Program-made: the position numbers and the translations under genes
Shown here: positions 1 through 64,000 of the stretch, piece by piece
How the letters are laid out: each line of letters begins with the position of its first letter
Numbering within the stretch: the first letter of the stretch is position 1
The notes under the pieces: generated by a model
Databases searched by the model: none
What the model was told of the DNA's origin: nothing
What the model saw: the letters and a program-made list of their open reading frames with translations, nothing else
From: Pseudaestuariivita atlantica
GTDB taxonomy: Bacteria; Pseudomonadota; Alphaproteobacteria; Rhodobacterales; Rhodobacteraceae
Length of the DNA: 64,000 nt
Direction of reading: 5' to 3'
Assembly: GCF_001205715.1 (NCBI RefSeq)
Contig: NZ_AQQZ01000004.1
Coordinates: forward strand, 434,001 to 498,000

Positions 1-816
1 CGCCTCGTCCGGCAAGGCGTCGGTCACGGCGCGCAAGGTGTCCACGAGGATCGGGCGGTCGGTGATCGCATCCCAGAAGGCGGACCGTTCGGCATCCTGC
101 GCGCGCAGGGCCTGCACGTCCTTGCGCAGGTCGAGCGTATCGCTGCGCAAGCGCGCGATCTCGGTTTCGATGCGGGTGGCCTGGCGCTGCGCCTCCCAAG
201 CCGGGTAAAGCCAGCCGAACGTTGCCGCCCCGGCGGCGATCAGCGCAAGCGCGAGGTTCAGTCCGATGACCCGCTGCGCCCCCGGCGCGATCTGGCGGGT
301 GAAGTCCGCGATGGTCCGCGATCCGGACGCGCCCTCGACCACCAGCTTGCGCAGGCGGTAGCCCGCCTCTTCCAGCCGCTCGCGCCACGCGGCGACGTCG
401 GCCCGCTTGGCCACCCATTGCGTCGCCGTCAGCGTGTCGCCCGCCACGTGCGGCGGGTCGAGCGTCCAGTGCACGTCCTCGGGCCCGAAAGGCGTGCGAC
501 GCCGCAGGTCCAGCAGGGCCAGTTCTTCCAGCTTGCCGCGCGCCGTCGCCGGCGCTGTGACGGTTCGTTTCAGAACAAGGTCGGGTGGCACGACAAGGTC
601 GATCACGCGGTGCATCCGCCGCCCGCGCACCTGCGGGCCTTCCCCGGTCAACAGCGCCTTCGGGATCGTCCTGCGGCGCGGTTTGCCGTCCGGCACGACG
701 CGCATCCGGCGGGCCAATGGCCGCCCAAGGAACAAAGCACCAAGCCATCCCGGAAGCGCGGATTGTCCCCGCGACACCGGTCCGCCCCGTGCATGCGTTT
801 CCCGAAGTTCAGTCAT
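1..816 (-). CDS. GspL/PilN-like type II secretion assembly protein (3' end outside window)
   Basis: The reading frame is open from an ATG at 816 to base 1, giving 272 residues with the C-terminus missing. After a cytoplasmic N-terminal part of about 180 residues there is one hydrophobic segment (about 182-206) and then a charged, probably coiled-coil stretch (207-243). This is the layout of the C-terminal half of GspL or of PilN, which anchor the secretion ATPase to the inner membrane. It is transcribed away from gspE across 118 bp, so the rest of the secretion operon is presumably to the left. The family call rests on layout and neighbour, not on a catalytic motif. It could also be a plain PilN-domain protein. 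Confidence 0.6.
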   Translation of the reverse strand, partial: MTELRETHARGGPVSRGQSALPGWLGALFLGRPLARRMRVVPDGKPRRRTIPKALLTGEGPQVRGRRMHRVIDLVVPPDLVLKRTVTAPATARGKLEELALLDLRRRTPFGPEDVHWTLDPPHVAGDTLTATQWVAKRADVAAWRERLEEAGYRLRKLVVEGASGSRTIADFTRQIAPGAQRVIGLNLALALIAAGAATFGWLYPAWEAQRQATRIETEIARLRSDTLDLRKDVQALRAQDAERSAFWDAITDRPILVDTLRAVTDALPDEA

Positions 817-934
817 GTTACCGCCCGAATGGCAGGTTTTTACCTGCCTAGTTTTTCAACAATCTATTCCAGTAAGTCCTTAAATGATAGAGCCTTGTTC
901 CAAGGCACGACTTTTTGGCAACAGGCATATCGTC

Positions 935-2515
<1,581 letters not shown>

Positions 2516-2580
2516 ACTTTCTGCGACGGAACGTCCGGCCCCGCGCGTGTCACCCTGCGAGACTGCGAAGGGAGACATGC

Positions 2581-3345
2581 ATGCAAGTCCTGATCAACAT
2601 GGCCATAGCCGGATCGCTTATCATGACCGCCGCCACCGCGATGACCATCGGGTCGGCCAGCGAAGAGGTCTCGGGCGGAGAGCGCTGCATCACCTCCGAC
2701 GCGACACCGACACACCAGACCGGCAGCTTCCCGAACGCCAATTCGCCCAACCGGGTGGTCGCGCAATCCATCACCTATTGCGTGGACGCGACCCCGGACC
2801 TGACCGGCAGGATCACCGAGCGGACAAACGCCTCGGGCATCTCGGTCAGCGGCATCCTGTTCCGGCCCGGCACCGCCGATTGGTATGACGGATCCAGCCC
2901 GCGCGGCTTTTCGCGTGACCCGTCCAGCGGCTGGCGGCTTGAAGGCATGGGCTCCGCCGACGCGCTGGGTATCGACGCGGCCTTTGGCCATCCCGACAAC
3001 CGCGGGCTTTATCACTACCACGCCGCCTCGCCCGCATTCCTTGACGGCACGGAGGGCACGCTGATCGGGTACGCCGCGGACGGGTTCGAAATCCACTATG
3101 TCGGGGACGCGGCGCAGTCGTCGTGGCGCCTGAAATCCGGCAAGCGCCCTACCGCGCCCTTCGGCACATATGACGGCGCGTTCGAACAGGATTGGGAAAA
3201 CGTCGCCGGGTCCGGCAACCTCGACCAGTGCAATGGCGCGATGACCTCTGCCGGAACCTACGCCTATTTCGCGACCGATACGTTCCCGTTCTTCCCCCGC
3301 TGCTTCAAGGGCACCGTCAGTTCCGATTTCCTCGGCCGTCCCTGA
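2581..3345 (+). CDS. YHYH domain-containing secreted protein
   Basis: Protein of 254 residues with an N-terminal hydrophobic segment (about 5-25) that looks like a Sec signal, so it is probably periplasmic or exported. The name-giving YHYH motif is at 144-147 in the context GLYHYHA. Four later cysteines could form disulphides. The molecular function of the family is unknown. A GGGAG ribosome binding site precedes the ATG. It follows gspE by 65 bp in the same direction, so co-transcription is possible, but nothing shows it to be a secretion component. Confidence 0.75.
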   Translation: MQVLINMAIAGSLIMTAATAMTIGSASEEVSGGERCITSDATPTHQTGSFPNANSPNRVVAQSITYCVDATPDLTGRITERTNASGISVSGILFRPGTADWYDGSSPRGFSRDPSSGWRLEGMGSADALGIDAAFGHPDNRGLYHYHAASPAFLDGTEGTLIGYAADGFEIHYVGDAAQSSWRLKSGKRPTAPFGTYDGAFEQDWENVAGSGNLDQCNGAMTSAGTYAYFATDTFPFFPRCFKGTVSSDFLGRP

Positions 3346-3450
3346 CGCGCCGACCACCTGCCGCGCGCCGCCTTCATCCCCTTGAGCGGACCGCGCGGCA
3401 CCGGGTGCCGGGGGGTTGACCCCACCCCCGGCACCCGTCACCTGTGGCGC

Positions 3451-3792
3451 ATGACCAGAACCCATTCCGTCTACACTCTTGTCGTGCAGGTCGGCCGCAA
3501 GGCGGGCGATGGCCTGCCCGACGGCGCCACCGGTGCCGGCCTTGTCTGCTATGCCTCGGGCGTGGACGAGGCAGAGGCGGTGCGCGAAACCGTCGCCATC
3601 CTGAAGCAGGCCGATCTGGCGCCGCTGGACGTGACAGGCCACGGCACGCTGGATGATCGTCTTGCGGCCGGGGAGGAGATCCCCGACGAGGAACGCGCCC
3701 TGATGACCCGCGCGCTGGACGAAAACGCCGTGATCGTCGCGCAGATGGAGCCGTTCTTCACCCCGCTGGAGGCCGAGGACGATGACGACTGA
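3451..3792 (+). CDS. conserved hypothetical protein upstream of dapE
   Basis: Small cytoplasmic-looking protein of 113 residues with no signal peptide or membrane segment and a very acidic C-terminus (four aspartates at the end). I do not recognise a family. The start is taken at MTRTHS because the upstream extension is proline- and arginine-rich and looks non-coding. Its last 11 bases overlap the start of dapE, which points to translational coupling with that gene. Confidence 0.65.
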
Positions 3793-4924
3793 TCCCGCCG
3801 CACTGACCGCCGCGCTGATCCGCTGCCCGTCCGTCACGCCCGCCGATGCAGGCGCGCTGGACGTGATCGCCGAACCGCTCGCCGCCGCCGGGTTCGAACT
3901 CACATGGGTTGACCGGGGCGGCATCCGCAACCTGCTGGCCCGCTGGGGCGACAAGGCCCACCCCCGCACCTTCGGCTTCAACGGCCATACCGACGTCGTA
4001 CCCATCGGGGACGAGGCCGACTGGACCCACGCCCCTTTCGGGGCCGAGGTCGAAGGCGGGACGATGTATGGCCGGGGCGCCTGTGACATGAAATCGGGCG
4101 TCGCGGCCTTCGTCGCGGCCGCCATCGATTTCGTCACGGATACACCGCCCGACGGGGCGATCCTGATCGCCATAACGGGTGACGAGGAAGGCGATGCCAC
4201 CGACGGCACCGTCGCGCTGCTGGACCACATGGAGCAGGCGGGCGAGGCGATGAGCGTCTGCCTTGTAGGCGAACCAACCTGCCCGTCCGAGATGGGAGAG
4301 ATGCTCAAGATCGGGCGGCGCGGGTCGATGTCGGCGTGGTTCACCGTGACCGGCACGCAGGGCCATTCCGCCTATCCCCACCGCGCCAACAACCCGCTGC
4401 CCGCTATGGTTCGGCTGATGGATCGGCTCGCCTCGCACGAACTGGACACCGGCACCGACCACTTCGACCCCTCGACACTGGCCGTCGTGACCATCGACAC
4501 CGGCAACCCCGCCAACAACGTGATCCCGGCGCAATGCACGTCCTGCGTGAACATCCGGTTCAACGATGCCCATTCCGGGGCGGACCTGTCCGACTGGCTG
4601 CGCACCGAGGCGGTAGAGGTCGCCACCGCCTTCGGGGTCGCAATCAACGTGCAGATCAAGATCAGCGGCGAAAGCTTCATCACCCAGCCGGGCCCGTTCT
4701 CCGACCTGATCGTCGCCGCCGTGCAGGCGGAAACCAACCGCACGCCCGAACTCAGCACCTCGGGCGGCACCTCGGACGCGCGGTTCATCCAGGCGCATTG
4801 CCCGGTGATCGAGTGCGGCCTTGTCGGCCAGTCGATGCACAAGGTCGACGAACATGTGGAGGTCGCTCATATCCACCAGCTCAAGGGCATCTACACCCGC
4901 GCCCTGCGGGACTGGTTCGCATGA
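3782..4924 (+). CDS. dapE: succinyl-diaminopimelate desuccinylase
   Basis: M20-family zinc peptidase that hydrolyses N-succinyl-LL-2,6-diaminopimelate in the succinylase branch of lysine and cell-wall diaminopimelate synthesis. The first metal ligand is in NGHTDVVP (H69). The bridging aspartate is in [10 protein letters not shown] (about 102) and the catalytic glutamate pair is in TGDEEGD (about 136). The 380-residue length is standard. The partner enzyme dapD lies 3.4 kb away on the other strand. The gene overlaps the preceding small ORF by 11 bp and the next gene by 4 bp, so this is one operon running through rnr. Confidence 0.95.
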
Positions 4925-5343
4925 CTCTGGCCCTGATGCAGACCGACGATGTCGACACCTGCTGGGCCATCCGCCGCACCGTGTTCGTCGATGAACAGGG
5001 CGTGCCGCCGGAACTGGAGCCGGACGAGCACGACACGACCGACGCGCTGCATGTCCTCGCCACAGTGGAAGACGAACCCGTTGGGGCCGCGCGGATCATT
5101 CCCTACGGCACCACCGCCAAGATCGGGCGCGTCGCCGTGTTGAAAGAGCATCGCGGGCAGGGGATCGGGGCGCAACTGATCCACGCCTGCCAGCACCTCG
5201 CCGCGGCGCAGGGCGCGACCCGCACGATCCTTGGCGCGCAACTCAGCGCGATCAGCTTCTACGAACGGCTGGGATACCACCGGTTTGGTGAGGTGTTCGA
5301 CGATGCCGGAATCGACCACATCATGATGGAACGCAGCCTGTGA
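4921..5343 (+). CDS. GNAT family N-acetyltransferase
   Basis: Acetyl-CoA-dependent acetyltransferase of 140 residues. The acetyl-CoA loop appears as V[10 protein letters not shown] (about 73-83), preceded by the beta-4 strand. The C-terminal half ends in the [14 protein letters not shown] segment typical of the ElaA/YjcF-like subgroup. The substrate is unknown. The ATG overlaps the dapE stop codon (ATGA) and its own stop overlaps the next start, so it is translated as part of the dapE run. Confidence 0.85.
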
Positions 5344-5969
5344 AAACGCTGGTGGTGATGGTCAAGGAACCTCACCCCGGCCGCGTCAAGACACGCCTTG
5401 GCCGCGATATCGGCATGATCGCCGCCGCGTGGTGGTTCCGCCACCAGACCCGCGCATTGCTCCGCCGCCTCGACGATCCGCGCTGGCAGCTTGTCCTCGC
5501 CGTTTCCCCCGATGTCGAAGGCCTCACCAGCCGAACCTGGCCCGCGCACCTGCCGCGTATCCCGCAAGGCACCGGGGACCTCGGCCAGCGCATGGCCCGC
5601 ACCTTCCGCAGCCTGCCGCCCGGCCCCGCCTGCACCATCGGTGCCGACATTCCCGGCATCACGCCCGCCCACATCGCCCGCGCCTTCCGTTCGCTTGGTT
5701 CGCACGACGCCACGCTCGGCCCCGCGCCGGACGGTGGCTATTGGCTGATCGGCCTGAAGCACCCGCGCACCCCGCCCGCCACCCTGTTCCAGAACGTACG
5801 CTGGTCCACCGAACACGCCCGAACTGATACCATCGCTTCCCTCGGCCACCTGCGCACTGCCACCATCGACACCCTGCACGATGTCGACACGGCCGCCGAC
5901 CTCCGGCTTCATCTTTCCGGAAATACCCAAATGACGCCGCCTGCCGCCCGTGCTACCTCCCAAGCATGA
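5340..5969 (+). CDS. DUF2064 / TIGR04282-type glycosyltransferase-like protein
   Basis: GT-A-fold protein of 209 residues beginning with GTG, which overlaps the previous stop (GTGA). Family landmarks are the N-terminal KEPHPGRVKTRLG motif (nucleotide-binding, pyrophosphorylase-like) and IGADIPGITPAHI and PDGGYWLIGL in the middle. Proteins of this family are annotated as glycosyltransferases, one branch with an arsenosugar label, but most members have no assay. Nothing nearby suggests arsenic metabolism, so the substrate should be left open. It overlaps rnr by 4 bp. Confidence 0.75.
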   Translation: MKTLVVMVKEPHPGRVKTRLGRDIGMIAAAWWFRHQTRALLRRLDDPRWQLVLAVSPDVEGLTSRTWPAHLPRIPQGTGDLGQRMARTFRSLPPGPACTIGADIPGITPAHIARAFRSLGSHDATLGPAPDGGYWLIGLKHPRTPPATLFQNVRWSTEHARTDTIASLGHLRTATIDTLHDVDTAADLRLHLSGNTQMTPPAARATSQA

Positions 5970-8215
5970 GCCAGATCCCCACCAAGCCCGAGATCCTCGA
6001 GTGGATCGCGGAGAACCCGACCCTCACTTCGAAACGCGACATCGCCAAGGCCTTCGGGATCAAGGGTGCCGCGCGGATCGACCTCAAGCGCCTGCTGAAG
6101 GAGCTGGAGGAGGAAGGGCATCTGGAAAAGCGCAAGAAGACCTACCGCGACCCCGACCGCCTGCCGCCGGTTTCGGTGCTGGAAGTCATGGCCCCTGACG
6201 CGGACGGCGACCTGTTCGCGCGGCCCATGGAATGGCATGGCGAAGGGCCGGAACCCAAGGTGTTGCTGCTGCCGCGTGCCACCGATCCGGCGATGGGTGC
6301 AGGCGACCGCATCCTCGCCCGCCTGACCGAGGTAAAAGGCGAGACACACCACTACGAAGCCCGCCTGATCCGACGTATCGGCCAGACGGCTCCCCGCATC
6401 GTCGGCATCTTCCGCAAGGGATCGGAAGGCGGGCGCATCCAGCCCGTCGACAAGAAGGCCGACCGCGAATGGCTGGTGCCCGAGGGCGCGACGCATGGGG
6501 CGAAGGACGGCGAGTTGGTGGAGGCCGAACAGACCGGCCCCCGCGCCCGGCTTGGCCTGCCCAAGGCCCGGATCGTGGCGCGGCTGGGTGACCCGACGGC
6601 CCCCCGTGCGGTATCGCTCATCGCCATACACCAGCACGGCATCCCTGACGATTTCCCGCCCGAGGTGATTGCCGAGGCGGACGCCATGAAACCGGCAGGC
6701 CTGAAGGGCCGCGAAGACCTGCGCGACCTGCCTCTCATCACCATCGACCCCGCCGATGCGCGGGACCACGACGACGCCGTATGCGCCCTTCCGGACACCG
6801 ATCCAAAGAACGCGGGCGGGCACATCCTGTGGGTCGCCATCGCCGATGTCGCCTACTATGTCCGCCCCGGCACGGCGCTTGACTACGAGGCCCGCAAGCG
6901 CGGCAATTCCAGTTATTTCCCCGACCGTGTCGTGCCGATGCTGCCCGACCGGCTGTCGGGCGATCTGTGCTCGCTGCACGAAGGTGTCCCGCGCGCCTGC
7001 ATCGCGGTGGATATGCGCCTGAACGCCGCCGGAGAGAAGATCGGCCACCGCTTTGTGCGCGGGCTGATGCGGTCACCCGCCTCGCTGAATTACGAGGAAG
7101 TCCAGAAGGCGATCGACGGGGAGCCGAACGAGAAAACCGCGCCCTTCGTCGAAGACGTTCTCAAACCGCTCTACGCCGCCTATGCCGCGCTGAAAAAGGC
7201 GCGCGCGGCACGGCAGCCGCTCGACCTCGACCTGCCCGAACGCAAGGTGGTGCTGGACGAGGACGGGAATGTGACCTCGGTCGCCTTTTCCGACCGCTAC
7301 GATGCCCACAAGCTGATCGAGGAAGCGATGGTGCTGGCCAATGTCGCCGCCGCCGAGACGCTGATCGCCAAGCGCACGTCGCTTCTGTTCCGCGTCCACG
7401 AGGAGCCGCCGCCGGAGAAACTGGAAAGCCTGCGCGACACGGCAGAGGCGGCCGGGCTGACGCTGGCCAAGGGGCAGGTGCTGAAAACCCAGCACCTGAA
7501 CGCGCTGCTGAATGCGGCCGAGGGCACGGACGAGGCGGAGCTCATCAACATGAGCGTCCTGCGGTCGATGACGCAGGCCTATTACTCGCCGTCGAACTTC
7601 AGCCATTTCGGATTGTCGCTGCGGGCCTATTCGCATTTCACCTCGCCCATCCGCCGCTATTCCGACCTGATCGTGCACCGCGCGCTGATCTCGGCGCATG
7701 GCTGGGGGGATGACGGCCTGTCCGAGCAGGACATCGAACGGCTGGAACAGACAGCGGCCCATATCTCGGAAACCGAACGCCGGTCGATGATCGCCGAGCG
7801 GGACACGACGGATCGCTACCTCGCGGCCTTCCTGTCGGAACGGGTCGGTTCGGATTTCACCGGACGTATCAGTGGGATCGCGAAATTCGGGGTCTTCGTG
7901 AAACTGGACGAAACCGGTGCCGACGGCCTGATCCCGATGCGCAACCTCGGCAACGAATACTGGGCCTTCGACCGCGACAGCGGCACGCTGATGGGCAGCG
8001 AAACGGGCCGGGTGATCAGCCTGGGCCAACGTGTCGTCGTGCGCCTGACCGAGGCAGCACCGGTGACGGGCGGCCTGGCGATGGAGCTGATCGAGATCGA
8101 GGGCGAGACCCTGCACCGCGGCCCCAAGGCGGGAGGCCGCAAGAAGGCCCCGGTCAAGCGGCGGGTCGTGAAGTCGAAGAAGAAAGCGGCCAAGGTCAGC
8201 CGCAAGCGCCGCTGA
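5966..8215 (+). CDS. rnr: ribonuclease R
   Basis: Processive 3'-to-5' exoribonuclease that degrades structured RNA and helps trans-translation. The RNB catalytic motif DPADARDHDDAV is near residue 260, the catalytic domain runs to about 610, and an S1 RNA-binding domain (SGIAKFGVFVKLDETGADGLIP) follows near 630-700. A lysine- and arginine-rich tail ends the protein. The 749-residue length is typical. It is the last gene of the run that starts upstream of dapE. Its stop is followed at once by a double palindrome that may stabilise or terminate the transcript. The partner smpB is elsewhere in the window. Confidence 0.95.
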   Translation: MSQIPTKPEILEWIAENPTLTSKRDIAKAFGIKGAARIDLKRLLKELEEEGHLEKRKKTYRDPDRLPPVSVLEVMAPDADGDLFARPMEWHGEGPEPKVLLLPRATDPAMGAGDRILARLTEVKGETHHYEARLIRRIGQTAPRIVGIFRKGSEGGRIQPVDKKADREWLVPEGATHGAKDGELVEAEQTGPRARLGLPKARIVARLGDPTAPRAVSLIAIHQHGIPDDFPPEVIAEADAMKPAGLKGREDLRDLPLITIDPADARDHDDAVCALPDTDPKNAGGHILWVAIADVAYYVRPGTALDYEARKRGNSSYFPDRVVPMLPDRLSGDLCSLHEGVPRACIAVDMRLNAAGEKIGHRFVRGLMRSPASLNYEEVQKAIDGEPNEKTAPFVEDVLKPLYAAYAALKKARAARQPLDLDLPERKVVLDEDGNVTSVAFSDRYDAHKLIEEAMVLANVAAAETLIAKRTSLLFRVHEEPPPEKLESLRDTAEAAGLTLAKGQVLKTQHLNALLNAAEGTDEAELINMSVLRSMTQAYYSPSNFSHFGLSLRAYSHFTSPIRRYSDLIVHRALISAHGWGDDGLSEQDIERLEQTAAHISETERRSMIAERDTTDRYLAAFLSERVGSDFTGRISGIAKFGVFVKLDETGADGLIPMRNLGNEYWAFDRDSGTLMGSETGRVISLGQRVVVRLTEAAPVTGGLAMELIEIEGETLHRGPKAGGRKKAPVKRRVVKSKKKAAKVSRKRR

Positions 8216-8216
8216 A

Positions 8217-8287
8217 GGGGGTCGGCTGGAAACCAGCCGACCTACATCCCCGCGGCGCCGTAGGTCGGCTGCTCGTCAGCCGACCCC
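8217..8287. repeat. double GTAGGTCGG-type palindrome between rnr and dapD
   Basis: Two hairpins with GTCGGCTG/CAGCCGAC arms lie back to back, joined by CCTACAT and CCGTAGG, so the whole block is also roughly a palindrome. It fills the gap between the convergent genes rnr and dapD and could act on both transcripts. Related copies are at 50549-50576, 54385-54405 and 56862-56932. Confidence 0.8.
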
Positions 8288-8296
8288 CGTTCGGGA

Positions 8297-9124
8297 TCAA
8301 TCGCGCAACAGCTCGTTGATGCCGGTTTTCGAACGGGTCCGCTCGTCCACCCGTTTCACGATCACCGCGCAGTAAAGCGAGACGTTGTTCTTCGACGGCA
8401 TCGAGCCTGCAACGACGACCGAATAGGGCGGCACCTCCCCGTACATGACCTCGCCGGTTTCCCGGTCGACGATCTTGGTCGACTGGCCGATGAAGACGCC
8501 CATGCCCAGCACAGACCCTTCGCGCACGATGCAGCCTTCGACGACCTCGGACCGCGCGCCGATGAAACAGTTGTCCTCGATGATCGTCGGCCCGGCCTGC
8601 ATCGGTTCCAGCACGCCGCCGATCCCCACGCCGCCCGACAGGTGCACGTTCTTGCCGATCTGCGCGCAGGACCCGACGGTCGCCCAAGTGTCGACCATCG
8701 TGCCGCTGTCGACATAGGCGCCGAGGTTCACGAAGGACGGCATCAGCACCACGCCCGGCGCGATGAAGGCGGACTTGCGGACAACACAGTTGGGCACAGC
8801 GCGGAAGCCCGCCGCGCCCCATTCGTTGTCACCCCAGTCCTTCCACTTGCTGTCGACCTTGTCCCACCAGGCCCCGCCCTGCGGCGAACCTGCCTGCTGT
8901 TCCATGTCCTTCAGGCGGAAGCCCAGCAGCACGGCCTTCTTGGCCCACTGGTTGACGTGCCACGACCCGTCATCCTGTTTTTCAGCGACGCGCAACGTGC
9001 CGCTGTCGAGCGCGTTCAGCGTGTCTTCGATCGCCTCCCGCGTCTCGCCGGTGGTGCCGGGCGTGATCGTGTCGCGCGCGTCCCACGCGGCTTCGATGGC
9101 GGTTTCCAGGGCTGCGTTCGACAT
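8297..9124 (-). CDS. dapD: 2,3,4,5-tetrahydropyridine-2,6-dicarboxylate N-succinyltransferase
   Basis: Succinyl-CoA-dependent enzyme that commits tetrahydrodipicolinate to the succinylase route of diaminopimelate and lysine synthesis. The 275-residue length is standard. The N-terminal helical domain (about 1-100) is followed by a left-handed beta-helix of hexapeptide repeats, visible as runs such as [17 protein letters not shown] and [19 protein letters not shown]. It supplies the substrate chain that ends at DapE, encoded upstream on the other strand. The gene is convergent with rnr. Confidence 0.95.
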
Positions 9125-9178
9125 GAGGCCTCCGTGTGTTCAGGTTCCGGGGGCGTATACGGTGTGATCGCCCCGGCT

Positions 9179-10120
9179 TCAATCGAACAGCTGTCGAACC
9201 GCCTCGACGGACATGGCGTCCGGCCCCGTCAGGCGGTAATTCCGCTGCCTGCGCTCATAGGGAGCCAGAAAGATTTCCCCATCACTGATCGGAAACGCGT
9301 CTGCCAACCGGGTCCGCCCTTCGTAGGTTTGCGGACCATGCCCAAGCGCGAAAACAGCCCTGCCTTCGACGCAGGGCAACCCGTTGCGATGCGACCTCGC
9401 AGCGTGCGGTTTCCCGCCAAACTGCCTCATTGGCACGGACCCCGGCGGCGGGCGCCAAAGGCGCGGCAGGTCGCCTTTCAACACCTCGGTCACGCGAATG
9501 GTCGGTCCGACGCAGCTTTCGACCCTCCCGAAGAACGCATAGGCGTGCATCTTCAGCCATTCGGCCCGCGTGACGTCGACACCGATCCGGACGGTCGGAT
9601 CGGCGATCATCCGACGTACCGTAGCAAGCCAAAGGTCGTCGGCGGTAGCGATCCGTTCATAACCCCGCCAATGCGGATGGCCGAGGAACAGAAGATAGGT
9701 TTCACCCTCGCGGAAATTGGGCTCAACCGTGCAGGCGGGCGTGTTCGGGGCCCGAAACGCTGCCCCGCTCCAGACCAGCGGCTCGCGGTGCCCGTTGTAA
9801 TCAGCCTGCGGCGGGATCTGGTCGCGTGTCCAGTACGCTCCGTTAGGTACCACGACATGCCTGCCGGGATCGCCTTTCAGCGCCTCTATCACCTTGAAAA
9901 ACGGTACCGGGCTTCGCGCTCCGAATTGCCTATTTGCGAACCTACCGAACGCTGCGCGCTGTTTCGGATGGGGGCGGACGGCCTTGGCGAGCACGATGAT
10001 GTCCGTACGAGCGACAAGTTCGTGCATCGGTGCGGCGATTTCCGGCGGCGGGGCGAAACAAGCGACGCCAACCGAAAACGATCCCAACCATATCAGGATG
10101 GAAGCAATGCACAGGCGCAT
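9179..10120 (-). CDS. hypothetical exported protein
   Basis: Protein of 313 residues with an N-terminal hydrophobic signal-like segment (about 3-20) ending in GVACFAPPP; the cysteine hints at a lipoprotein but the lipobox is imperfect. Several cysteines and a central ALKGDPGR/VLKGDLPR pair of similar segments suggest an internal duplication. I do not recognise the family. It sits between the dehydratase gene and dapD on the same strand and may be co-transcribed with the dehydratase, whose stop is 9 bp upstream of this start. Confidence 0.6.
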   Translation of the reverse strand: MRLCIASILIWLGSFSVGVACFAPPPEIAAPMHELVARTDIIVLAKAVRPHPKQRAAFGRFANRQFGARSPVPFFKVIEALKGDPGRHVVVPNGAYWTRDQIPPQADYNGHREPLVWSGAAFRAPNTPACTVEPNFREGETYLLFLGHPHWRGYERIATADDLWLATVRRMIADPTVRIGVDVTRAEWLKMHAYAFFGRVESCVGPTIRVTEVLKGDLPRLWRPPPGSVPMRQFGGKPHAARSHRNGLPCVEGRAVFALGHGPQTYEGRTRLADAFPISDGEIFLAPYERRQRNYRLTGPDAMSVEAVRQLFD

Positions 10121-10129
10121 GACGGAAAC

Positions 10130-11041
10130 TCACGAGGTCAAAGGATCGGGTGCAATATTCCCTCCACATACCAGAACGGCGACGGTTTCGCCATTTGCGG
10201 GCCGGTAGGCGCCGGATGCCAGGGCGGCCAGCGCGGCGGCCCCTGCCGGTTCGACCAGCTGCCGCATCTCCTGCCACAGCAGGCGCTGGGCGTCGGCTAT
10301 CGCGGCGTCCGTGACCACGACGCTGTCGATCCCGTCACGCTTGGCAAGGTCATAGGCGATGCGCCCGATCCGCGATGCCCCAAGCGCGTTGGCAGCGATC
10401 CCTGCGGGTACGATCTGGGCATCCGGTCCCTCGGCCAGCGCGGTGTGCAGGGTTGCCGTGCCCTCGCTTTCCACCGCGACGACCTTCCGCCGCCCGTTGA
10501 ACCACGCCAGCGCCCCGCCGATCAGCCCGCCGCCGCCTACCGCGATCAGGACGGTATCGGCGTCCAGCCCCTGCGCCTCCCACTCGGCAAAGAGGGTGCC
10601 CTGCCCGGTGACGGTGCCGGGCGCGTCATAGGCGTGGACCTGCATCGCGCCGGTCCGTTCCTCGTGCTCCCGCGCTGCGTCGAGCGCATTGGCGTAGGCA
10701 CCGGGCACCACCGTCAGCTCCGCGCCGGTGCGTTCGATCAAGGCGATCTTCGACGGCCCGGCGATCTCGGGCACGAAGATATGCGCGGGATGCCCCAGCG
10801 CGCGCGCGGCATGGGCAACCGCGGCCCCGTGATTGCCGCCCGAGGCCGCCACGACCCCCGCCGCCGGCACATCCTGCGACAGCAGCGTGTTGAACGCGCC
10901 GCGCGGCTTGAAACTTCCGGTGTGCTGCAGGTGTTCCAGTTTCAGCATCACCGCCCCGGCGATGCCTTCGACCACCGGCGTGCGCCGCACATGGCCCCTG
11001 ATCCGGTCGGCGGCGGCGGCAATTTCCGGGGGTCCGATCAT
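10130..11041 (-). CDS. PLP-dependent serine/threonine dehydratase family protein
   Basis: Fold-type II PLP enzyme of 303 residues. The cofactor lysine is in HTGSFKPRGA, the phosphate-binding glycine loop is GGGGLIGG, and the asparagine loop is ASGGNHG. The size and the lack of a C-terminal ACT domain match catabolic threonine/serine dehydratases or related racemase-like members rather than biosynthetic IlvA. The exact substrate cannot be told from sequence. It is divergent from the LOG-family gene across 75 bp, which must hold both promoters. Confidence 0.85.
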   Translation of the reverse strand: MIGPPEIAAAADRIRGHVRRTPVVEGIAGAVMLKLEHLQHTGSFKPRGAFNTLLSQDVPAAGVVAASGGNHGAAVAHAARALGHPAHIFVPEIAGPSKIALIERTGAELTVVPGAYANALDAAREHEERTGAMQVHAYDAPGTVTGQGTLFAEWEAQGLDADTVLIAVGGGGLIGGALAWFNGRRKVVAVESEGTATLHTALAEGPDAQIVPAGIAANALGASRIGRIAYDLAKRDGIDSVVVTDAAIADAQRLLWQEMRQLVEPAGAAALAALASGAYRPANGETVAVLVCGGNIAPDPLTS

Positions 11042-11116
11042 AACGCTCTCCTGACTGGTGCCTGCGCCGCCGGGACGCTAGACAGACAGAACACGAATGC
11101 AAAGGACGTGCCAGCG

Positions 11117-11935
11117 ATGAAAGACGACCGTCACAGCCCCATGCGCGATGCCGGGAGCGACCGCCAGGTTGCCGAGGAGGTCCCCCAGACGCCACAGACC
11201 ATGGCGCCGGCCTATCGGCTTGCCTTTGCGGATCCCGAGTTCCTGTGCCGCGACGAACTGCGCCCCGTCCGCTTGCAGCTTGAACTTCTCAAGCCCGAGA
11301 TGATCCTCGACGAACGCGGCATCACCTCGACCATCGTGCTGTTCGGTGGGGCCCGCATCCCCGAACCCGCCAAGAAGGACAAGGCCCGCACCAAGACGCT
11401 GCGCGACCTGTCCAAATTCTATGACGAGGCGCGCGAGTTCTCCCGCCTGATGACGCTGAAATCCATGCAAAGCTATGGCCGCGAGGACGTCATCGTGACG
11501 GGCGGCGGACCGGGCGTGATGGAGGCGGGCAACCGCGGCGCCAAGGATGCGGGCGGGTCGTCCATCGGGCTGAACATCGTGCTGCCCCACGAACAGGCGC
11601 CGAACGAATACGTGACGCCGGGCCTGTGCTTCAACTTCCACTACTTCGCGATCCGCAAGATGCATTTCCTGATGCGTGCCAAGGCGATCTGCGTCTTCCC
11701 CGGCGGGTTCGGAACGCTGGACGAGTTGTTCGAATCGCTCACGCTGATCCAGACCGGACGCATGCGAAAGGTACCGTTCCTGCTGTTCGGAGAGGCGTTC
11801 TGGCGCAAGATCGTGGATTGGGATGCCTTATCGGATGCGGGCACGATCAGTCCCGAGGACCTCGACCTGTTCCATTTCGTCGATTCCGCCGAAGACGCCG
11901 TGAAGATCATCGAGGAATTCGACGAAGCCTCCTGA
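11117..11935 (+). CDS. TIGR00730 (LOG) family Rossmann-fold protein
   Basis: Protein of 272 residues with the lysine-decarboxylase-like signature PGGFGTLDE (about 195-203) and the nucleotide-binding VTGGGPGVMEAGNRGA (about 135-150). Characterised members are cytokinin riboside 5'-monophosphate phosphoribohydrolases (LOG) or AMP/pyrimidine nucleosidases; the old lysine-decarboxylase label is wrong. This is the longer form, with an extra N-terminal segment of about 70 residues. The start is the first ATG after the divergent promoter region. Confidence 0.85.
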   Translation: MKDDRHSPMRDAGSDRQVAEEVPQTPQTMAPAYRLAFADPEFLCRDELRPVRLQLELLKPEMILDERGITSTIVLFGGARIPEPAKKDKARTKTLRDLSKFYDEAREFSRLMTLKSMQSYGREDVIVTGGGPGVMEAGNRGAKDAGGSSIGLNIVLPHEQAPNEYVTPGLCFNFHYFAIRKMHFLMRAKAICVFPGGFGTLDELFESLTLIQTGRMRKVPFLLFGEAFWRKIVDWDALSDAGTISPEDLDLFHFVDSAEDAVKIIEEFDEAS

Positions 11936-12001
11936 AGCCGATGGAACCCGTCCCGGTGCAGCGCGTTGCGTCGCTGAACACTTATTTGGACGGAGGCTGA
12001 A

Positions 12002-12355
12002 ATGGCACGTGCACAGACGAACGGAAAATCGGCACCCAAGGAATTTGCGGAGCTGAACGACCAGATCGAGCAGCTGCAGGCGGACATCGCCTCGCTCGCC
12101 GAACAAATGTCCGACATGGCAGAGGCCAAGAAGGACGACCTGCGCGTACGCGCGGCCAAGGGTGCCGCCGCGGCCCGCGTCAAGATCGCCGACGGTGCGG
12201 ACGCTGCCCGCGACGCGGCAGCCGATCTGCAGGAACAGGCTCAGGTCCTCGGCGCGCGCGCGATCGAGAAGGCCCGCGCCAATCCCAGCGCCACGCTGGG
12301 CATCGCGGCAGGGCTTGGTTTCCTGCTGGGTTACATGACCCGCAACGGCCGGTAA
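12002..12355 (+). CDS. DUF883 (ElaB/YqjD-like) membrane-associated protein
   Basis: Protein of 117 residues: a long alanine- and lysine-rich amphipathic helix (about 15-90) and a C-terminal glycine-containing membrane segment (about 96-113) ending in RNGR. This matches DUF883 proteins such as E. coli ElaB and YqjD, tail-anchored proteins linked to ribosome binding or stress in stationary phase. The next gene, 6 bp downstream, is a holin-superfamily-like protein. The two commonly travel together, so they probably act in the same envelope-related process. Confidence 0.75.
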   Translation: MARAQTNGKSAPKEFAELNDQIEQLQADIASLAEQMSDMAEAKKDDLRVRAAKGAAAARVKIADGADAARDAAADLQEQAQVLGARAIEKARANPSATLGIAAGLGFLLGYMTRNGR

Positions 12356-12361
12356 CGCGCC

Positions 12362-12709
12362 GTGAGCCTGTCAGACCACGTGACCCGCGTTGCGACGCGC
12401 GGTCTGGAATACACGATTGCCGCGATCTGCGCGGCAATCGGCATTGGCTTTCTGACGGCGGCGGGGTGGACCCTGATCGCCGCAGAGCTTGGCCCGGTGG
12501 TCGCATCGCTGATCTTTGGCGGCGTGTACCTGACGACGGGTCTGCTGATCGCGCTTCTGGCGCGGCTCGGCGCGTCGAGCCACAAGTCGCACAGTACGTC
12601 ATCCTCTGACCATGGCCATTCGCATGGCCACAGCCAGACGGCCGAGATGGCGGATGTCGTGACCGTGTTTCTCGATGGTGTTGCCAAGGGAAAGGCTGCC
12701 GGCCGCTAG
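12362..12709 (+). CDS. phage holin superfamily III-like (Actinobacterial holin-X type) membrane protein
   Basis: Protein of 115 residues starting with GTG. Two hydrophobic helices (about 17-40 and 45-70) are separated by a short turn. A histidine-rich cytoplasmic tail follows (DHGHSHGHSQ, about 83-92). Such proteins are named after phage holins but are ordinary chromosomal genes next to DUF883 genes. The histidine-rich tail could bind metal, which is only an inference. The stop codon lies inside the terminator hairpin that follows. Confidence 0.65.
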   Translation: MSLSDHVTRVATRGLEYTIAAICAAIGIGFLTAAGWTLIAAELGPVVASLIFGGVYLTTGLLIALLARLGASSHKSHSTSSSDHGHSHGHSQTAEMADVVTVFLDGVAKGKAAGR

Positions 12710-12722
12710 GCGGGCGGCCTTT
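12701..12722 (+). terminator. intrinsic terminator of the DUF883/holin-like pair
   Basis: GGCCGC and GCGGCC arms with a 7-nt loop are followed by TTT. The hairpin overlaps the stop codon of the upstream gene and abuts the 3' end of the convergent small gene. Confidence 0.55.
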
Positions 12723-12922
12723 CAGCCGAGCGGCAAAAGCCCCAGTTCGACACCGTGCGGCATGGTGACAAGGACGCGCCCCTGCGGCGACTTGCGGATG
12801 CCGTATCCCTTTGACGCCAGCCGTTTCTTGAGGTCGCTTTCAGACGAGGCGCGGCGCACTTCGCGGGCGACCAGGCTGAACACCTGTGACATGACCAACG
12901 GATCCTGTGCAGCATAAGCCAT
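12722..12922 (-). CDS. hypothetical 66-residue protein
   Basis: Small protein with an N-terminal helix, a basic middle (RRASSESDLKKRLASKGYG) and a C-terminal strand-rich end (GRVLVTMPHGVELGLL). There is no signal or membrane segment. I do not know the family. It is kept because it fills the space between two operons exactly, has normal codon use, and is preceded in its own direction by a GAGTGAG stretch near the start. Confidence 0.55.
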   Translation of the reverse strand: MAYAAQDPLVMSQVFSLVAREVRRASSESDLKKRLASKGYGIRKSPQGRVLVTMPHGVELGLLPLG

Positions 12923-12988
12923 CGTCTCACTCCTCCATCATCGCAGGACTGACGATACAGATAGCCTCTTACCATGACCTGAATAGTG

Positions 12989-14209
12989 TCAATTCAAGGT
13001 AATTCTGGGGCCGTTTTCCAGCGCGTCGCGGCGCTGGACAAGGAACAGTCGGGTCGGGGGATGCCCGGTCAGCGCGATCGCCTTGTCATAGGCCGTGCGC
13101 GCGTCGACATGTTCCCCGGTCTTTGCAAGAAGATGCGCACGGACCGCCCATGCGGGCTGAAATCCTGCGATATCCGCGGCCGCGATCGTGTCGAGCAGGG
13201 CAAGCCCCTCCTCGGGTCCTGCATCCTCGCCCACCACCGCCGCGCGACTGACGGCGGCACCAAGCGTCGGCGCGATCTGCAAAAGCCCGGCATAAAGCTG
13301 CGACAGCGCCCGCCAGTCGGTGACCCCGCTGTCACGCCGGGCGAGGTGCACGTTCTGGATCGCCGCTTCCAGCTGGAAGCGACCCAGCTTGCCCAGCCTT
13401 TGCGCCGCCATCAGGTACCGCGCGCCTTCCTCGGCAAGGGCTTCGTCCCACGCCCCGGTCTCCTGCTCCTCCACCGGAACCAGAATCCCGTCCCGCACCC
13501 GCGCATGCCTGCGCGCCGCGACCTGGCAGACGAGGGCGGCCAGCCCCAGCGCTTCCGCCTCGTCCGGCACCAGTCGCACGACCAGCCGGGCAAGAAACAA
13601 CGCCTCGGCGCTTAGGTCGCCCGGCCCCGCCAGCCAGTCCAGCGCGAAGGCGCCATAGATCGCTTCCAGCACGGCGGTGAGGCGGGGTTGCAGGTCTTCG
13701 GGCGAAGGATCTGTGAACGGGATCGCGCTGGCGCGGATCTTGGCCTTGGCGCGCACCAGTCGCTGCGCCATCGCGGCGGGCGACACGAGGAAGGCGCTGG
13801 CGATGTCCGCAGCCTCCAGCCCCAGCACGGTTTGCAGCATCAGGGGCGTGCGGATGCGGGTGTCGATGGCGGGGTGGGCGCAGACGAACATCAGGCGCAG
13901 CCGGTCGTCTGGGAGGCGGTCTGGATCGGTGGGCAAGGGATCGGGTTCCGGGGGCGTGTCGGTCACATCCATCCGTGCGGCGCGGCGCTGGGCGTCGATC
14001 AGCTTGCGCCGCGCCGCGGTCAGCAGCCACGCATCCGGCCGGTCGGGCACCCCGTCGCGTGGCCACGTGGCAAGGGCGGTGGCAAAGGCTTCGGCCAGCG
14101 CATCTTCGGCGGCAGCGATATCGCCCGTCTGGCGGGCGATGATGGCCAGCAGGCGGCCATAGCTGTCCCGCGCCGCAAGATCGGCGGCGCGGGTCGCATC
14201 GGGTGTCAT
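12989..14209 (-). CDS. ECF42-type RNA polymerase sigma factor with C-terminal extension
   Basis: Protein of 406 residues. Sigma region 2 (about 10-75) and region 4 (about 105-165, with the LEAADIASAFLVSPAAMAQR helix-turn-helix) are followed by a long helical, TPR-like domain (about 180-400, DUF6596 type) instead of an anti-sigma partner. This layout plus a DGPF-protein gene immediately upstream is diagnostic of group ECF42. The C-terminal extension is thought to control activity in that group. The ATG overlaps the stop of the DGPF gene (ATGA), so the start at 14209 is preferred over a longer frame from 14263. Probably autoregulated through the promoter at 15133-15159. Confidence 0.88.
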   Translation of the reverse strand: MTPDATRAADLAARDSYGRLLAIIARQTGDIAAAEDALAEAFATALATWPRDGVPDRPDAWLLTAARRKLIDAQRRAARMDVTDTPPEPDPLPTDPDRLPDDRLRLMFVCAHPAIDTRIRTPLMLQTVLGLEAADIASAFLVSPAAMAQRLVRAKAKIRASAIPFTDPSPEDLQPRLTAVLEAIYGAFALDWLAGPGDLSAEALFLARLVVRLVPDEAEALGLAALVCQVAARRHARVRDGILVPVEEQETGAWDEALAEEGARYLMAAQRLGKLGRFQLEAAIQNVHLARRDSGVTDWRALSQLYAGLLQIAPTLGAAVSRAAVVGEDAGPEEGLALLDTIAAADIAGFQPAWAVRAHLLAKTGEHVDARTAYDKAIALTGHPPTRLFLVQRRDALENGPRITLN

Positions 14210-14556
14210 CCGTTCATGGCGGACGCGCGGATCTCCACCTTGCCGGTCTGCGCGGCGGGGCATTTGCGCGCCCAGTCCATCGCCGTGTCGAGGTCCGGCA
14301 CCTCGACCGTGAAGGACCCGCCCAGCGTCTCCTTGGTGTCGGCGAAGGGTCCGTCATGCACCCGCGCCTCGCCATCCTTCAGGCTGATCGTGGTTGCCGT
14401 GTAGGCCGGTTGCAGCCAGTCGGTCGCCACGAATACTCCTGCTTCCTGCAACGCGGCGATATAGGCCTGGTAGGCCGCTTTCGACTTGGCCCAGTCCTCG
14501 GGGCCCATATCGGCGAAATCGGCAGGGTTCGAATAAAGAAGGAAAGTGTATTGCAT
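14206..14556 (-). CDS. DGPF-motif YCII-domain protein
   Basis: Protein of 116 residues of the YciI-related fold, carrying the DGPF motif in VHDGPFADTKE (about 66-76). Proteins of this type are genetically tied to ECF42 sigma factors and are usually their main targets. Their biochemical role is not established. It lies 15 bp downstream of the SRPBCC gene and overlaps the sigma gene by 4 bp, forming one operon. Confidence 0.85.
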   Translation of the reverse strand: MQYTFLLYSNPADFADMGPEDWAKSKAAYQAYIAALQEAGVFVATDWLQPAYTATTISLKDGEARVHDGPFADTKETLGGSFTVEVPDLDTAMDWARKCPAAQTGKVEIRASAMNG

Positions 14557-14571
14557 TGGTCTGGCTCCCTG

Positions 14572-15084
14572 TCAGGCGGTGGCTTTGGCGAGGTTGGCGA
14601 GGCCCTGGTCGAACGTAGCGCCCATCATGCCATCCATGAAGAGGCCAAAGACGCGGAAGACCGGGTTGTGGCCCATGTCGGCCTCGACCGACCAGGTGAC
14701 GCGCGTGCCGCCTTCGACCTGTTCGAGGTCAATCATCTGCGTGGGTTTGCCCATCGCGCCCATGTCGATGTCATAAACGACGCGGGTGTCGCTGACGAAG
14801 GCAACCGTCTGGGTGCCCTTGCCATCCTTGCCGTCAAACGCGAACCCGCTGCCGACGCCCGCCACCGGGCCGAAGGGCGTGATCTTGAGCGCCGGATCGG
14901 CCGACGCGTAGGGGTTGATCCGCTGGAACCCGTCGGTCGACGAGGCAAGCGCGATGATCTCGGCCGGGGTGGCGTCGATCACGGCGCTGCGTTGGACATC
15001 GACGTTGCGCGGCAGCAGGTAGGTCCCCGCCGTCGTGGCCGCGAGAACCCCCGCGGCGATGGTCAGTGTGGTTGCAAGGGCCAT
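14572..15084 (-). CDS. SRPBCC (START/Bet v 1-like) family protein
   Basis: Protein of 170 residues with an N-terminal hydrophobic helix (about 3-22) and a polyketide-cyclase/SRPBCC domain: RSAVIDATPAEIIALASS at the start, a central hydrophobic-ligand region, and a long C-terminal helix. Such domains bind hydrophobic ligands; the ligand is unknown. A strong GAGGAG ribosome binding site precedes the ATG at 15084, so the longer frame to 15153 is rejected. First gene of the ECF42 operon. Confidence 0.8.
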   Translation of the reverse strand: MALATTLTIAAGVLAATTAGTYLLPRNVDVQRSAVIDATPAEIIALASSTDGFQRINPYASADPALKITPFGPVAGVGSGFAFDGKDGKGTQTVAFVSDTRVVYDIDMGAMGKPTQMIDLEQVEGGTRVTWSVEADMGHNPVFRVFGLFMDGMMGATFDQGLANLAKATA

Positions 15085-15132
15085 GGTAAGTCTCCTCTGT
15101 CTGTCCCTGAAAGCATGGGCTTTCACGAACAA

Positions 15133-15159
15133 GACGAACGGGAGACCGCCCAATCGACA
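15133..15159 (-). promoter_or_regulatory. candidate ECF42-dependent promoter
   Basis: On the minus strand TGTCGA (15159-15154) is followed after 17 nt by CGTC (15136-15133). From memory of the ECF42 literature, the group recognises TGTCGA at -35 and CGA/TC at -10. The element lies about 50 bp upstream of the first gene of the operon that encodes the ECF42 factor, where autoregulation would place it. Confidence 0.65.
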
Positions 15160-15163
15160 TCCG

Positions 15164-15195
15164 GCGCAAAAATTTTCGCAGGAAAATTTTTGCGC
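15164..15195. terminator. AT-rich 14-bp hairpin downstream of rlmN
   Basis: Perfect inverted repeat with arms GCGCAAAAATTTTC and GAAAATTTTTGCGC and a 4-nt loop. It starts 14 bp after the rlmN stop codon and probably ends that transcript, insulating the ECF42 operon. A related hairpin lies at 16471-16492, on the far side of rlmN. Confidence 0.6.
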
Positions 15196-15208
15196 GTCGC
15201 GGCGGAGG

Positions 15209-16381
15209 TTACAGCCCGGCTTCGGCGGCGATCTGCGCCTTGGATTTCCGGGCGCGTTCGGTCGCGGATTTCAGCTGTCCGCAGGCGGCCATGATGTCCT
15301 CCCCGCGCGGCGTGCGGATGGGGGAGGCATACCCGGCCTTGTAGATGATATCGGCGAACCGCCGGATGCGGTTGTTCGAGGACCGCTGATAGGGCGCACT
15401 GGGCCATTCGTTGAACGGGATCAGGTTGATCTTGGCGGGGATGCCTTCGATCAGCTTGACCAGTCGGTGCGCGTCTTCATCGCTGTCGTTCACGCCGTCG
15501 AGCATCACGTATTCGAACGTGATCCGTTCCGAGTTCGACAGGCGCGGATAGGCCTTCAGTGCCTCCAGCAGCGTGTCGATGTTCCAGCGCTTGTTGATCG
15601 GCACCAGCACGTCGCGCACCTCGTCCGTCGTGGCGTGGAAGGACACGGCCAGCTGGCAGCCGATCTCTTCCGCGCAACGGGCGATTTCCGGGACCACACC
15701 GCTGGTCGACAGGGTGATGCGGCGGCGCGAGAGGGAGATGCCTTCGGGGTCCATCGCGATCTTCATCGCGTCGCGGACGGCGTCGAAATTGTAAAGCGGC
15801 TCACCCATTCCCATCAGCACGATGTTCGACAACAGGCGCGTTTCGTCCTTTGGCTCACCGGGCTTCGGCCATTCGCCGAGGTCGTCCCGCGCCAGCATGA
15901 CCTGGCCCACGATCTCTCCGGCGGTCAGGTTACGCACCAGCTTCTGCGTGCCGGTGTGGCAGAACGAACAGGTCAGCGTGCAGCCGACCTGGCTCGACAC
16001 GCAGAGCGTGCCGCGATCTTCCTCGGGGATATAGACGACCTCGACCTCGTGACCGCCGGCGATGCGGACAAGGTACTTGCGGGTGCCGTCTTCGCTCACC
16101 TGCCGCGTCACAAGCTCGGGCAGGGCGATCACGAAATGCTCGGCCAGAAGGACGCGGTAGGCTTTCGACAGGTTCGTCATCGCGTCGAAGTCGCGCACGC
16201 CCCATTGGTAGACCCACTGCCAGACCTGGTTCACGCGCATCTTCAGCTGTTTCTCGGGCGTCCCGGCTGCGGCCAGCGCGTCCTTCATCTCGGCCCGCGT
16301 CAACCCGACAAGGTTCACCGGCCCCTCCGGCAACTTGCGGGGAATCGTCAGTACGTCCTGTGTGACCGGAGCGCCGGGCAT
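15209..16381 (-). CDS. rlmN: 23S rRNA (adenine2503-C2)/tRNA (adenine37-C2) methyltransferase RlmN
   Basis: Radical-SAM enzyme that methylates C2 of A2503 in 23S rRNA and A37 in some tRNAs, improving translational accuracy. The radical-SAM cluster motif is CTLTCSFC (CX3CX2C) near residue 140, followed by [15 protein letters not shown] and the GMGEPL motif typical of RlmN. A cysteine near the C-terminus (ACGQLKSA) fits the mechanistic Cys. The 390-residue length is standard. A stand-alone gene, with AT-rich hairpins on both sides. Confidence 0.95.
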
Positions 16382-16430
16382 GTTGCTGTCCTCACATGAG
16401 AAGTCCCGCCCGATATAGCATCGATGCGCA

Positions 16431-16456
16431 AAGAAAAAGAGGGGCAGCGTTGCCCC
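16431..16456 (-). terminator. intrinsic terminator of the IalB-like gene
   Basis: On the minus strand GGGGCA-ACGC-TGCCCC is followed by TCTTTTTCTTT. It is 43 nt past the stop of the IalB-like gene and just before rlmN, so it separates the two transcripts. Confidence 0.75.
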
Positions 16457-16470
16457 CCTTGCGGTGTGTC

Positions 16471-16492
16471 AGAATTTTCCTGCGAAAATTCT
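16471..16492. repeat. AT-rich hairpin related to the one at 15164-15195
   Basis: Arms AGAATTTTC and GAAAATTCT with loop CTGC. The core ATTTTCCTGCGAAAAT is the same as in the hairpin downstream of rlmN when that one is read on the other strand. It lies 8 bp after the stop of the IalB-like gene. Confidence 0.6.
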
Positions 16493-16499
16493 TGCGGCG

Positions 16500-17030
16500 T
16501 CAGCCCTGGCAGCGTTTCTCGGCCTCTTCGATCGCGGCGGTGAAGCCCAGCAACGAGAACGTGTCCTTCGTCACCGTGCCCCGGCCCGATTGCGCGGTCA
16601 GGACGGCGTCGGCGCCACGTTTCATCGCGGCGACCAGCTTGGCATCGTCGGCAGGCGTCGCGGGCCATGCCCATTCGCCATCGGTGATCAATTCGTAACT
16701 GTTGCTGCCCACCGCCACGTTCACGGTCGACCCGCTCTTGAACGGATAGCCGCCGGTGAAGGCGACCAGCGGGTCCTTGCCCGCCGCCGGGCGGTAAAAG
16801 ACCATCAAAAGGATGTCGCCCCGGCGCACGGCCACGACACGCCCGTCGCGGGTGTTCACCGTTTCCTTGGGGGCGGATACGCCCCAGCATTCCCGCGGGT
16901 TGTCCCCTTCAAACACGCTCCAGTCGGTCTTTGCCGCGACCCGGTTGGTGCTCACTTCCTGCGCCTGCGCGCCGTGCGCGCCGATCAACGCGGCGCATAC
17001 CGCGATGTGGCGAAGGTTGAAAAATCGCAT
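16500..17030 (-). CDS. invasion-associated locus B (IalB) family protein
   Basis: Secreted protein of 176 residues. A Sec signal (about 1-24) ends at GAQAQE. The mature part carries the features of IalB proteins: ECWGVSAPKE near its start, a FYRPAAGK-type beta segment, and a terminal cysteine (EKRCQG). In Bartonella IalB affects entry into red cells. In free-living Rhodobacterales it is an abundant periplasmic protein of unknown role. The ATG at 17030 has a GGAGG-like site upstream and places the signal at the N-terminus; a longer frame to 17117 would bury it. Confidence 0.8.
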   Translation of the reverse strand: MRFFNLRHIAVCAALIGAHGAQAQEVSTNRVAAKTDWSVFEGDNPRECWGVSAPKETVNTRDGRVVAVRRGDILLMVFYRPAAGKDPLVAFTGGYPFKSGSTVNVAVGSNSYELITDGEWAWPATPADDAKLVAAMKRGADAVLTAQSGRGTVTKDTFSLLGFTAAIEEAEKRCQG

Positions 17031-17207
17031 GGCTCCAGCCTCCAAGCTGCGCTTTACCTCAACTGTCCTGCGCTCCGGCCCTCGACGGCCGTGTTGTCGG
17101 CAGGGGTCATGGACCATTTCTGGCTCGACGGCTACACACTAGCGCAAAGCTGCAGAGCGGTGGAAGGCCTCTTGGCAGATTTCCGCTTGACGAAAACGCG
17201 AGGTTTC

Positions 17208-18206
17208 ATGTCGCACCCTGCCCCCATGGTCGAGATCTGGCGCGGCCCCTTCCTTGAAAGCAAGCATCACGGCCATGCCGTGATCTGCGCCGGGGACGGG
17301 CAGGTGGTCGAGGCATGGGGCGATCCGGCAGAGGTGATACTGCCGCGCTCGTCTGCCAAGATGATACAGGCGCTGCCGCTTCTGACCTCGGGCGCGGCCC
17401 GCGCGCACGGGCTGACGTCCGAACAGCTTGCGTTGGCCTGCGCCTCCCACCAGGGCGCGGCGATCCATACCGACCGGGTCACCGCGTGGCTGGATGCGCT
17501 GGGCTTGGGTGACGATGCCCTGCGATGCGGCCCGCAGCCGCCCAACGACAAGACCGCGCGTCACGGTCTGATCCGCGCCGGCGAAACGCCCTGCCAGGTC
17601 CACAACAACTGTTCGGGCAAGCATACCGGGTTCCTGACCCTCACCCGCCACCTTGGCGCCGGGCCGGAATACGTGGACCCCGACCACCCGGTGCAGCGCG
17701 CCGCGCTTGCCGCGTTCGAAGAGACGACCGGAGAGGCGTCGCCCGGCTTTGGCATCGACGGATGCTCGGCCCCCAATTTCGCGACCACGATGCACGGGCT
17801 GGCGCGCGCGATGGCGTGGTTCGCCGGGGCCCACACCCGCAGCGACACCGCATCGCGGGCGGCGGCGGACCTCGTCGCGGCGATGATGGCGCATCCCGAA
17901 CTCGTCGCCGGGGAAACCCGCGCCTGCACCGACCTGATGCGCGCGATGGGCGGCAAGGCCGCGATCAAGACCGGGGCCGAAGGTGTGTTCGTCGCGATCC
18001 TGCCCGAAAAGCAGATGGGCATCGCGGTCAAGATCACCGACGGGGCGACGCGCGCGTCGGAATGTGCGATCGCGGCGCTGCTGATCCGGCTTGGCGTGCT
18101 CGACCCGCAGCATCCGGCGGCCAAGGCCCGCCTGACGCCGGATATCCAGAACTGGCGCGGGCTGCTCACCGGGCAGATCCGCCCGGTTGCGGAGTTCGTC
18201 GCATGA
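17208..18206 (+). CDS. Rhizobium etli-type L-asparaginase (asparaginase_II family)
   Basis: Hydrolyses L-asparagine to aspartate and ammonia. The 332-residue protein belongs to the family of R. etli ReAV, not the E. coli types. Features known for ReAV are visible: SKHHGH near the N-terminus, the S-x-x-K dyad in RSSAKMIQ, and the metal-binding cysteines in NNCSGKHTG and GIDGCSAPNF. The start is uncertain: MSHPAP at 17208 or MVEIW at 17226. It precedes the tup operon by 65 bp on the same strand but is functionally unrelated. Confidence 0.88.
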   Translation: MSHPAPMVEIWRGPFLESKHHGHAVICAGDGQVVEAWGDPAEVILPRSSAKMIQALPLLTSGAARAHGLTSEQLALACASHQGAAIHTDRVTAWLDALGLGDDALRCGPQPPNDKTARHGLIRAGETPCQVHNNCSGKHTGFLTLTRHLGAGPEYVDPDHPVQRAALAAFEETTGEASPGFGIDGCSAPNFATTMHGLARAMAWFAGAHTRSDTASRAAADLVAAMMAHPELVAGETRACTDLMRAMGGKAAIKTGAEGVFVAILPEKQMGIAVKITDGATRASECAIAALLIRLGVLDPQHPAAKARLTPDIQNWRGLLTGQIRPVAEFVA

Positions 18207-18271
18207 CCCCTGCACCGTCGCTTTTGGCCCCGTGCCCGTGATGCGCCGCCACATGCGAATAGAGGCCTGAC

Positions 18272-18976
18272 ATGGGCGATCTGTGGGCCGGGCTGGCGCA
18301 GGGCTTCTGGATGGTGGCCACGCTTGATCCCGAACTGGTCGAGATCACGTTGCGCTCCCTTCGCGTCACGCTGACCGCGTTGTTGATCGCGTCTGCGATT
18401 GCCTTTCCGCTGGCCGCGCTGCTCGCCGTCAAGCGGTTCCGCCTGCGGCGTCTGACCATCGCGATACTGAACGCGCTGATGGGCCTGCCGCCGGTCGTGG
18501 TGGGGCTGATCGTCTATATCCTGCTCAGCCGTTCGGGGCCCTTCGGGGTGCTGGGTCTGTTGTTCACGCCCTCGGCCATGGTCATCGCGCAGGTCATCAT
18601 CCTGGTGCCGCTCATCGCCTCGGTCGCGCACCAGTCGCTCCGCGATCTGTGGAGCGAATACCACGACCTCTTGATCGCGATGAACGTGACGCCGTGGCAG
18701 AAGATCACGACCCTGATGTGGGACGCGCGCCGGGCGCTGATCACGGCGGCCCTTGCCGGGTTCGGCCGTGGCATCGGGGAGGTCGGCGCGATCATGATCG
18801 TCGGAGGCAACATCGACCACGCCACCCGCGTCCTGACCACCGCCATCGCGCTGGAAACCGGGCGCGGCGATTTCGCGCTGGCGCTGGGGCTTGGCTTCGT
18901 CCTGATCGCGCTGGCGCTGGCGGTGAACCTCGTCACGCACTGGCTGGGCCAAACCGAACGGGAGGGCAGGTGGTGA
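18272..18976 (+). CDS. tupB: tungstate ABC transporter permease
   Basis: Inner-membrane permease of 234 residues with five to six hydrophobic helices. The EAA-type loop appears as DLLIAMNVTPWQKITTLMWDARRALITAALAGFGRGIGEVGA, typical of tungstate/molybdate permeases. It forms the channel of a high-affinity tungstate importer with TupC and TupA. It is the first gene of a translationally coupled tupB-tupC-tupA operon; its stop overlaps the GTG of tupC. Confidence 0.85.
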   Translation: MGDLWAGLAQGFWMVATLDPELVEITLRSLRVTLTALLIASAIAFPLAALLAVKRFRLRRLTIAILNALMGLPPVVVGLIVYILLSRSGPFGVLGLLFTPSAMVIAQVIILVPLIASVAHQSLRDLWSEYHDLLIAMNVTPWQKITTLMWDARRALITAALAGFGRGIGEVGAIMIVGGNIDHATRVLTTAIALETGRGDFALALGLGFVLIALALAVNLVTHWLGQTEREGRW

Positions 18977-19686
18977 GCGCGCTGTTTCCCCTGACGGTCG
19001 AGGGGGCAAAGGCCTCCCGCCGCGGGCGGGTGCTGGTCGGCCCGGTCGACCTGACGCTGGATGCGAAAGGGATCACCGTGGTGATGGGTCCCAACGGGTC
19101 CGGCAAGACGACGCTTCTGAAGCTGCTGCACGGCACCGCGCGCCTGTCCGCAGGGCGGATCGCATGGGCCTGCCCGCCCGAAGACGCCCGCCCGCAGCTT
19201 GCCTTCGTGTTCCAGCGCCCGGTCATGCTGCGCCGGACCGTCGTGCAGAACATCGCCTACCCCTTGCGCCTGCGCGGCGTGTCGCGGGCGTCGGCGCGGG
19301 CGCAGGCGCTCGACTGGGCGGCGCGCGTCGGGCTCGACGCGATGAAGGGCCGCCCGGCTTGGTCACTGTCGGGAGGGGAGCAGCAGAAGCTCGCGCTGGC
19401 CCGCGCTTTCATCGCCGATCCGCGCGTCGTGTTCCTTGATGAACCCACCGCCGCGCTTGACGGCGCTGCCACGCGGGAGATCGAGGCGATCCTCGCCGCC
19501 GCGCGGGACGAAGGCCGCCGCCTGATCCTTGCCACGCACGACATGGGACAGGCGCGGCGGCTTGCCGACGACGTCGTGTTCCTGCATCAGGGCCGCGTTG
19601 CCGAACGCGCCGCCGCCCCGAACTTTTTCGAGGCCCCCGCAACCGACGCCGCGCGCGCCTTCCTGAAGGGAGACATCGTCGAATGA
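18973..19686 (+). CDS. tupC: tungstate ABC transporter ATP-binding protein
   Basis: ABC ATPase of 237 residues with Walker A GPNGSGKTT (about 39-47), Q-loop FVFQRP, signature LSGGEQQKLALARA, Walker B VVFLDEPTAALD and the switch histidine in LATHDMG. It has no C-terminal TOBE/regulatory domain, which separates it from ModC and agrees with TupC. The GTG start overlaps the tupB stop (GTGA), and its own stop overlaps the tupA start (ATGA). Confidence 0.88.
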   Translation: MSALFPLTVEGAKASRRGRVLVGPVDLTLDAKGITVVMGPNGSGKTTLLKLLHGTARLSAGRIAWACPPEDARPQLAFVFQRPVMLRRTVVQNIAYPLRLRGVSRASARAQALDWAARVGLDAMKGRPAWSLSGGEQQKLALARAFIADPRVVFLDEPTAALDGAATREIEAILAAARDEGRRLILATHDMGQARRLADDVVFLHQGRVAERAAAPNFFEAPATDAARAFLKGDIVE

Positions 19687-20480
19687 TGACCCGCCTGATC
19701 CTGTCGCTTGGCCTGTTGCTTTCAGCGCTTGCCGCGCAGGCCGATACGGTGCGCATGGCGGTGACGACCTCCTTCCACAACTCCGGCCTCGCCGACGTGC
19801 TGCTGCCGGAAATCGCGCGCGATACCGGGATCGAGGTGCAGTTGCTGGTGGTCGGAACCGGGCAAGCCCTGCGCCTTGGCGCGGCGGGGGACGTGGACGC
19901 GGTTCTTGTCCATTCGCGCAGCGCTGAAGAGGCCTTTGTCGCCGCCGGGCACGGCACGCGCCGGGTGCCGCTGATGTATAACGATTTCATCCTCGTCGGC
20001 CCCGCCGCCGATCCCGCGGGCATCGCCGATACAGGCACCGCGGCAGAGGCCCTGACCCGCATCGCGACGGCAGGGGCGGCGTTTGTCAGCCGTGGCGATG
20101 ACAGCGGCACGCACAAGGCGGAACTGGCGCTTTGGTCCGCTGCCGGCATCGCGCCGGAAGGCGCGTGGTACAAACCGGTGGGTGCCGGGATGGGGGCCGC
20201 GCTCAATACCGCTTCGGGGCTCGATGCCTATGTCCTGTCGGACCGTGCAAGTTGGCTCAATTTCGGCAATCGCGGCGGGCTCGCGCTGCTGTTCGCCGGC
20301 GATCCCGCGCTGTTCAACCAGTATGCCTTCCTGCCCGTGAATGCCGAACGTCACCCCCATGTGCAGGCCGGTGCCGTCGCGCGACTTGAAAGCTGGCTGT
20401 TGTCGGACCGTGCGCGGGAGGTGATCGACGGCTACACGCTGGGGGGAGAGGCGCTGTTCGTCTACAACGCGGGCGAGTGA
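19683..20480 (+). CDS. tupA: tungstate ABC transporter substrate-binding protein
   Basis: Periplasmic binding protein of 265 residues with a Sec signal (about 1-20, cleaved near AAQAD). The oxyanion-binding motif expected as TTTS-x-x-x-SGL appears as VTTSFHNSGL, and SRGDDSGTHKAE is the second ligand loop of the family. Other landmarks are LVVGTGQALRLGAAGDVDAVLVHSR and MYNDFILVGP. It gives the transporter its tungstate (over molybdate) selectivity. Its presence suggests a tungsten-dependent enzyme, such as a formate dehydrogenase, elsewhere in the genome. Confidence 0.88.
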   Translation: MMTRLILSLGLLLSALAAQADTVRMAVTTSFHNSGLADVLLPEIARDTGIEVQLLVVGTGQALRLGAAGDVDAVLVHSRSAEEAFVAAGHGTRRVPLMYNDFILVGPAADPAGIADTGTAAEALTRIATAGAAFVSRGDDSGTHKAELALWSAAGIAPEGAWYKPVGAGMGAALNTASGLDAYVLSDRASWLNFGNRGGLALLFAGDPALFNQYAFLPVNAERHPHVQAGAVARLESWLLSDRAREVIDGYTLGGEALFVYNAGE

Positions 20481-20681
20481 TGCGGGCCGCAGCCTGACCC
20501 GCGTTTCGGCCCTCCCCGGTCACCGGATTGCCCGGCCCACTCTCCCAGGCTGCCGGGCCACCCGGCACCGGGGGAGGACCCCGCCGGCGATGGGCACCAG
20601 CGGATTCCCTTGTTCGCGGCAGGATCCAGGCCACCCGGCCCGAGGGGGAGCCGGGACAACCCGATCCTGCCCTCCTGCCCC
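20481..20681. other. GC-rich convergent intergenic region
   Basis: About 200 bp between the 3' ends of tupA and the fasciclin gene. Several GC-rich inverted repeats such as CCCGGC...GCCGGG are present and are probably terminators. No coding frame with support was seen. Confidence 0.5.
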
Positions 20682-21224
20682 TTATTTCGGGACAAGCACC
20701 GTATCGACGACGTGGATCACGCCGTTCGACTGTTTCACATCCGCGATGGTGACCTTCCCGGCATTGCCGCTTTCATCGAAGATATAGACGTTGCCGCCCA
20801 CGACCTTTGCCGACAGCGCGTCACCCGATACCGCGTTGAAATGGTAGAACCCGTCCTTCGACCGCTTGGTGGCGGCGATGATATCGGCGGCGGACCAGTT
20901 GCCCGACACCACGTGGGCCGTCAGCACCTTCTGCAGCAGCGCCTTGTTCTCGGGCTTCAGCAGCGTGTCGACGGTGCCTGCGGGCAGCGCGGCGAAGGCG
21001 TCGTTCACCGGGGCGAACACGGTGAAGGGGCCGGGGCCCTGCAGCGTCTCGACAAGGTCTGCGGCCTGCACGGCGGCAACCAGCGTGGTGTGATCGGCCG
21101 AGTTTACGGCGTTTTCCACGATGTTCTTCGTCTCGAACATCGGCGCGCCGCCGACATCGGGATTGGCGGCGTAAGAGGCCGAGGCGATCAGCGCGGCGAT
21201 GGCTGTCAGTTTCAGGGTCTTCAT
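20682..21224 (-). CDS. fasciclin (FAS1) domain secreted protein
   Basis: Protein of 180 residues: a Sec signal (about 1-21, ending ASYAAN) and a single FAS1 domain. Signature segments are GPGPFTVFAPVNDAFAALP (H1 region) and GVIHVVDTVLVPK (H2 region). FAS1 proteins act in adhesion or as stress-related extracellular proteins; no enzymatic role is known. The start MKTLKL is chosen because the longer frame to 21305 adds 27 residues in front of the signal. It diverges from apbC. Confidence 0.88.
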   Translation of the reverse strand: MKTLKLTAIAALIASASYAANPDVGGAPMFETKNIVENAVNSADHTTLVAAVQAADLVETLQGPGPFTVFAPVNDAFAALPAGTVDTLLKPENKALLQKVLTAHVVSGNWSAADIIAATKRSKDGFYHFNAVSGDALSAKVVGGNVYIFDESGNAGKVTIADVKQSNGVIHVVDTVLVPK

Positions 21225-21399
21225 GGGTGTCTCTCCCTTGCATGTGTCCGGCGGGATGCCGGCTCGATGTCCGAAGCCACGCGGCGGGGTGCGCAAAAGT
21301 TTCAAACGGTCCCTGCGAATTGTCCGTCCTTCGCGCCTTTGCCATTGCCGCGCCCCGGATCAGCGCCTAACTGCAAGGCGACAAGCGAAGGGGAGTTTC

Positions 21400-22467
21400 A
21401 TGGCTGCAACCCGCGAGGACGTGATGGCCGCGCTGGCGCGGATCACCCTGCCGAACGGCACCGATCTGGCCGCGTCAGGACTTGTGCGCGCGCTGGGCGT
21501 CGATGGCGGTGCGGTGCGCTTCGTGCTGGAAATCGACCCCAAGACCGCCGAGGCGATGAAACCCGTCCGCGACGCCGCCGAAGCCGCCGTGGCGCAGCTG
21601 CCCGGCGTCACGTCCGTCTCTGCCGTGATGACGGCACACGAGGCAAAGGCCCCGCCGCCCGACCTGAAGCCACGCAAGGCCGCGGCACACCAGGCCGGTC
21701 CGCAGGCGCTGCCCGGCGTGGCGACGATCATCGCCGTTGCCTCGGGCAAGGGCGGGGTGGGCAAGTCGACCGTTTCGGCCAACCTTGCCGCCGCGCTGAC
21801 CCAGCAGGGCAAGCGCGTCGGCCTTCTGGATGCCGATGTCTATGGCCCCTCGCAGCCCCAGATGTTCGGCGTGCGTGGGCGCCCCGCGTCACCCGATGGC
21901 AAACGTATCCTGCCGCTCAAGGGCCATGGCGTCACGCTCATGTCCATCGGCTTCATGCTGCCCGAAGGCGAGGCGGTGATCTGGCGCGGTCCGATGCTGA
22001 TCAGCGCGCTGCAACAGATGCTGCTGCAGGTGGAATGGGGGGAGCTTGACGTGCTGCTGGTCGACCTGCCGCCCGGCACCGGCGACGTGCCCATGACGCT
22101 GGCGCAGAAATCCGAACTGAAGGGCGCGGTGATCGTATCGACCCCTCAGGACATCGCGCTGGACGACGCGCGCAAGGGCGTGACCATGTTCAACAAGCTG
22201 AACGTGCCGGTCCTCGGCGTGATCGAGAACATGTCGACCCATGTCTGTTCCAACTGTGGGCATGAAGAGCACATCTTTGGCCACGGTGGTGCCGTGCGCG
22301 AAGCCGCCGCCATGGGTGTTCCCGTGCTGGCCGAGGTGCCGCTTGCGATGGGTGTCCGCACGGCGGGTGATGCTGGTGAGCCGGTTGTTCTGTCCGCCCC
22401 CGACAGTGCCGAGGCGCAGGCGTTCAACCGCGCCGCGAAAGCGTTGATCGACGCGGGCCACGTCTAG
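21400..22467 (+). CDS. apbC: Mrp/ApbC/NBP35-type iron-sulfur carrier P-loop ATPase
   Basis: Cytoplasmic ATPase of 355 residues that binds and passes on [4Fe-4S] clusters. An N-terminal DUF59/MIP18-like domain (about 1-80) is followed by the deviant Walker A GKGGVGKST (about 116-124), DADVYGPSQP, and the cluster-binding C-x-x-C in VCSNCGHEEH. A GGGAG site precedes the ATG. It shares a promoter region with the divergent fasciclin gene and converges with trhO. Confidence 0.9.
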   Translation: MAATREDVMAALARITLPNGTDLAASGLVRALGVDGGAVRFVLEIDPKTAEAMKPVRDAAEAAVAQLPGVTSVSAVMTAHEAKAPPPDLKPRKAAAHQAGPQALPGVATIIAVASGKGGVGKSTVSANLAAALTQQGKRVGLLDADVYGPSQPQMFGVRGRPASPDGKRILPLKGHGVTLMSIGFMLPEGEAVIWRGPMLISALQQMLLQVEWGELDVLLVDLPPGTGDVPMTLAQKSELKGAVIVSTPQDIALDDARKGVTMFNKLNVPVLGVIENMSTHVCSNCGHEEHIFGHGGAVREAAAMGVPVLAEVPLAMGVRTAGDAGEPVVLSAPDSAEAQAFNRAAKALIDAGHV

Positions 22468-22482
22468 GACCCGCCGACTCTT

Positions 22483-23379
22483 TCACATGTGCGTGGTGCC
22501 GCGCTTTGCGGCGAGCGCGATCTGTTTCTGACGTTCGCGGAACCGGGCCTTGTCGTCCTCGGTCTTCTCGCCGGCGCAATGGTGGCAGGTCACGCCTTCC
22601 TCGTATTCCGGGCGGTCGCGGTCCTCGGGAAGGATCGGGCGGCGACAGGCATGGCACAACAGGTGCGGCCCTTCTTCCAGCCCATGCCCTACCGACACGC
22701 GCTGATCGAAGACAAAGCACTCCCCGTCCCACGTGGACGCCTCCTGCGGCACCTCTTCAAGGTATTTCAGGATGCCGCCCTTGAGGTGGAACACGTCCTC
22801 CACCCCCTCGCCGATCAGGTAGTTGGTGGATTTCTCGCACCGGATACCGCCGGTGCAGAACATCGCGATCTTCTTGCCCGCGAACCGCGCCTTGTTGGCG
22901 GCCCACCATTCGGGGAACTCGCCAAAGCTCTTGGTTTGCGGGTCGATCGAGCCCCGGAACGATCCGATCGCGACCTCGTAATCGTTGCGGGTGTCGATCA
23001 CGGCCACGTCGTCGCGTTCGATCAGCGCGTTCCAATCCTGTGCCTCGACGTAGGTGCCCGTGCCTTCGGCCGGGCGCACCTGCGGCTGGCCCATTGTCAC
23101 GATCTCTCGCTTCAGGCGCACTTTCATCCGGCGAAAGGGCGGGACGGTGGCTGTGCTTTCCTTCCACTCCAGCCCCGCGCAACCCGGCATGGACTGCACA
23201 TGCGCCAGCACCCTGTCCAGCCCCTCGCGGGGGCCCGCGATGGTGCCGTTGATCCCTTCACCTGCCAGCAAAAGCGTTCCGGTCACGCCCGCCTCTTCGC
23301 ACAGCGCCAAAAGCGGCCCCTGCAAGGCAGCCGGGTCGTCGAAGGTGGTGAAGTGATAAAGAGCAGCAATGTGGAACAT
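22483..23379 (-). CDS. trhO: tRNA uridine(34) hydroxylase (rhodanese-related)
   Basis: Oxygen-dependent enzyme that makes 5-hydroxyuridine at the wobble position of tRNAs. The 298-residue protein has an N-terminal acylphosphatase-like domain, a rhodanese domain with the active-site loop MFCTGGIRCEKS, and a C-terminal cysteine-rich segment (LLCHACRRPI and VTCHHCAG, two CxxC pairs). The start MFHIAALYHF matches the family; a frame to 23415 adds an unlikely basic leader. Confidence 0.9.
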   Translation of the reverse strand: MFHIAALYHFTTFDDPAALQGPLLALCEEAGVTGTLLLAGEGINGTIAGPREGLDRVLAHVQSMPGCAGLEWKESTATVPPFRRMKVRLKREIVTMGQPQVRPAEGTGTYVEAQDWNALIERDDVAVIDTRNDYEVAIGSFRGSIDPQTKSFGEFPEWWAANKARFAGKKIAMFCTGGIRCEKSTNYLIGEGVEDVFHLKGGILKYLEEVPQEASTWDGECFVFDQRVSVGHGLEEGPHLLCHACRRPILPEDRDRPEYEEGVTCHHCAGEKTEDDKARFRERQKQIALAAKRGTTHM

Positions 23380-23468
23380 GCGCCGCCACATAAGCGCCCG
23401 CGCGCGGTGCCGCAAGCTTGACCCTCCCCGCGCGCCCGCCTACGCCAAGGACAAAGCCGGAGGCCGCC

Positions 23469-24077
23469 ATGACCGATCACACCGCCCTTCTCGTCATCGA
23501 CGTTCAGAACGATTTCTGCCCCGGCGGCGCGCTGGCCGTGGCCGATGGCGACGCCGTCGTGCCCCGCATCAACGCGATGCTCGGCGACTACCCCGTGCGG
23601 GTCTTCACGCAGGACTGGCACCCGGCCGATCACAGCTCCTTCGCGTCCCAGCACGAGGGCCTTGATCCGTTCCAGACGGTCGAGATGCCCTACGGCACGC
23701 AGGTCCTCTGGCCCGACCATTGCGTGCAGGGCAGCGACGGCGCCGCGTTCCACGCGGACCTGCACACCGACCCGGCGGACATGGTGATCCGCAAGGGGTT
23801 CCGGCGCGGGATCGACAGCTATTCCGCCTTCTTCGAAAACGACCGGACCACGCCCACGGGGCTGGAAGGCTACCTGCGCACCCGTGGCGTGCGCGACGTG
23901 GTCCTTGCCGGTCTCGCCACCGATTTCTGCGTCGCCTACTCCGCGCTCGATGCCGCTCGCCTTGGGTTCGGCACCACCGTCCTGCTCGACGCCTGCCGCG
24001 CCATCGACCTCGACGGCTCCCTTGCTTCGGCCCTCGACCAGATGCGCGGGGCGGGGGTGGTGTTGCAGGGCGGCTGA
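23469..24077 (+). CDS. pncA: nicotinamidase
   Basis: Converts nicotinamide to nicotinate in NAD salvage. The 202-residue isochorismatase-fold protein shows the catalytic aspartate in VIDVQNDFCPGGAL, the metal-binding set DWHPADHSSF, the lysine in VIRKGF and the nucleophilic cysteine in LATDFCVAYSA. A GGAGG ribosome binding site lies directly upstream of the ATG. pncB, the next enzyme of the route, follows after 82 bp on the same strand. Confidence 0.93.
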   Translation: MTDHTALLVIDVQNDFCPGGALAVADGDAVVPRINAMLGDYPVRVFTQDWHPADHSSFASQHEGLDPFQTVEMPYGTQVLWPDHCVQGSDGAAFHADLHTDPADMVIRKGFRRGIDSYSAFFENDRTTPTGLEGYLRTRGVRDVVLAGLATDFCVAYSALDAARLGFGTTVLLDACRAIDLDGSLASALDQMRGAGVVLQGG

Positions 24078-24159
24078 CCGCGCTCGCGGAATAGGACTTG
24101 GCCCCATCCGCGCCCCTGTCGTACACAACGCCGGCTGATACCGCGCTGGAGGGACGGCC

Positions 24160-25449
24160 TTGGACATCGCAACCCGCGTCTGGAACCACAAGTGGAGGAT
24201 CGATCCGATCGTGCGGTCGTTGATCGATACGGACTTCTACAAGCTGCTGATGTGCCAGTCGGTGTTCCGCAACAAGCCAGACACGCAGGTCACGTTCTCG
24301 CTGATCAACCGGTCCAAACACGTGCCCCTTGCCGACCTGATCGACGAGGGCGAATTGCGGGAACAGCTGGATCACATCCGCTCCCTGTCGCTCAGCCGGG
24401 GCGAGTCCACCTGGCTGCGCGGCAACACGTTCTACGGCAAGCGGCAGATGTTCCGGCCCGATTTCATGGAATGGTTCGAAAACCTGCGCCTGCCGCCCTA
24501 TCACCTTGAACGGGTGGGCGATCAGTACGAGCTGACCTTCGAAGGCAGCTGGCCCGAGGTCATGCTGTGGGAAATACCCGCCCTTGCCGTGCTGATGGAG
24601 TTGCGCGGACGCGCAGTTCTGAACGAGCTTGGACGGTTCGAATTGCAGGTGCTGTACGCCCGCGCCATGACCAAGCTGTGGGAAAAGATCGAACGGTTGC
24701 GCGACCTCGAAGGCTTGCGGTTGGCTGATTTCGGGACCCGCCGTCGGCACTCGTTCCTGTGGCAGGACTGGTGCGTGCAGGCGATGCTTGAAGGGCTGGG
24801 CGAAGCGTTTGTCGGGACGTCCAACTGCCTGATCGCCAAGAACCGCGATGTGGAGGCGATCGGCACCAACGCGCACGAACTGCCCATGGTCTATGCCGCG
24901 CTTGCGCCCGACGACCTGGCGCTGCGCCACGCGCCTTACGAGGTTCTGGCCGACTGGCATGAGGAACACGACGGCAACCTGCGCATCATCCTGCCCGACA
25001 CCTACGGCACGCAGGGTTTCCTGGACGAGGCACCGGACTGGCTGGCGGGCTGGACGGGCATCCGCATCGACAGCGGCGACCCGGCGACGGGCGCGGAAAC
25101 CGCGATCCGCTGGTGGCAGGAGCGGGGGGAGGACCCGACCGAGAAGCTCGTCATTTTCTCGGACGGGCTGGACGTCGAAAAGATCATCGAACTGCACAAC
25201 CGGTTCGCGGGCCGGGTGCGCGTGTCCTTCGGGTGGGGCACGCTTTTGACCAACGATTTCCGTGGGTTGGTGCCCGGTGACGCGCTTGCCCCGTTCTCGC
25301 TGGTGTGCAAGGCGGTGTCGGCGGATGGCCGCGCCACGGTCAAGCTGTCGGACAACCCCGAAAAGGCGATGGGCCCTGAAGACGAGGTCGCGCGGTACAA
25401 ACGCGTCTTCGGCGTCGGCGCTCAGGACCGGATCGCCGTCGAGGTCTGA
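24160..25449 (+). CDS. pncB: nicotinate phosphoribosyltransferase
   Basis: Joins nicotinate to PRPP with ATP to form nicotinate mononucleotide, the step after PncA. The protein has 429 residues and starts with TTG, chosen because a GGAGGG site is just upstream and the next in-frame methionine is too far inside. Landmarks are the [13 protein letters not shown]-terminus, the FGTRRRHS segment, the catalytic histidine region [11 protein letters not shown] and IRIDSGDP. It ends 2 bp from the convergent mvaA gene. Confidence 0.93.
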
Positions 25450-25451
25450 TT

Positions 25452-26732
25452 TCAGTCTTTCAGCAGCGCCTGCGCGCGGGCGACGGTGATCGGTCCGTCG
25501 CCGGCCGCCAGCGCCTTGGCCACACGGTCGACATCGGCACCTTCGGCCCCTGCCGTGATCGCGATGTTGCGGGCGTGAAGGGCCATGTGGCCGCGCTGGA
25601 TGCCCTCGGTGGCGAGCGCGCGCAGGGCGGCCATGTTCTGGGCGAGGCCGAGGCAGGCGGCGATCATGGCGAGTTCTCCCGCGCTGCTGACATCCAGTAC
25701 CTTCAGCACCGCCTGCGCGGCGGGGTGGGTGCGGGTGGCGCCGCCGACGAGGCCGAGCGCCATGGGCAACTCGATCCGCCCGACCAGCACACCTTCGTCG
25801 TCCCGCTCCCATGTCGTCAGCGCGGTGTAACGCCCTGATCTTGCGGCAAAAGCGTGGGCTCCCGCCTCGATCGCGCGCCAGTCGTTGCCGGTGGCGACGA
25901 CCAGCGGGTCGATGCCGTTCATGATGCCCTTGTTATGGGTCGCGGCGCGGTAGGGATCGACGATGGCGAAGGCTCCGGCCTCCACGATGCCCCGTGCCAC
26001 GTCCTCGCCTCGCAGCGCGTCGGTGGTCAGCGCCTCGGGCGTGACCCGCAGGCTGGCGCGGGCGAGGCGTTTGTCGGCGAGGTTCGACAGGATGCGGAGG
26101 CGGACGGTGCCGCCGGTCAGGTCCTCGATCCGGGGGGCGAGGGTTTCGGCCATGGTGTTGACCGAGTTCGCGCCCATCGCGTCGCGCACGTCGACCAGCA
26201 GGTGCAGAACCAGCATGGGGCCGACAGGCGTGTCGGGGAAGCGGTGCACCTCGATCCCGCGACAGCCGCCGCCCAGTTCGACCAGAACGGGGTCGCAAGC
26301 ATCTGTTTTTGAACGAATTTCTGCCTCCGCCTCGGTCAGCGCACGGCTCGCCGCATCAAGGTCGGAAACGCCCAGAATCTGGACCTGAGCCCGCATGACG
26401 GGCGGGTCGGCGTCGGCGGTGAAGCCGCCGCAGGAGCGCACGATCCGGGCCATGTAGGAGGCGGCGGCGACGACAGAGGGCTCTTCGACCGCCATGGGGA
26501 TCAGCACGTCGCGTCCGTTGATCCGGAAGTTGGTGGCGACGCCCATGGGCAGTTCGAACGTGCCGATCACGTTCTCGATCATGCCGTCCGCGACCGGCAG
26601 GGGCAGGGCGGATCCGGCGAGGCGGGCGGCCATGTCTGCATCCAGCCCGGCGGCGTCGGCCACCGCTTCGCGGCGGGCGTCGGGGGACAGGTTGCGCATC
26701 CCGGCGATACGGGAGGTGGGGGTTCTGGTCAT
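25452..26732 (-). CDS. mvaA: class II hydroxymethylglutaryl-CoA reductase
   Basis: Interconverts mevalonate and HMG-CoA. The 426-residue protein keeps all four catalytic residues of the Pseudomonas mevalonii enzyme at the same numbers: E83, K267 (in [11 protein letters not shown]), D283 and H381 (in GHMALHARN). The length is near the 428 of that enzyme, and there is no membrane domain. No mevalonate kinase, HMG-CoA synthase or lyase is adjacent, so a catabolic (mevalonate-using) or alternative role is possible. The organism's main isoprenoid route cannot be read from this window. Confidence 0.92.
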
Positions 26733-26769
26733 CTGTCCTGTCTCTCCTCCCGGTCCGCGACACGCCTGA

Positions 26770-27186
26770 TCACGGATCGACCTTTCCGCGCAACGTCTTG
26801 ATTTCGCTCCGCTCTTTCTTGGCCTTGATGCGCCGTTCGATCGAGCCGCGGGTGGGCTTGGTCCGTATCCTCTTTTTCGGGGCGACCGTCGCGCGGCGGA
26901 TCAGTTCGGCCAGCCGGTCGCGCGCGATGTCGCGGTTGCGGGCCTGATGGCGTGTTTCGTCCACCTGGATCACGACCGCGCCGTCCTTGGTCCAGCGACG
27001 CCCGGCAAGCCGTTTCAGACGGGCCTTCACGGGTTGGGGCAGGTTGGGCGACCGGGCGGCTTCGAACCGCAACTCGACGGCGCTGGCGACCTTGTTCACG
27101 TTCTGCCCGCCGGGACCCGAGGCGCGCACGAACTGTTCGGTCAGTTCCCAGTCCTCGATCGTGATCTGGTCGGTCACCCGCAGCAT
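26770..27186 (-). CDS. arfB: alternative ribosome-rescue factor / peptidyl-tRNA hydrolase ArfB
   Basis: Releases peptides from stalled ribosomes. The 138-residue protein has the GGQ motif in [12 protein letters not shown] and a lysine/arginine-rich C-terminal tail that enters the empty mRNA channel. It is a backup to trans-translation, whose SmpB is also encoded in this window. The start MLRVTDQ is preferred over a frame to 27222 that runs into the TGTACA inverted repeats; those repeats would then be the operator or promoter region. Confidence 0.9.
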
Positions 27187-27200
27187 TCCGCGCCCCTGTT

Positions 27201-27241
27201 TTGTACAATTTGTACAGTTCACCCCTGCAAACTGTACAAAT
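27201..27241. promoter_or_regulatory. TGTACA inverted-repeat operator upstream of arfB
   Basis: Three TGTACA hexamers lie at 27202-27207, 27211-27216 and 27233-27238. The last two form an inverted repeat with 12-bp arms (ATTTGTACAGTT and AACTGTACAAAT) separated by about 9 bp. The first hexamer is itself in an 8-bp palindrome, TTGTACAA. The AT-rich block stands out in a GC-rich genome and sits just upstream of arfB, so it may be a repressor or activator site. The regulator is unknown. Confidence 0.6.
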
Positions 27242-27262
27242 AGCTCGGCGCGGCGAAAAGCG

Positions 27263-27673
27263 TTAGCGTTGCACCGTCTGAAGGTAGGCCACCAGCGCCA
27301 GCAAATCCGCCGGAACGGGCAGGCCGGTGCCTTCGGGCGTTTCGATGATCACGGTCGGGCCAAGGCCCGAGGCGCCGAATTCCGGCATGGCCGATACGGC
27401 ATCTTCATCCGTCGTGTAGCCGTCGATCTTCCCCATCACGCGGAAGGTGGGGAAGGTGCCGCCATTGCGCCGGGCGAGCGTGGTGAGGTCGGGCGGGGCC
27501 TGCCCCAGCCCCAGCGATTCCGGTCCGCCGCCGCGCGCGTCCCTGCCGTGGCAGGCGGCGCAGTTTTCGGCGAAGAGCCGTTCGCCACGCGCCGCGTCGA
27601 TCCGGGGTTCGGGGGTCAGCGCGCATCCGGCGGTGAAAAGCGCCATCGCGGCGGTCAGGGTGATTTTCTGCAT
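27263..27673 (-). CDS. lipoprotein c-type cytochrome
   Basis: Protein of 136 residues. A lipobox ending in cysteine 17 (FTAGC) suggests a membrane-anchored periplasmic lipoprotein. The heme c site is CAACH (38-42), and M96 in SAMPEFG is the likely distal ligand. It is a small class I monoheme cytochrome whose redox partner is not indicated by neighbours. An FNR-type box lies 51 bp upstream of the start, so low-oxygen induction is likely. Confidence 0.88.
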   Translation of the reverse strand: MQKITLTAAMALFTAGCALTPEPRIDAARGERLFAENCAACHGRDARGGGPESLGLGQAPPDLTTLARRNGGTFPTFRVMGKIDGYTTDEDAVSAMPEFGASGLGPTVIIETPEGTGLPVPADLLALVAYLQTVQR

Positions 27674-27723
27674 CTGCCTCTCCTCGTCTGGTCACAGGGT
27701 GGCAGGCGCGGGACGGGGCCGCC

Positions 27724-27737
27724 TTGATCTGGCTCAA
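27724..27737. promoter_or_regulatory. FNR/FnrL-type binding site upstream of cytochrome c
   Basis: TTGATCTGGCTCAA fits TTGA-N6-TCAA, the box used by FnrL and related CRP/FNR regulators in Rhodobacterales. It is 51 bp upstream of the cytochrome start, a normal distance for activation. It also lies just after the terminator of the upstream RNA element. Confidence 0.75.
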
Positions 27738-27749
27738 GGTGCGGGCACG

Positions 27750-27783
27750 AAAAAAGGGCCACTCCGGCGATGGAGCGGCCCTT
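27750..27783 (-). terminator. strong intrinsic terminator
   Basis: On the minus strand AAGGGCCGCTCC-ATCGCC-GGAGTGGCCCTT forms a 12-bp stem with one G-T pair, followed by a run of six T in all. It ends the transcript that contains the 18-codon frame at 27853-27909. Confidence 0.85.
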
Positions 27784-27852
27784 TCGAAAGTCCGGAGGTG
27801 GGGCCGGTTAGGCTCTCACCAAGTCAGGGTGTTTCGCACCCGCGGGGTTGCC

Positions 27853-27909
27853 CTAGAGGCGGACCTCCTGACCTGTTCCGACACCTCTCTCCAACATCTT
27901 TCTCGACAC
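27853..27909 (-). CDS. 18-residue small protein or leader peptide
   Basis: GTG start at 27909 and TAG stop at 27855-27853; product MSRKMLERGVGTGQEVRL. The binding site is unusually long: it is complementary to 18 nt of the 16S rRNA 3' end, with GGAGG 7 nt before GTG. The peptide is basic and soluble. A frame reaching back to 28065 in phase would run into the end of the transporter gene, so the short form is preferred. Function unknown; it could be a regulatory leader or simply a highly translated microprotein. Confidence 0.5.
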   Translation of the reverse strand: MSRKMLERGVGTGQEVRL

Positions 27910-27980
27910 TGGATCACCTCCTTTCTGAATGTTTCGCCTGACCGAATCGTTGCATGGAATTCCGGGCAGGCCAAACGAAA

Positions 27981-28601
27981 TCAGGCGGGACGGGCCATCA
28001 ATTTTCCGACAATGACTCGGAATGGCACCAAAGCGATCAATGCGATGGCGATCTTGACCGCCCAATCGGCCACGGCGAGCGACATCCAGAGCGGCGCGAC
28101 GGGGCCGGCGCCCAGCATCGGCAGCATCTCGTTCGCCCAGGACACGTCATTTGAGGGCTCGATCCACATCAGCGAGGCCGAAAAGGCGATGGTGAAGAAC
28201 AGCGCGGTGTCGATGGTGGACCCGACAAGCGTCGATGCCAGCGGTGCCCGCCACCATGGGCCGTCGCGCAGCCGGTGGAACACGGCGACGTCGATCAGTT
28301 GCGCGACAAGGAAGGCGGTGCCCGACCCGATGGCGATGCGCAGGGTGACGAGGGGGCCGAACTCTCCGACGATCTGGGTGCCGATCAGCGAGCAGATGAC
28401 GCCGACGACGAAGCCCGCGAACACGACCTGCCGCGCGGCGGCGCGGCCATAGACGCGGTTCATCACGTCGGTCACGAGGAAGGCGAAGGGATAGGTGAAC
28501 GCGCCCCAGGTCAGCCATTGGCCAAAGAGGAACTGCACGAGGATGTTCGAGGCCACGACAATGGCGGCCATGGCAAGGATGCCGGGAAGATAGCGAGTCA
28601 T
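27981..28601 (-). CDS. queuosine precursor transporter, VUT/YhhQ family
   Basis: Inner-membrane protein of 206 residues with six hydrophobic helices. Family marks are the N-terminal VASNILVQF, TYPFAFLVTDVMNRVYGRAAAR and the C-terminal TALFFTIAF and PFRVIVGKL segments. E. coli YhhQ imports preQ0/preQ1 for queuosine synthesis. Its 3' end is followed by the small-ORF RNA element, with about 55 nt between the stop and the 16S-complementary stretch. Confidence 0.85.
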   Translation of the reverse strand: MTRYLPGILAMAAIVVASNILVQFLFGQWLTWGAFTYPFAFLVTDVMNRVYGRAAARQVVFAGFVVGVICSLIGTQIVGEFGPLVTLRIAIGSGTAFLVAQLIDVAVFHRLRDGPWWRAPLASTLVGSTIDTALFFTIAFSASLMWIEPSNDVSWANEMLPMLGAGPVAPLWMSLAVADWAVKIAIALIALVPFRVIVGKLMARPA

Positions 28602-28685
28602 GATCTGGTTGCCCGTTTTTACATGGTTGCGGCGACATGGGGCCGGGGGCGGCCCGAAGTGCGCCCCTCTACGCCGCGCCGCGCG

Positions 28686-29576
28686 TCATGGCAAGAGCGC
28701 GTATTCCACGAACTCGGTGCGCTGGATGCGGCGGAAGTTGTCGTCGGACACCATGGTCAGACGGATGCGGCCCGCATCGTCGCGCCAGACGGCGATCCCT
28801 TCGAGGTTGTCGTGCTGGCGGGTGAAGGTGGTGAAGAGCGTCTCTTCGCCGCTCACCCGGTCTTCGAGGAGGGAGAATGCGCGGACGCGGCTGCGGAAGC
28901 CAAAGCCGGTGAATTCCCGTTCGAGCAGGTAGAGCCGCCCGTCGGGGCCGAAATCCGCGCCCACCGGCAGGAAGCCGCCGCGCCGGGGCAGGGTGAACGG
29001 GATGGACCATTTGCGGCCTGCATAGCGGTAGACGGGAAAGGGCCGCGTCAGTTTGCCGGAGCGTTCGGGGATGGTGTAGAGCCTGCCCGCCGCGTCCACG
29101 GCGAGCGCTTCGAGCGAGGAGTTGCCTTGCATTCCCTTGAAGTCGGGATGGCGCGGGATCCACGCGGCGGCGGCATCGCTGAGGTAGACCCAGACGCGGT
29201 GGAAGCCTTCGAACGACACGAAGAGGCGGCCATCGGCGCGGATGGCGAGCCCTTCGCTGTCGCGGTCGAACGGCTTGGGCACCCGGCCTTTCGGGTCGCG
29301 CAGGGGGGTCATGGCGGTGTCGCGGACGCCCGCGATGCGGCCCGCCTTGCGAACGAAGGCGCCGCGCACGATCAGGCCGCGATCCGTCAGCGCGGTAAAG
29401 GTCCGGCCATCGTCGGACACTTCAAGCCCCGAGAACCCGCCGAACCAGTCCTGCGGTTCGGACCAGCGGAAAGAGCCGTGGTGGACAGCCTTGTCGGGCG
29501 TGGCGGCGGACCCGGTGAGCGTGAGCGCGGCGAGCCCCGCCGCCGCTATCAGCGGGAGGACAGGACCGAGGCGCAT
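28686..29576 (-). CDS. esterase-like activity of phytase family protein
   Basis: Exported protein of 296 residues with a signal-like hydrophobic start (about 5-27). The PF13449-type beta-propeller is seen in [59 protein letters not shown] and [25 protein letters not shown]. Members are predicted periplasmic hydrolases; activity is not established. The start ATG at 29576 lies within the 3' end of mepA (28-bp overlap), which suggests coupling. Confidence 0.8.
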
Positions 29577-30478
29577 TGCGCGGGCAGGTCTCCCATCACC
29601 AGTTCGCGGCGCGGCTTGGGCGGCGGTGCGTTCGGGTCGGGTGGCGGCGGGTTGAGGATGTTGTCGACCCATGTCTGCGCGTCGGCGCATCCGTCACCCG
29701 CGGGCGGCGGGTTCTGGTTGCGGCAGCCCGGTGCGCCCGGAGGGCATTTGAGCCGGACGTGGAAGTGGTAGTGATGGCCGTACCACGGGCGTATCTTGCG
29801 CAGCCATGACCGGTCGCCGCGCGCGTCCTTGCACATGCGGACCTTGGCGCCGGGGAAGATGAAGATGCGTTCGACGCGCGGGTCCTGCGCGGCGGCCTTG
29901 AGGATTTCGTGGTGTGCGCGGGTCCACTTGTCGTTGGTGAACGCCCCGTTGGCGCGGCGCATCGAGATCGACGAGATCTTTTCCCGCGCCGCGCGGCTGA
30001 GTTGCAGGTTGTCGGCAGGGCGCAGCCAGATGTCGACATCCATGCCGATCTGGTGACTGCGGTGGCCGGTCAGCATCGGGCCGCCGCGCGGCTGGCTGAT
30101 ATCGCCGATATAGAGCCCGTTCCAGCCCGGATGGCGCGCGGCCCTGGCCGACAGTTTCCTGATGTAGTCGATCGTGTCGGGGTGGCCCCAGTTGCGGTTT
30201 CGCGACAGGCGCATCGCCTGCCATGTCGGCCCGGTTTCGGGCAGTTGCGCGCCCCCGGCGAGGCAGCCACGGGCATAGCCGCCGAAGGGTTCGGGGCTTT
30301 GCGAAGACGCGGTCGGCTTGGCGCCGAACAGCTGCTTGGCCTGCTTGGTGGACAGTGTGCCCGTCACGCGCGGCAGGGGGGCCTGCGACGCGCGGGTGTT
30401 GCCGTTCGAGGCGTCACGCGGCCCCCCGCAGGAGGCCAGCGCCAGTGTCAGGCCGAGGATGAGGAGGTTTCGGACCAT
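29549..30478 (-). CDS. mepA: penicillin-insensitive murein endopeptidase
   Basis: LAS-type (M74) zinc endopeptidase that cuts D-Ala-meso-DAP cross-links in peptidoglycan. The 309-residue protein has a lipobox ending at C17 (LALASC), so it is probably a lipoprotein rather than free periplasmic as in E. coli. Metal-binding motifs are [11 protein letters not shown] (139-149) and HHYHFH (235-240). A proline-rich segment precedes the C-terminal cysteine-containing tail. It overlaps the upstream MFS gene by 31 bp and the downstream gene by 28 bp. Confidence 0.92.
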
Positions 30479-31866
30479 ACCGCTCGATCTCCTTCTGCTT
30501 GCACCCAGCGTAGCAGAATCAGACCGAGAAGGAAAAGGAAGATCACCGGCAGGAAGCCCAGCTGGTTGCTGGAGAACCAGTAGGTGAAGAGCGTGATCAG
30601 GGCCGGGGCAAGGAAGGCCGTGGCGCGGCCCGTCAGGGCGAAGAGGCCGAAGGCGTCCGCCGCGTCCTCTGCCGTGCAGTGGCGCACCATCATCGAGCGG
30701 GAGGCCGAATACATCGCGCCACCCGCGCCGCCGATGATCGCGCCGCAGACGAAGAAGATCACGTCGGGCACGATGCTGCCTTCGGCAAGCGGTATGCCCA
30801 GAAGGCTTTCGCGCGACATGCCGACGACGATGGTCGACACGAGGATCAGCATCCAGCAGCAGAAGACGATCACCGGTTTGGGCCCGAGCCGCTGGTCGGC
30901 CATGCCGCCCACCCAGCTGAGGATCGCCGCCGCGATGGCGGCGATGATGCCGAAGATACCGATCATCGTCAGGTCCCATCCCAGCACCAGTCGCGCGTAG
31001 ATGCCGCCGAACGAATACACCGCCGTCAGCGCATCCCGGTAGAACATCGAGGCGAAGAGGAAGCTGGCATAGGACCGGCGGCGGAACACCGCCCGCACGT
31101 TGGTCCAGAGCCGGTCGAGCACGTCCTTCACCTTCGGTCGGGGGACGCTGGCGCCCCGCACGTCGCGGACCCACATGAAGTACGGGATCATGAAGATGGC
31201 GAACCACAGCGCGATGAACGGCCCGACGAGGCGGGTGCCTTCGCGCGCCTCGGCATCAAGGCCGAAGGGCGGCGGATTGCCCAGTAGCGTGACGCCCTGA
31301 TCGTTTTCCGCAAAGAGCAGCAGCATCAGGAACAGCGCCAGAACGCCGCCCCAGTACCCGAACGCCGTCGCCCCGCCGCTGATCCGTCCGACCTTTTCGG
31401 GGTCTCCCAGCGTCGGCAGGATCGCGTTGTTGAGGTTGAAGGCGGATTCCGCCGCGATGTACCCGATCCAGAACATCAGCAGTGTGAACATCAGTCCGGT
31501 GCCATCGGGCATCAGGTACCACAGGCTGGCCGAACAGATCACGGCGATCACCGTGAACAGGTAGAACCATGGCATCTTGCGGCCCGTGGCCCCCGCCCAT
31601 GCGCCGAGGAACGGCGCGGTGAAGGCGATGATCAACCCCGCGATGGTCTGCGCGCCCGACCACGTCGCCTGCGCGTTTGCCTTGGCCACGTCCTCGGCCA
31701 TGCCTTGCGCCATGAACATGTCGGCGGCGACGGCAGCGAAGTAGGGAGAGAAGATGAAGGTCAGGCCCAGCGTCGCGTAGGGCTGTTGCGCCCAGTCGAA
31801 GAACATCCAGCCCCAGACACGGCGCCGGAGCGTCCGGTCTTCGAGTGTGATCGCAGTATCTGCCAA
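30448..31866 (-). CDS. MFS transporter, UMF1/Atg22-like family
   Basis: Inner-membrane carrier of 472 residues with about 12 hydrophobic helices. The N-terminal WGWMFFDWAQQPYATLGLTFIFSPYF is the hallmark of the UMF1 (Atg22-like) family. The substrate is unknown; yeast Atg22 exports amino acids from the vacuole, and bacterial members are uncharacterised. The 3' end overlaps mepA, so a role linked to murein turnover products is conceivable but only an inference from context. Confidence 0.85.
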   Translation of the reverse strand: MADTAITLEDRTLRRRVWGWMFFDWAQQPYATLGLTFIFSPYFAAVAADMFMAQGMAEDVAKANAQATWSGAQTIAGLIIAFTAPFLGAWAGATGRKMPWFYLFTVIAVICSASLWYLMPDGTGLMFTLLMFWIGYIAAESAFNLNNAILPTLGDPEKVGRISGGATAFGYWGGVLALFLMLLLFAENDQGVTLLGNPPPFGLDAEAREGTRLVGPFIALWFAIFMIPYFMWVRDVRGASVPRPKVKDVLDRLWTNVRAVFRRRSYASFLFASMFYRDALTAVYSFGGIYARLVLGWDLTMIGIFGIIAAIAAAILSWVGGMADQRLGPKPVIVFCCWMLILVSTIVVGMSRESLLGIPLAEGSIVPDVIFFVCGAIIGGAGGAMYSASRSMMVRHCTAEDAADAFGLFALTGRATAFLAPALITLFTYWFSSNQLGFLPVIFLFLLGLILLRWVQAEGDRAVWSETSSSSA

Positions 31867-31925
31867 GGTCCCCCTCCTTTGGCGGTTTTGGCGACTAGAC
31901 CCGTTAGGGCCTTGTCACGCAAGCC

Positions 31926-32483
31926 TTAAACTGTGTCATTGAAATCCGGTGAGTATTCCGGCGGCCATGGCCGCGTGCTTTCGGCATCGGCCCAGGCGGC
32001 GACCCAGGCGGGCAAAGGCGGGCTTTCGGTGTCGATCCCCATCGCCTCGGCCACAAGGGCGGGCGGCACGATTCCGTCCGGACCGGTCGCGGCGCTGCGC
32101 AGAAGCGCCTGGTTGGCGCATTCGCCGGACGTCTTCCAGATCGACTGGTCGATATAGAAGAACCGGTCGTCCCAGCCGGCGAGGCGGGAGCGGATCGTGA
32201 ACGTCTCCATCGGGCGGATGCGGCGGCGATAGCGCACGCTGGCGCCCGCGATGGTCAGGCCCCAGCCCTTCTTCTTCAGCGCCGCCAGAAGCCCGACGCG
32301 CTGCCCGAACGGGATCCGCCCGAGGTCGTAAAGCGTGAGCGTGCGGCCGTTGTTCAACTCGACCCACAGGTCGATGTCCCACGGCCAGCAGATGTGCCGC
32401 GACACGTGCACGTCTCGGGGGCCCAGCGGCGGGCTGTTGCGGTGAACCAGCAATTCCTTGAACAGTCGGATGAACGGGTACAT
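31926..32483 (-). CDS. thioesterase family protein (4HBT hot-dog fold)
   Basis: Cytoplasmic protein of 185 residues. WPWDIDLWVELNNGRTLTLYDLGR corresponds to the catalytic-helix region of 4HBT_2 acyl-CoA thioesterases, with the usual aspartate (D of WPWDID) present. SVRYRRRIRPMETFTIRSRLAGWDDRFFYIDQ is the central beta-sheet. The substrate is unknown. The ATG at 32483 matches the family; a longer frame to 32612 would cross the divergent promoter region shared with yggT. Confidence 0.82.
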   Translation of the reverse strand: MYPFIRLFKELLVHRNSPPLGPRDVHVSRHICWPWDIDLWVELNNGRTLTLYDLGRIPFGQRVGLLAALKKKGWGLTIAGASVRYRRRIRPMETFTIRSRLAGWDDRFFYIDQSIWKTSGECANQALLRSAATGPDGIVPPALVAEAMGIDTESPPLPAWVAAWADAESTRPWPPEYSPDFNDTV

Positions 32484-32610
32484 GGGCGTCTCCTGCTTGT
32501 GGCGGAGGTGACGCAGGGGCCGGTTGGCGTCAATCGCGACCTTGCGGCACTCTTGCACACGTGCCGTGCGCGCCATATGTGCGGACACACGAAGGAATGG
32601 AGACACCGGC

Positions 32611-32901
32611 ATGGGTGCACCCGACGCGATCTATGGCATCTTGAAGCTGATCCTTGATGTCGCCTTTTTCATCATGATCGTGCACATCATCATGTCGTGG
32701 CTGATCACGTTCCAGGTGCTGAACCTGCATCAGCAGTTCGTCTACCAGATCTGGACTGGGCTGAACCGGCTGCTGGAGCCGATCTATCGCCCGATCCGGC
32801 AGGTTCTGCCCAACACGCATCCGCTGGACCTTGCGCCGCTTGCCGCGTTCATCATCGTGATTTCGCTGCGTGATTTCGTGCTGCCGGCGGTGTTTTTCTA
32901 A
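32611..32901 (+). CDS. YggT family membrane protein
   Basis: Integral membrane protein of 96 residues with two hydrophobic segments (about 10-30 and 72-95) and the conserved intervening LNRLLEPIYRPIRQVLP segment. YggT proteins affect cell-division or osmotic phenotypes and chloroplast homologues organise heme or thylakoid nucleoids; the bacterial biochemical role is unclear. An AAGGAATGGAGA region precedes the ATG. Confidence 0.85.
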   Translation: MGAPDAIYGILKLILDVAFFIMIVHIIMSWLITFQVLNLHQQFVYQIWTGLNRLLEPIYRPIRQVLPNTHPLDLAPLAAFIIVISLRDFVLPAVFF

Positions 32902-33176
32902 GACTTCACGCTTGAGCTTACGCACCGTGTGCAGACGGGCCGCGGTGCGTCGATCCTTCGGCCCCGCTTCACGCTTTATGTTTGCAAAATCCGCGCTCCG
33001 TCCGAGCGATGCTTTGGCTGAACCAGATCGACGTGCCGTGGGGGCGGCCCGTCGATGCGCGGCGGCCTGCGGCCTTGATTCCGCGCCTGTTACAAGCGGC
33101 ACCGGCCCTTGTTCACCGAATCTTAGTATGTCAGGTTTTGCCTAAGAGCAGTTTTAGACAAACCGACAGGGATCCC
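32902..33176. other. intergenic region upstream of recQ
   Basis: No supported coding frame. It holds two copies of CTTCACGCTT about 60 bp apart, the GC-rich repeat at 33038-33086, and near its right end an AT-richer block with the inverted repeat TCTTAG-N15-CTAAGA (33121-33147). The block is the likely recQ promoter or operator. No clear alphaproteobacterial LexA box was seen. Confidence 0.5.
33038..33086. repeat. GC-rich intergenic repeat, copy 1
   Basis: About 50 bp, nearly identical to 46410-46459. Both copies start GTGGGGGCG and share an exact 20-nt end, CTGCGGCCTTGATTCCGCGC. Neither copy is inside a gene. Confidence 0.75.
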
Positions 33177-35222
33177 ATGACCGATCCGACGCCGCTGTTG
33201 AGCGACGTGTTTGGCCATTCCGCCTTCCGCCCCGGACAGGAGGACATCGTGCGCGCGGTGGCCGCTGGGCAGGAGGTGCTGGCGATCATGCCCACCGGCG
33301 GCGGCAAGTCGCTGTGTTTCCAGCTGCCCGCGCTGATGACGCCGGGCGTGACGGTCGTGATCTCTCCGCTCATCGCGCTGATGCGCGACCAGGTGCGCGG
33401 GTTGCGGGAGGCGGGCGTGGTCGCGGGCGCGCTGACCTCGGGCAACACGCCCGAAGAAACCGATTTCGTCTGGGAGGCGGCCGAGGCGGGCACGCTCAAG
33501 CTGTTGTACCTCGCGCCCGAACGGCTGGCGGCGGGGGCGGCGCTGGGCATGCTGCGGCGGATCGGCGTGACCCGGATCGCGGTGGACGAGGCGCATTGCG
33601 TCAGCCAGTGGGGCCACGATTTCCGCCCCGATTACCTGCGGATCGGCGAGTTGCGGCGCGCGCTGGGCGTGCCGGTCGCGGCCTTCACCGCCACGGCGGA
33701 TGCCGAGACCCGTGCCGAGATCGTGGAGAAGCTGTTCGAAGGCCAGCCGCCCGTCAGCTTCCTGCACGGGTTCGACCGGCCCAACCTGCACCTCGCCTTC
33801 CAGCCCAAGAACAGCCCGCGCTCGCAGATCCTGAAATTCGCGGCGGCGCGCAAGGGCGCGTCGGGGATCGTGTATTGCGGCACCCGCGCGAAGACGGAAT
33901 CGCTGGCCCGCGCCCTGCGGGAAGAGGGCCACCCGGCGGTGCATTACCACGGCGGGATGGAGGCCGAGGACCGCCGCGTGGTCGAGGCGCGCTTTTCCCG
34001 CGAGGACGGGTTGATCGTGGTGGCGACGGTCGCCTTCGGGATGGGTGTCGACAAGCCCGACATCCGCTGGGTCGCCCATGCCGACCTGCCCAAGTCGATC
34101 GAGGCCTACTACCAGGAAATCGGGCGCGCGGGCCGCGATGGGGCCCCGGCGGAGACGCTGACGCTTTACGGGGCCGACGACATCCGCCTGCGCCGCGCCC
34201 AGATCGACGAGGGCCTTGCCCCCGCCGATCGCAAGGAGGCCGACCACGGGCGGCTGAACGCGCTCTTGGGGCTGGCAGAGGCGACGGGGTGCCGCCGCAA
34301 ACAGCTGCTCGCCTATTTCGGGGACGCGTTGGAGACCTGCGCGGGCTGCGATCACTGCGACAGCCCGCCCGAGGTGATGGACGGGACCGAGGCGGTGCGC
34401 AAGGCGCTGTCGGCGGTGCTGCGCACGGGCGAGTATTTCGGGATCGGCCACCTGACGGACGTGCTGACCGGCAACGCGACCGACAAGGTGCGCGCGCGCG
34501 GGCATGACGACCTGCCCACCTTCGGCGTGGGGCGCGACATGACGCGCCCGGTCTGGCAATCGGTGTTCCGGCAGATGCTGGGGCTGGACCTCGTGCGGCC
34601 CGATCCCGAACGGCATGGCGGGCTGCGCATGACCGAGGCCGCGCGCCCGATCCTGCGGGGCGAGGCGTCGGTGACCCTGCGCAAGGACGCGCTGAAGGCC
34701 GCCGAGACGACCCGCCGCCCGGCGGTCAAGGCGCTGGTGTCGGACGAGGATGCGCCGCTGATGTCGGCGCTGAAAGCCAAGCGCCGCGCCCTGGCCGAGG
34801 CCGCACGCGTCCCGGCCTATGTCATCTTCACCGACCGCACGCTGGCCGAGATGGCAGAGACGCGCCCCGCCACGCTGGACGAAATGGCGGGGATCGGCGG
34901 CGTGGGCGCGAAGAAGCTGGAACGCTATGGCCGGACCTTCCTTGAGGTCATCACCGGGGAGGCGGAACAGGTCCACCCCGCGCGCCGGAAGCTGGCGGGG
35001 CGGGAGACGGGCGCGATCTATGACCGGCTTCTCGAAGCGCAGGCGGCGCTTGCGCGCGGCGAGGAGGGGACCGAGAAACCGTTGAGCTGCTCGGCGTCGC
35101 AACTGGCGAAGGTGGCCGAGGTCAAGCCGCGCGACGCGGCGGCCATGACCCAGCTTCTGGGCGAGCGCCGGGCCGAGCGGTTCGGCGCGGCCTTTCTGGA
35201 CGTCGTGCAGGCCGCAGGCTAG
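33177..35222 (+). CDS. recQ: ATP-dependent DNA helicase RecQ
   Basis: 3'-to-5' helicase of 681 residues for recombination and replication-fork repair. Motif I is PTGGGKSLCF, motif II is VDEAHCVSQWGHDF, and motif VI is QEIGRAGRDGAP. The RecQ zinc-binding region is CRRKQLLAYFGD...CAGCDHC, followed by a winged helix and an HRDC domain (about 525-600). The C-terminal extension after HRDC is somewhat longer than in E. coli. Start chosen at MTDPTPLLSDVFGHSAFRPGQ, which matches the family. Confidence 0.95.
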   Translation: MTDPTPLLSDVFGHSAFRPGQEDIVRAVAAGQEVLAIMPTGGGKSLCFQLPALMTPGVTVVISPLIALMRDQVRGLREAGVVAGALTSGNTPEETDFVWEAAEAGTLKLLYLAPERLAAGAALGMLRRIGVTRIAVDEAHCVSQWGHDFRPDYLRIGELRRALGVPVAAFTATADAETRAEIVEKLFEGQPPVSFLHGFDRPNLHLAFQPKNSPRSQILKFAAARKGASGIVYCGTRAKTESLARALREEGHPAVHYHGGMEAEDRRVVEARFSREDGLIVVATVAFGMGVDKPDIRWVAHADLPKSIEAYYQEIGRAGRDGAPAETLTLYGADDIRLRRAQIDEGLAPADRKEADHGRLNALLGLAEATGCRRKQLLAYFGDALETCAGCDHCDSPPEVMDGTEAVRKALSAVLRTGEYFGIGHLTDVLTGNATDKVRARGHDDLPTFGVGRDMTRPVWQSVFRQMLGLDLVRPDPERHGGLRMTEAARPILRGEASVTLRKDALKAAETTRRPAVKALVSDEDAPLMSALKAKRRALAEAARVPAYVIFTDRTLAEMAETRPATLDEMAGIGGVGAKKLERYGRTFLEVITGEAEQVHPARRKLAGRETGAIYDRLLEAQAALARGEEGTEKPLSCSASQLAKVAEVKPRDAAAMTQLLGERRAERFGAAFLDVVQAAG

Positions 35223-35252
35223 ATCCCGCGGACGACCATGGGGGATTGATCG

Positions 35253-36026
35253 ATGTTGGTCACGATTTCACCGGCCAAGCGGCTGGACTGGCAGGCGCGC
35301 GACGTGGCGATGACCCAGCCGGAATTCCAGGATGACGCGGTGCGGCTGGCGCGCACGGCGCGCAACCTGACGCTGGGACGCCTGAAGGCGCTGATGGATC
35401 TGTCGGACGACCTGGCCCGCCTGAACCGCGACCGGTTCCAGGCGTTCGAGGATACGCCCGCCCAAGAGGTGACGCGCCCGGCGGTCATGGCGTTCGCGGG
35501 CGACACTTACCAGGGGCTCGACGCGCCAAGCCTGTCGGCGGAGGACCTGGACTGGGCGCAGGAGCGGCTGGCGATCCTGTCGGGGCTTTACGGTGTGCTG
35601 CGTCCGCTCGACGCGATCCAGCCCTACCGGCTGGAGATGGGATCGCGCCTGAAAACGCGGCGGGGTCCGAGCCTTTATGCCTATTGGCGCGACGCCCCCG
35701 CCAAGGCGCTGAACGCGCGGGGCGAGGCGACGGGCACCGATGTGCTGGTGAACTGCGCGAGCCAGGAATATTTCGGGGCGGTCGATCTGAAGCGGCTGAA
35801 GCTGCGGGTGATCACGCCGCAATTCCTTGAACGCAAGGCGGGCGTGGCGAAGACGATCAGCTTCTTCGCCAAACGCGCGCGGGGCGCGATGGCGCGTTAT
35901 GTCGTGCAGAACCGCCTGACCGACCCGGCGGCGATCGAGGCGTTCGACATAGATGGCTATGCCTTTGCCCCCGACCTGTCGGAACCGGATCGCCCTGCCT
36001 TTGTCCGGGATGCCGTGACCGCCTGA
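35253..36026 (+). CDS. yaaA: peroxide stress protein YaaA (DUF328)
   Basis: Protein of 257 residues with the DUF328 landmarks ISPAKRL at the start, FAGDTYQGLDA, LSGLYGVLRPLDAIQPYRLEMG, and the C-terminal LKLRVITP and FFAKRARGAMARY. In E. coli YaaA lowers free iron during hydrogen peroxide stress and binds DNA through a helix-hairpin-helix. It follows recQ by 30 bp and may share its transcript, which would pair two DNA-protection genes. Confidence 0.92.
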   Translation: MLVTISPAKRLDWQARDVAMTQPEFQDDAVRLARTARNLTLGRLKALMDLSDDLARLNRDRFQAFEDTPAQEVTRPAVMAFAGDTYQGLDAPSLSAEDLDWAQERLAILSGLYGVLRPLDAIQPYRLEMGSRLKTRRGPSLYAYWRDAPAKALNARGEATGTDVLVNCASQEYFGAVDLKRLKLRVITPQFLERKAGVAKTISFFAKRARGAMARYVVQNRLTDPAAIEAFDIDGYAFAPDLSEPDRPAFVRDAVTA

Positions 36027-36041
36027 CCCATCAGGCGCTCC

Positions 36042-38150
36042 TTACGCGGATTCCTCGGCATCGGCATCGGGTTCGGGATCGAGGAAGCGGGTGTCGTCGG
36101 GTTGCCACGCGCGGATCGCGGCGATGATTTCGTGCCGGCGCATGGGCTTGGTCAGGCATCCGTCCATGCCAAGGGTGAGTTGTGACCTTTCGGCCTCGTC
36201 CACGGAATGGGCGGTCATGGCGAGGATGGGCACGTAGGCGCCAGTCGCTGTTTCGCGGGACCGGATTTCCGCCGTGGCCTGCCGCCCGTCGATCTGCGGC
36301 ATCGAGATGTCCATGAAGATCAGGTCGGGCCGGAAGCTTTCGTGCAGCTCCAGTGCCTCTGCCCCGTTGACGGCAAAGCGCAGGTCGATGTCGAGTGCGG
36401 CGACGCATTTTTCGAAGACAAGCTGGTTGGTCATGTTGTCCTCTGCCGTGAGCACGCGCATCGGGCGCGCGCCGCTTGTGCCGCGCCGGATCTGTGCGGG
36501 ACCATCCTGCACGCGGACGCGCAGCGTTTCCGTGTTGAGCGCGCCCAGTTCCTTCAGCTTGGCGAACAGCGTCTTGCGCGGGACAGGGTTTTGCAGGACG
36601 GCCTGGATCCCGGCCTCGTTCGCGGCCAGTTGCAGGCCGCCGAGGAAAGACGAGAGCAGCAGGATCGGCACGTTCGACCCGGATGAGCGGATGCGCCGGG
36701 CCAGCGCGACGCCGTCCATGCCCGGCATCACCTGGTCGGTCAGGACCAGGTCGATCGAGTCGTCGAGACGTTCAAGCGCCTCGGCCCCCGAGGCGCAGGT
36801 GACGGTTTCGATCCCCAGCACGCGCAACTGCTTGTCGAGGATCTGGCGATTCACTTCGAGGTCGTCGACGATCATCGCGCGTTTGAGGGTTTCCGGCAGG
36901 ACCGGCGGCGTGTCGGACGCGTCGGGCATGACCGGCATCACGACCTTGAACCCGAAACACGATCCCTTGCCTTCCTCGCTGTCGACCCAGATCTCGCCGC
37001 CCATCATGTCGACCAGCCGCTTGGAGATCGACAGGCCCAGCCCGGTGCCGCCGATGTTGCGGTGCGCGGCATTGTCGACCTGGTTGAAGGTGCCGAACAC
37101 GTCGTCGCGCGCATCTTCGGGGATGCCGATGCCGGTATCCTCGACCGTGACGTGGATGGAGGCGAGGCCCTCTTCCATCTCGATCCCGACGACGCGGATC
37201 AGCACGTAGCCTTCCTGCGTGAACTTCACGGCGTTGCCGAGCAGGTTGGTCAGGATCTGGCGGATGCGGCCCGCATCGCCCACCAGCCGCGACGGCAGGA
37301 ACATGTCGTAATCCACCAGCAGCGTCACACCCTTCTTCTGCGCGGCGGGCTGCATCAGCAGGACAAGGTCGTGCACCACGCGTTCAAGCTCGAACGGTTC
37401 GGGGTGCAGGATCATGCGGTTCGCCTCGATCTTGGAATAGTCGAGGACGTCGTTGATGATGACGAGCAGCGCCTCGCCCGAGCTTTTGATGGTGGAGACG
37501 AAGAGGCGCTGTTCTTCTGTCAGGTCGGTTTCGATCAGAAGGTCGGCCATGCCCACGACGCCGTTCATGGGTGTGCGGATTTCGTGGCTCATGTTGGCGA
37601 GGAAGGCGGATTTCGCCCGGCTTGCCGCCTCGGCCCGTTCCTGCGTCGCGCGCAGCCGGCTTTCGGCCTGTCTTAGCGCGGTCACGTTGTTGACGAGGCA
37701 GATCATGTTGCCCGCGCTGTCGCGCCGGTCGATCAGTTGCACGGCGCGGCCATCGACCAGATCGACGACCATGTCTTCGGGCCGGGGCTGTGTCCACCGG
37801 GCGCGCATCCGGTCGCGCCACTCCACCGGGTCGAGCCCGCCCATATCGACCAGCTTCGCGTTCATGAACATGTCGAGCAGTTCATCATGTGTCATGCCCG
37901 GCCCGAAATCGGGGTGAAACACGAAAGGCTGGGCGAAGCAGGCATTGCAGCGGACCAGCCGGTTTTTCGAATCGAAAAGCGCCACGCCGTGGCTGAGCGC
38001 GTCAAGCGTCCGCCACACCCCCGCCTCTGCCGCGATGCCGCGCACCGAAAGGTCGGCGCGGGCCTGCGACAGGCGGTCTTCAAGGTCCGTGATCTGCGCC
38101 TCAAGCTGCGCGATGCGCACCGTGCTGCTGCCGGTCTGGTCCGCCGCCAT
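36042..38150 (-). CDS. orphan hybrid sensor histidine kinase with two receiver domains
   Basis: Soluble protein of 702 residues. Order: coiled coil (about 10-35), PAS-7-like sensor (about 40-165), HisKA with H189 in MSHEIRTPMNG, HATPase with N-box NLLGNAVKF and G-boxes DTGIGIPEDARDD and GGTGLGLSISKRLV, receiver 1 (phospho-acceptor about D472 in LTDQVMPGMDG) and receiver 2 (about D614 in FMDISMPQIDG). There is no transmembrane segment, so it senses an internal signal. No response regulator gene is adjacent. It diverges from the alpha-2-macroglobulin operon. Confidence 0.9.
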   Translation of the reverse strand: MAADQTGSSTVRIAQLEAQITDLEDRLSQARADLSVRGIAAEAGVWRTLDALSHGVALFDSKNRLVRCNACFAQPFVFHPDFGPGMTHDELLDMFMNAKLVDMGGLDPVEWRDRMRARWTQPRPEDMVVDLVDGRAVQLIDRRDSAGNMICLVNNVTALRQAESRLRATQERAEAASRAKSAFLANMSHEIRTPMNGVVGMADLLIETDLTEEQRLFVSTIKSSGEALLVIINDVLDYSKIEANRMILHPEPFELERVVHDLVLLMQPAAQKKGVTLLVDYDMFLPSRLVGDAGRIRQILTNLLGNAVKFTQEGYVLIRVVGIEMEEGLASIHVTVEDTGIGIPEDARDDVFGTFNQVDNAAHRNIGGTGLGLSISKRLVDMMGGEIWVDSEEGKGSCFGFKVVMPVMPDASDTPPVLPETLKRAMIVDDLEVNRQILDKQLRVLGIETVTCASGAEALERLDDSIDLVLTDQVMPGMDGVALARRIRSSGSNVPILLLSSFLGGLQLAANEAGIQAVLQNPVPRKTLFAKLKELGALNTETLRVRVQDGPAQIRRGTSGARPMRVLTAEDNMTNQLVFEKCVAALDIDLRFAVNGAEALELHESFRPDLIFMDISMPQIDGRQATAEIRSRETATGAYVPILAMTAHSVDEAERSQLTLGMDGCLTKPMRRHEIIAAIRAWQPDDTRFLDPEPDADAEESA

Positions 38151-38273
38151 GCCTGCCTCCGCCTTCTTCCGGGGGCACAGTTGCGCAAACGGGTGAAGAT
38201 GGTCTTAAAGCGCTCCGGTTGTCAGAAACCAAGTCTCGTGGCACCATCGGAGCATTGATTAAGGGAGGTTCCG

Positions 38274-41200
38274 ATGCGCCGGTTCACGTGGATTTTCAGT
38301 CTGTTGGCCGTGATTGCGGCGCCGTTGGCGGCACAGTCGATTCTGCCGGGAGCGCGGTCTGTCGTGTCGGAAAACACCGACTTTTACGGATCCGACCTGC
38401 AAGCGCTGTTCGACACGACCGAAGAGGCATGCCGCAGGACATGCACGGCGAACGCGGCCTGCGTGGCCTACACGTTCAACCGGCGGTCGAATTCCTGTTT
38501 CCCGAAAAGCGCGGTGACCGAGAGGGAGGCCTATGACGGGGCGATCTCGGTCGAGATGGTTCGGCCCGACGCGGCGGCACGAGAGCGTGCCAAGGCGCGG
38601 CGGGCGGAACTGACGTTCCTTGGCGCGCGCGACCTGACGGCGGCGCGCAACCAGGCCGAGGGGCTGGGCCGCAAGCATCCCGGCGGCAAGTGGACGGTCG
38701 AGGTGCTGCTGGACGCGGTGCGCGACCGCCGCGAGGCCGGCAACCTGCGCGAGGCGCTGCACTGGCAGGGCGCGGCCCTGTCGCAGACCGACGACGCGGC
38801 GATGTGGCTGGATTACGCGCGGCTGGCGCGCGCGCAGAAGACGTCCAGCACCTCGGAAAAGCGGCGCAACGCGGCCACGGCCCTGTCGGCGCTGATGAAC
38901 GGCTACCTGCGCACGTCGAATACCGGGTTGCAGGTGACGATCCTGCAGGAGATGGGCGAGGTGCTGGAGATCGCCGGGCGCGGGCGCGACACGATCCGCG
39001 CGCTGCGGCTGGCGGAGACGATGCAGCCCCGGCCCGAGATCGTCGCGGCGCTGGACGCGGCCATCGGCAAGTACGGCTTCCGCATCGTCGAGCACCGGGT
39101 GGAAAGCGACCTTGCCCTGCCGCGCCTCTGCGCGACCTTCTCAGAGCCGCTGGTGCGGACCGGCGTCGATTACACCACCTACGTCCGACTGCCCGATGAC
39201 CGGCTGGCCGTGAGCGCCGAAGGCAACCAGGTCTGCGTCGACGGGGTCGAACATGGCAGCCGCTACCAGCTGACCTTCCGCGCGGGCCTGCCCGCGGCAA
39301 GTGGAGAGGAGCTGATCAAGGATGTCGCGCTGACGCTCTACGTGCGGGACCGGTCGCCGCAGGCACGTTTCCCCTCGCGCGCCTATGTCCTGCCCAAGAC
39401 GCCCGATGCGGGCGTAGCGATCGAGACGGTGAACCTTGATACCGTTGACCTGGTGATGCGCCGGGTGAGCGACCGCAACCTGTTGCGCGCGATGCAGGAC
39501 AGCTATTTCGGGCGGCCCCTGTCAGCGTGGTCCGAGGACCGGTTCGACCAGATCGCGGAGGAGGTCTGGACGGGCAGCGCCGAGGTCGAGAACACGCTGA
39601 ACCGCACGATGACGACGCGCCTGCCCGTGGGCGAGGTGATCGGCGGGCTGGAGCCCGGCATCTACGCGCTGACGGCGCGGGTTCCGGGTGTGGACCGCTA
39701 CGATGCCGATGGCGCGACGCAGTGGTTCCTGCTGTCCGATATCGGCCTGACGAGCCTGTCGGGCGCGGACGGTCTGCACGTCTTTGCCCGTGGTCTCGCC
39801 GGGGCCGATCCGATGGACGGGCTGGAGGTCACGCTGATCTCCCGCGCGAACCGGGTGCTGGGCACAGGCGTGACCGACGCCAGTGGCGCGGTGACGTTCG
39901 AGGCCGGGCTGACGCGCGGCACGGGAGGTGCGGCACCGGCGCTGATCACCGCGCGGCGGGGGGAGGAGGACATGACCTTCCTCACCCTCACCGATCCCGC
40001 GTTCGACCTGAGCGACCGGGGTGTTGCCGGCAACCCGCCCGCGCCGCCGATCGACGTGTTCCTGACGACCGATCGCGGAGCCTACCGCGCGGGGGAGACG
40101 ATCTTTGCCACCGCGCTGGTGCGGGACGGGCAAGCGAGTGCGCTGCCGGATGTGCCGCTGACGGCGATCCTGACAAGGCCCGACGGGGTGGAATACGCGC
40201 GCCATGTGAGCGCCGAGGGTGTCGATGGCGGCCACGTCTTCGACATGCCGACCGGTCCCACCGTGCCGCGCGGCTCGTGGGCCATCGCGGTCAAGGCGGA
40301 CGTGGATGCGCCGCCGCTCGCCACGGCGCGGGTCCTGGTCGAGGATTTCGTGCCCGAGCGCATCGATTTCGACCTGACCCTGCCGGACGGGCCGCTGCGC
40401 CTGACGGACCGTCCGCTGATGTCGGTCGAGGCGCGGTACCTGTTCGGAGCGCCGGGCGCGGACCTGCCGGTGTCGGCCGAGTTGCGCCTTGCCGCGACCC
40501 GCGCGGTCGAAGGCTTTCCCGGTTTCGAATTCGGGCGGCATGACGTGTCCTTCACCCCGCGCTCGCGGTTCCAGGACACGATCCGGACGGATGCGGCGGG
40601 AGAGACGCAGATGGTGCTGAGCTTCCCGCAGGTCGAGGAGACGGGCACGGCCTTTGCCGCGACGGTGATCGCCGAGATGTCTGAAGGATCGGGCCGCCCG
40701 GTCGAACGCGCGATCACCGCACAAGTGCTGCCCGGCACGCCACTGCTGGGAATCCGCCAGCAAGGCGGTGACGAGGTGGTGGCCGAGGGCGGTACGGCAG
40801 CGTTCGACCTGATCGGCCTGACGCCTGATCTGAAACCCGGCCGGTTCGAGGTGGCGTGGACGCTGAACCGCGTGCGGACGCGGTACCAGTGGTACGAGCA
40901 ATACGGCCGCTGGCAATACGAACCGATCACCACCCGCACCAAGGTCGCCGGTGGTACGGCGCTGATCGACGGTGCCCCCATCACGGTCGAGGCGGGCGTG
41001 GATTGGGGCCGGTACGAGCTGGTGGTGGAGCGCACGGACGGGCCGTATGCCAGCGCCTCGGTCAGTTTCTATGCCGGGTGGTTCGCGCCCGCCGATGCGT
41101 CGGCCACGCCGGACACGCTGGAACTGTCGCTCGACAAGCCCGCATACAGGGCCGGTGACACGGCGACGCTGACCGTCCTGCCGCGCGCAGCGGGCACGGC

Positions 41201-43697
41201 GCTGGTCACCGTCATGTCGAACCGCGTGATCGCGCGTGAGGTGGTCGAGGTGACGGCGGGCGAGAACCGCATCCCGCTGCTCGTGACCGAGGATTGGGGC
41301 GCGGGGGCCTATGTAACCGCGACCGTGATCCAGCCGATGCAGGGCGCGGCCCCGCGCACACCGATCCGCGCGCTGGGCCTTGCCTATGCCCGGATCGATC
41401 CGGGCGAGAAACGGCTGGCGGTGTCGATCGAGGCGGCGGAAGAGACCGCGCCGCGCGGGCCGCTGGACGTCGCCGTTCGGGTCGAAGGCGTCAGGGCGGG
41501 AGAGACTGCGCATGTGACGCTGGCCGCCGTCGATCTGGGTATCCTGAACCTGACCGGGTTCGCCTCCCCGGATCCGTCGGACCACTATTTCGGCCAGCGG
41601 CGGCTGGGGGTGGAATTCCGCGACCTGTACGGGCGGCTGCTGGACGGTCAGACCGGCGCGATGGGGCGCTTGCGGTCGGGCGGCGACGGCGGGGTCGAGG
41701 CGCGGCTGCAATCGCCGCCCCCGACCGAGGAACTGGTGGCCTTCTTTTCCGGCCCCGTGACGGTGGGTGCGGACGGGCTGGCGCGGGTGTCCTTCGATAT
41801 GCCGGCCTTCAATGGCACCGTGCGGTTGATGGCCGTCGCGTGGTCGGCCACGGGTGTGGGCGAGGCGGAGCGGGACGTGCTGGTGCGCGACCCGGTGGTG
41901 GTGGCGACATCGCTGCCCCGGTTCCTTGCTCCCGGCGACCGGTCCCGCCTGAAGGTCGAGATCACCCATGCCAAGGGCCCGGCGGGCGAGATGCTCCTGC
42001 GGCTGGAGGCGCGGGGCGTGAGCGTCGATCTGTCGGATATTCCGTCTTCGGTCACCGTCGCGCCTCAGGGGCGCGCGGTGGTGGAGATCCCTGTCACGGC
42101 GCAAGACCCCGGCGATCATGCGCTGGTGGTGACGCTGACGACACCCGACGGGACCGAGTTGCGCAAGCCGCTCACTCTCCCGGTGCGCGCCAACGACCCC
42201 GAGATCGCGACGACCCAGCGTTTCGCGCTGGCGGCGGGCGATACCTTCACGCTGACCGACGACGTGTTCGCAGGGCTGCGTGACGGGACCGGGTCGGCCA
42301 CCGTGTCGGCGGGGCCGCTGGCGCGGCTGGATGCGCCGGGGCTGTTGCAGGCGCTGGATCGCTACCCTTACGGCTGTACCGAACAGGTGACGAGCCAGGC
42401 GATGCCGCTTCTGTACCTGTCCTCTGTCGCCGAGGCGATGGACCTTGGCCGGGGCGACGCGATCCGCATGCGGATCGGGCAGGCGGTCGAGAGGGTGCTG
42501 AGCCGTCAGGGCGCGAACGGGGCCTTCGGCATGTGGCGCGTGGACAGCGGTGATCTGTGGCTCGATGCCTACGTGTCGGATTTCCTGAGCCGCGCGCGGG
42601 CGCAGGGGCACGCGGTGCCCGACCTCGCCTTTGACACGGCGCTGGACAACCTGATGAACCAGGTGAACTACGCCCCCGATTTCGACAACGGCGGGCAGGA
42701 TCTGGCCTATGCCCTGATGGTGCTGGCGCGCGAGGGGCGCGCGGCGATGGGGACGCTGCGGTACTACGCCGACGAAAAGCGCACGAACTTTGCCACGCCG
42801 CTGGCCGCGGCGCAGATCGGCGCGGCGCTGGCGATGTACGGCGACCAGGCGCGGGCCGACATGATGTTCGCGCAGGCCGTGCGGCAGACGGTGCGCCTGC
42901 CTGGCGAAGACCGCCTGTTCCGCGCAGATTTCGGCACGTCGCAGCGGGACCTGTCGGGGCTGTTGACGCTGGCGGTCGAGCATGGCTCGACCGTGGTGGA
43001 TCGCGAGGCGCTGACGCAGCTGATCAACGCGCGCGGGCGGCCCCGGTCGACGCAGGAGCAGGCCTGGGCCCTGCTGGCGGCGCAGGCGATGCTGCGCGAT
43101 CCGTCGCTGTCGGATGTGCGGGTGAACGGCCAGCCGATCGACGGGCCCTTCGTGCGCGTGCTGGAGGATCAGGCGATGGCGGATCCGCTGGCGATCACCA
43201 ACGGCGCGGCGGTCACGACCGACCTGACGCTGACCACCTTCGGTGTGCCCGACGTGCCGGTGCCTGCTTCGGGCTATGGCTATACCCTGACGCGGGCCTT
43301 TTACACGATGGACGGCGAGCCGATGCCGGGTATCGCGAATGTGGGCGACCGGTTCGTCGCGGTGCTGACCGTTTCGCCCGCCGAAAAGGGGCAGGCGCGG
43401 CTGATGGTGAACGATGCGCTGCCCGCCGGGTTCGAGATCGACAATCCCAACCTGATCCGCGCGGGCGACATCCGCGCGCTCGACTGGCTGAAACCGTCCC
43501 GCGCCGAGCATACCGAGTTCCGCGCCGACCGCTTCCTTGCCGCCGTGGACAAGCGCGACGAGAAGCCGATCACGCTGGCCTATATCGTGCGGGCGGTGTC
43601 GCCGGGCGTGTTCCACCACCCCGCCGCCACGGTCGAGGACATGTACCTGCCGCAGTTCCGCGCCCGCACCGAGGCGGGCCGGATCGAGATCCGGTGA
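38274..43697 (+). CDS. bacterial alpha-2-macroglobulin with N-terminal PAN domain
   Basis: Large exported protein of 1807 residues, thought to trap foreign proteases in the periplasm. A Sec signal (about 1-21, PLAAQS) has no lipobox, unlike E. coli YfhM. A cysteine-rich PAN/Apple-like domain (about 25-90) follows, then macroglobulin domains. The A2M and terpenoid-cyclase-like thioester domains have the intact thioester motif GCTEQ (C1368). A GGGAGG site precedes the ATG. First gene of a coupled operon ending in pbpC, so it probably guards the cell when the wall is breached. Confidence 0.93.
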   Translation: MRRFTWIFSLLAVIAAPLAAQSILPGARSVVSENTDFYGSDLQALFDTTEEACRRTCTANAACVAYTFNRRSNSCFPKSAVTEREAYDGAISVEMVRPDAAARERAKARRAELTFLGARDLTAARNQAEGLGRKHPGGKWTVEVLLDAVRDRREAGNLREALHWQGAALSQTDDAAMWLDYARLARAQKTSSTSEKRRNAATALSALMNGYLRTSNTGLQVTILQEMGEVLEIAGRGRDTIRALRLAETMQPRPEIVAALDAAIGKYGFRIVEHRVESDLALPRLCATFSEPLVRTGVDYTTYVRLPDDRLAVSAEGNQVCVDGVEHGSRYQLTFRAGLPAASGEELIKDVALTLYVRDRSPQARFPSRAYVLPKTPDAGVAIETVNLDTVDLVMRRVSDRNLLRAMQDSYFGRPLSAWSEDRFDQIAEEVWTGSAEVENTLNRTMTTRLPVGEVIGGLEPGIYALTARVPGVDRYDADGATQWFLLSDIGLTSLSGADGLHVFARGLAGADPMDGLEVTLISRANRVLGTGVTDASGAVTFEAGLTRGTGGAAPALITARRGEEDMTFLTLTDPAFDLSDRGVAGNPPAPPIDVFLTTDRGAYRAGETIFATALVRDGQASALPDVPLTAILTRPDGVEYARHVSAEGVDGGHVFDMPTGPTVPRGSWAIAVKADVDAPPLATARVLVEDFVPERIDFDLTLPDGPLRLTDRPLMSVEARYLFGAPGADLPVSAELRLAATRAVEGFPGFEFGRHDVSFTPRSRFQDTIRTDAAGETQMVLSFPQVEETGTAFAATVIAEMSEGSGRPVERAITAQVLPGTPLLGIRQQGGDEVVAEGGTAAFDLIGLTPDLKPGRFEVAWTLNRVRTRYQWYEQYGRWQYEPITTRTKVAGGTALIDGAPITVEAGVDWGRYELVVERTDGPYASASVSFYAGWFAPADASATPDTLELSLDKPAYRAGDTATLTVLPRAAGTALVTVMSNRVIAREVVEVTAGENRIPLLVTEDWGAGAYVTATVIQPMQGAAPRTPIRALGLAYARIDPGEKRLAVSIEAAEETAPRGPLDVAVRVEGVRAGETAHVTLAAVDLGILNLTGFASPDPSDHYFGQRRLGVEFRDLYGRLLDGQTGAMGRLRSGGDGGVEARLQSPPPTEELVAFFSGPVTVGADGLARVSFDMPAFNGTVRLMAVAWSATGVGEAERDVLVRDPVVVATSLPRFLAPGDRSRLKVEITHAKGPAGEMLLRLEARGVSVDLSDIPSSVTVAPQGRAVVEIPVTAQDPGDHALVVTLTTPDGTELRKPLTLPVRANDPEIATTQRFALAAGDTFTLTDDVFAGLRDGTGSATVSAGPLARLDAPGLLQALDRYPYGCTEQVTSQAMPLLYLSSVAEAMDLGRGDAIRMRIGQAVERVLSRQGANGAFGMWRVDSGDLWLDAYVSDFLSRARAQGHAVPDLAFDTALDNLMNQVNYAPDFDNGGQDLAYALMVLAREGRAAMGTLRYYADEKRTNFATPLAAAQIGAALAMYGDQARADMMFAQAVRQTVRLPGEDRLFRADFGTSQRDLSGLLTLAVEHGSTVVDREALTQLINARGRPRSTQEQAWALLAAQAMLRDPSLSDVRVNGQPIDGPFVRVLEDQAMADPLAITNGAAVTTDLTLTTFGVPDVPVPASGYGYTLTRAFYTMDGEPMPGIANVGDRFVAVLTVSPAEKGQARLMVNDALPAGFEIDNPNLIRAGDIRALDWLKPSRAEHTEFRADRFLAAVDKRDEKPITLAYIVRAVSPGVFHHPAATVEDMYLPQFRARTEAGRIEIR

Positions 43698-44245
43698 CCC
43701 AGCCCGTCGCGTCCATCCGGTGGCGCAGGCTGGACGGTCCGGGAGAGGATGCCTGCCGTCTCAGCCGGCAGGACAGCGGCTGGTTGCTGGTGGGCCATGC
43801 GCGGTTCGATGACAGCGCGCTGGATTACGTTGTCCGCTGCGATCCCGCGTGGCGCACGATCAGCGCGGACGTGGCCGGCACCGCGGAGGGCCGGGACGTT
43901 GGCTGGGCCTTTGCCCGTGACGCGGACGGATGGACGATGAACGGCGAGCGGCAGGACGTACCGCCCGAGGCACGGGACATCGACCTTGCCTTTACCCCGG
44001 CGACGAACCTGATGCCGGTCCGCGTGTTGCAACCGGGCCAGAAGGCCGGTGTGCGCGCGGCGTGGTTCCGGTGGCCCGAGGCACGGCTGGAGCTGCTGGA
44101 ACAGGTCTATGTCCGGGAGGACGAGGCGCGCGTGCGCTACGTCTCGCACACGACCGGCTTTCGCGCCGACCTGACGGTCAACGCGGACGGGTTCGTCACA
44201 GACTATCCGGGCTTGTGGCGGGCCGAGGAGCAGGGCGATGCGTAG
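43694..44245 (+). CDS. putative glycolipid-binding family protein (PF06475-like)
   Basis: Protein of 183 residues with no signal peptide or membrane segment. Family landmarks are an N-terminal IRWRRLDGPGEDACRLS, DIDLAFTPATNLMPVRVL and the C-terminal end DGFVTDYPGLWRAEE. The family is named from a structure with a lipid-binding-like cavity; function is unproven. It starts with GTG overlapping the stop of the alpha-2-macroglobulin gene and overlaps pbpC by 8 bp. This tight placement inside an a2m-pbpC operon is unusual. Confidence 0.75.
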   Translation: MTQPVASIRWRRLDGPGEDACRLSRQDSGWLLVGHARFDDSALDYVVRCDPAWRTISADVAGTAEGRDVGWAFARDADGWTMNGERQDVPPEARDIDLAFTPATNLMPVRVLQPGQKAGVRAAWFRWPEARLELLEQVYVREDEARVRYVSHTTGFRADLTVNADGFVTDYPGLWRAEEQGDA

Positions 44246-46274
44246 GCATGCAGTCCTTGTTGCGGCGTTGGCCCTGTGGGCGCTGGGCGCGGGGCTGGAT
44301 GCCGCGCGGGACTGGATCGACGCGACCGTGTTGCCGCCGCTGGTGGCCGAGACCTCGGTCGAGGTGCGGGACCGCGACGGGCTTTTGCTGCGCGCCTTCA
44401 CGGTCGAGGACGGGCGCTGGCGGCTGGCGGTGCACCGCGCGCAGGTCGATCCCGATTACCTGAAGATGCTCGTCCGGTACGAGGACAAGCGGTTCTACCG
44501 ACATGGTGGCGTCGACCCGGTGGCGCTGGCGCGGGCGGCCGTGTTGTCGCTGTGGCACGGGCGGGTCGTGTCGGGCGGATCGACCCTGACCATGCAGGTC
44601 GCGCGGCTGCTGGAGAACTCGGGCACCGGGCGCATGGCGGGCAAGCTGCGGCAGGTGCGGCTGGCGCTGAAGCTTGAGCGGGTCATGTCGAAGGACGAGA
44701 TCCTTGGCCTCTACCTGCTGCACGCGCCCTATGGCGGCAACCTTGAAGGCGTGCGCGCGGCGACGCTCGCGTATTTCGGGAGGGAACCGGCGCGGCTGAC
44801 CCCGGCGGAGGCGGCGCTGCTGGTGGCGTTGCCGCAAGCGCCCGAAGCCCGCCGCCCGGATCGCCGCCCCGAGGCCGCGCGCGCCGCGCGGCTGCGGGTA
44901 CTGGCGCGGCTGCACGAGGCCGGTCTGATCGCGGACGAGACGCTGGCGGTGGCCGATCGCGAACCCTTCCCCGAGGGCCGCACGCCCTTCCCGACCCTTG
45001 CCGCGCATCTGGCGGAGCGCGCGCGAGAGGCCGAGCCGACATGGCCGCGCCATGACCTCACCGTGGAGCGCGGCTTGCAGGTCGCGCTGGAGAAGCTTGC
45101 CGCGCAAACGGCGCGGGAGGCGGGGCGGCGGTTGTCGGTGGCTATCGTGGTGGCCGATCACGGGACGGGGGAGGTGCTCGCCTCGGTCGGGTCGGCGGGC
45201 TACCGCGACGAGGCGCGCGAGGGGTTCGTCGACATGACGCAGGCCAAACGCTCGCCCGGATCGACGTTGAAGCCGTTTGTCTACGCGCTGGCGTTTGATC
45301 GGGGGCTCGCCCATCCCGAGACGCTGATCGACGACCGGCCCGTCGATTTCGACGGCTACGCGCCGCAGAATTTCGACGGGGTGTACCGGGGTGAGTTGCA
45401 CGTGGCCGAGGCCTTGCGGCTGTCGCTGAACACGCCGGTGGTGCAGGTGGCGCAGGCGCTGGGTCCGGCGCACCTGATGTCGGCGCTGACGCGCACCGGG
45501 GCCACTCCCGAGTTGCAGGGAGAGGCGGCGGGACTTGCGGTGGTGCTTGGCGGGGTTGGCCTGACGCTGGAAGAGCTGACCCGCGCCTACGCCGCGCTGG
45601 CCCGGATGGGCGAGACCGCGCCGTGGCACTGGCGCAAGGGCGCCGAAGGGCCCGCGCCGCGCCGGTTGGTGGAACGCCGCGCGGCGTGGCAGGTGGGGCA
45701 CGTGCTGGCCGACCTGCCGCCGCCGCCCGGTTCGGTGCCGTGGCGCTTCGCCTACAAGACCGGCACGTCCTATGGCCACCGCGATGCCTGGGCGCTGGGA
45801 TGGGACGGGCGGCACGTTGTGGGCGTCTGGGTCGGGCGGCCCGACGGGACGCCGGTGCCGGGGGCCTTCGGCGCCGACATCGCCGCGCCGTTGCTGTTTG
45901 CCGCCTTCGAGCGGGTGAAGCCCGAGGTCGATCCCTTGCCCGCGCCGCCGCCCGAGACGCTGATCGTCGCGCAGGACCGGCTGCCCGCGCCCCTGCAACG
46001 GTTCCGCCCGCGCGGAGAGGTCGCGCGAACGGACGGGCCGAAGCTGGCCTTTCCGCCCGACGGCGCGCGCGTGGCGCTGGACCGGGGCGCGCTGACGGTG
46101 AAGGTGCGCGGCGGACGCGCGCCGTTCCTGTGGCTGGCCAACGGTGCGCCCGTGGGCGCGCGGGATCACAGGCTGGAGCGGGTGCTGGACGGGCTGGGCC
46201 GCGGCTGGACCGAGGTGACGGTGATCGACGCCGACGGCCGTGCCGCGCGGGCGCGGGTGGAGTTGACGGAGTGA
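44238..46274 (+). CDS. pbpC: penicillin-binding protein 1C
   Basis: Bifunctional peptidoglycan synthase of 678 residues anchored by one N-terminal helix (about 4-22). The glycosyltransferase family 51 domain has the catalytic glutamate E82 in YEDKRFYRHGGVD and GGSTLTMQVARLL. The transpeptidase domain has S342-x-x-K in SPGSTLKPF, the SLN-type motif SLNTPVV and KTGTSYG (from 507). A C-terminal BiPBP_C-like domain follows (about 590-670). Family knowledge: pbpC is the standard partner of bacterial alpha-2-macroglobulin genes. Confidence 0.93.
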   Translation: MRRHAVLVAALALWALGAGLDAARDWIDATVLPPLVAETSVEVRDRDGLLLRAFTVEDGRWRLAVHRAQVDPDYLKMLVRYEDKRFYRHGGVDPVALARAAVLSLWHGRVVSGGSTLTMQVARLLENSGTGRMAGKLRQVRLALKLERVMSKDEILGLYLLHAPYGGNLEGVRAATLAYFGREPARLTPAEAALLVALPQAPEARRPDRRPEAARAARLRVLARLHEAGLIADETLAVADREPFPEGRTPFPTLAAHLAERAREAEPTWPRHDLTVERGLQVALEKLAAQTAREAGRRLSVAIVVADHGTGEVLASVGSAGYRDEAREGFVDMTQAKRSPGSTLKPFVYALAFDRGLAHPETLIDDRPVDFDGYAPQNFDGVYRGELHVAEALRLSLNTPVVQVAQALGPAHLMSALTRTGATPELQGEAAGLAVVLGGVGLTLEELTRAYAALARMGETAPWHWRKGAEGPAPRRLVERRAAWQVGHVLADLPPPPGSVPWRFAYKTGTSYGHRDAWALGWDGRHVVGVWVGRPDGTPVPGAFGADIAAPLLFAAFERVKPEVDPLPAPPPETLIVAQDRLPAPLQRFRPRGEVARTDGPKLAFPPDGARVALDRGALTVKVRGGRAPFLWLANGAPVGARDHRLERVLDGLGRGWTEVTVIDADGRAARARVELTE

Positions 46275-46292
46275 CAGTTTAGGCGTGATCCC

Positions 46293-46314
46293 CGCGCGCC
46301 ATTGACGGCGCGCG
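46293..46314. terminator. terminator-like hairpin after pbpC
   Basis: CGCGCGCC-ATTGAC-GGCGCGCG, an 8-bp perfect GC stem without a T run, 18 bp after the pbpC stop. Confidence 0.45.
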
Positions 46315-46409
46315 CGGTGGCGATCCGGACGTCGGGCTTGGGTGCTTTATGGCGGCCATTTCCGCACAACACACTTGCTTTGCGCAATGACCAGCCAAAT
46401 CGCCGCCGC

Positions 46410-46459
46410 GTGGGGGCGCGCCGGCGATGGCGCGGCGGGCTGCGGCCTTGATTCCGCGC
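46410..46459. repeat. GC-rich intergenic repeat, copy 2
   Basis: Second copy of the repeat at 33038-33086, here between pbpC and gpmI. The region 46275-46541 contains otherwise only the hairpin after pbpC and no supported gene. Confidence 0.75.
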
Positions 46460-46541
46460 AAGGAAGCACGCACCCCCCTTTCCCGGTTCCCCCCGACGCA
46501 CCGCGCCGTTAAAACGGCAGCACGCCATCCCGGAGACGCCC

Positions 46542-48062
46542 ATGCCCGTGCCCAAACCCGTTGTCCTGTGCATCCTTGACGGTTGGGGAGTGAGCGAGGG
46601 GCGCGAGGCGAACGCGCCGGTGCTGGCCCGGACGCCGACCTTCGACCGGCTGATGGCGACCTGCCCGCATGCGACGCTCACCACCCATGGCCCCGCCGTC
46701 GGCCTGCCCTCGGGCCAGATGGGCAATTCCGAGGTCGGCCACACCAATATCGGCGCGGGCCGGGTGGTGGCGATGGACCTTGGCCAGATCGACCTCGCGA
46801 TCGAGGACGGGTCGTTCTTTGACAACCCCGCGCTCGGACGCTTCATCGACAGGCTGAAGGACACCGGCGGCACCGCGCACCTGATGGGCGTCGTGTCGGA
46901 CGGGGGCGTGCACGGCCATATCGCGCATATCAAGGCCGCGACGCGGGCGCTGACCGATGCGGGCGTGCCGGTGGTCATCCACGCGATCACCGATGGCCGC
47001 GACGTGGCGCCGAAATCCGCCGACGGCTTCATCGCCGACCTCGTCGCGGACCTTCCCGCCACCGCCCGCATCGGCACCGTGATCGGGCGTTACTATGCCA
47101 TGGACCGCGACAACCGGTGGGAGCGGGTCGAGACCGCCTATGCCGCGATGGTGCGGGGCGAGGGCGCGCGGGCCAACACCGCGCAGGACGCGGTCGAAGC
47201 GGGCTATACCAACGGCAAGACCGACGAGTTCCTGCCCGCCACCGTCATCGGCGACTACGCGGGCATGGAAGAGGGGGACGGGCTCTTCTGCCTCAACTTC
47301 CGGGCCGACCGCGCGCGGGAAATCCTCGCCGCGATCTGCGACCCGGAATTCGACGGGTTCGACCGGCGGGAGATGCCCAAGCTGGCAGCGCGGCTGGGGA
47401 TGGTGGAGTATTCCGACCGGCATGCCGAATGGCTCGACACCGTGTTCCCGAAGCGGGAGATCGTGAACACGCTGGGCGCATGGGTCGCCAAGGCGGGCAA
47501 GCGCCAGTTCCGTCTGGCGGAAACCGAGAAATACCCGCACGTCACCTTTTTCCTGAATGGCGGCGTGGAAACACCCGAACCGGGGGAGGACCGTCACATG
47601 CCTCCGTCCCCCAAGGTGGCGACCTATGACCTGCAGCCCGAGATGTCGGCGGAGGCGGTGACCGATGCCTTCGTGAAGGCAATCGAGGACGGCTATGACC
47701 TGATCGTCACCAATTATGCCAACCCGGACATGGTGGGGCATACCGGCGATCTGGATGCGGCGATTGCAGCCTGCGAGGCGGTGGATCGCGGGCTGGCCCG
47801 CGTGGTGGCCGCGCTGGAAAAAGCCGGTGGCGCGATGGTGCTGACCGCCGATCACGGCAATTGCGAGGTGATGGTCGATCCCGAAACCGGCGGGCCGCAC
47901 ACGGCGCATACGCTGAACCCGGTGCCCGTGATCCTGTTTGGCGGGCCGGAGGGCGCGACGCTGCGCGAAGGTGGGAAGCTGTCCGACCTTGCGCCGACGC
48001 TCTTGCAGCTGATGGGGCTCGACCAGCCGGACGAGATGACCGGGACGTCTCTGATCGCATGA
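46542..48062 (+). CDS. gpmI: 2,3-bisphosphoglycerate-independent phosphoglycerate mutase
   Basis: Glycolytic enzyme of 506 residues that swaps the phosphate between C3 and C2 of glycerate using two Mn ions. Landmarks are the N-terminal LCILDGWG (metal Asp), the phosphoserine nucleophile S63 in GNSEVGHTNIG, ITDGRDVAPKSA, and the C-terminal metal-binding NYANPDMVGHTGD and LTADHGNCE. The ATG of the next gene (envC-like) overlaps the stop, giving the gpmI-envC-ctpA operon common in proteobacteria. Confidence 0.95.
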   Translation: MPVPKPVVLCILDGWGVSEGREANAPVLARTPTFDRLMATCPHATLTTHGPAVGLPSGQMGNSEVGHTNIGAGRVVAMDLGQIDLAIEDGSFFDNPALGRFIDRLKDTGGTAHLMGVVSDGGVHGHIAHIKAATRALTDAGVPVVIHAITDGRDVAPKSADGFIADLVADLPATARIGTVIGRYYAMDRDNRWERVETAYAAMVRGEGARANTAQDAVEAGYTNGKTDEFLPATVIGDYAGMEEGDGLFCLNFRADRAREILAAICDPEFDGFDRREMPKLAARLGMVEYSDRHAEWLDTVFPKREIVNTLGAWVAKAGKRQFRLAETEKYPHVTFFLNGGVETPEPGEDRHMPPSPKVATYDLQPEMSAEAVTDAFVKAIEDGYDLIVTNYANPDMVGHTGDLDAAIAACEAVDRGLARVVAALEKAGGAMVLTADHGNCEVMVDPETGGPHTAHTLNPVPVILFGGPEGATLREGGKLSDLAPTLLQLMGLDQPDEMTGTSLIA

Positions 48063-49198
48063 GGCTGGGCTGGGCTCTTTGTCTGTGGCTGGGGGTCGGG
48101 CTTGGCTTCGGCGGGCCGGCGGTCGCGCAGGAGGCGGAAGAGATTGCCGCCGCCGCGACCCGCGCCGCCGACCGGCTGTCCGAGGCGACGGATGCTCTGG
48201 AAGCAGCGAAGGGCGCGCGGGACCGCGTGCGCGCGCTGACCGGCGCGGTGCAGAGTTACGAGGCAGGGCTTGCCGCGCTGCGGGACGGCTTGCGCGCCGC
48301 CACCATCGAGGAGCGCCGCCTTGCGCTGAAGCTGGACGCGCAGCGCGCGGAACTGGCGCAGCTACTGGGCGTGCTGCAATCCATGGGCGACAACGCGCGG
48401 CCCACGGCCCTGCTGCACCCGTCGGGCGCGCTGGGCACGGCGCGGGCGGGGATGCTGGTGAGCGACGTGGTGCCCGCGCTGGATGCCCGCGCGCAGGCGG
48501 TCGCCGCCGATCTTACCCGCGTGCGCGACATGCGTGCCGTCCGCCAGAAGGCGGCGGCGGACCTGCAGGCGGGGCTGGCGCAGGTGCAGGAGGCGCGCGT
48601 GGCGCTGAGCCAGGCGCTGGCCGACCGGGTCGACCTGCCGCGCCGGTTCATCGAGGACCCCGCCCGCACCGCCGCGCTTCTGGCCGCGACCGACACGCTG
48701 GATGCCTTTGCCACGCAGATCCGCAGCGTGGCGCGCAACGAGGTGCCGGGCAGCCTGCCGTCGGTCCTGCACCGCAAGGGGCGCCTGCCGATGCCGGTGC
48801 AGGGCGTGATCCTGCGCCGCGCGGGGGAGGCCGACGCGGCCGGCATCACCCGGCCCGGCATCGTCATGGCGACCCGCCCGCAGGCGCTGGTCACTACGCC
48901 GGTGGCGGCAACGATCCGCTATCGCGGCCCCTTGCTGGATTACGGGCTGGTGATGATCCTTGAACCGCAGGCCGATCTGATGTTCGTTCTGGCGGGCATG
49001 GAGGTCGTCTATGGCGAGACCGGCGAGGTCGTGCCCGCGGGCACCCCGGTGGGCCGCATGGGAGGTACGCCCGCGGACCTGTCGTCACAGGGGCGTGAGG
49101 GGGCTGGCACTGACCGGACAGAGACGCTCTATATAGAGGTCAGAGAGGGGCAAAGCCCGGTGGACCCGCAAACGTGGTTCGCCCAGGACAAAGGATAG
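48059..49198 (+). CDS. EnvC-type murein hydrolase activator (degenerate LytM)
   Basis: Periplasmic protein of 379 residues: Sec signal (about 1-23, AVAQEA), a long coiled coil (about 25-215) and a C-terminal M23/LytM domain. The LytM domain lacks the usual metal ligands: ILEPQAD and LAGME stand where DHG and YAHN are found in active enzymes, so it should activate amidases rather than cut murein itself. Overlaps gpmI by 4 bp and is followed by ctpA after 3 bp. Confidence 0.85.
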   Translation: MRLGWALCLWLGVGLGFGGPAVAQEAEEIAAAATRAADRLSEATDALEAAKGARDRVRALTGAVQSYEAGLAALRDGLRAATIEERRLALKLDAQRAELAQLLGVLQSMGDNARPTALLHPSGALGTARAGMLVSDVVPALDARAQAVAADLTRVRDMRAVRQKAAADLQAGLAQVQEARVALSQALADRVDLPRRFIEDPARTAALLAATDTLDAFATQIRSVARNEVPGSLPSVLHRKGRLPMPVQGVILRRAGEADAAGITRPGIVMATRPQALVTTPVAATIRYRGPLLDYGLVMILEPQADLMFVLAGMEVVYGETGEVVPAGTPVGRMGGTPADLSSQGREGAGTDRTETLYIEVREGQSPVDPQTWFAQDKG

Positions 49199-49201
49199 TC
49201 G

Positions 49202-50539
49202 ATGAGAAAAGTGGTCATGGCCGTTTCGGGCGGCGTGCTGGCGGGGATCCTTGCGACGACGCAGATCGCCGCGCCACTGCTGGCGCAGGAAGCGACGGCG
49301 AAAACCAGTGTCTACGAGCAGCTTGACCTGTTCGGCGACATCTTCGAGCGCATCCGCGCGCAGTATGTCGAGGAGGTCGACGAATCCGACCTGATCGAAG
49401 CGGCGATCAACGGGATGCTGACCTCGCTTGATCCGCATTCGTCCTACCTGTCGCCCGAGGACGCGCAGGCGATGCGCGTCCAGACGCGCGGCGAGTTCGG
49501 GGGCCTTGGTATCGAGGTCACGCAGGAAGAGGGCTTTGTCAAAGTCGTCTCCCCCATCGACGGCACACCCGCGATGGAAGCGGGGATCGAGGCGGGTGAT
49601 TTCATCACCCACGTGGACGGCGAATCGGTGCTGGGCCTTGGCCTTGACGAGGCGGTCGACCTGATGCGCGGCCCGGTCGGGTCGGAAATCATCATCACCG
49701 TCGTGCGCGAGGGTGAGGCGGAGCCGTTCGACGTGTCGATCATCCGCGACACCATCAAGCTGACCGCCGTGCGGTCGCGGACGGAAGGGTCGACGGTCGT
49801 CCTGCGGATCACCACGTTCAACGACCAGACCATGCCGAACCTCGAAGCCAAGCTGGCCGAGGAGGTCGAGGCGCTGGGCGGGATGGACAACGTCACGGGC
49901 TTCATCGTCGATCTGCGCAACAACCCCGGCGGCCTCCTGACGCAGGCGATCCGGGTGTCGGACGCCTTCCTCGAAAAGGGAGAGATCGTGTCGACGCGGG
50001 GCCGCGACCCGGCGGATGGCGACCGGTTCAACGCAACCCCCGGCGACCTGGCCGAGGGCAAGCCCATCGTGGTGCTGATCAACGGCGGGTCGGCCTCGGC
50101 CTCGGAAATCGTGGCGGGGGCGCTGCAGGATCACCGCCGCGCCATCGTGGTGGGCACCAAGTCCTTCGGCAAGGGATCGGTCCAGACGGTCATGCCGCTC
50201 CGCGGTGACGGCGCGATGCGCCTGACCACGGCGCGGTATTACACGCCGTCGGGCCGGTCGATCCAGGCGCTGGGCATCTCGCCCGACATCGTGGTCACCC
50301 AGCCGCGCCGCGAGACAAACCCCGAGGACGAGGGCGAGACGGAAACCCGCCGCAACCGGTCCGAGGCGGACCTGCGCGGATCGCTCGACAACGACTCGCT
50401 GACCGAGGACCAGATCGAGCAGATCAAGGAAGAGCAGGCCAAGGCCGAAGCCGCCGCCGCGCTGCGCGAGGAGGATTACCAGCTGTCGTATGCCATCGAC
50501 ATCCTCAAGGGCCTGAGCGCGCTCGGCCCGTCGGACTGA
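49202..50539 (+). CDS. ctpA: carboxy-terminal processing protease CtpA (S41A)
   Basis: Periplasmic serine protease of 445 residues. The signal or anchor is at about 1-29, a PDZ domain at about 90-165, and the catalytic Ser-Lys dyad is S299 (in GSASASEI) and K324 (in SFGKGSVQ). A glutamate- and arginine-rich linker precedes the C-terminal helix. CtpA proteases trim envelope proteins, including murein-remodelling enzymes, which fits its place after the EnvC-like gene. Confidence 0.93.
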   Translation: MRKVVMAVSGGVLAGILATTQIAAPLLAQEATAKTSVYEQLDLFGDIFERIRAQYVEEVDESDLIEAAINGMLTSLDPHSSYLSPEDAQAMRVQTRGEFGGLGIEVTQEEGFVKVVSPIDGTPAMEAGIEAGDFITHVDGESVLGLGLDEAVDLMRGPVGSEIIITVVREGEAEPFDVSIIRDTIKLTAVRSRTEGSTVVLRITTFNDQTMPNLEAKLAEEVEALGGMDNVTGFIVDLRNNPGGLLTQAIRVSDAFLEKGEIVSTRGRDPADGDRFNATPGDLAEGKPIVVLINGGSASASEIVAGALQDHRRAIVVGTKSFGKGSVQTVMPLRGDGAMRLTTARYYTPSGRSIQALGISPDIVVTQPRRETNPEDEGETETRRNRSEADLRGSLDNDSLTEDQIEQIKEEQAKAEAAAALREEDYQLSYAIDILKGLSALGPSD

Positions 50540-50548
50540 ACCTGAAAG

Positions 50549-50576
50549 GTAGGTCGGATGAAATCATCCGACCTAC
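50549..50576. repeat. GTAGGTCGG palindrome between ctpA and rppH
   Basis: Perfect inverted repeat with 13-bp arms (GTAGGTCGGATGA and TCATCCGACCTAC) and a 2-nt loop. It lies 9 bp after the ctpA stop and 21 bp before the rppH start. Member of the same family as 8217-8287. Confidence 0.85.
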
Positions 50577-50597
50577 ATCCCGTTGCAAGTGATGGTC

Positions 50598-51086
50598 ATG
50601 ACCCCGGAACAGATCGCCAAGCTGCCTTTCCGCCCCAACGTGGGCATCATGCTGCGCAACGCGGACGGGCTGGTCTTTACCGCCCAGCGCAAGGACAGGC
50701 CCGCGGGAACAGAGGCCTGGCAGATGCCGCAGGGCGGGATCGACAAGGGCGAGGACCCGCAGGCCGCCGCCCTGCGCGAACTGGAAGAGGAAACGGGCAT
50801 CCCGCCCACGCTGGTTCGGGTCGAGGCGGAAGCGCCCGACTGGATCGAGTATGACCTGCCGCCCGAGCTGCAGGGACGGCTGTGGGGCGGCAAGTGGCGC
50901 GGCCAGACGCAGAAGTGGTTCCTGATGCGGTTCACCGGATCGGACGATTGCATAGACATCTTCAAGTACGATCACGAATTCACCGAATGGCGGTGGTCGC
51001 CGGTCGATGCGCTGATCCCCAACATCGTGCCCTTCAAGCGCGACGTCTACGCGCGCGTGATCGACAGTTTCGCAGATCACCTGTGA
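50598..51086 (+). CDS. rppH: RNA pyrophosphohydrolase RppH
   Basis: Removes pyrophosphate from 5'-triphosphate RNA and so triggers mRNA decay. The 162-residue protein carries a complete Nudix box, G-G-x5-E-x7-REL-x-EE-x-G (about 42-65), and an N-terminal MTPEQIAKLPFRPNVGIMLRN that fits the family. The start at 50598 is preferred over the TTG at 50583 and lies 21 bp after the palindromic repeat. Confidence 0.9.
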   Translation: MTPEQIAKLPFRPNVGIMLRNADGLVFTAQRKDRPAGTEAWQMPQGGIDKGEDPQAAALRELEEETGIPPTLVRVEAEAPDWIEYDLPPELQGRLWGGKWRGQTQKWFLMRFTGSDDCIDIFKYDHEFTEWRWSPVDALIPNIVPFKRDVYARVIDSFADHL

Positions 51087-51087
51087 C

Positions 51088-51579
51088 ATGCGCGCGCTGG
51101 CCCTGATCCTTGGCCTTCTGGCCGCCGGACAGGCCGCCGCGCTGTCCTGTGTGCCGCCGGACGTGGCGCGGACGTTCAAGTGGGCGGATGAACAGGAGGA
51201 CCGGTATCTCGTGATCCGGGGCATCTTCACGTTCGACGAGGCCAAGCTGCCGAGCCCGCCGCGCAAGGATCCGAACGCGACCAGACCGGTGACCGAGATC
51301 ACGGCGGCCTTTGCCGGGCACAGCCTGACGCGGAAGGGGTTTACCGAGCCGCTTGACCGCGACCTGACCCTGCGGGTCACGTGCCTTGGCCCGTGGTGTG
51401 GCGGTGCGCAATCGGGAGGCCAGATGCTGGCCTTTGCGCGGATCAGGGATGACGGTGGTTTCGAGGTCGACATCGGGCCGTGCGGCGGCAATGCCTTCCC
51501 GAACCCGACCGCGAAAATGGAGCGGCGGTTGCGCCGGTGCCTGCGCGGCGGTCTCTGCCAGCCGCGCACGGACTTCTAG
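51088..51579 (+). CDS. hypothetical exported protein
   Basis: Protein of 163 residues with a signal peptide (about 1-18, ending AAALSC). Six cysteines follow, two of them in TCLGPWCGG and others in GPCGGN, RRCLRGGLC, so disulphide bonds are likely in the periplasm. I do not recognise the family. It starts 1 bp after the rppH stop. Confidence 0.65.
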   Translation: MRALALILGLLAAGQAAALSCVPPDVARTFKWADEQEDRYLVIRGIFTFDEAKLPSPPRKDPNATRPVTEITAAFAGHSLTRKGFTEPLDRDLTLRVTCLGPWCGGAQSGGQMLAFARIRDDGGFEVDIGPCGGNAFPNPTAKMERRLRRCLRGGLCQPRTDF

Positions 51580-51624
51580 CGCTCCTAGACAAGGCCGCTG
51601 CCGCACCCTACCTAGGCTGTCACC

Positions 51625-52101
51625 ATGGCCAAGCCCAAGACAGATCCCAATTACAAGGTCGTCGCCGAGAACCGGCGCGCACGGTACGATTACGCGATCG
51701 AGGACGATATCGAATGCGGCATCGTCCTTGAGGGGTCCGAGGTAAAATCCCTGCGGCAAGGCGGCGCGAACATCGCCGAAAGCTATGCCGCGGTGGAGGA
51801 GGGCGAGTTATGGCTCGTGAACTCCACGATCCTGCAATACGACCAGGCCAAGACGTTCAAGCATGACGAAAAGCGCCGCCGCAAGCTGCTGGTCAGCCGC
51901 AAGGAGCTGTCGCGCCTGTGGGCCGATACGCAGCGCAAGGGCATGACGCTGGTGCCGCTGGTTCTGTATTTCAACCATCGCGGCATGGCGAAGCTGAAGA
52001 TCGGCATCGCCAAGGGCAAGAAGAACGTCGACAAGCGCGCGACCGAGGCCAAGCGCGACTGGAACCGCCAGAAACAGCGCCTGCTGCGCCACGGCGAATA
52101 G
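51625..52101 (+). CDS. smpB: SsrA-binding protein SmpB
   Basis: Binds tmRNA and brings it to stalled ribosomes. The 158-residue protein has the oligonucleotide-binding barrel with [20 protein letters not shown] and the [12 protein letters not shown]-type basic surface ([14 protein letters not shown]). The basic, flexible C-terminal tail contains [18 protein letters not shown]. The tmRNA gene (ssrA) is not in the window. RNase R, another trans-translation factor, is encoded at the left side. Confidence 0.95.
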
Positions 52102-52247
52102 GCCCGCGCGCAGGCCACGGGGAACCGGGAATGGCATTTCCCGCTAGGTGAAATGCAGCATAGGACGTATTTCGGGGGCGGCAGTGCCGCTTTCGGGGGC
52201 CGGCGCGCTGTGTCACCTGTTGAAGGGCGCCCGCGAAAGGGAACGCA

Positions 52248-52538
52248 ATGGAACTCATTATCTCGCTGATCTCGGGCGCGGTTGGCGGCAACGTCGCCGG
52301 TGGCCTTCTGAAGAAGCTGGACCAGGGCACGCTGATCAACTCGATCTCGGGCATCGTGGGCGGCGGCATCGGTGGCCAGTTGCTGGGCATGATGGGCGCA
52401 CCGGGTCTGGAAGGCGCGGCGGGCGAGGCCGGTGGCCTCGATATCGGCGCGATCATCGGGCAGGTCGCGGGTGGCGGCGTCGGTGGCGGCGTGGTGCTCG
52501 CCATCGTCGGTGCCGTGCGCAACATGATGGCCAAGTGA
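52248..52538 (+). CDS. glycine-rich membrane-associated hypothetical protein
   Basis: Protein of 96 residues: ISLISGAVGGNVAGGLL, SGIVGGGIGGQLLGMMGAPG and GQVAGGGVGGGVVLAIVGAV form glycine-zipper segments suited to helix packing in a membrane. An AAAGGGAACGCA stretch precedes the ATG. No family or function recognised. It is convergent with a GH19 endolysin-like gene 60 bp away. Confidence 0.65.
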   Translation: MELIISLISGAVGGNVAGGLLKKLDQGTLINSISGIVGGGIGGQLLGMMGAPGLEGAAGEAGGLDIGAIIGQVAGGGVGGGVVLAIVGAVRNMMAK

Positions 52539-52598
52539 TGTGATCGGGTGCCCGGTCAGTGGCCGGGCACCCTTTACGCGTGGCAGCGCCGGCGCGGT

Positions 52599-53387
52599 TC
52601 AGCCGCCGAGGGCCTCCCACGTGTCCTTGCCGACGATCCCGTCGTCTTCGAGCCCCGTCGCGCGCTGGAACATCAGCACCGCAAGCTCGGTGGCCGGGCC
52701 GAAATCCCAGTCGATCGCGGTGGGGAAGCCGGCACCTGCCAGCAGCCTCTGCAATTCCGCCACGGACGCGCCGAACGATCCGCGTCGCAGCACCGGGCGC
52801 GCGCCGCCCTGCTGGCTGGCCACGATCAGGCCCTGACGGGCGCGCAATGCCTCCTTCGCCTTGCGCAGGTACTGACGGCGGTCTTCCAGCCCGTTCAGCC
52901 CGCCGTTCACCAGACGGGTGACCGCTTCAAGGTCGTCGCGGTCGGAGGGGTCGTTGATCGACCGGCTTTTCCAGAACTCGCAGGCGATCTTCAGCGAGGT
53001 CAGGGGCTCGCCCGCCTGTTCCGGGTTGCCCTCGAGGTCAAGCCCCAGCTTGCCACCGATGCGGCGGTAATTGTCCCGCCCGGTCAGTTGCATCAGGCCG
53101 CGCCCCTTGTACCGCTTGCCGTCACCGGGATGGATGTTGCCGAGGTCCTGCCGCCCCTCGTATGCCGCGCCCGAGGCGAACTCCTCGGTCGTGCGAAAGC
53201 CTGCGCATTCATGCGTGACCTGCCCCATGAAATGCGCGATCCGCAGGAAGGTCGAGATGTTGTAGCTTTCCAGAATTTCGGAGAACTGGCCCGAGATCGC
53301 GCCGACGATCCGGCGCTGGGCATCGGCCTTGTCGCCGGAAAAACGGGGGGCGACCGCAAAGATGAAATCACCGTCAACGGGTATCAT
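52599..53387 (-). CDS. GH19 chitinase/endolysin-like protein with peptidoglycan-binding domain
   Basis: Protein of 262 residues. The N-terminal lysozyme-like GH19 domain (about 1-185) has THECAGFRTTEEFASG and YKGRGLMQLTGRDNYR, and the C-terminal PG_binding_1 repeat (about 205-260) has SFGASVAELQRLLAGAG and FGPATELAVLMFQR. No signal peptide, as in phage endolysins. An AAAGGA site fits the ATG at 53387. It could be a domesticated phage lysin or an enzyme released by lysis or a holin. Confidence 0.82.
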   Translation of the reverse strand: MIPVDGDFIFAVAPRFSGDKADAQRRIVGAISGQFSEILESYNISTFLRIAHFMGQVTHECAGFRTTEEFASGAAYEGRQDLGNIHPGDGKRYKGRGLMQLTGRDNYRRIGGKLGLDLEGNPEQAGEPLTSLKIACEFWKSRSINDPSDRDDLEAVTRLVNGGLNGLEDRRQYLRKAKEALRARQGLIVASQQGGARPVLRRGSFGASVAELQRLLAGAGFPTAIDWDFGPATELAVLMFQRATGLEDDGIVGKDTWEALGG

Positions 53388-53538
53388 GACAAATCCTTTC
53401 AATTCAAAATAACTGGATCAATGGTACCATTTCGGGAGGCTTTCTCAAAACGCGCTATGTGAAGTTCAGCGCGCGTGGCCCCCTTGCGCCCGAAGGGCGG
53501 CCTTTGTACGCACGATGCGATCTATGCGGAGCACTGGC

Positions 53539-54393
53539 ATGCAGGACGATCCCCGAACCCTCGTCTCGACGGACTGGCTGGCCGCGCATCTGAAGGACCC
53601 GGACCTGCGGGTGCTGGATGCGTCGTGGTACCTGCCGACCGACGGGCGCGACCCCAAGGCGGAATATGCCGAGGCGCATATCCCCGGCGCGCGGTTTTTC
53701 GACATCGACGAGATTTCCGACCAGCGCAGCGACCTGCCGCACATGGTGCCGCCGGTCGAGAAGTTCATGAGCAGGATGCGCGCGATGGGCGTGGGCGACG
53801 GGCACCAGATCGTCGTCTATGACGGGTCGGGCCTGATGAGCGCGGCGCGTGTCTGGTGGCTGTTCCGCCTGATGGGCCACAACGACGTGGCCGTGCTGGA
53901 TGGCGGCTTCCCGAAATGGCGTGCCGAGAACCGTCCAATAGAAGACATGCCACCCATCGTGCGCGACCGTCACATTGTTGTCAGGTTCCAGAACCAGATG
54001 GTGCGGGACGTGACGCAGGTGTCGCAGGCGGCCAAGCTTGGCAATACGGAAATCATCGATGCTCGCTCCCCGGCACGGTTCCAGGGCGAGGCCGAAGAGC
54101 CGCGCCCCGGTCTGCGCGCGGGCCACATTCCCGGATCGAAGAACGTTTTTTTCCAGAGCCTCCTGAACGGGGACGGCACGATGAAGGACGAGGCCGATTT
54201 GCGCGCTGCGTTCGAGGCGGCGGGCGTCGATCTGTCCAAACCCGCGATCACCACCTGCGGGTCGGGCGTGACGGCGGCGGTTCTGTCGCTGGCGCTGACG
54301 ATCCTCGGCAAGGATGACCACGCGCTCTATGACGGGTCGTGGTCGGAATGGGGCCAGTTCCCAACCCTGCCCATCGCAACCGGAGACGGGTGA
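53539..54393 (+). CDS. sseA: 3-mercaptopyruvate sulfurtransferase
   Basis: Transfers sulfur from 3-mercaptopyruvate to thiol or cyanide acceptors. The 284-residue protein has two rhodanese domains; only the second is catalytic, with C240 in TCGSGVTA, the loop that distinguishes mercaptopyruvate from thiosulfate sulfurtransferases. A GGAG site precedes the ATG at 53539. The stop codon lies within a palindromic repeat. Confidence 0.9.
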   Translation: MQDDPRTLVSTDWLAAHLKDPDLRVLDASWYLPTDGRDPKAEYAEAHIPGARFFDIDEISDQRSDLPHMVPPVEKFMSRMRAMGVGDGHQIVVYDGSGLMSAARVWWLFRLMGHNDVAVLDGGFPKWRAENRPIEDMPPIVRDRHIVVRFQNQMVRDVTQVSQAAKLGNTEIIDARSPARFQGEAEEPRPGLRAGHIPGSKNVFFQSLLNGDGTMKDEADLRAAFEAAGVDLSKPAITTCGSGVTAAVLSLALTILGKDDHALYDGSWSEWGQFPTLPIATGDG

Positions 54394-54405
54394 GGATCAC
54401 CCGTC
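54385..54405. repeat. palindrome overlapping the sseA stop codon
   Basis: GACGGGTGA-GGA-TCACCCGTC, with the sseA TGA inside the left arm and CCTAC just after the right one. A weaker relative of the GTAGGTCGG family; probably ends the sseA transcript. Confidence 0.6.
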
Positions 54406-54433
54406 CTACGCGTCGGTCGGTCACCCGCCGGCC

Positions 54434-55171
54434 TTAGCCCGATGGCAAGAGCCGGGCGCGGCCATGCGCGGACAGGGTCCAGACCTTGTCACCTTCGAAC
54501 ACGGCGGCTGTCAGGGGCCGGCCATAGCCCGCTCCGCTGTCGAGGTTCACGCGATTGCCGTGGTGCTGCGCGATATCGAGCGCGGTGTGGCCATGCACCA
54601 CCAGCCACGGCAGCGCCCCGTCGAAATCGAGCCAGCCTTCGCGGATCCAGACAAGGTCGTCCTCGACCTGATCGGACAGGGGGACGTGGGGCCGGATGCC
54701 CGCATGCACGAAGAGGCAATCGCCTTCGGACAGGTAGAGCGGCAGGCTGTCGATGAAGCGCAGGTGCGCCGGGTCGACCGCCTGCGCGGCGGCCTTCTGC
54801 ATCTCGGCGGTCGGTGCGTCTTCGGTGTCGATGCCGTAAGAGGCGAGCGTGGTGAGGCCACCGAGGCGCGGGTTGGTCCAGGTCAGGCCCTTGGCGTGCA
54901 GCCGGGGCGGGCCGTCGGCGCCGGTTTCGACGAAGGTGCGGAACATCAGGTCGTGATTGCCGAGCACGCAAGCCCAGTTGCGGCCCTGATCCTCGATCCC
55001 GGACCGGACCCGTTCGATCACGGCGCGGCTGTCGGGGCCACGGTCACAGAGGTCGCCAAGGAAGATGATGCGCGCGTCCGCACCGCCATCCGCCGCGATC
55101 AGGTCGAGCGCCTCTTCGAGCATGTCGATCTGGCCGTGGATGTCGCCAATCGCGTAAATCGGTTGCGCCAT
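54434..55171 (-). CDS. PrpE/ApaH-like serine/threonine protein phosphatase
   Basis: Calcineurin-like metallophosphoesterase of 245 residues. Metal motifs are GDIHG, GDLCDRGPDS, GNHD, a histidine in LFVHAGI and a final VVHGHTALD. It resembles small bacterial PPP phosphatases that dephosphorylate proteins or Ap4A; the substrate is unknown. The start MAQPIYAIGD is preferred over a longer frame because it places the GDIHG motif at residue 8. Its 3' end faces sseA. Confidence 0.85.
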   Translation of the reverse strand: MAQPIYAIGDIHGQIDMLEEALDLIAADGGADARIIFLGDLCDRGPDSRAVIERVRSGIEDQGRNWACVLGNHDLMFRTFVETGADGPPRLHAKGLTWTNPRLGGLTTLASYGIDTEDAPTAEMQKAAAQAVDPAHLRFIDSLPLYLSEGDCLFVHAGIRPHVPLSDQVEDDLVWIREGWLDFDGALPWLVVHGHTALDIAQHHGNRVNLDSGAGYGRPLTAAVFEGDKVWTLSAHGRARLLPSG

Positions 55172-55244
55172 GAAAGGACCCTGAACGGAAAACGCCGCCC
55201 CCGTCATGGGGACGGGAGCGGCGTGTCACGGCAAGGCGCGCGGG

Positions 55245-56840
55245 TCAAGCCAGCGCGAATTCCAGCGGCTTGACCTGCGTGAACAGGCCGGTCGCCTCCA
55301 GCTTCTTCAGCACCGGCGCGGGCGGCTGCGCGTCGAGGTAGAGAAGCGCGATGGCCTCGCCACCCGCCGCCGCGCGGCCCAGGGTGAAGTTGGCGATGTT
55401 CACGCCGTTTTCGCCCATCGTCTGGCCCAGCGTGCCGATGATGCCGGGCACGTCCTCGTTCGTGGTGTAGAGCATGTGCGATCCGACCTCGGCATCGATG
55501 TTGATGCCCTTGATCTGGATGAAGCGCGGTTTGCCGTCCGAGAACACCGTGCCCGCGATCGACCGCTCGCGCTTGGCCGTCACCACGGTGACCTTGATGT
55601 AGCCTTCGAACGCGCCGGACTTGTCCTGGTTGGTGGTCGAGATCTGGATGCCGCGTTCGCGGGCGATCACGGGGGCCGAGACCATGTTCACGTCCGGGTT
55701 CACCCGTTTCATGATCCCCGCCACCACGCTGCAGTTCAGCGCGTCGAGGTTCATCGTCGCCACGCTGCCGTCGTAGAGGATGTTGATCGCCTTGATCGGT
55801 TCGTCCGTCATCTGGCCGATGAACGCACCGAGGTGATCGGCGAGCTTGACCCAGGGGCCCATCACCTTGGCCTCTTCGGCGGTGACGGACGGCATGTTGA
55901 GCGCGTTGGTCACGGCCCCCGTCAAAAGGTAGTCCGACATCTGTTCGGCGACCTGCAGGGCGACGTTTTCCTGCGCCTCGGTCGTGGCCGCGCCGAGGTG
56001 CGGGGTGCAGACGACGTTGGGCAGGTTGAACAGCGGGTTGTCGGTTGCCGGTTCTTCCTTGAACACGTCGAACCCGGCGCCCGCGACATGGCCGGAAGTG
56101 ATGAGTTCGGCCAGCGCCTCTTCATCCACCAGACCGCCGCGCGCGCAGTTGATGATGCGCACGCCCTTCTTCGTCTTGGCGAGGTTTTCACGGCTGAGGA
56201 TGTTCGCCGTCTGCTCGGTGAAGGGGACGTGCAGGGTGATGAAATCGGCGCGCGTCAGCAACTCGTCCAGTTCGACCTTCTCGACGCCCATCTTCTCGGC
56301 CTTGTCGTGGCCGAGGAAGGGATCGTAGGCGATGACCTTCATCTTCAGCCCGCGCGCGCGGTCGCAGACGATGCCGCCGATATTGCCCGCGCCGATCACG
56401 CCCAGCGTCTTGCCGGTCAGTTCGACGCCCATGAATTTCGATTTCTCCCACTTGCCCGCATGGGTCGAGGCACTGGCCTCGGGGATCTGGCGGGCGACGG
56501 CGAACATCAGGGCGATGGCATGTTCGGCGGTGGTGATCATGTTGCCGAAGGGCGTGTTCATCACGATCACGCCTTTCTTCGAGGCTTCGACCTTGTCGAT
56601 GTTGTCGGTGCCGATCCCGGCGCGGCCGATGACCTTCAGCTTGTCGGCGTGGCGCAGGATGGTTTCGGTGACCTTGGTCGCGGACCGGATGGCGAGGCCA
56701 TCGTACTGGCCGATGATCTCGGCCAGTTTTTCCTTGTCCTTGCCTACGTCGGGCATGAAGTCGACATCGATACCGCGGTCGCGGAAGATCTGGACGGCGG
56801 TTTCCGAAAGCTTGTCGGAGACGAGAACCTTGGGGGCCAT
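55245..56840 (-). CDS. serA: D-3-phosphoglycerate dehydrogenase
   Basis: First enzyme of serine synthesis, oxidising 3-phosphoglycerate with NAD. The 531-residue long form has the NAD-binding Rossmann domain with GVIGAGNIGG, RGGLVDEEAL, the catalytic histidine in PHLGAATTEAQ, then an intervening (ASB) domain and a C-terminal ACT domain (from about 455) expected to bind serine. A GGAG site precedes the ATG. serC lies 95 bp upstream on the same strand, with a palindromic repeat between. Confidence 0.95.
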   Translation of the reverse strand: MAPKVLVSDKLSETAVQIFRDRGIDVDFMPDVGKDKEKLAEIIGQYDGLAIRSATKVTETILRHADKLKVIGRAGIGTDNIDKVEASKKGVIVMNTPFGNMITTAEHAIALMFAVARQIPEASASTHAGKWEKSKFMGVELTGKTLGVIGAGNIGGIVCDRARGLKMKVIAYDPFLGHDKAEKMGVEKVELDELLTRADFITLHVPFTEQTANILSRENLAKTKKGVRIINCARGGLVDEEALAELITSGHVAGAGFDVFKEEPATDNPLFNLPNVVCTPHLGAATTEAQENVALQVAEQMSDYLLTGAVTNALNMPSVTAEEAKVMGPWVKLADHLGAFIGQMTDEPIKAINILYDGSVATMNLDALNCSVVAGIMKRVNPDVNMVSAPVIARERGIQISTTNQDKSGAFEGYIKVTVVTAKRERSIAGTVFSDGKPRFIQIKGINIDAEVGSHMLYTTNEDVPGIIGTLGQTMGENGVNIANFTLGRAAAGGEAIALLYLDAQPPAPVLKKLEATGLFTQVKPLEFALA

Positions 56841-56861
56841 GGAGGCACTCCTTTCTATGGC

Positions 56862-56932
56862 GGGGGTCGGCTGGCGAGCAGCCGACCTACAGGGGGAAGG
56901 GGCGGGTAGGTCGGGTGATTTCACCCGACCCC
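56862..56932. repeat. double GTAGGTCGG-type palindrome between serC and serA
   Basis: Two hairpins, GTCGGCTG...CAGCCGAC and GGTAGGTCGGGTG...CACCCGACC, joined by a purine-rich linker. The same two-palindrome layout as at 8217-8287. It fills most of the gap between serC and serA and may change the relative amount of the two products. Confidence 0.8.
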
Positions 56933-56935
56933 GTT

Positions 56936-58087
56936 TCAGGCAGCCTGAGCGGTGATTTCGGCGTCGAAGGCGGCGGCAAGCCATGGCAGCATGGCGTCGA
57001 TATCCGACGTCTCCACCGTGGCACCGCACCAGATGCGCAGGCCCGGAGGGGCGTCGCGGTAGGCGCCGATGTCATAGGCGATGCCGTCCGCTTCAAGCCG
57101 CTTGGCCACCGCCTTGGCAAAGGTCGCGCCGTCACCGATGCGGGGATCGGTGAATTTCAGGCAGACCGAGGTGTTCGACCGGGTCGCTGGGTCCTCGGCG
57201 AGGAAATCGATCCAGTCATGCGCCGCGACGAAATCGGCGATCGCGGCGGCGTTTGCATCGGCGCGGGCAATGAGGCCCGAAAGCCCACCGACCGAGCGCG
57301 CCCAGTCAAGACAGTGCAGGTAATCCTCGACGCACAGCATCGAAGGCGTGTTGATCGTCGCCCCGGAAAAGATGCCGTCGATCAGCTTGCCGCCTTTGGT
57401 CAGGCGGAAGATCTTGGGCAGGGGCCATGGCGGCGTGTAGCTTTCCAGCCGCTCCACCGCGCGGGGGCTGAGGATCAGCATGCCATGCGCCGCTTCACCG
57501 CCCAGCACCTTCTGCCACGAGAAGGTCGTCACATCGAGCTTGTCCCATGGAAGGTCCATCGCGAAGGCGGCGGAGGTCGCGTCGCAGAGCGTCAGGCCCG
57601 CGCGGTCCGCCGGGATCACGTCACCGTTCGGCACCCGCACGCCCGAGGTCGTGCCGTTCCAGGTGAAACACACATCCGCGTCCCAATCGACGGCGGTCAG
57701 GTCGACGATCTGGCCGTACTCGGCGGTCGTCACCTTGGCATCGAGTTTCAGTTGCTTGATCGCGTCGGTGACCCAGCCGGAGCCGAAGCTTTCCCATGCC
57801 AGCATCTCGACCGGGCGGGCGCCCAGCATCGTCCACATCGCCATCTCGTAGGCGCCGGTGTCCGAGGCGGGCACGATCCCGATCTTGTAGTCTGCGGGGA
57901 TGCCCAGCACCTCGCGCGTGCCTTCGATGGCCGCTTTCAGCTTGTCCTTGCCCACGGCGGCGCGGTGCGACCGGCCAAGGGCGGCGTCGGACAGCTTGTC
58001 GAGCGTGAAGGCAGGGGGTTTGGCGCAGGGGCCAGAAGAAAAACGCGGGTTTGCCGGCCGCGCAGCCGGTTGTCGTGTATCGGTCAT
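56936..58087 (-). CDS. serC: phosphoserine aminotransferase
   Basis: PLP enzyme that makes 3-phosphoserine from 3-phosphohydroxypyruvate. The 383-residue protein is of the alphaproteobacterial type, with [14 protein letters not shown] at the start, the PLP lysine in [13 protein letters not shown], and [13 protein letters not shown] for phosphate binding. It is the first gene of serC-serA and has a structured leader upstream. Confidence 0.93.
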
Positions 58088-58200
58088 GATACCCTTCCAG
58101 ATATATGCCCCTCGTTGGGGAGGGGTGTCCCACGGACGGGGGTATGGCCATCGCGCGGGGGGCGCAAGCCCAAATGGCGCAGCCGTGCGGTGCGTCGCGG
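58088..58200 (-). promoter_or_regulatory. serC 5' leader with hairpin, candidate serC RNA motif
   Basis: On the minus strand just upstream of the serC ATG are GGAAGGG, then going upstream an AT-rich ATATAT, a CCCCT...AGGGG hairpin (58108-58125) and further GC-rich repeats. A conserved serC leader RNA is known from alphaproteobacteria. This leader has a comparable position, but I could not match its consensus from memory. Confidence 0.35.
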
Positions 58201-58296
58201 CGTTATGCGCGGATCGGTGCCGCCCATCGGAAACATGCGGTCACGCTGCGGCGGCGCAGAGGCCACGCGGGCGCACATCCGCCAACGTTGTATTCC

Positions 58297-58326
58297 TTGA
58301 CGCACGGCATCGCCGGTTCCTAAACA
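58297..58326 (+). promoter_or_regulatory. candidate promoter of the LuxR-type gene
   Basis: TTGACG and TAAACA separated by 18 nt, about 40 bp upstream of the start codon. The -10 match is weak. Confidence 0.4.
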
Positions 58327-58363
58327 GGAGTCCCATTTTAGTTAACGCACAGAATTCAGGCGT

Positions 58364-59227
58364 ATGACGCATTTCAGAACATCAAGCCCGCCAGAGGCGC
58401 GGGCCTGTCCCGAGTCCCTGCACGATTTCCTTCAGGCGCTCGAACGCACGGAAACGTCCGAGGATGTCTGGACCCTGATCGTCGGGCTGGCGGCGTCGGT
58501 CGGCCTGCCGGTCGTCGATTACGTCTGCGCGTCGGATTTCCAGAACTGGGAACAGGTGCAATTCATCCGCACCACCATTTCGTCGGACTGGATCGCCATG
58601 GCGCAGGCCAATCCCAAGGTGCGCAAGTATTCCACGTTCCGACAACATTCGGTCTTTCACCTGACGCCGCTGAAGATCGGGCTTGCCTATGCCGACAGGT
58701 ATCCGGACATGACCGCCGACCGGCTGGAGATGCAGCACCTCGCGGCGCGGTTCGGGTCGCGGGCGGCATGGGTCATTCCGCTGCGGATGGAGGTGCCGGG
58801 GCAGGCGGCGCACCTGCTGTTCGGCGGCGATTACGAGGCCGGTGCCTTCGACGCCCTGATCGACCGGCATGGCTGGACGCTGCACGCGGCGGCCCTCAGC
58901 GCGCACACCCGGTACACGGAGCTGTTCAAGGCCGAGTTCTGCGACCGCAACATGCTGAGCGGGAAGCAGCGCGAATTGCTGACGCTGCTGGGGCAGGGGC
59001 TTCAGGACAAGCAGATCGCGCACGCGCTGGGCGTGTCCTTTTCCACCGTGCGGCAGCGGATCTCGCTGATCCAGAAGAAGACCGGCACCACCAACCGGGC
59101 CGAGGTCGCCGCGCTGGCGATGCGGATAGGGCTGGTGCCCGACCCGCTTATCAAGAACCACGAAACCGACCTGACGGTGTTCCTGAGCACGGGCGACGGC
59201 AAGAAAGGAAAAGAGACGCGCGGGTGA
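58364..59227 (+). CDS. LuxR-type solo transcriptional regulator
   Basis: Protein of 287 residues: an N-terminal autoinducer-binding-like domain (about 20-180) and a C-terminal LuxR helix-turn-helix (about 205-265, LSGKQRELLTLLGQG...HALGVSFSTVRQR). Counting from the conserved W76, the positions of the AHL-binding Tyr61, Asp70 and Pro71 of TraR hold A80, Y89 and S90, so a classical acyl-homoserine lactone is doubtful. No luxI gene is nearby. It sits between serC and serB, and serine-pathway regulation is possible but unproven. Confidence 0.85.
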   Translation: MTHFRTSSPPEARACPESLHDFLQALERTETSEDVWTLIVGLAASVGLPVVDYVCASDFQNWEQVQFIRTTISSDWIAMAQANPKVRKYSTFRQHSVFHLTPLKIGLAYADRYPDMTADRLEMQHLAARFGSRAAWVIPLRMEVPGQAAHLLFGGDYEAGAFDALIDRHGWTLHAAALSAHTRYTELFKAEFCDRNMLSGKQRELLTLLGQGLQDKQIAHALGVSFSTVRQRISLIQKKTGTTNRAEVAALAMRIGLVPDPLIKNHETDLTVFLSTGDGKKGKETRG

Positions 59228-59239
59228 ACCGCGCGTCTC
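59213..59239 (+). terminator. hairpin overlapping the stop of the LuxR-type gene
   Basis: GAGACGCGCGG-GTGAA-CCGCGCGTCTC, an 11-bp perfect stem containing the stop codon in its loop. No T run follows. Confidence 0.5.
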
Positions 59240-59632
59240 CAGTAGGCCCTTGGACATTGGGATACGGGATCGCGGCGCCTGCCAATGCAGGTCTTGAAGG
59301 CCGCGCCCGGCACCCTGCTGCGGTGTTGGGGAATACAGCATGTCCGGGGCCATGCGCGCCGGTTCTGGAACAGCCTCACTCTACCGTTCCGCGACTTTTG
59401 CGCATGTCTTGGTGATTTGGTGCGTTACGATGGCCCCGCGGGGCCGAAAGGGATGGTTGAAATGGGTTGCCTGAACACTCCGGTACCAATTGGGATGTTT
59501 CGACGGTAGCGGCCCGCAAGCGACCGGGAAATGTAGCAAAATTGGCATAACGTGGGGGTCGGCTGGGTGCAGGTGCTCTGGCCGCGGGGCGCGGGCTGGA
59601 TTATGCAGCGCGCGACAGGACCGGAGGCCCGC
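59240..59632. other. intergenic region upstream of serB
   Basis: About 390 bp without a supported gene. It holds a 14-bp palindrome GGCCCCGCGGGGCC near 59432-59445 and an AT-richer stretch with TTGGCATAACG near 59544-59555 that could be part of the serB promoter. Nothing else seen. Confidence 0.5.
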
Positions 59633-60505
59633 ATGTTCACCACCATCCTCACCGCGCGTCCCGGCGCGCTTGATCCCGCGCTGGCGCACAGCCTGCGGAA
59701 CGCTTGGGGTGGCGGAGAGGTGCGCTGGCTGGCCCCGGACGAGGCGGCGGAGTTCGACATCGCCACGCGTCCCGGCAACCTTGCCGAGACGTGGGAGGGG
59801 GTGCAGACGATGGATGTCGACCTCAACGTCCTGCCCGCCGAAGGCCGGCGCAAGAAGATGCTTCTGGCCGACATGGACAGCACCATGATCGAGCAGGAAT
59901 GCCTCGACGAGCTGGCCGATCATGTGGGCGTCGGCGACCGGGTGAAGGCGATCACCGCCCGCGCGATGAATGGCGAGCTGGATTTCGAGGAAGCGATCGA
60001 CGCGCGGGTCGCGTTGCTGGAAGGACAGCCCGACAGCATCATCGAAACCGTTCTGGAAAGCCGCATCACGCTGATGCCGGGCGGGCCGGCCCTGCTGGCG
60101 ACGATGAAGGCGAACGGCGCGCATGCGGCGCTGGTGTCGGGCGGGTTCACGGCGTTCACCGACGCGGTCGCGCGGCGGCTGGGGTTCGACGAACACCGCG
60201 CCAACACGCTCTTGGCCAAGGACGGCGTGCTGACCGGCCGCGTGGCGCGGCCCGTTCTGGGGCGCGAGGCGAAGGTCGAGGCGCTGGAAGAGATCACCGC
60301 GCGGCTGGGTCTGGCACCGGACGACGTGCTGGCGGTGGGCGACGGGGCCAACGATCTGGGCATGCTGGGCCGCGCCGGGCTGGGCGTGGCGCTGCACGCC
60401 AAGCCCGCCGTGCAGGCCGCCTGCCCCGTGCGCGTCAACTTCTGCGACCTGACCGCGCTGTTGTACCTGCAGGGCTATGCGAAGGACGCGTTCGTCGCAG
60501 CCTAG
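59633..60505 (+). CDS. serB: phosphoserine phosphatase
   Basis: Last step of serine synthesis. HAD-superfamily enzyme of 290 residues with the nucleophile motif DMDST (D80, D82) and VSGGF and GDGANDLGML as motifs II and IV. An N-terminal extension of about 75 residues resembles a degenerate ACT domain. A GGAGG site lies before the ATG at 59633, which rules out longer frames. serA and serC are on the opposite strand nearby, so the full pathway is in 5 kb. Confidence 0.93.
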   Translation: MFTTILTARPGALDPALAHSLRNAWGGGEVRWLAPDEAAEFDIATRPGNLAETWEGVQTMDVDLNVLPAEGRRKKMLLADMDSTMIEQECLDELADHVGVGDRVKAITARAMNGELDFEEAIDARVALLEGQPDSIIETVLESRITLMPGGPALLATMKANGAHAALVSGGFTAFTDAVARRLGFDEHRANTLLAKDGVLTGRVARPVLGREAKVEALEEITARLGLAPDDVLAVGDGANDLGMLGRAGLGVALHAKPAVQAACPVRVNFCDLTALLYLQGYAKDAFVAA

Positions 60506-60508
60506 GCC

Positions 60509-62005
60509 TCAACCGTCGTCCTGTGGTGGCAGGTAGTCGAACGCCCAGTTCGAATAGCCGCCGTCGCCACGATACCAGCGCACGTCCTGCCCTGCTACCT
60601 CGCCATGGTTCCAGCGCGGTGTGCCGCCAGTGGCGTGGGCCTGCCGGATCAGCCGCCGCTGCGCCTGACTGTGCAGGATCGCGGCCTTGAGAGCGGGCAG
60701 GTCCCAGCGCGCCCGCACCTCGTCCTGCATGGCGGCGAGCGTGTCGGCATGGGCGGGGTCAGAGGCGAGGTTTTGCGTCTCGTTCGGGTCGGAGGCGAGG
60801 TTGTAAAGGAGGGGCGGGTCGTCTTCGGAATGGATGTATTTCCACGCACCTTTGCGGACCATCACGATGGGCGCGCTTGTCGCCTCGGCAAGGTATTCGG
60901 CACAGATGACGCGGTCTGGGTCGGGGTCGAGTGACAGGATGTCGGTGCCATCGGTGTCGTCCGGTGCCGGGGCGCCGGCGAGCGCGGCGAAGGTGGGCAG
61001 AAGGTCCACAAGCGAGACCGGCGTCTCGCACCGACCGGACGTAATGCCCGTCCCGGCGATCATCAGGGGAACGCGGATGGACGGCTCGTAGAAGTGTTTC
61101 TTGAACCACATCCCGCGTTCGCCAAGGAAATCGCCGTGGTCCGAGGTGAAGAGGATCACCGTGTTGTCCGTCAGCCCCGCGCGGTCGAGCGCGCCCAGCA
61201 CCCTTCCCACGAGGCTGTCGACATAGCTGACCGCGCCGTAATAGGCGCGGCGCGCGCGGGTTACGTCCTCGGTCGAGATCGGCGCGTCGAGCATGCCGAA
61301 ATCGCGCAGGATGCGGACCGAGTGTGCGTCGTGTTCCTTTTCGGTCAGGGCCGGGACGGCGGGGTCGGGGATGGGGGCGTCTTCGTAGAGGTCCCAGAAT
61401 TCCTGCAGGCACAGGTAGGGCTCGTGCGGGTGGGTGTAGGAGACTTGCAGGAAGAACGGCCCGTCCTGCTTTGCGGCGCGGTCATAGAGGTAGCGTTCGG
61501 CATGGAAGGTGACCTCCTCGTCGAACTCGATCTGGACCGAGCGCGCGCAGACGCCCGACACGGTGACCGAGCGGGCGTCGTTCGTGTCGCGCTTGCCCTC
61601 GTCCGCCCAGTTGGGCGCCCACGCGAAGTCGGCGGGGTACAGGTCGGCCGTCAGGCGGTCGTGGAAGCCGTGGTGCTGGTCGGGGCCGATGAAGTGCATC
61701 TTGCCCGACAGCGCCGTGCGGTACCCCGCCGCGGCGAGGTGATGGGCATAAGTGGGGGTGGAGGCCGCAAGCTCGGCCGCGTTGTCATAAGCCCCGATCG
61801 CCGAACAGAGCCGCCCCGCCGCCATCGACGCGCGCGAAGGCGCGCAGAGGGGGAAGTTGCAGTAACAGGTGTCGAACACCTTGCCGCGCGCGGCGAGCGC
61901 GTCGAGGTTGGGGGTGAGGCAGGCGGGATCGCCGTAGGCCCGCAGCACATGCGCGGCAAGCTGGTCGACCTGGAAGAACAGGATGTTGGGGCGGGTGCCG
62001 CTCAC
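60509..62005 (-). CDS. betC: sulfatase, probably choline-sulfatase
   Basis: Alkaline-phosphatase-fold sulfatase of 498 residues. The cysteine to be converted to formylglycine is C54 in CAPSRAS, and metal ligands include D14 (FQVDQLA) and TSDHGDFLG. Long stretches match choline-sulfatases (YDNAAELA, PTYAHHLAAAGYRTALSGKMHF, GPDQHHGF), so release of choline from choline-O-sulfate is the best guess. No choline dehydrogenase or transporter genes are adjacent, and no signal peptide is seen. It overlaps the upstream DUF1523 gene by 4 bp. Confidence 0.78.
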   Translation of the reverse strand: MSGTRPNILFFQVDQLAAHVLRAYGDPACLTPNLDALAARGKVFDTCYCNFPLCAPSRASMAAGRLCSAIGAYDNAAELAASTPTYAHHLAAAGYRTALSGKMHFIGPDQHHGFHDRLTADLYPADFAWAPNWADEGKRDTNDARSVTVSGVCARSVQIEFDEEVTFHAERYLYDRAAKQDGPFFLQVSYTHPHEPYLCLQEFWDLYEDAPIPDPAVPALTEKEHDAHSVRILRDFGMLDAPISTEDVTRARRAYYGAVSYVDSLVGRVLGALDRAGLTDNTVILFTSDHGDFLGERGMWFKKHFYEPSIRVPLMIAGTGITSGRCETPVSLVDLLPTFAALAGAPAPDDTDGTDILSLDPDPDRVICAEYLAEATSAPIVMVRKGAWKYIHSEDDPPLLYNLASDPNETQNLASDPAHADTLAAMQDEVRARWDLPALKAAILHSQAQRRLIRQAHATGGTPRWNHGEVAGQDVRWYRGDGGYSNWAFDYLPPQDDG

Positions 62006-62643
62006 GACTTGCCGCGGAACCAGCGCCGGATACCGCGCCCCTGCTCCCGCGCGTTTTCCCGCGCCATGTAGAGGTTGTCGCTGATGTCATCGAGCGTGGG
62101 GTCGATGCGGTTCGCCTTGAACCTCCGCCAGCGCGACCAGATCGCCCAGACGATCATCAGGAACACGGTGATGATGATGATGTTCAGCCACGGGATCGGT
62201 TTCGACACATCGGGCCCCGCAATCGGGCGCACGCTGATCGCGTTGGGGAAGATCGACAGGAATTCGTTGCGCCAGCCGTAATGGGTGATCAGCACCCATT
62301 GCGGATCGGCCTTGGTGGATTTCAGGTCCGCCGCCTCGGTCTGAAGGTTCTTGGTGTCGAACTTGAAATAGGGCGGCCAGGACCAGCCGGTATCCTCGTT
62401 GCGATAGACCATGGGCCGCCCGTCGCGGCGCACCGACTGGATGAACAGCACGTCGCGGTTGGTCGTGGTCGCGGCATTGCCGCTGTCGGGCGCGGACCAG
62501 AAGATCGAGTTCTCGCCGAAATCGACGCGCTGTTCGAACGTGTCCACGATCCGGGCCACGTCCTTCTGCGGCAGGGTGTAGTGGAAGACGGCCACGACCA
62601 GTCCCCAGAACACGAGAAACAGAAACCAGCGGATATAGATCAT
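62002..62643 (-). CDS. DUF1523 family membrane protein
   Basis: Protein of 213 residues with an N-terminal helix (about 3-22) and a second membrane segment (about 150-168, LNIIIITVFLMIVWAIW). Between them is a periplasmic domain with the family's FGENSIFW, YRNEDTGWSWPPYFKFD and HYGWRNEFLSIFPNA. DUF1523 proteins are mostly from Rhodobacterales and have no known role. Its stop overlaps the start of the sulfatase gene. Confidence 0.85.
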   Translation of the reverse strand: MIYIRWFLFLVFWGLVVAVFHYTLPQKDVARIVDTFEQRVDFGENSIFWSAPDSGNAATTTNRDVLFIQSVRRDGRPMVYRNEDTGWSWPPYFKFDTKNLQTEAADLKSTKADPQWVLITHYGWRNEFLSIFPNAISVRPIAGPDVSKPIPWLNIIIITVFLMIVWAIWSRWRRFKANRIDPTLDDISDNLYMARENAREQGRGIRRWFRGKS

Positions 62644-62665
62644 CACGGAACGCTCCTTCAGGCGA

Positions 62666-62935
62666 TCAGGCGAAATTGGTCAGGTACACGATGACCGACA
62701 CGACAATCACGGGGATAATGTAGACACCGAGGATCAGTTTGCGACGGACCGACCCGTCATATTCTTCCAGCCCGTTGCGCACCCACTGGTCGCGGTCGCC
62801 GGTCATGGCCTCTCCCTCCCACTCCGCCTCCAGCTTCTTGCGGCGGACGGAGCGCGACCAGAGCGACAGGATGATGTAGATGATCGTGAGGAACACGAAG
62901 CCGATCACCAGCAATCGCAGAAGTCCGAAAAACAT
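62666..62935 (-). CDS. small two-helix membrane protein
   Basis: Protein of 89 residues: helices at about 3-25 and 67-87 with a charged central loop (RRKKLEAEWEGEAMTGDRDQWVRNGLEEYDGSVRRK). Both termini probably lie on the same side of the membrane. Family unknown. It is 22 bp from the DUF1523 gene and 3 bp from the preceding gene, so it belongs to the same operon. Confidence 0.7.
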   Translation of the reverse strand: MFFGLLRLLVIGFVFLTIIYIILSLWSRSVRRKKLEAEWEGEAMTGDRDQWVRNGLEEYDGSVRRKLILGVYIIPVIVVSVIVYLTNFA

Positions 62936-62938
62936 CCC

Positions 62939-64000
62939 CTATCTCCTCACTGCGCCCCAGGGTCCGACCCGCGCGACAAGGTCGTCGCGCCGGGGGCGGG
63001 GCCGGGGCTCGGGTGCGGGGGGTGCGGGCGGCGGCTGGTCGTCCATTGCCGGTTCGAATCCGTAAAGCTGCGCGCGCACCCCTTCCTTGTCCACTTGATA
63101 CTCCCTGGCGAGGAAATCCGCCACATAGGCCTTCTTCTCGTCCGGCCAGCTGGCATAGGCGGCGTAGAAGGCCGGTTTGTGGCAGATGAACAGCTGGCGC
63201 ACGTCCTTGGGCGTCAGTTCCGCCAGAAGCTGGTTCACCAGCGGCGCGTCGTCGGTGTCAGCCGCGCGCAGGCCATAGAAATAGGCGGGATGGGCGCTGG
63301 TGATCTTGGGCCATGGCGCGCCTTCCTCGGCATAGGCGAGCAGCGCGCGCAGGCCGTGCCATTCGGGTGGCAGGTCGCTTGCCACCTTCCGCGCCAGCCG
63401 CCGCACCTCCCGCCGGTCGGCCCAGCCGATGTTCAGCCCAAGGCTCGCCGCGGTGTCGATCACGATGAAATCCATCTTCTGGCGCAGGATCGCGCCTGCA
63501 TCGACACCGCGCGCCTGCACGATGGGCTCCACCAGCCCGTTGACCTCGAAGAACGTGGCGATCTCGTTCCGCTGGTCGGGGGTGAATCGGTGTTCGACCG
63601 GCATGTCGTGGTCGCGCGCCTGTCGCCCGATCACCGCCGTGTCATCGGCGCGGCGAAAGACGTAGAGCCCGCCGAAAAGCGCCGTCCAGAAATTGCCCGT
63701 CTCGAACGTCATTTCCTTCAGGCGGACGGGGTTGCGGGTGACGTCGCCGGTGCGTTTGGCGACGGTGATCATGTTGGCGATCAGAACGTCGTCGAACCAC
63801 GCATCCTCGCGCGTCATGAAATCGTCGACCATGCCCGCCAGCCTGTCGGCATCGCGGACCGTGCCCTGGGTCGTGTCGGCCTCGACCGTGATGCGGCGGA
63901 TGTCGAAGAGTTTCGCAGGCGTGTCGGCGCGGAAGACGGTGTTGACCAGTTCGCCCGCCACGGCATCGCGCGCGGTCAGGGCGAAGAGCTGCGCCTCGTT
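62939..64000 (-). CDS. hypothetical protein, 5' end outside window
   Basis: Frame open through the right edge (354 codons, including the stop, seen). The visible part is soluble and rich in charged residues, with a central segment VIDTAASLGLNIGWADRREVRRLARKVASDLPPEWHGLRALL. A proline-rich low-complexity C-terminus follows (QPPPAPPAPEPRPRPRR). No recognised domain. An internal GTG at 63961 could be read as a start, but the frame continues upstream without a stop, so a longer protein is likely. Same operon as the DUF1523 and small membrane genes. Confidence 0.6.
   Translation of the reverse strand, partial: NEAQLFALTARDAVAGELVNTVFRADTPAKLFDIRRITVEADTTQGTVRDADRLAGMVDDFMTREDAWFDDVLIANMITVAKRTGDVTRNPVRLKEMTFETGNFWTALFGGLYVFRRADDTAVIGRQARDHDMPVEHRFTPDQRNEIATFFEVNGLVEPIVQARGVDAGAILRQKMDFIVIDTAASLGLNIGWADRREVRRLARKVASDLPPEWHGLRALLAYAEEGAPWPKITSAHPAYFYGLRAADTDDAPLVNQLLAELTPKDVRQLFICHKPAFYAAYASWPDEKKAYVADFLAREYQVDKEGVRAQLYGFEPAMDDQPPPAPPAPEPRPRPRRDDLVARVGPWGAVRR

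Follow-up and report, generated by a model that had tools for sequence, protein, structure and literature searches.

CC2171 (Rfam RF01867) is a catalogued Caulobacter sRNA without known function, and its description as shown in Rfam mentions neither an open reading frame nor a match to 16S rRNA. A CC2171 homologue in Mesorhizobium huakuii has been listed with a 215-nt RNA-seq product (PMC5596092). Most ncRNA regions of Caulobacter are untranslated, while two were reclassified as translated (Schrader et al. 2014, PMC4117421); this statement counts against a ribosome-engaging reading of such RNAs, and CC2171 may be of either kind. Two other described systems are relevant, namely rnTrpL of Sinorhizobium, which derives from the trpE attenuator and starts directly with AUG (PMC10117765), and the mRNAs of Staphylococcus aureus, in which SD-anti-SD pairing is longer than usual (PMC13009471).

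Results

A stand-alone RNA gene related to CC2171

We analysed a 64,000-nt stretch of the Pseudaestuariivita atlantica genome (the window), whose minus strand carries a stand-alone RNA gene of about 180-185 nt with promoter, mini-ORF, long-range structure and terminator. Its features are as follows, with the basis of each assignment in brackets.

27969-27974, minus strand: TTGGCC, -35-like box of a putative own promoter (by position; window copy degenerate)
27946-27951, minus strand: AACGAT, putative -10-like box (by spacing and the xAnnnT pattern common to relatives)
27909-27926, minus strand: extended Shine-Dalgarno (SD) site, 18-nt complement of the 16S rRNA 3' end (sequence, genome search, relatives, pairing energy)
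27890-27913, minus strand: start-codon hairpin, UCCAGU (27913-27908) with GUUGGA (27895-27890) (RNAalifold, pair counts)
27853-27909, minus strand: 18-codon mini-ORF, GTG start, TAG stop at 27855-27853 (stops of relatives, frame control)
27804-27807, minus strand: CCGG, pairing with UCGG of ORF codons 10-11 (27881-27878) (two-sided changes in three of four pairs)
27794-27800, minus strand: internal anti-SD copy CACCUCC, pairing with GGAGGUG (27921-27915) (consensus structure, pair counts)
27786-27790, minus strand: pre-terminator CUUUC, pairing with GAAAG of ORF codons 3-5 (27902-27898) (permutation test)
27750-27781, minus strand: intrinsic terminator, GGGCCGCTCC-loop-GGAGTGGCCC-TTTTTT (sequence, folding; covarying helix 4)

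A preliminary description of this locus had reported the 18-nt 16S match and, behind it, an 18-codon GTG frame and a terminator, all of which we found in place and with the sequence described. It had also held that no named family has this design, a claim that must be withdrawn: with cmscan, the whole element (27933-27755) matches the full length of the CC2171 model (positions 1-159) at 37.4 bits (E ~1e-6). This score is half the RF01867 gathering cut-off of 75 bits, which the window element does not reach, and clear relatives lie above the cut-off, in Rhizobium (L131), Bosea (L087), Brevundimonas (L127), Microvirga (L148), Falsiroseomonas (L118) and Pseudorhodoplanes (L179), the first five scoring 75.5-91.5 bits. 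Judged by these matches, the window element is a divergent relative of CC2171.

Of 61 genomes sampled with BLAST, 28 contained the element, and almost all of these were Rhodobacteraceae. A covariance model built from 42 sequences and searched in 120 Rhodobacteraceae genomes matched 110 at E<=1e-3 and 105 at E<=1.5e-7; each genome had a single strong match. The element as first outlined, about 180 nt comprising an extreme ribosome-binding site, a frame that looks translated, a structured part and a terminator, is strongly conserved. Class-wide, the exact string GAAAGGAGGTGATCCARTG occurs in 30 of 385 genomes, at a single site in each, against none for the reversed control pattern; AAGGAGGTGATCCARTG is present in 36 of 113 Alphaproteobacteria versus 0 of 186 other Pseudomonadota. 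The 16S core GGATCACCTCC is common to Gammaproteobacteria too. The CC2171 model itself reached E<=1e-3 in 66 of 289 genomes of a class-wide sample and exceeded its cut-off in only 10. By these searches, relatives of the element are found across Alphaproteobacteria.

The 16S-complementary site

The SD site, AGAAAGGAGGTGATCCAG, occupies 27926-27909 of the minus strand and is an exact 18-nt complement of CTGGATCACCTCCTTTCT; the G at 27909 is both its last base and the first base of the GTG start. It is the sole match in the 4.34-Mb genome at two or fewer mismatches, a tolerance at which the reversed control pattern gave one hit. The 16S 3' end of P. atlantica itself was searched for in the assembly and not found; in seven genomes of other Alphaproteobacteria, including two Rhodobacteraceae, the 16S 3' end reads exactly CTGGATCACCTCCTTTCT. 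Pairing of the window SD with a 20-nt 16S tail is predicted at -35.7 kcal/mol, compared with -10.8 on average and -21.4 kcal/mol at best for the 132 window ORFs of at least 200 codons, a naked-RNA value that exceeds the one in the ribosome because the CUGG end of the tail belongs to helix 45. The working duplex in the ribosome is thus probably shorter than the naked-RNA match.

Conservation of the 16S match in relatives, which the preliminary description had put forward as a check, holds: AAAGGAGGTG is kept in 95 of 95 relatives retrieved without requiring the motif, and ATCCA mostly so, an invariance partly conditioned by the search, which was anchored on the first 11 bases with at most one mismatch. 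Two changes are frequent, A12->G (20) and A16->G (15), and both retain a G-U pair with 16S. In some relatives the 3' half is shortened or mismatched (GGTGCCAATG, GGTGCTTCAG), and therefore the full 18 nt are not essential; across the relatives compared, the rule is a match of 11 nt always and usually of 16-18 nt. Opening the SD from its own fold is predicted to cost about 8 kcal/mol in the window copy and 10 on average, and the predicted 16S duplex energy exceeds this cost in all 197 alphaproteobacterial elements. We also considered covariation of the start base (GTG or ATG) with the adjacent 16S C or U and rejected it, G050 having an ATG start with 16S CTGG. Two relatives (L205, L209) lie off-centre in their own contigs and were mis-anchored in one comparison of relatives.

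Fold, promoter and terminator

The window RNA folds more stably than 200 of 200 shuffles (z -4.0). In the consensus structure (RNAalifold, pair counts) 97.3% of cells are paired, versus 93.3% when shuffled and at most 58% when slid, and 11 pairs change on both sides, mostly in the terminator and in the codon 10-11 helix, whose consensus 3' partner is CCGRC. The start-codon hairpin (consensus UCCAGU/AUUGGA) is paired in 98% of cells and its changes are one-sided only. The SD/anti-SD helix likewise varies one-sidedly and always compatibly (CACCUCC, CGCCUCC, CAUCUCC, with G-U pairs), which in this alignment is weaker evidence than the other helices offer; the anti-SD copy is the best internal complement of the SD in many relatives, and in one relative (L017), 14 consecutive pairs between the SD and its internal complement are kept despite an A-to-G change in the SD. 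In Alphaproteobacteria other than Rhodobacteraceae, an internal SD complement beats shuffles at the 5% level in only 34 of 116 elements, and by this count it is frequent there, not universal. For the helix that joins the first ORF codons to the pre-terminator segment, a permutation test was used: codons 2-6 fit their own segment better than those of other elements, the exceptions being 7 of 2000 permutations for the Rhodobacter type and 0 of 2000 for the other Alphaproteobacteria. The terminator is a GC-rich hairpin followed by six Ts.

Rhodobacter-type relatives have a promoter of their own as well as a terminator; TTGACA stands 46-50 nt (about 48) upstream of GAAAGG in them, and transcription in the window would be expected to start near 27940. 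The promoter spacer of Rhodobacteraceae relatives (e.g. L007, L014, L020) is conserved and palindromic, TTGACAAACACAAAATCTGTGTCA, which suggests a regulator site; the window copy does not have it.

Start and stop are kept while the peptide drifts

The window mini-ORF consists of GTG and 17 more codons and would encode MSRKMLERGVGTGQEVRL. Among 46 Rhodobacter-type copies the stop falls at codon 19 in every one (TAG 27, TGA 11, TAA 8), and codons 16-18 are among the most variable despite this fixed stop. The stop of this type is T-purine-purine, and three of the four such codons are stops, so structure could contribute to its constancy there. A class-wide frame control is free of this weakness: of 69 mutually divergent alphaproteobacterial representatives, viral genes being kept out, 61 have their first in-frame stop within codons 14-26, whereas the other two frames give 13 and 6.

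The preliminary description had presented a basic peptide as the product, and this part did not survive comparison. Even within the family the peptide diverges at codons 13-18; across the class it is unrecognisable, with lengths from 14 to 26 or more residues. Entropy per codon position, a simple measure and not a codon-model test, is 0.88/0.88/0.84 in the 46 copies, third positions being no freer than first and second, and gives no sign of purifying selection on the amino acids. The N-terminal MSH/MSR/MSS is probably an RNA constraint, since covariation links the first ORF codons to the pre-terminator segment. These substitution patterns indicate that the start codon and the stop position are under selection and that the peptide is not.

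Neighbouring genes

In Rhodobacteraceae, the element lies between a VUT-family transporter gene and arfB. Of the 32 loci scanned that have an 18-codon frame, 26 encode an ArfB-like protein with an RF-1 domain downstream on the same strand. The window genes concerned are the following.

26770-27222, minus strand: ArfB-like ribosome-rescue protein (RF-1 domain), whose gene immediately follows the element in many Rhodobacteraceae
27263-27673: cytochrome c gene, between the element and the ArfB-like gene in the window

Outside Rhodobacteraceae no conserved neighbour was found, the 148 neighbour proteins falling into 73 Pfam families, each seen at most three times. Such unrelated neighbours make it more likely that the element would work in trans rather than on a neighbour gene; within Rhodobacteraceae, a family-specific link to arfB is possible. 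Elsewhere on the minus strand, the window holds a serC leader (58084-58135; RF00517, 73.2 bits) and an HMG-CoA reductase gene (25452-26732; PF00368, E 1.5e-109).

Candidates in other phyla and in phages

A contig motif scan supplied cross-phylum candidates, and what follows concerns those among the matches listed. Seven sequences from Phycisphaerales (L088, L093, L139, L154, L084, L162, L078) have a like layout, with an extended SD, an ORF of 9-12 codons, a conserved TCGACGG segment, a large structured region upstream, and a helix between the last ORF codons and a downstream arm. A second set among the matches listed, from Krumholzibacteria (L095, L109), Acidobacteria (L107), Myxococcales/Lujinxingiaceae (L120, L137) and an unclassified deltaproteobacterium (L180), is mutually alignable around GAGGTGGYG...TA(G) at the ORF end, with an extended SD, an ORF of 14-21 codons, a G-rich GGGCC after the stop, and a structured domain on the 5' side. 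None of these non-alphaproteobacterial RNAs matched Rfam at gathering cut-off; the other families considered gave only sub-threshold noise, together with CC2171 at E 0.011. With few sequences and weak covariation, these RNAs are a lead rather than a result. We think it possible, if on balance doubtful, that they and the alphaproteobacterial RNAs form a bacteria-wide, so far unrecognised class of ribosome-engaging mini-mRNAs, each with a full-length 16S-complementary SD, a start, 9-26 dispensable codons, a fixed stop in structured context and a terminator, which would monitor or buffer free 30S subunits in Alphaproteobacteria, Phycisphaerales, Krumholzibacteria, Acidobacteria, Myxococcales and perhaps others.

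In the viral contigs (L291-L356), the same 14-nt SD complementary to 16S precedes the genes of many phage proteins, either structural or small and basic. Spread of the element by phages was considered and rejected, most viral matches being ordinary phage genes with this SD; at least five resemble host elements. The extended SD alone is therefore not diagnostic.

Discussion

As far as comparison of sequences can show it, selection acts on the SD (11-18 nt), the start, a stop at fixed distance, a closed long-range fold and the terminator. We somewhat favour the reading that the element is a single-copy, stand-alone RNA gene of a class-wide CC2171-related family whose conserved role lies in loading a ribosome and afterwards letting it go, a switch opened by the 30S subunit in which translation matters and the peptide does not. 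While the RNA is free, two interactions would keep its SD and start codon closed, that with the internal anti-SD copy and that of the first codons with the pre-terminator segment. An incoming 16S 3' tail could then enter at the exposed GAAA end and displace the internal helices, because its match is the longer one, and translation of the mini-ORF up to its stop would hold the RNA open. In this way the RNA would either report on initiating 30S subunits that are free or tie them up. Its output might be the sensing of free 30S, the occupation of ribosomes, or action of the freed 3' part on targets in trans, the last of which we purely infer.

Internal pairing of the SD with an anti-SD copy points to a switch rather than to a permanently open bait, and it bears directly on the constitutive decoy or hibernation RNA sequestering 30S that the preliminary description had suggested. 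A "bait" or "tight hold" of the ribosome is hypothetical; it would fit the very strong predicted 16S pairing and the stand-alone gene, but a pure decoy needs neither a masked SD nor a stop kept at fixed distance, and a single gene copy would have to compete with abundant 30S unless its expression were extreme, so we regard it as unlikely. The stop, together with the conserved start and frame, would instead suit a conventional mRNA that pairs a maximal ribosome-binding site with a tiny functional peptide, and phage genes placing the same extended SD before ordinary proteins indicate that such a site can serve strong translation. Against this stand the divergence of the peptide within and beyond the family, the lack of excess synonymous change, and the coincidence of the conserved codons with RNA helices, which together leave a peptide-encoding role rather unlikely.

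Frame-specific conservation of the stop has no place in a conventional trans-acting sRNA that base-pairs through its SD-like block with C-rich or anti-SD-like targets and whose ORF is incidental; this possibility seems to us quite improbable, even though Rfam classes CC2171 as an sRNA gene and the element is without a conserved neighbour outside Rhodobacteraceae. Least probable of all is a cis-acting leader or attenuator, serving in Rhodobacteraceae the downstream ribosome-rescue gene arfB. The same-strand ArfB-like gene at 26 of 32 loci speaks for it, but the synteny is confined to Rhodobacteraceae, no family elsewhere accounts for more than 3 of 148 neighbour proteins, and in the window the cytochrome c gene intervenes.

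If the translation-dependent switch is the true reading, bacteria would keep a dedicated RNA in which nothing of the coding part is conserved except the sites where a ribosome starts and stops. Gripping the 16S tail as strongly as is possible, such an RNA would directly read out the level of free ribosomes at the molecular level, or buffer it. Cells must sense free ribosomes to control growth, and to our knowledge few dedicated RNA sensors of them have been described. Although CC2171 trims the novelty of the element, the finding is larger than first described, being that of a class-wide mini-mRNA with apparently dispensable coding content.

Comparison with known systems

In the literature searched we found nothing directly relevant to such a design. 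The element shares with rnTrpL/peTrpL of Sinorhizobium a short translated ORF in a small structured RNA ending in a terminator; unlike rnTrpL, it has an extended SD and is neither linked to a biosynthetic gene nor conserved in its peptide, and the conserved downstream gene typical of trpL systems has a counterpart only within Rhodobacteraceae, in arfB. The extended SDs of S. aureus mRNAs and of phage genes likewise pair with 16S over more than the usual length, but they precede real proteins, whereas the product of the element is unconserved and its site lies in a closed fold. With tmRNA the element has in common a small size and a mini reading frame whose end lies in a structured region, but it is without a tRNA-like domain, and ARAGORN detected neither tmRNA nor tRNA in the window.

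CC2171 is the system with which most is shared: the 5' block GAAAGGAGGUGAUCCAGUGUC, identical in the aligned window match, the helix of the first ORF codons with the pre-terminator segment, which is drawn in the Rfam structure line, the terminal hairpin, and the stand-alone gene. The two differ in peptide, middle region and ORF length (18 codons versus 25 in a Caulobacter-type relative), and the Rhodobacter type adds the 3' CACCUCC anti-SD copy and the GUCGG/CCGAC helix. For an Rfam entry without known function, the family is here shown to span the class and gains a frame in which function can be tested. New here is the conservation of start codon and stop position alongside an unconserved peptide.
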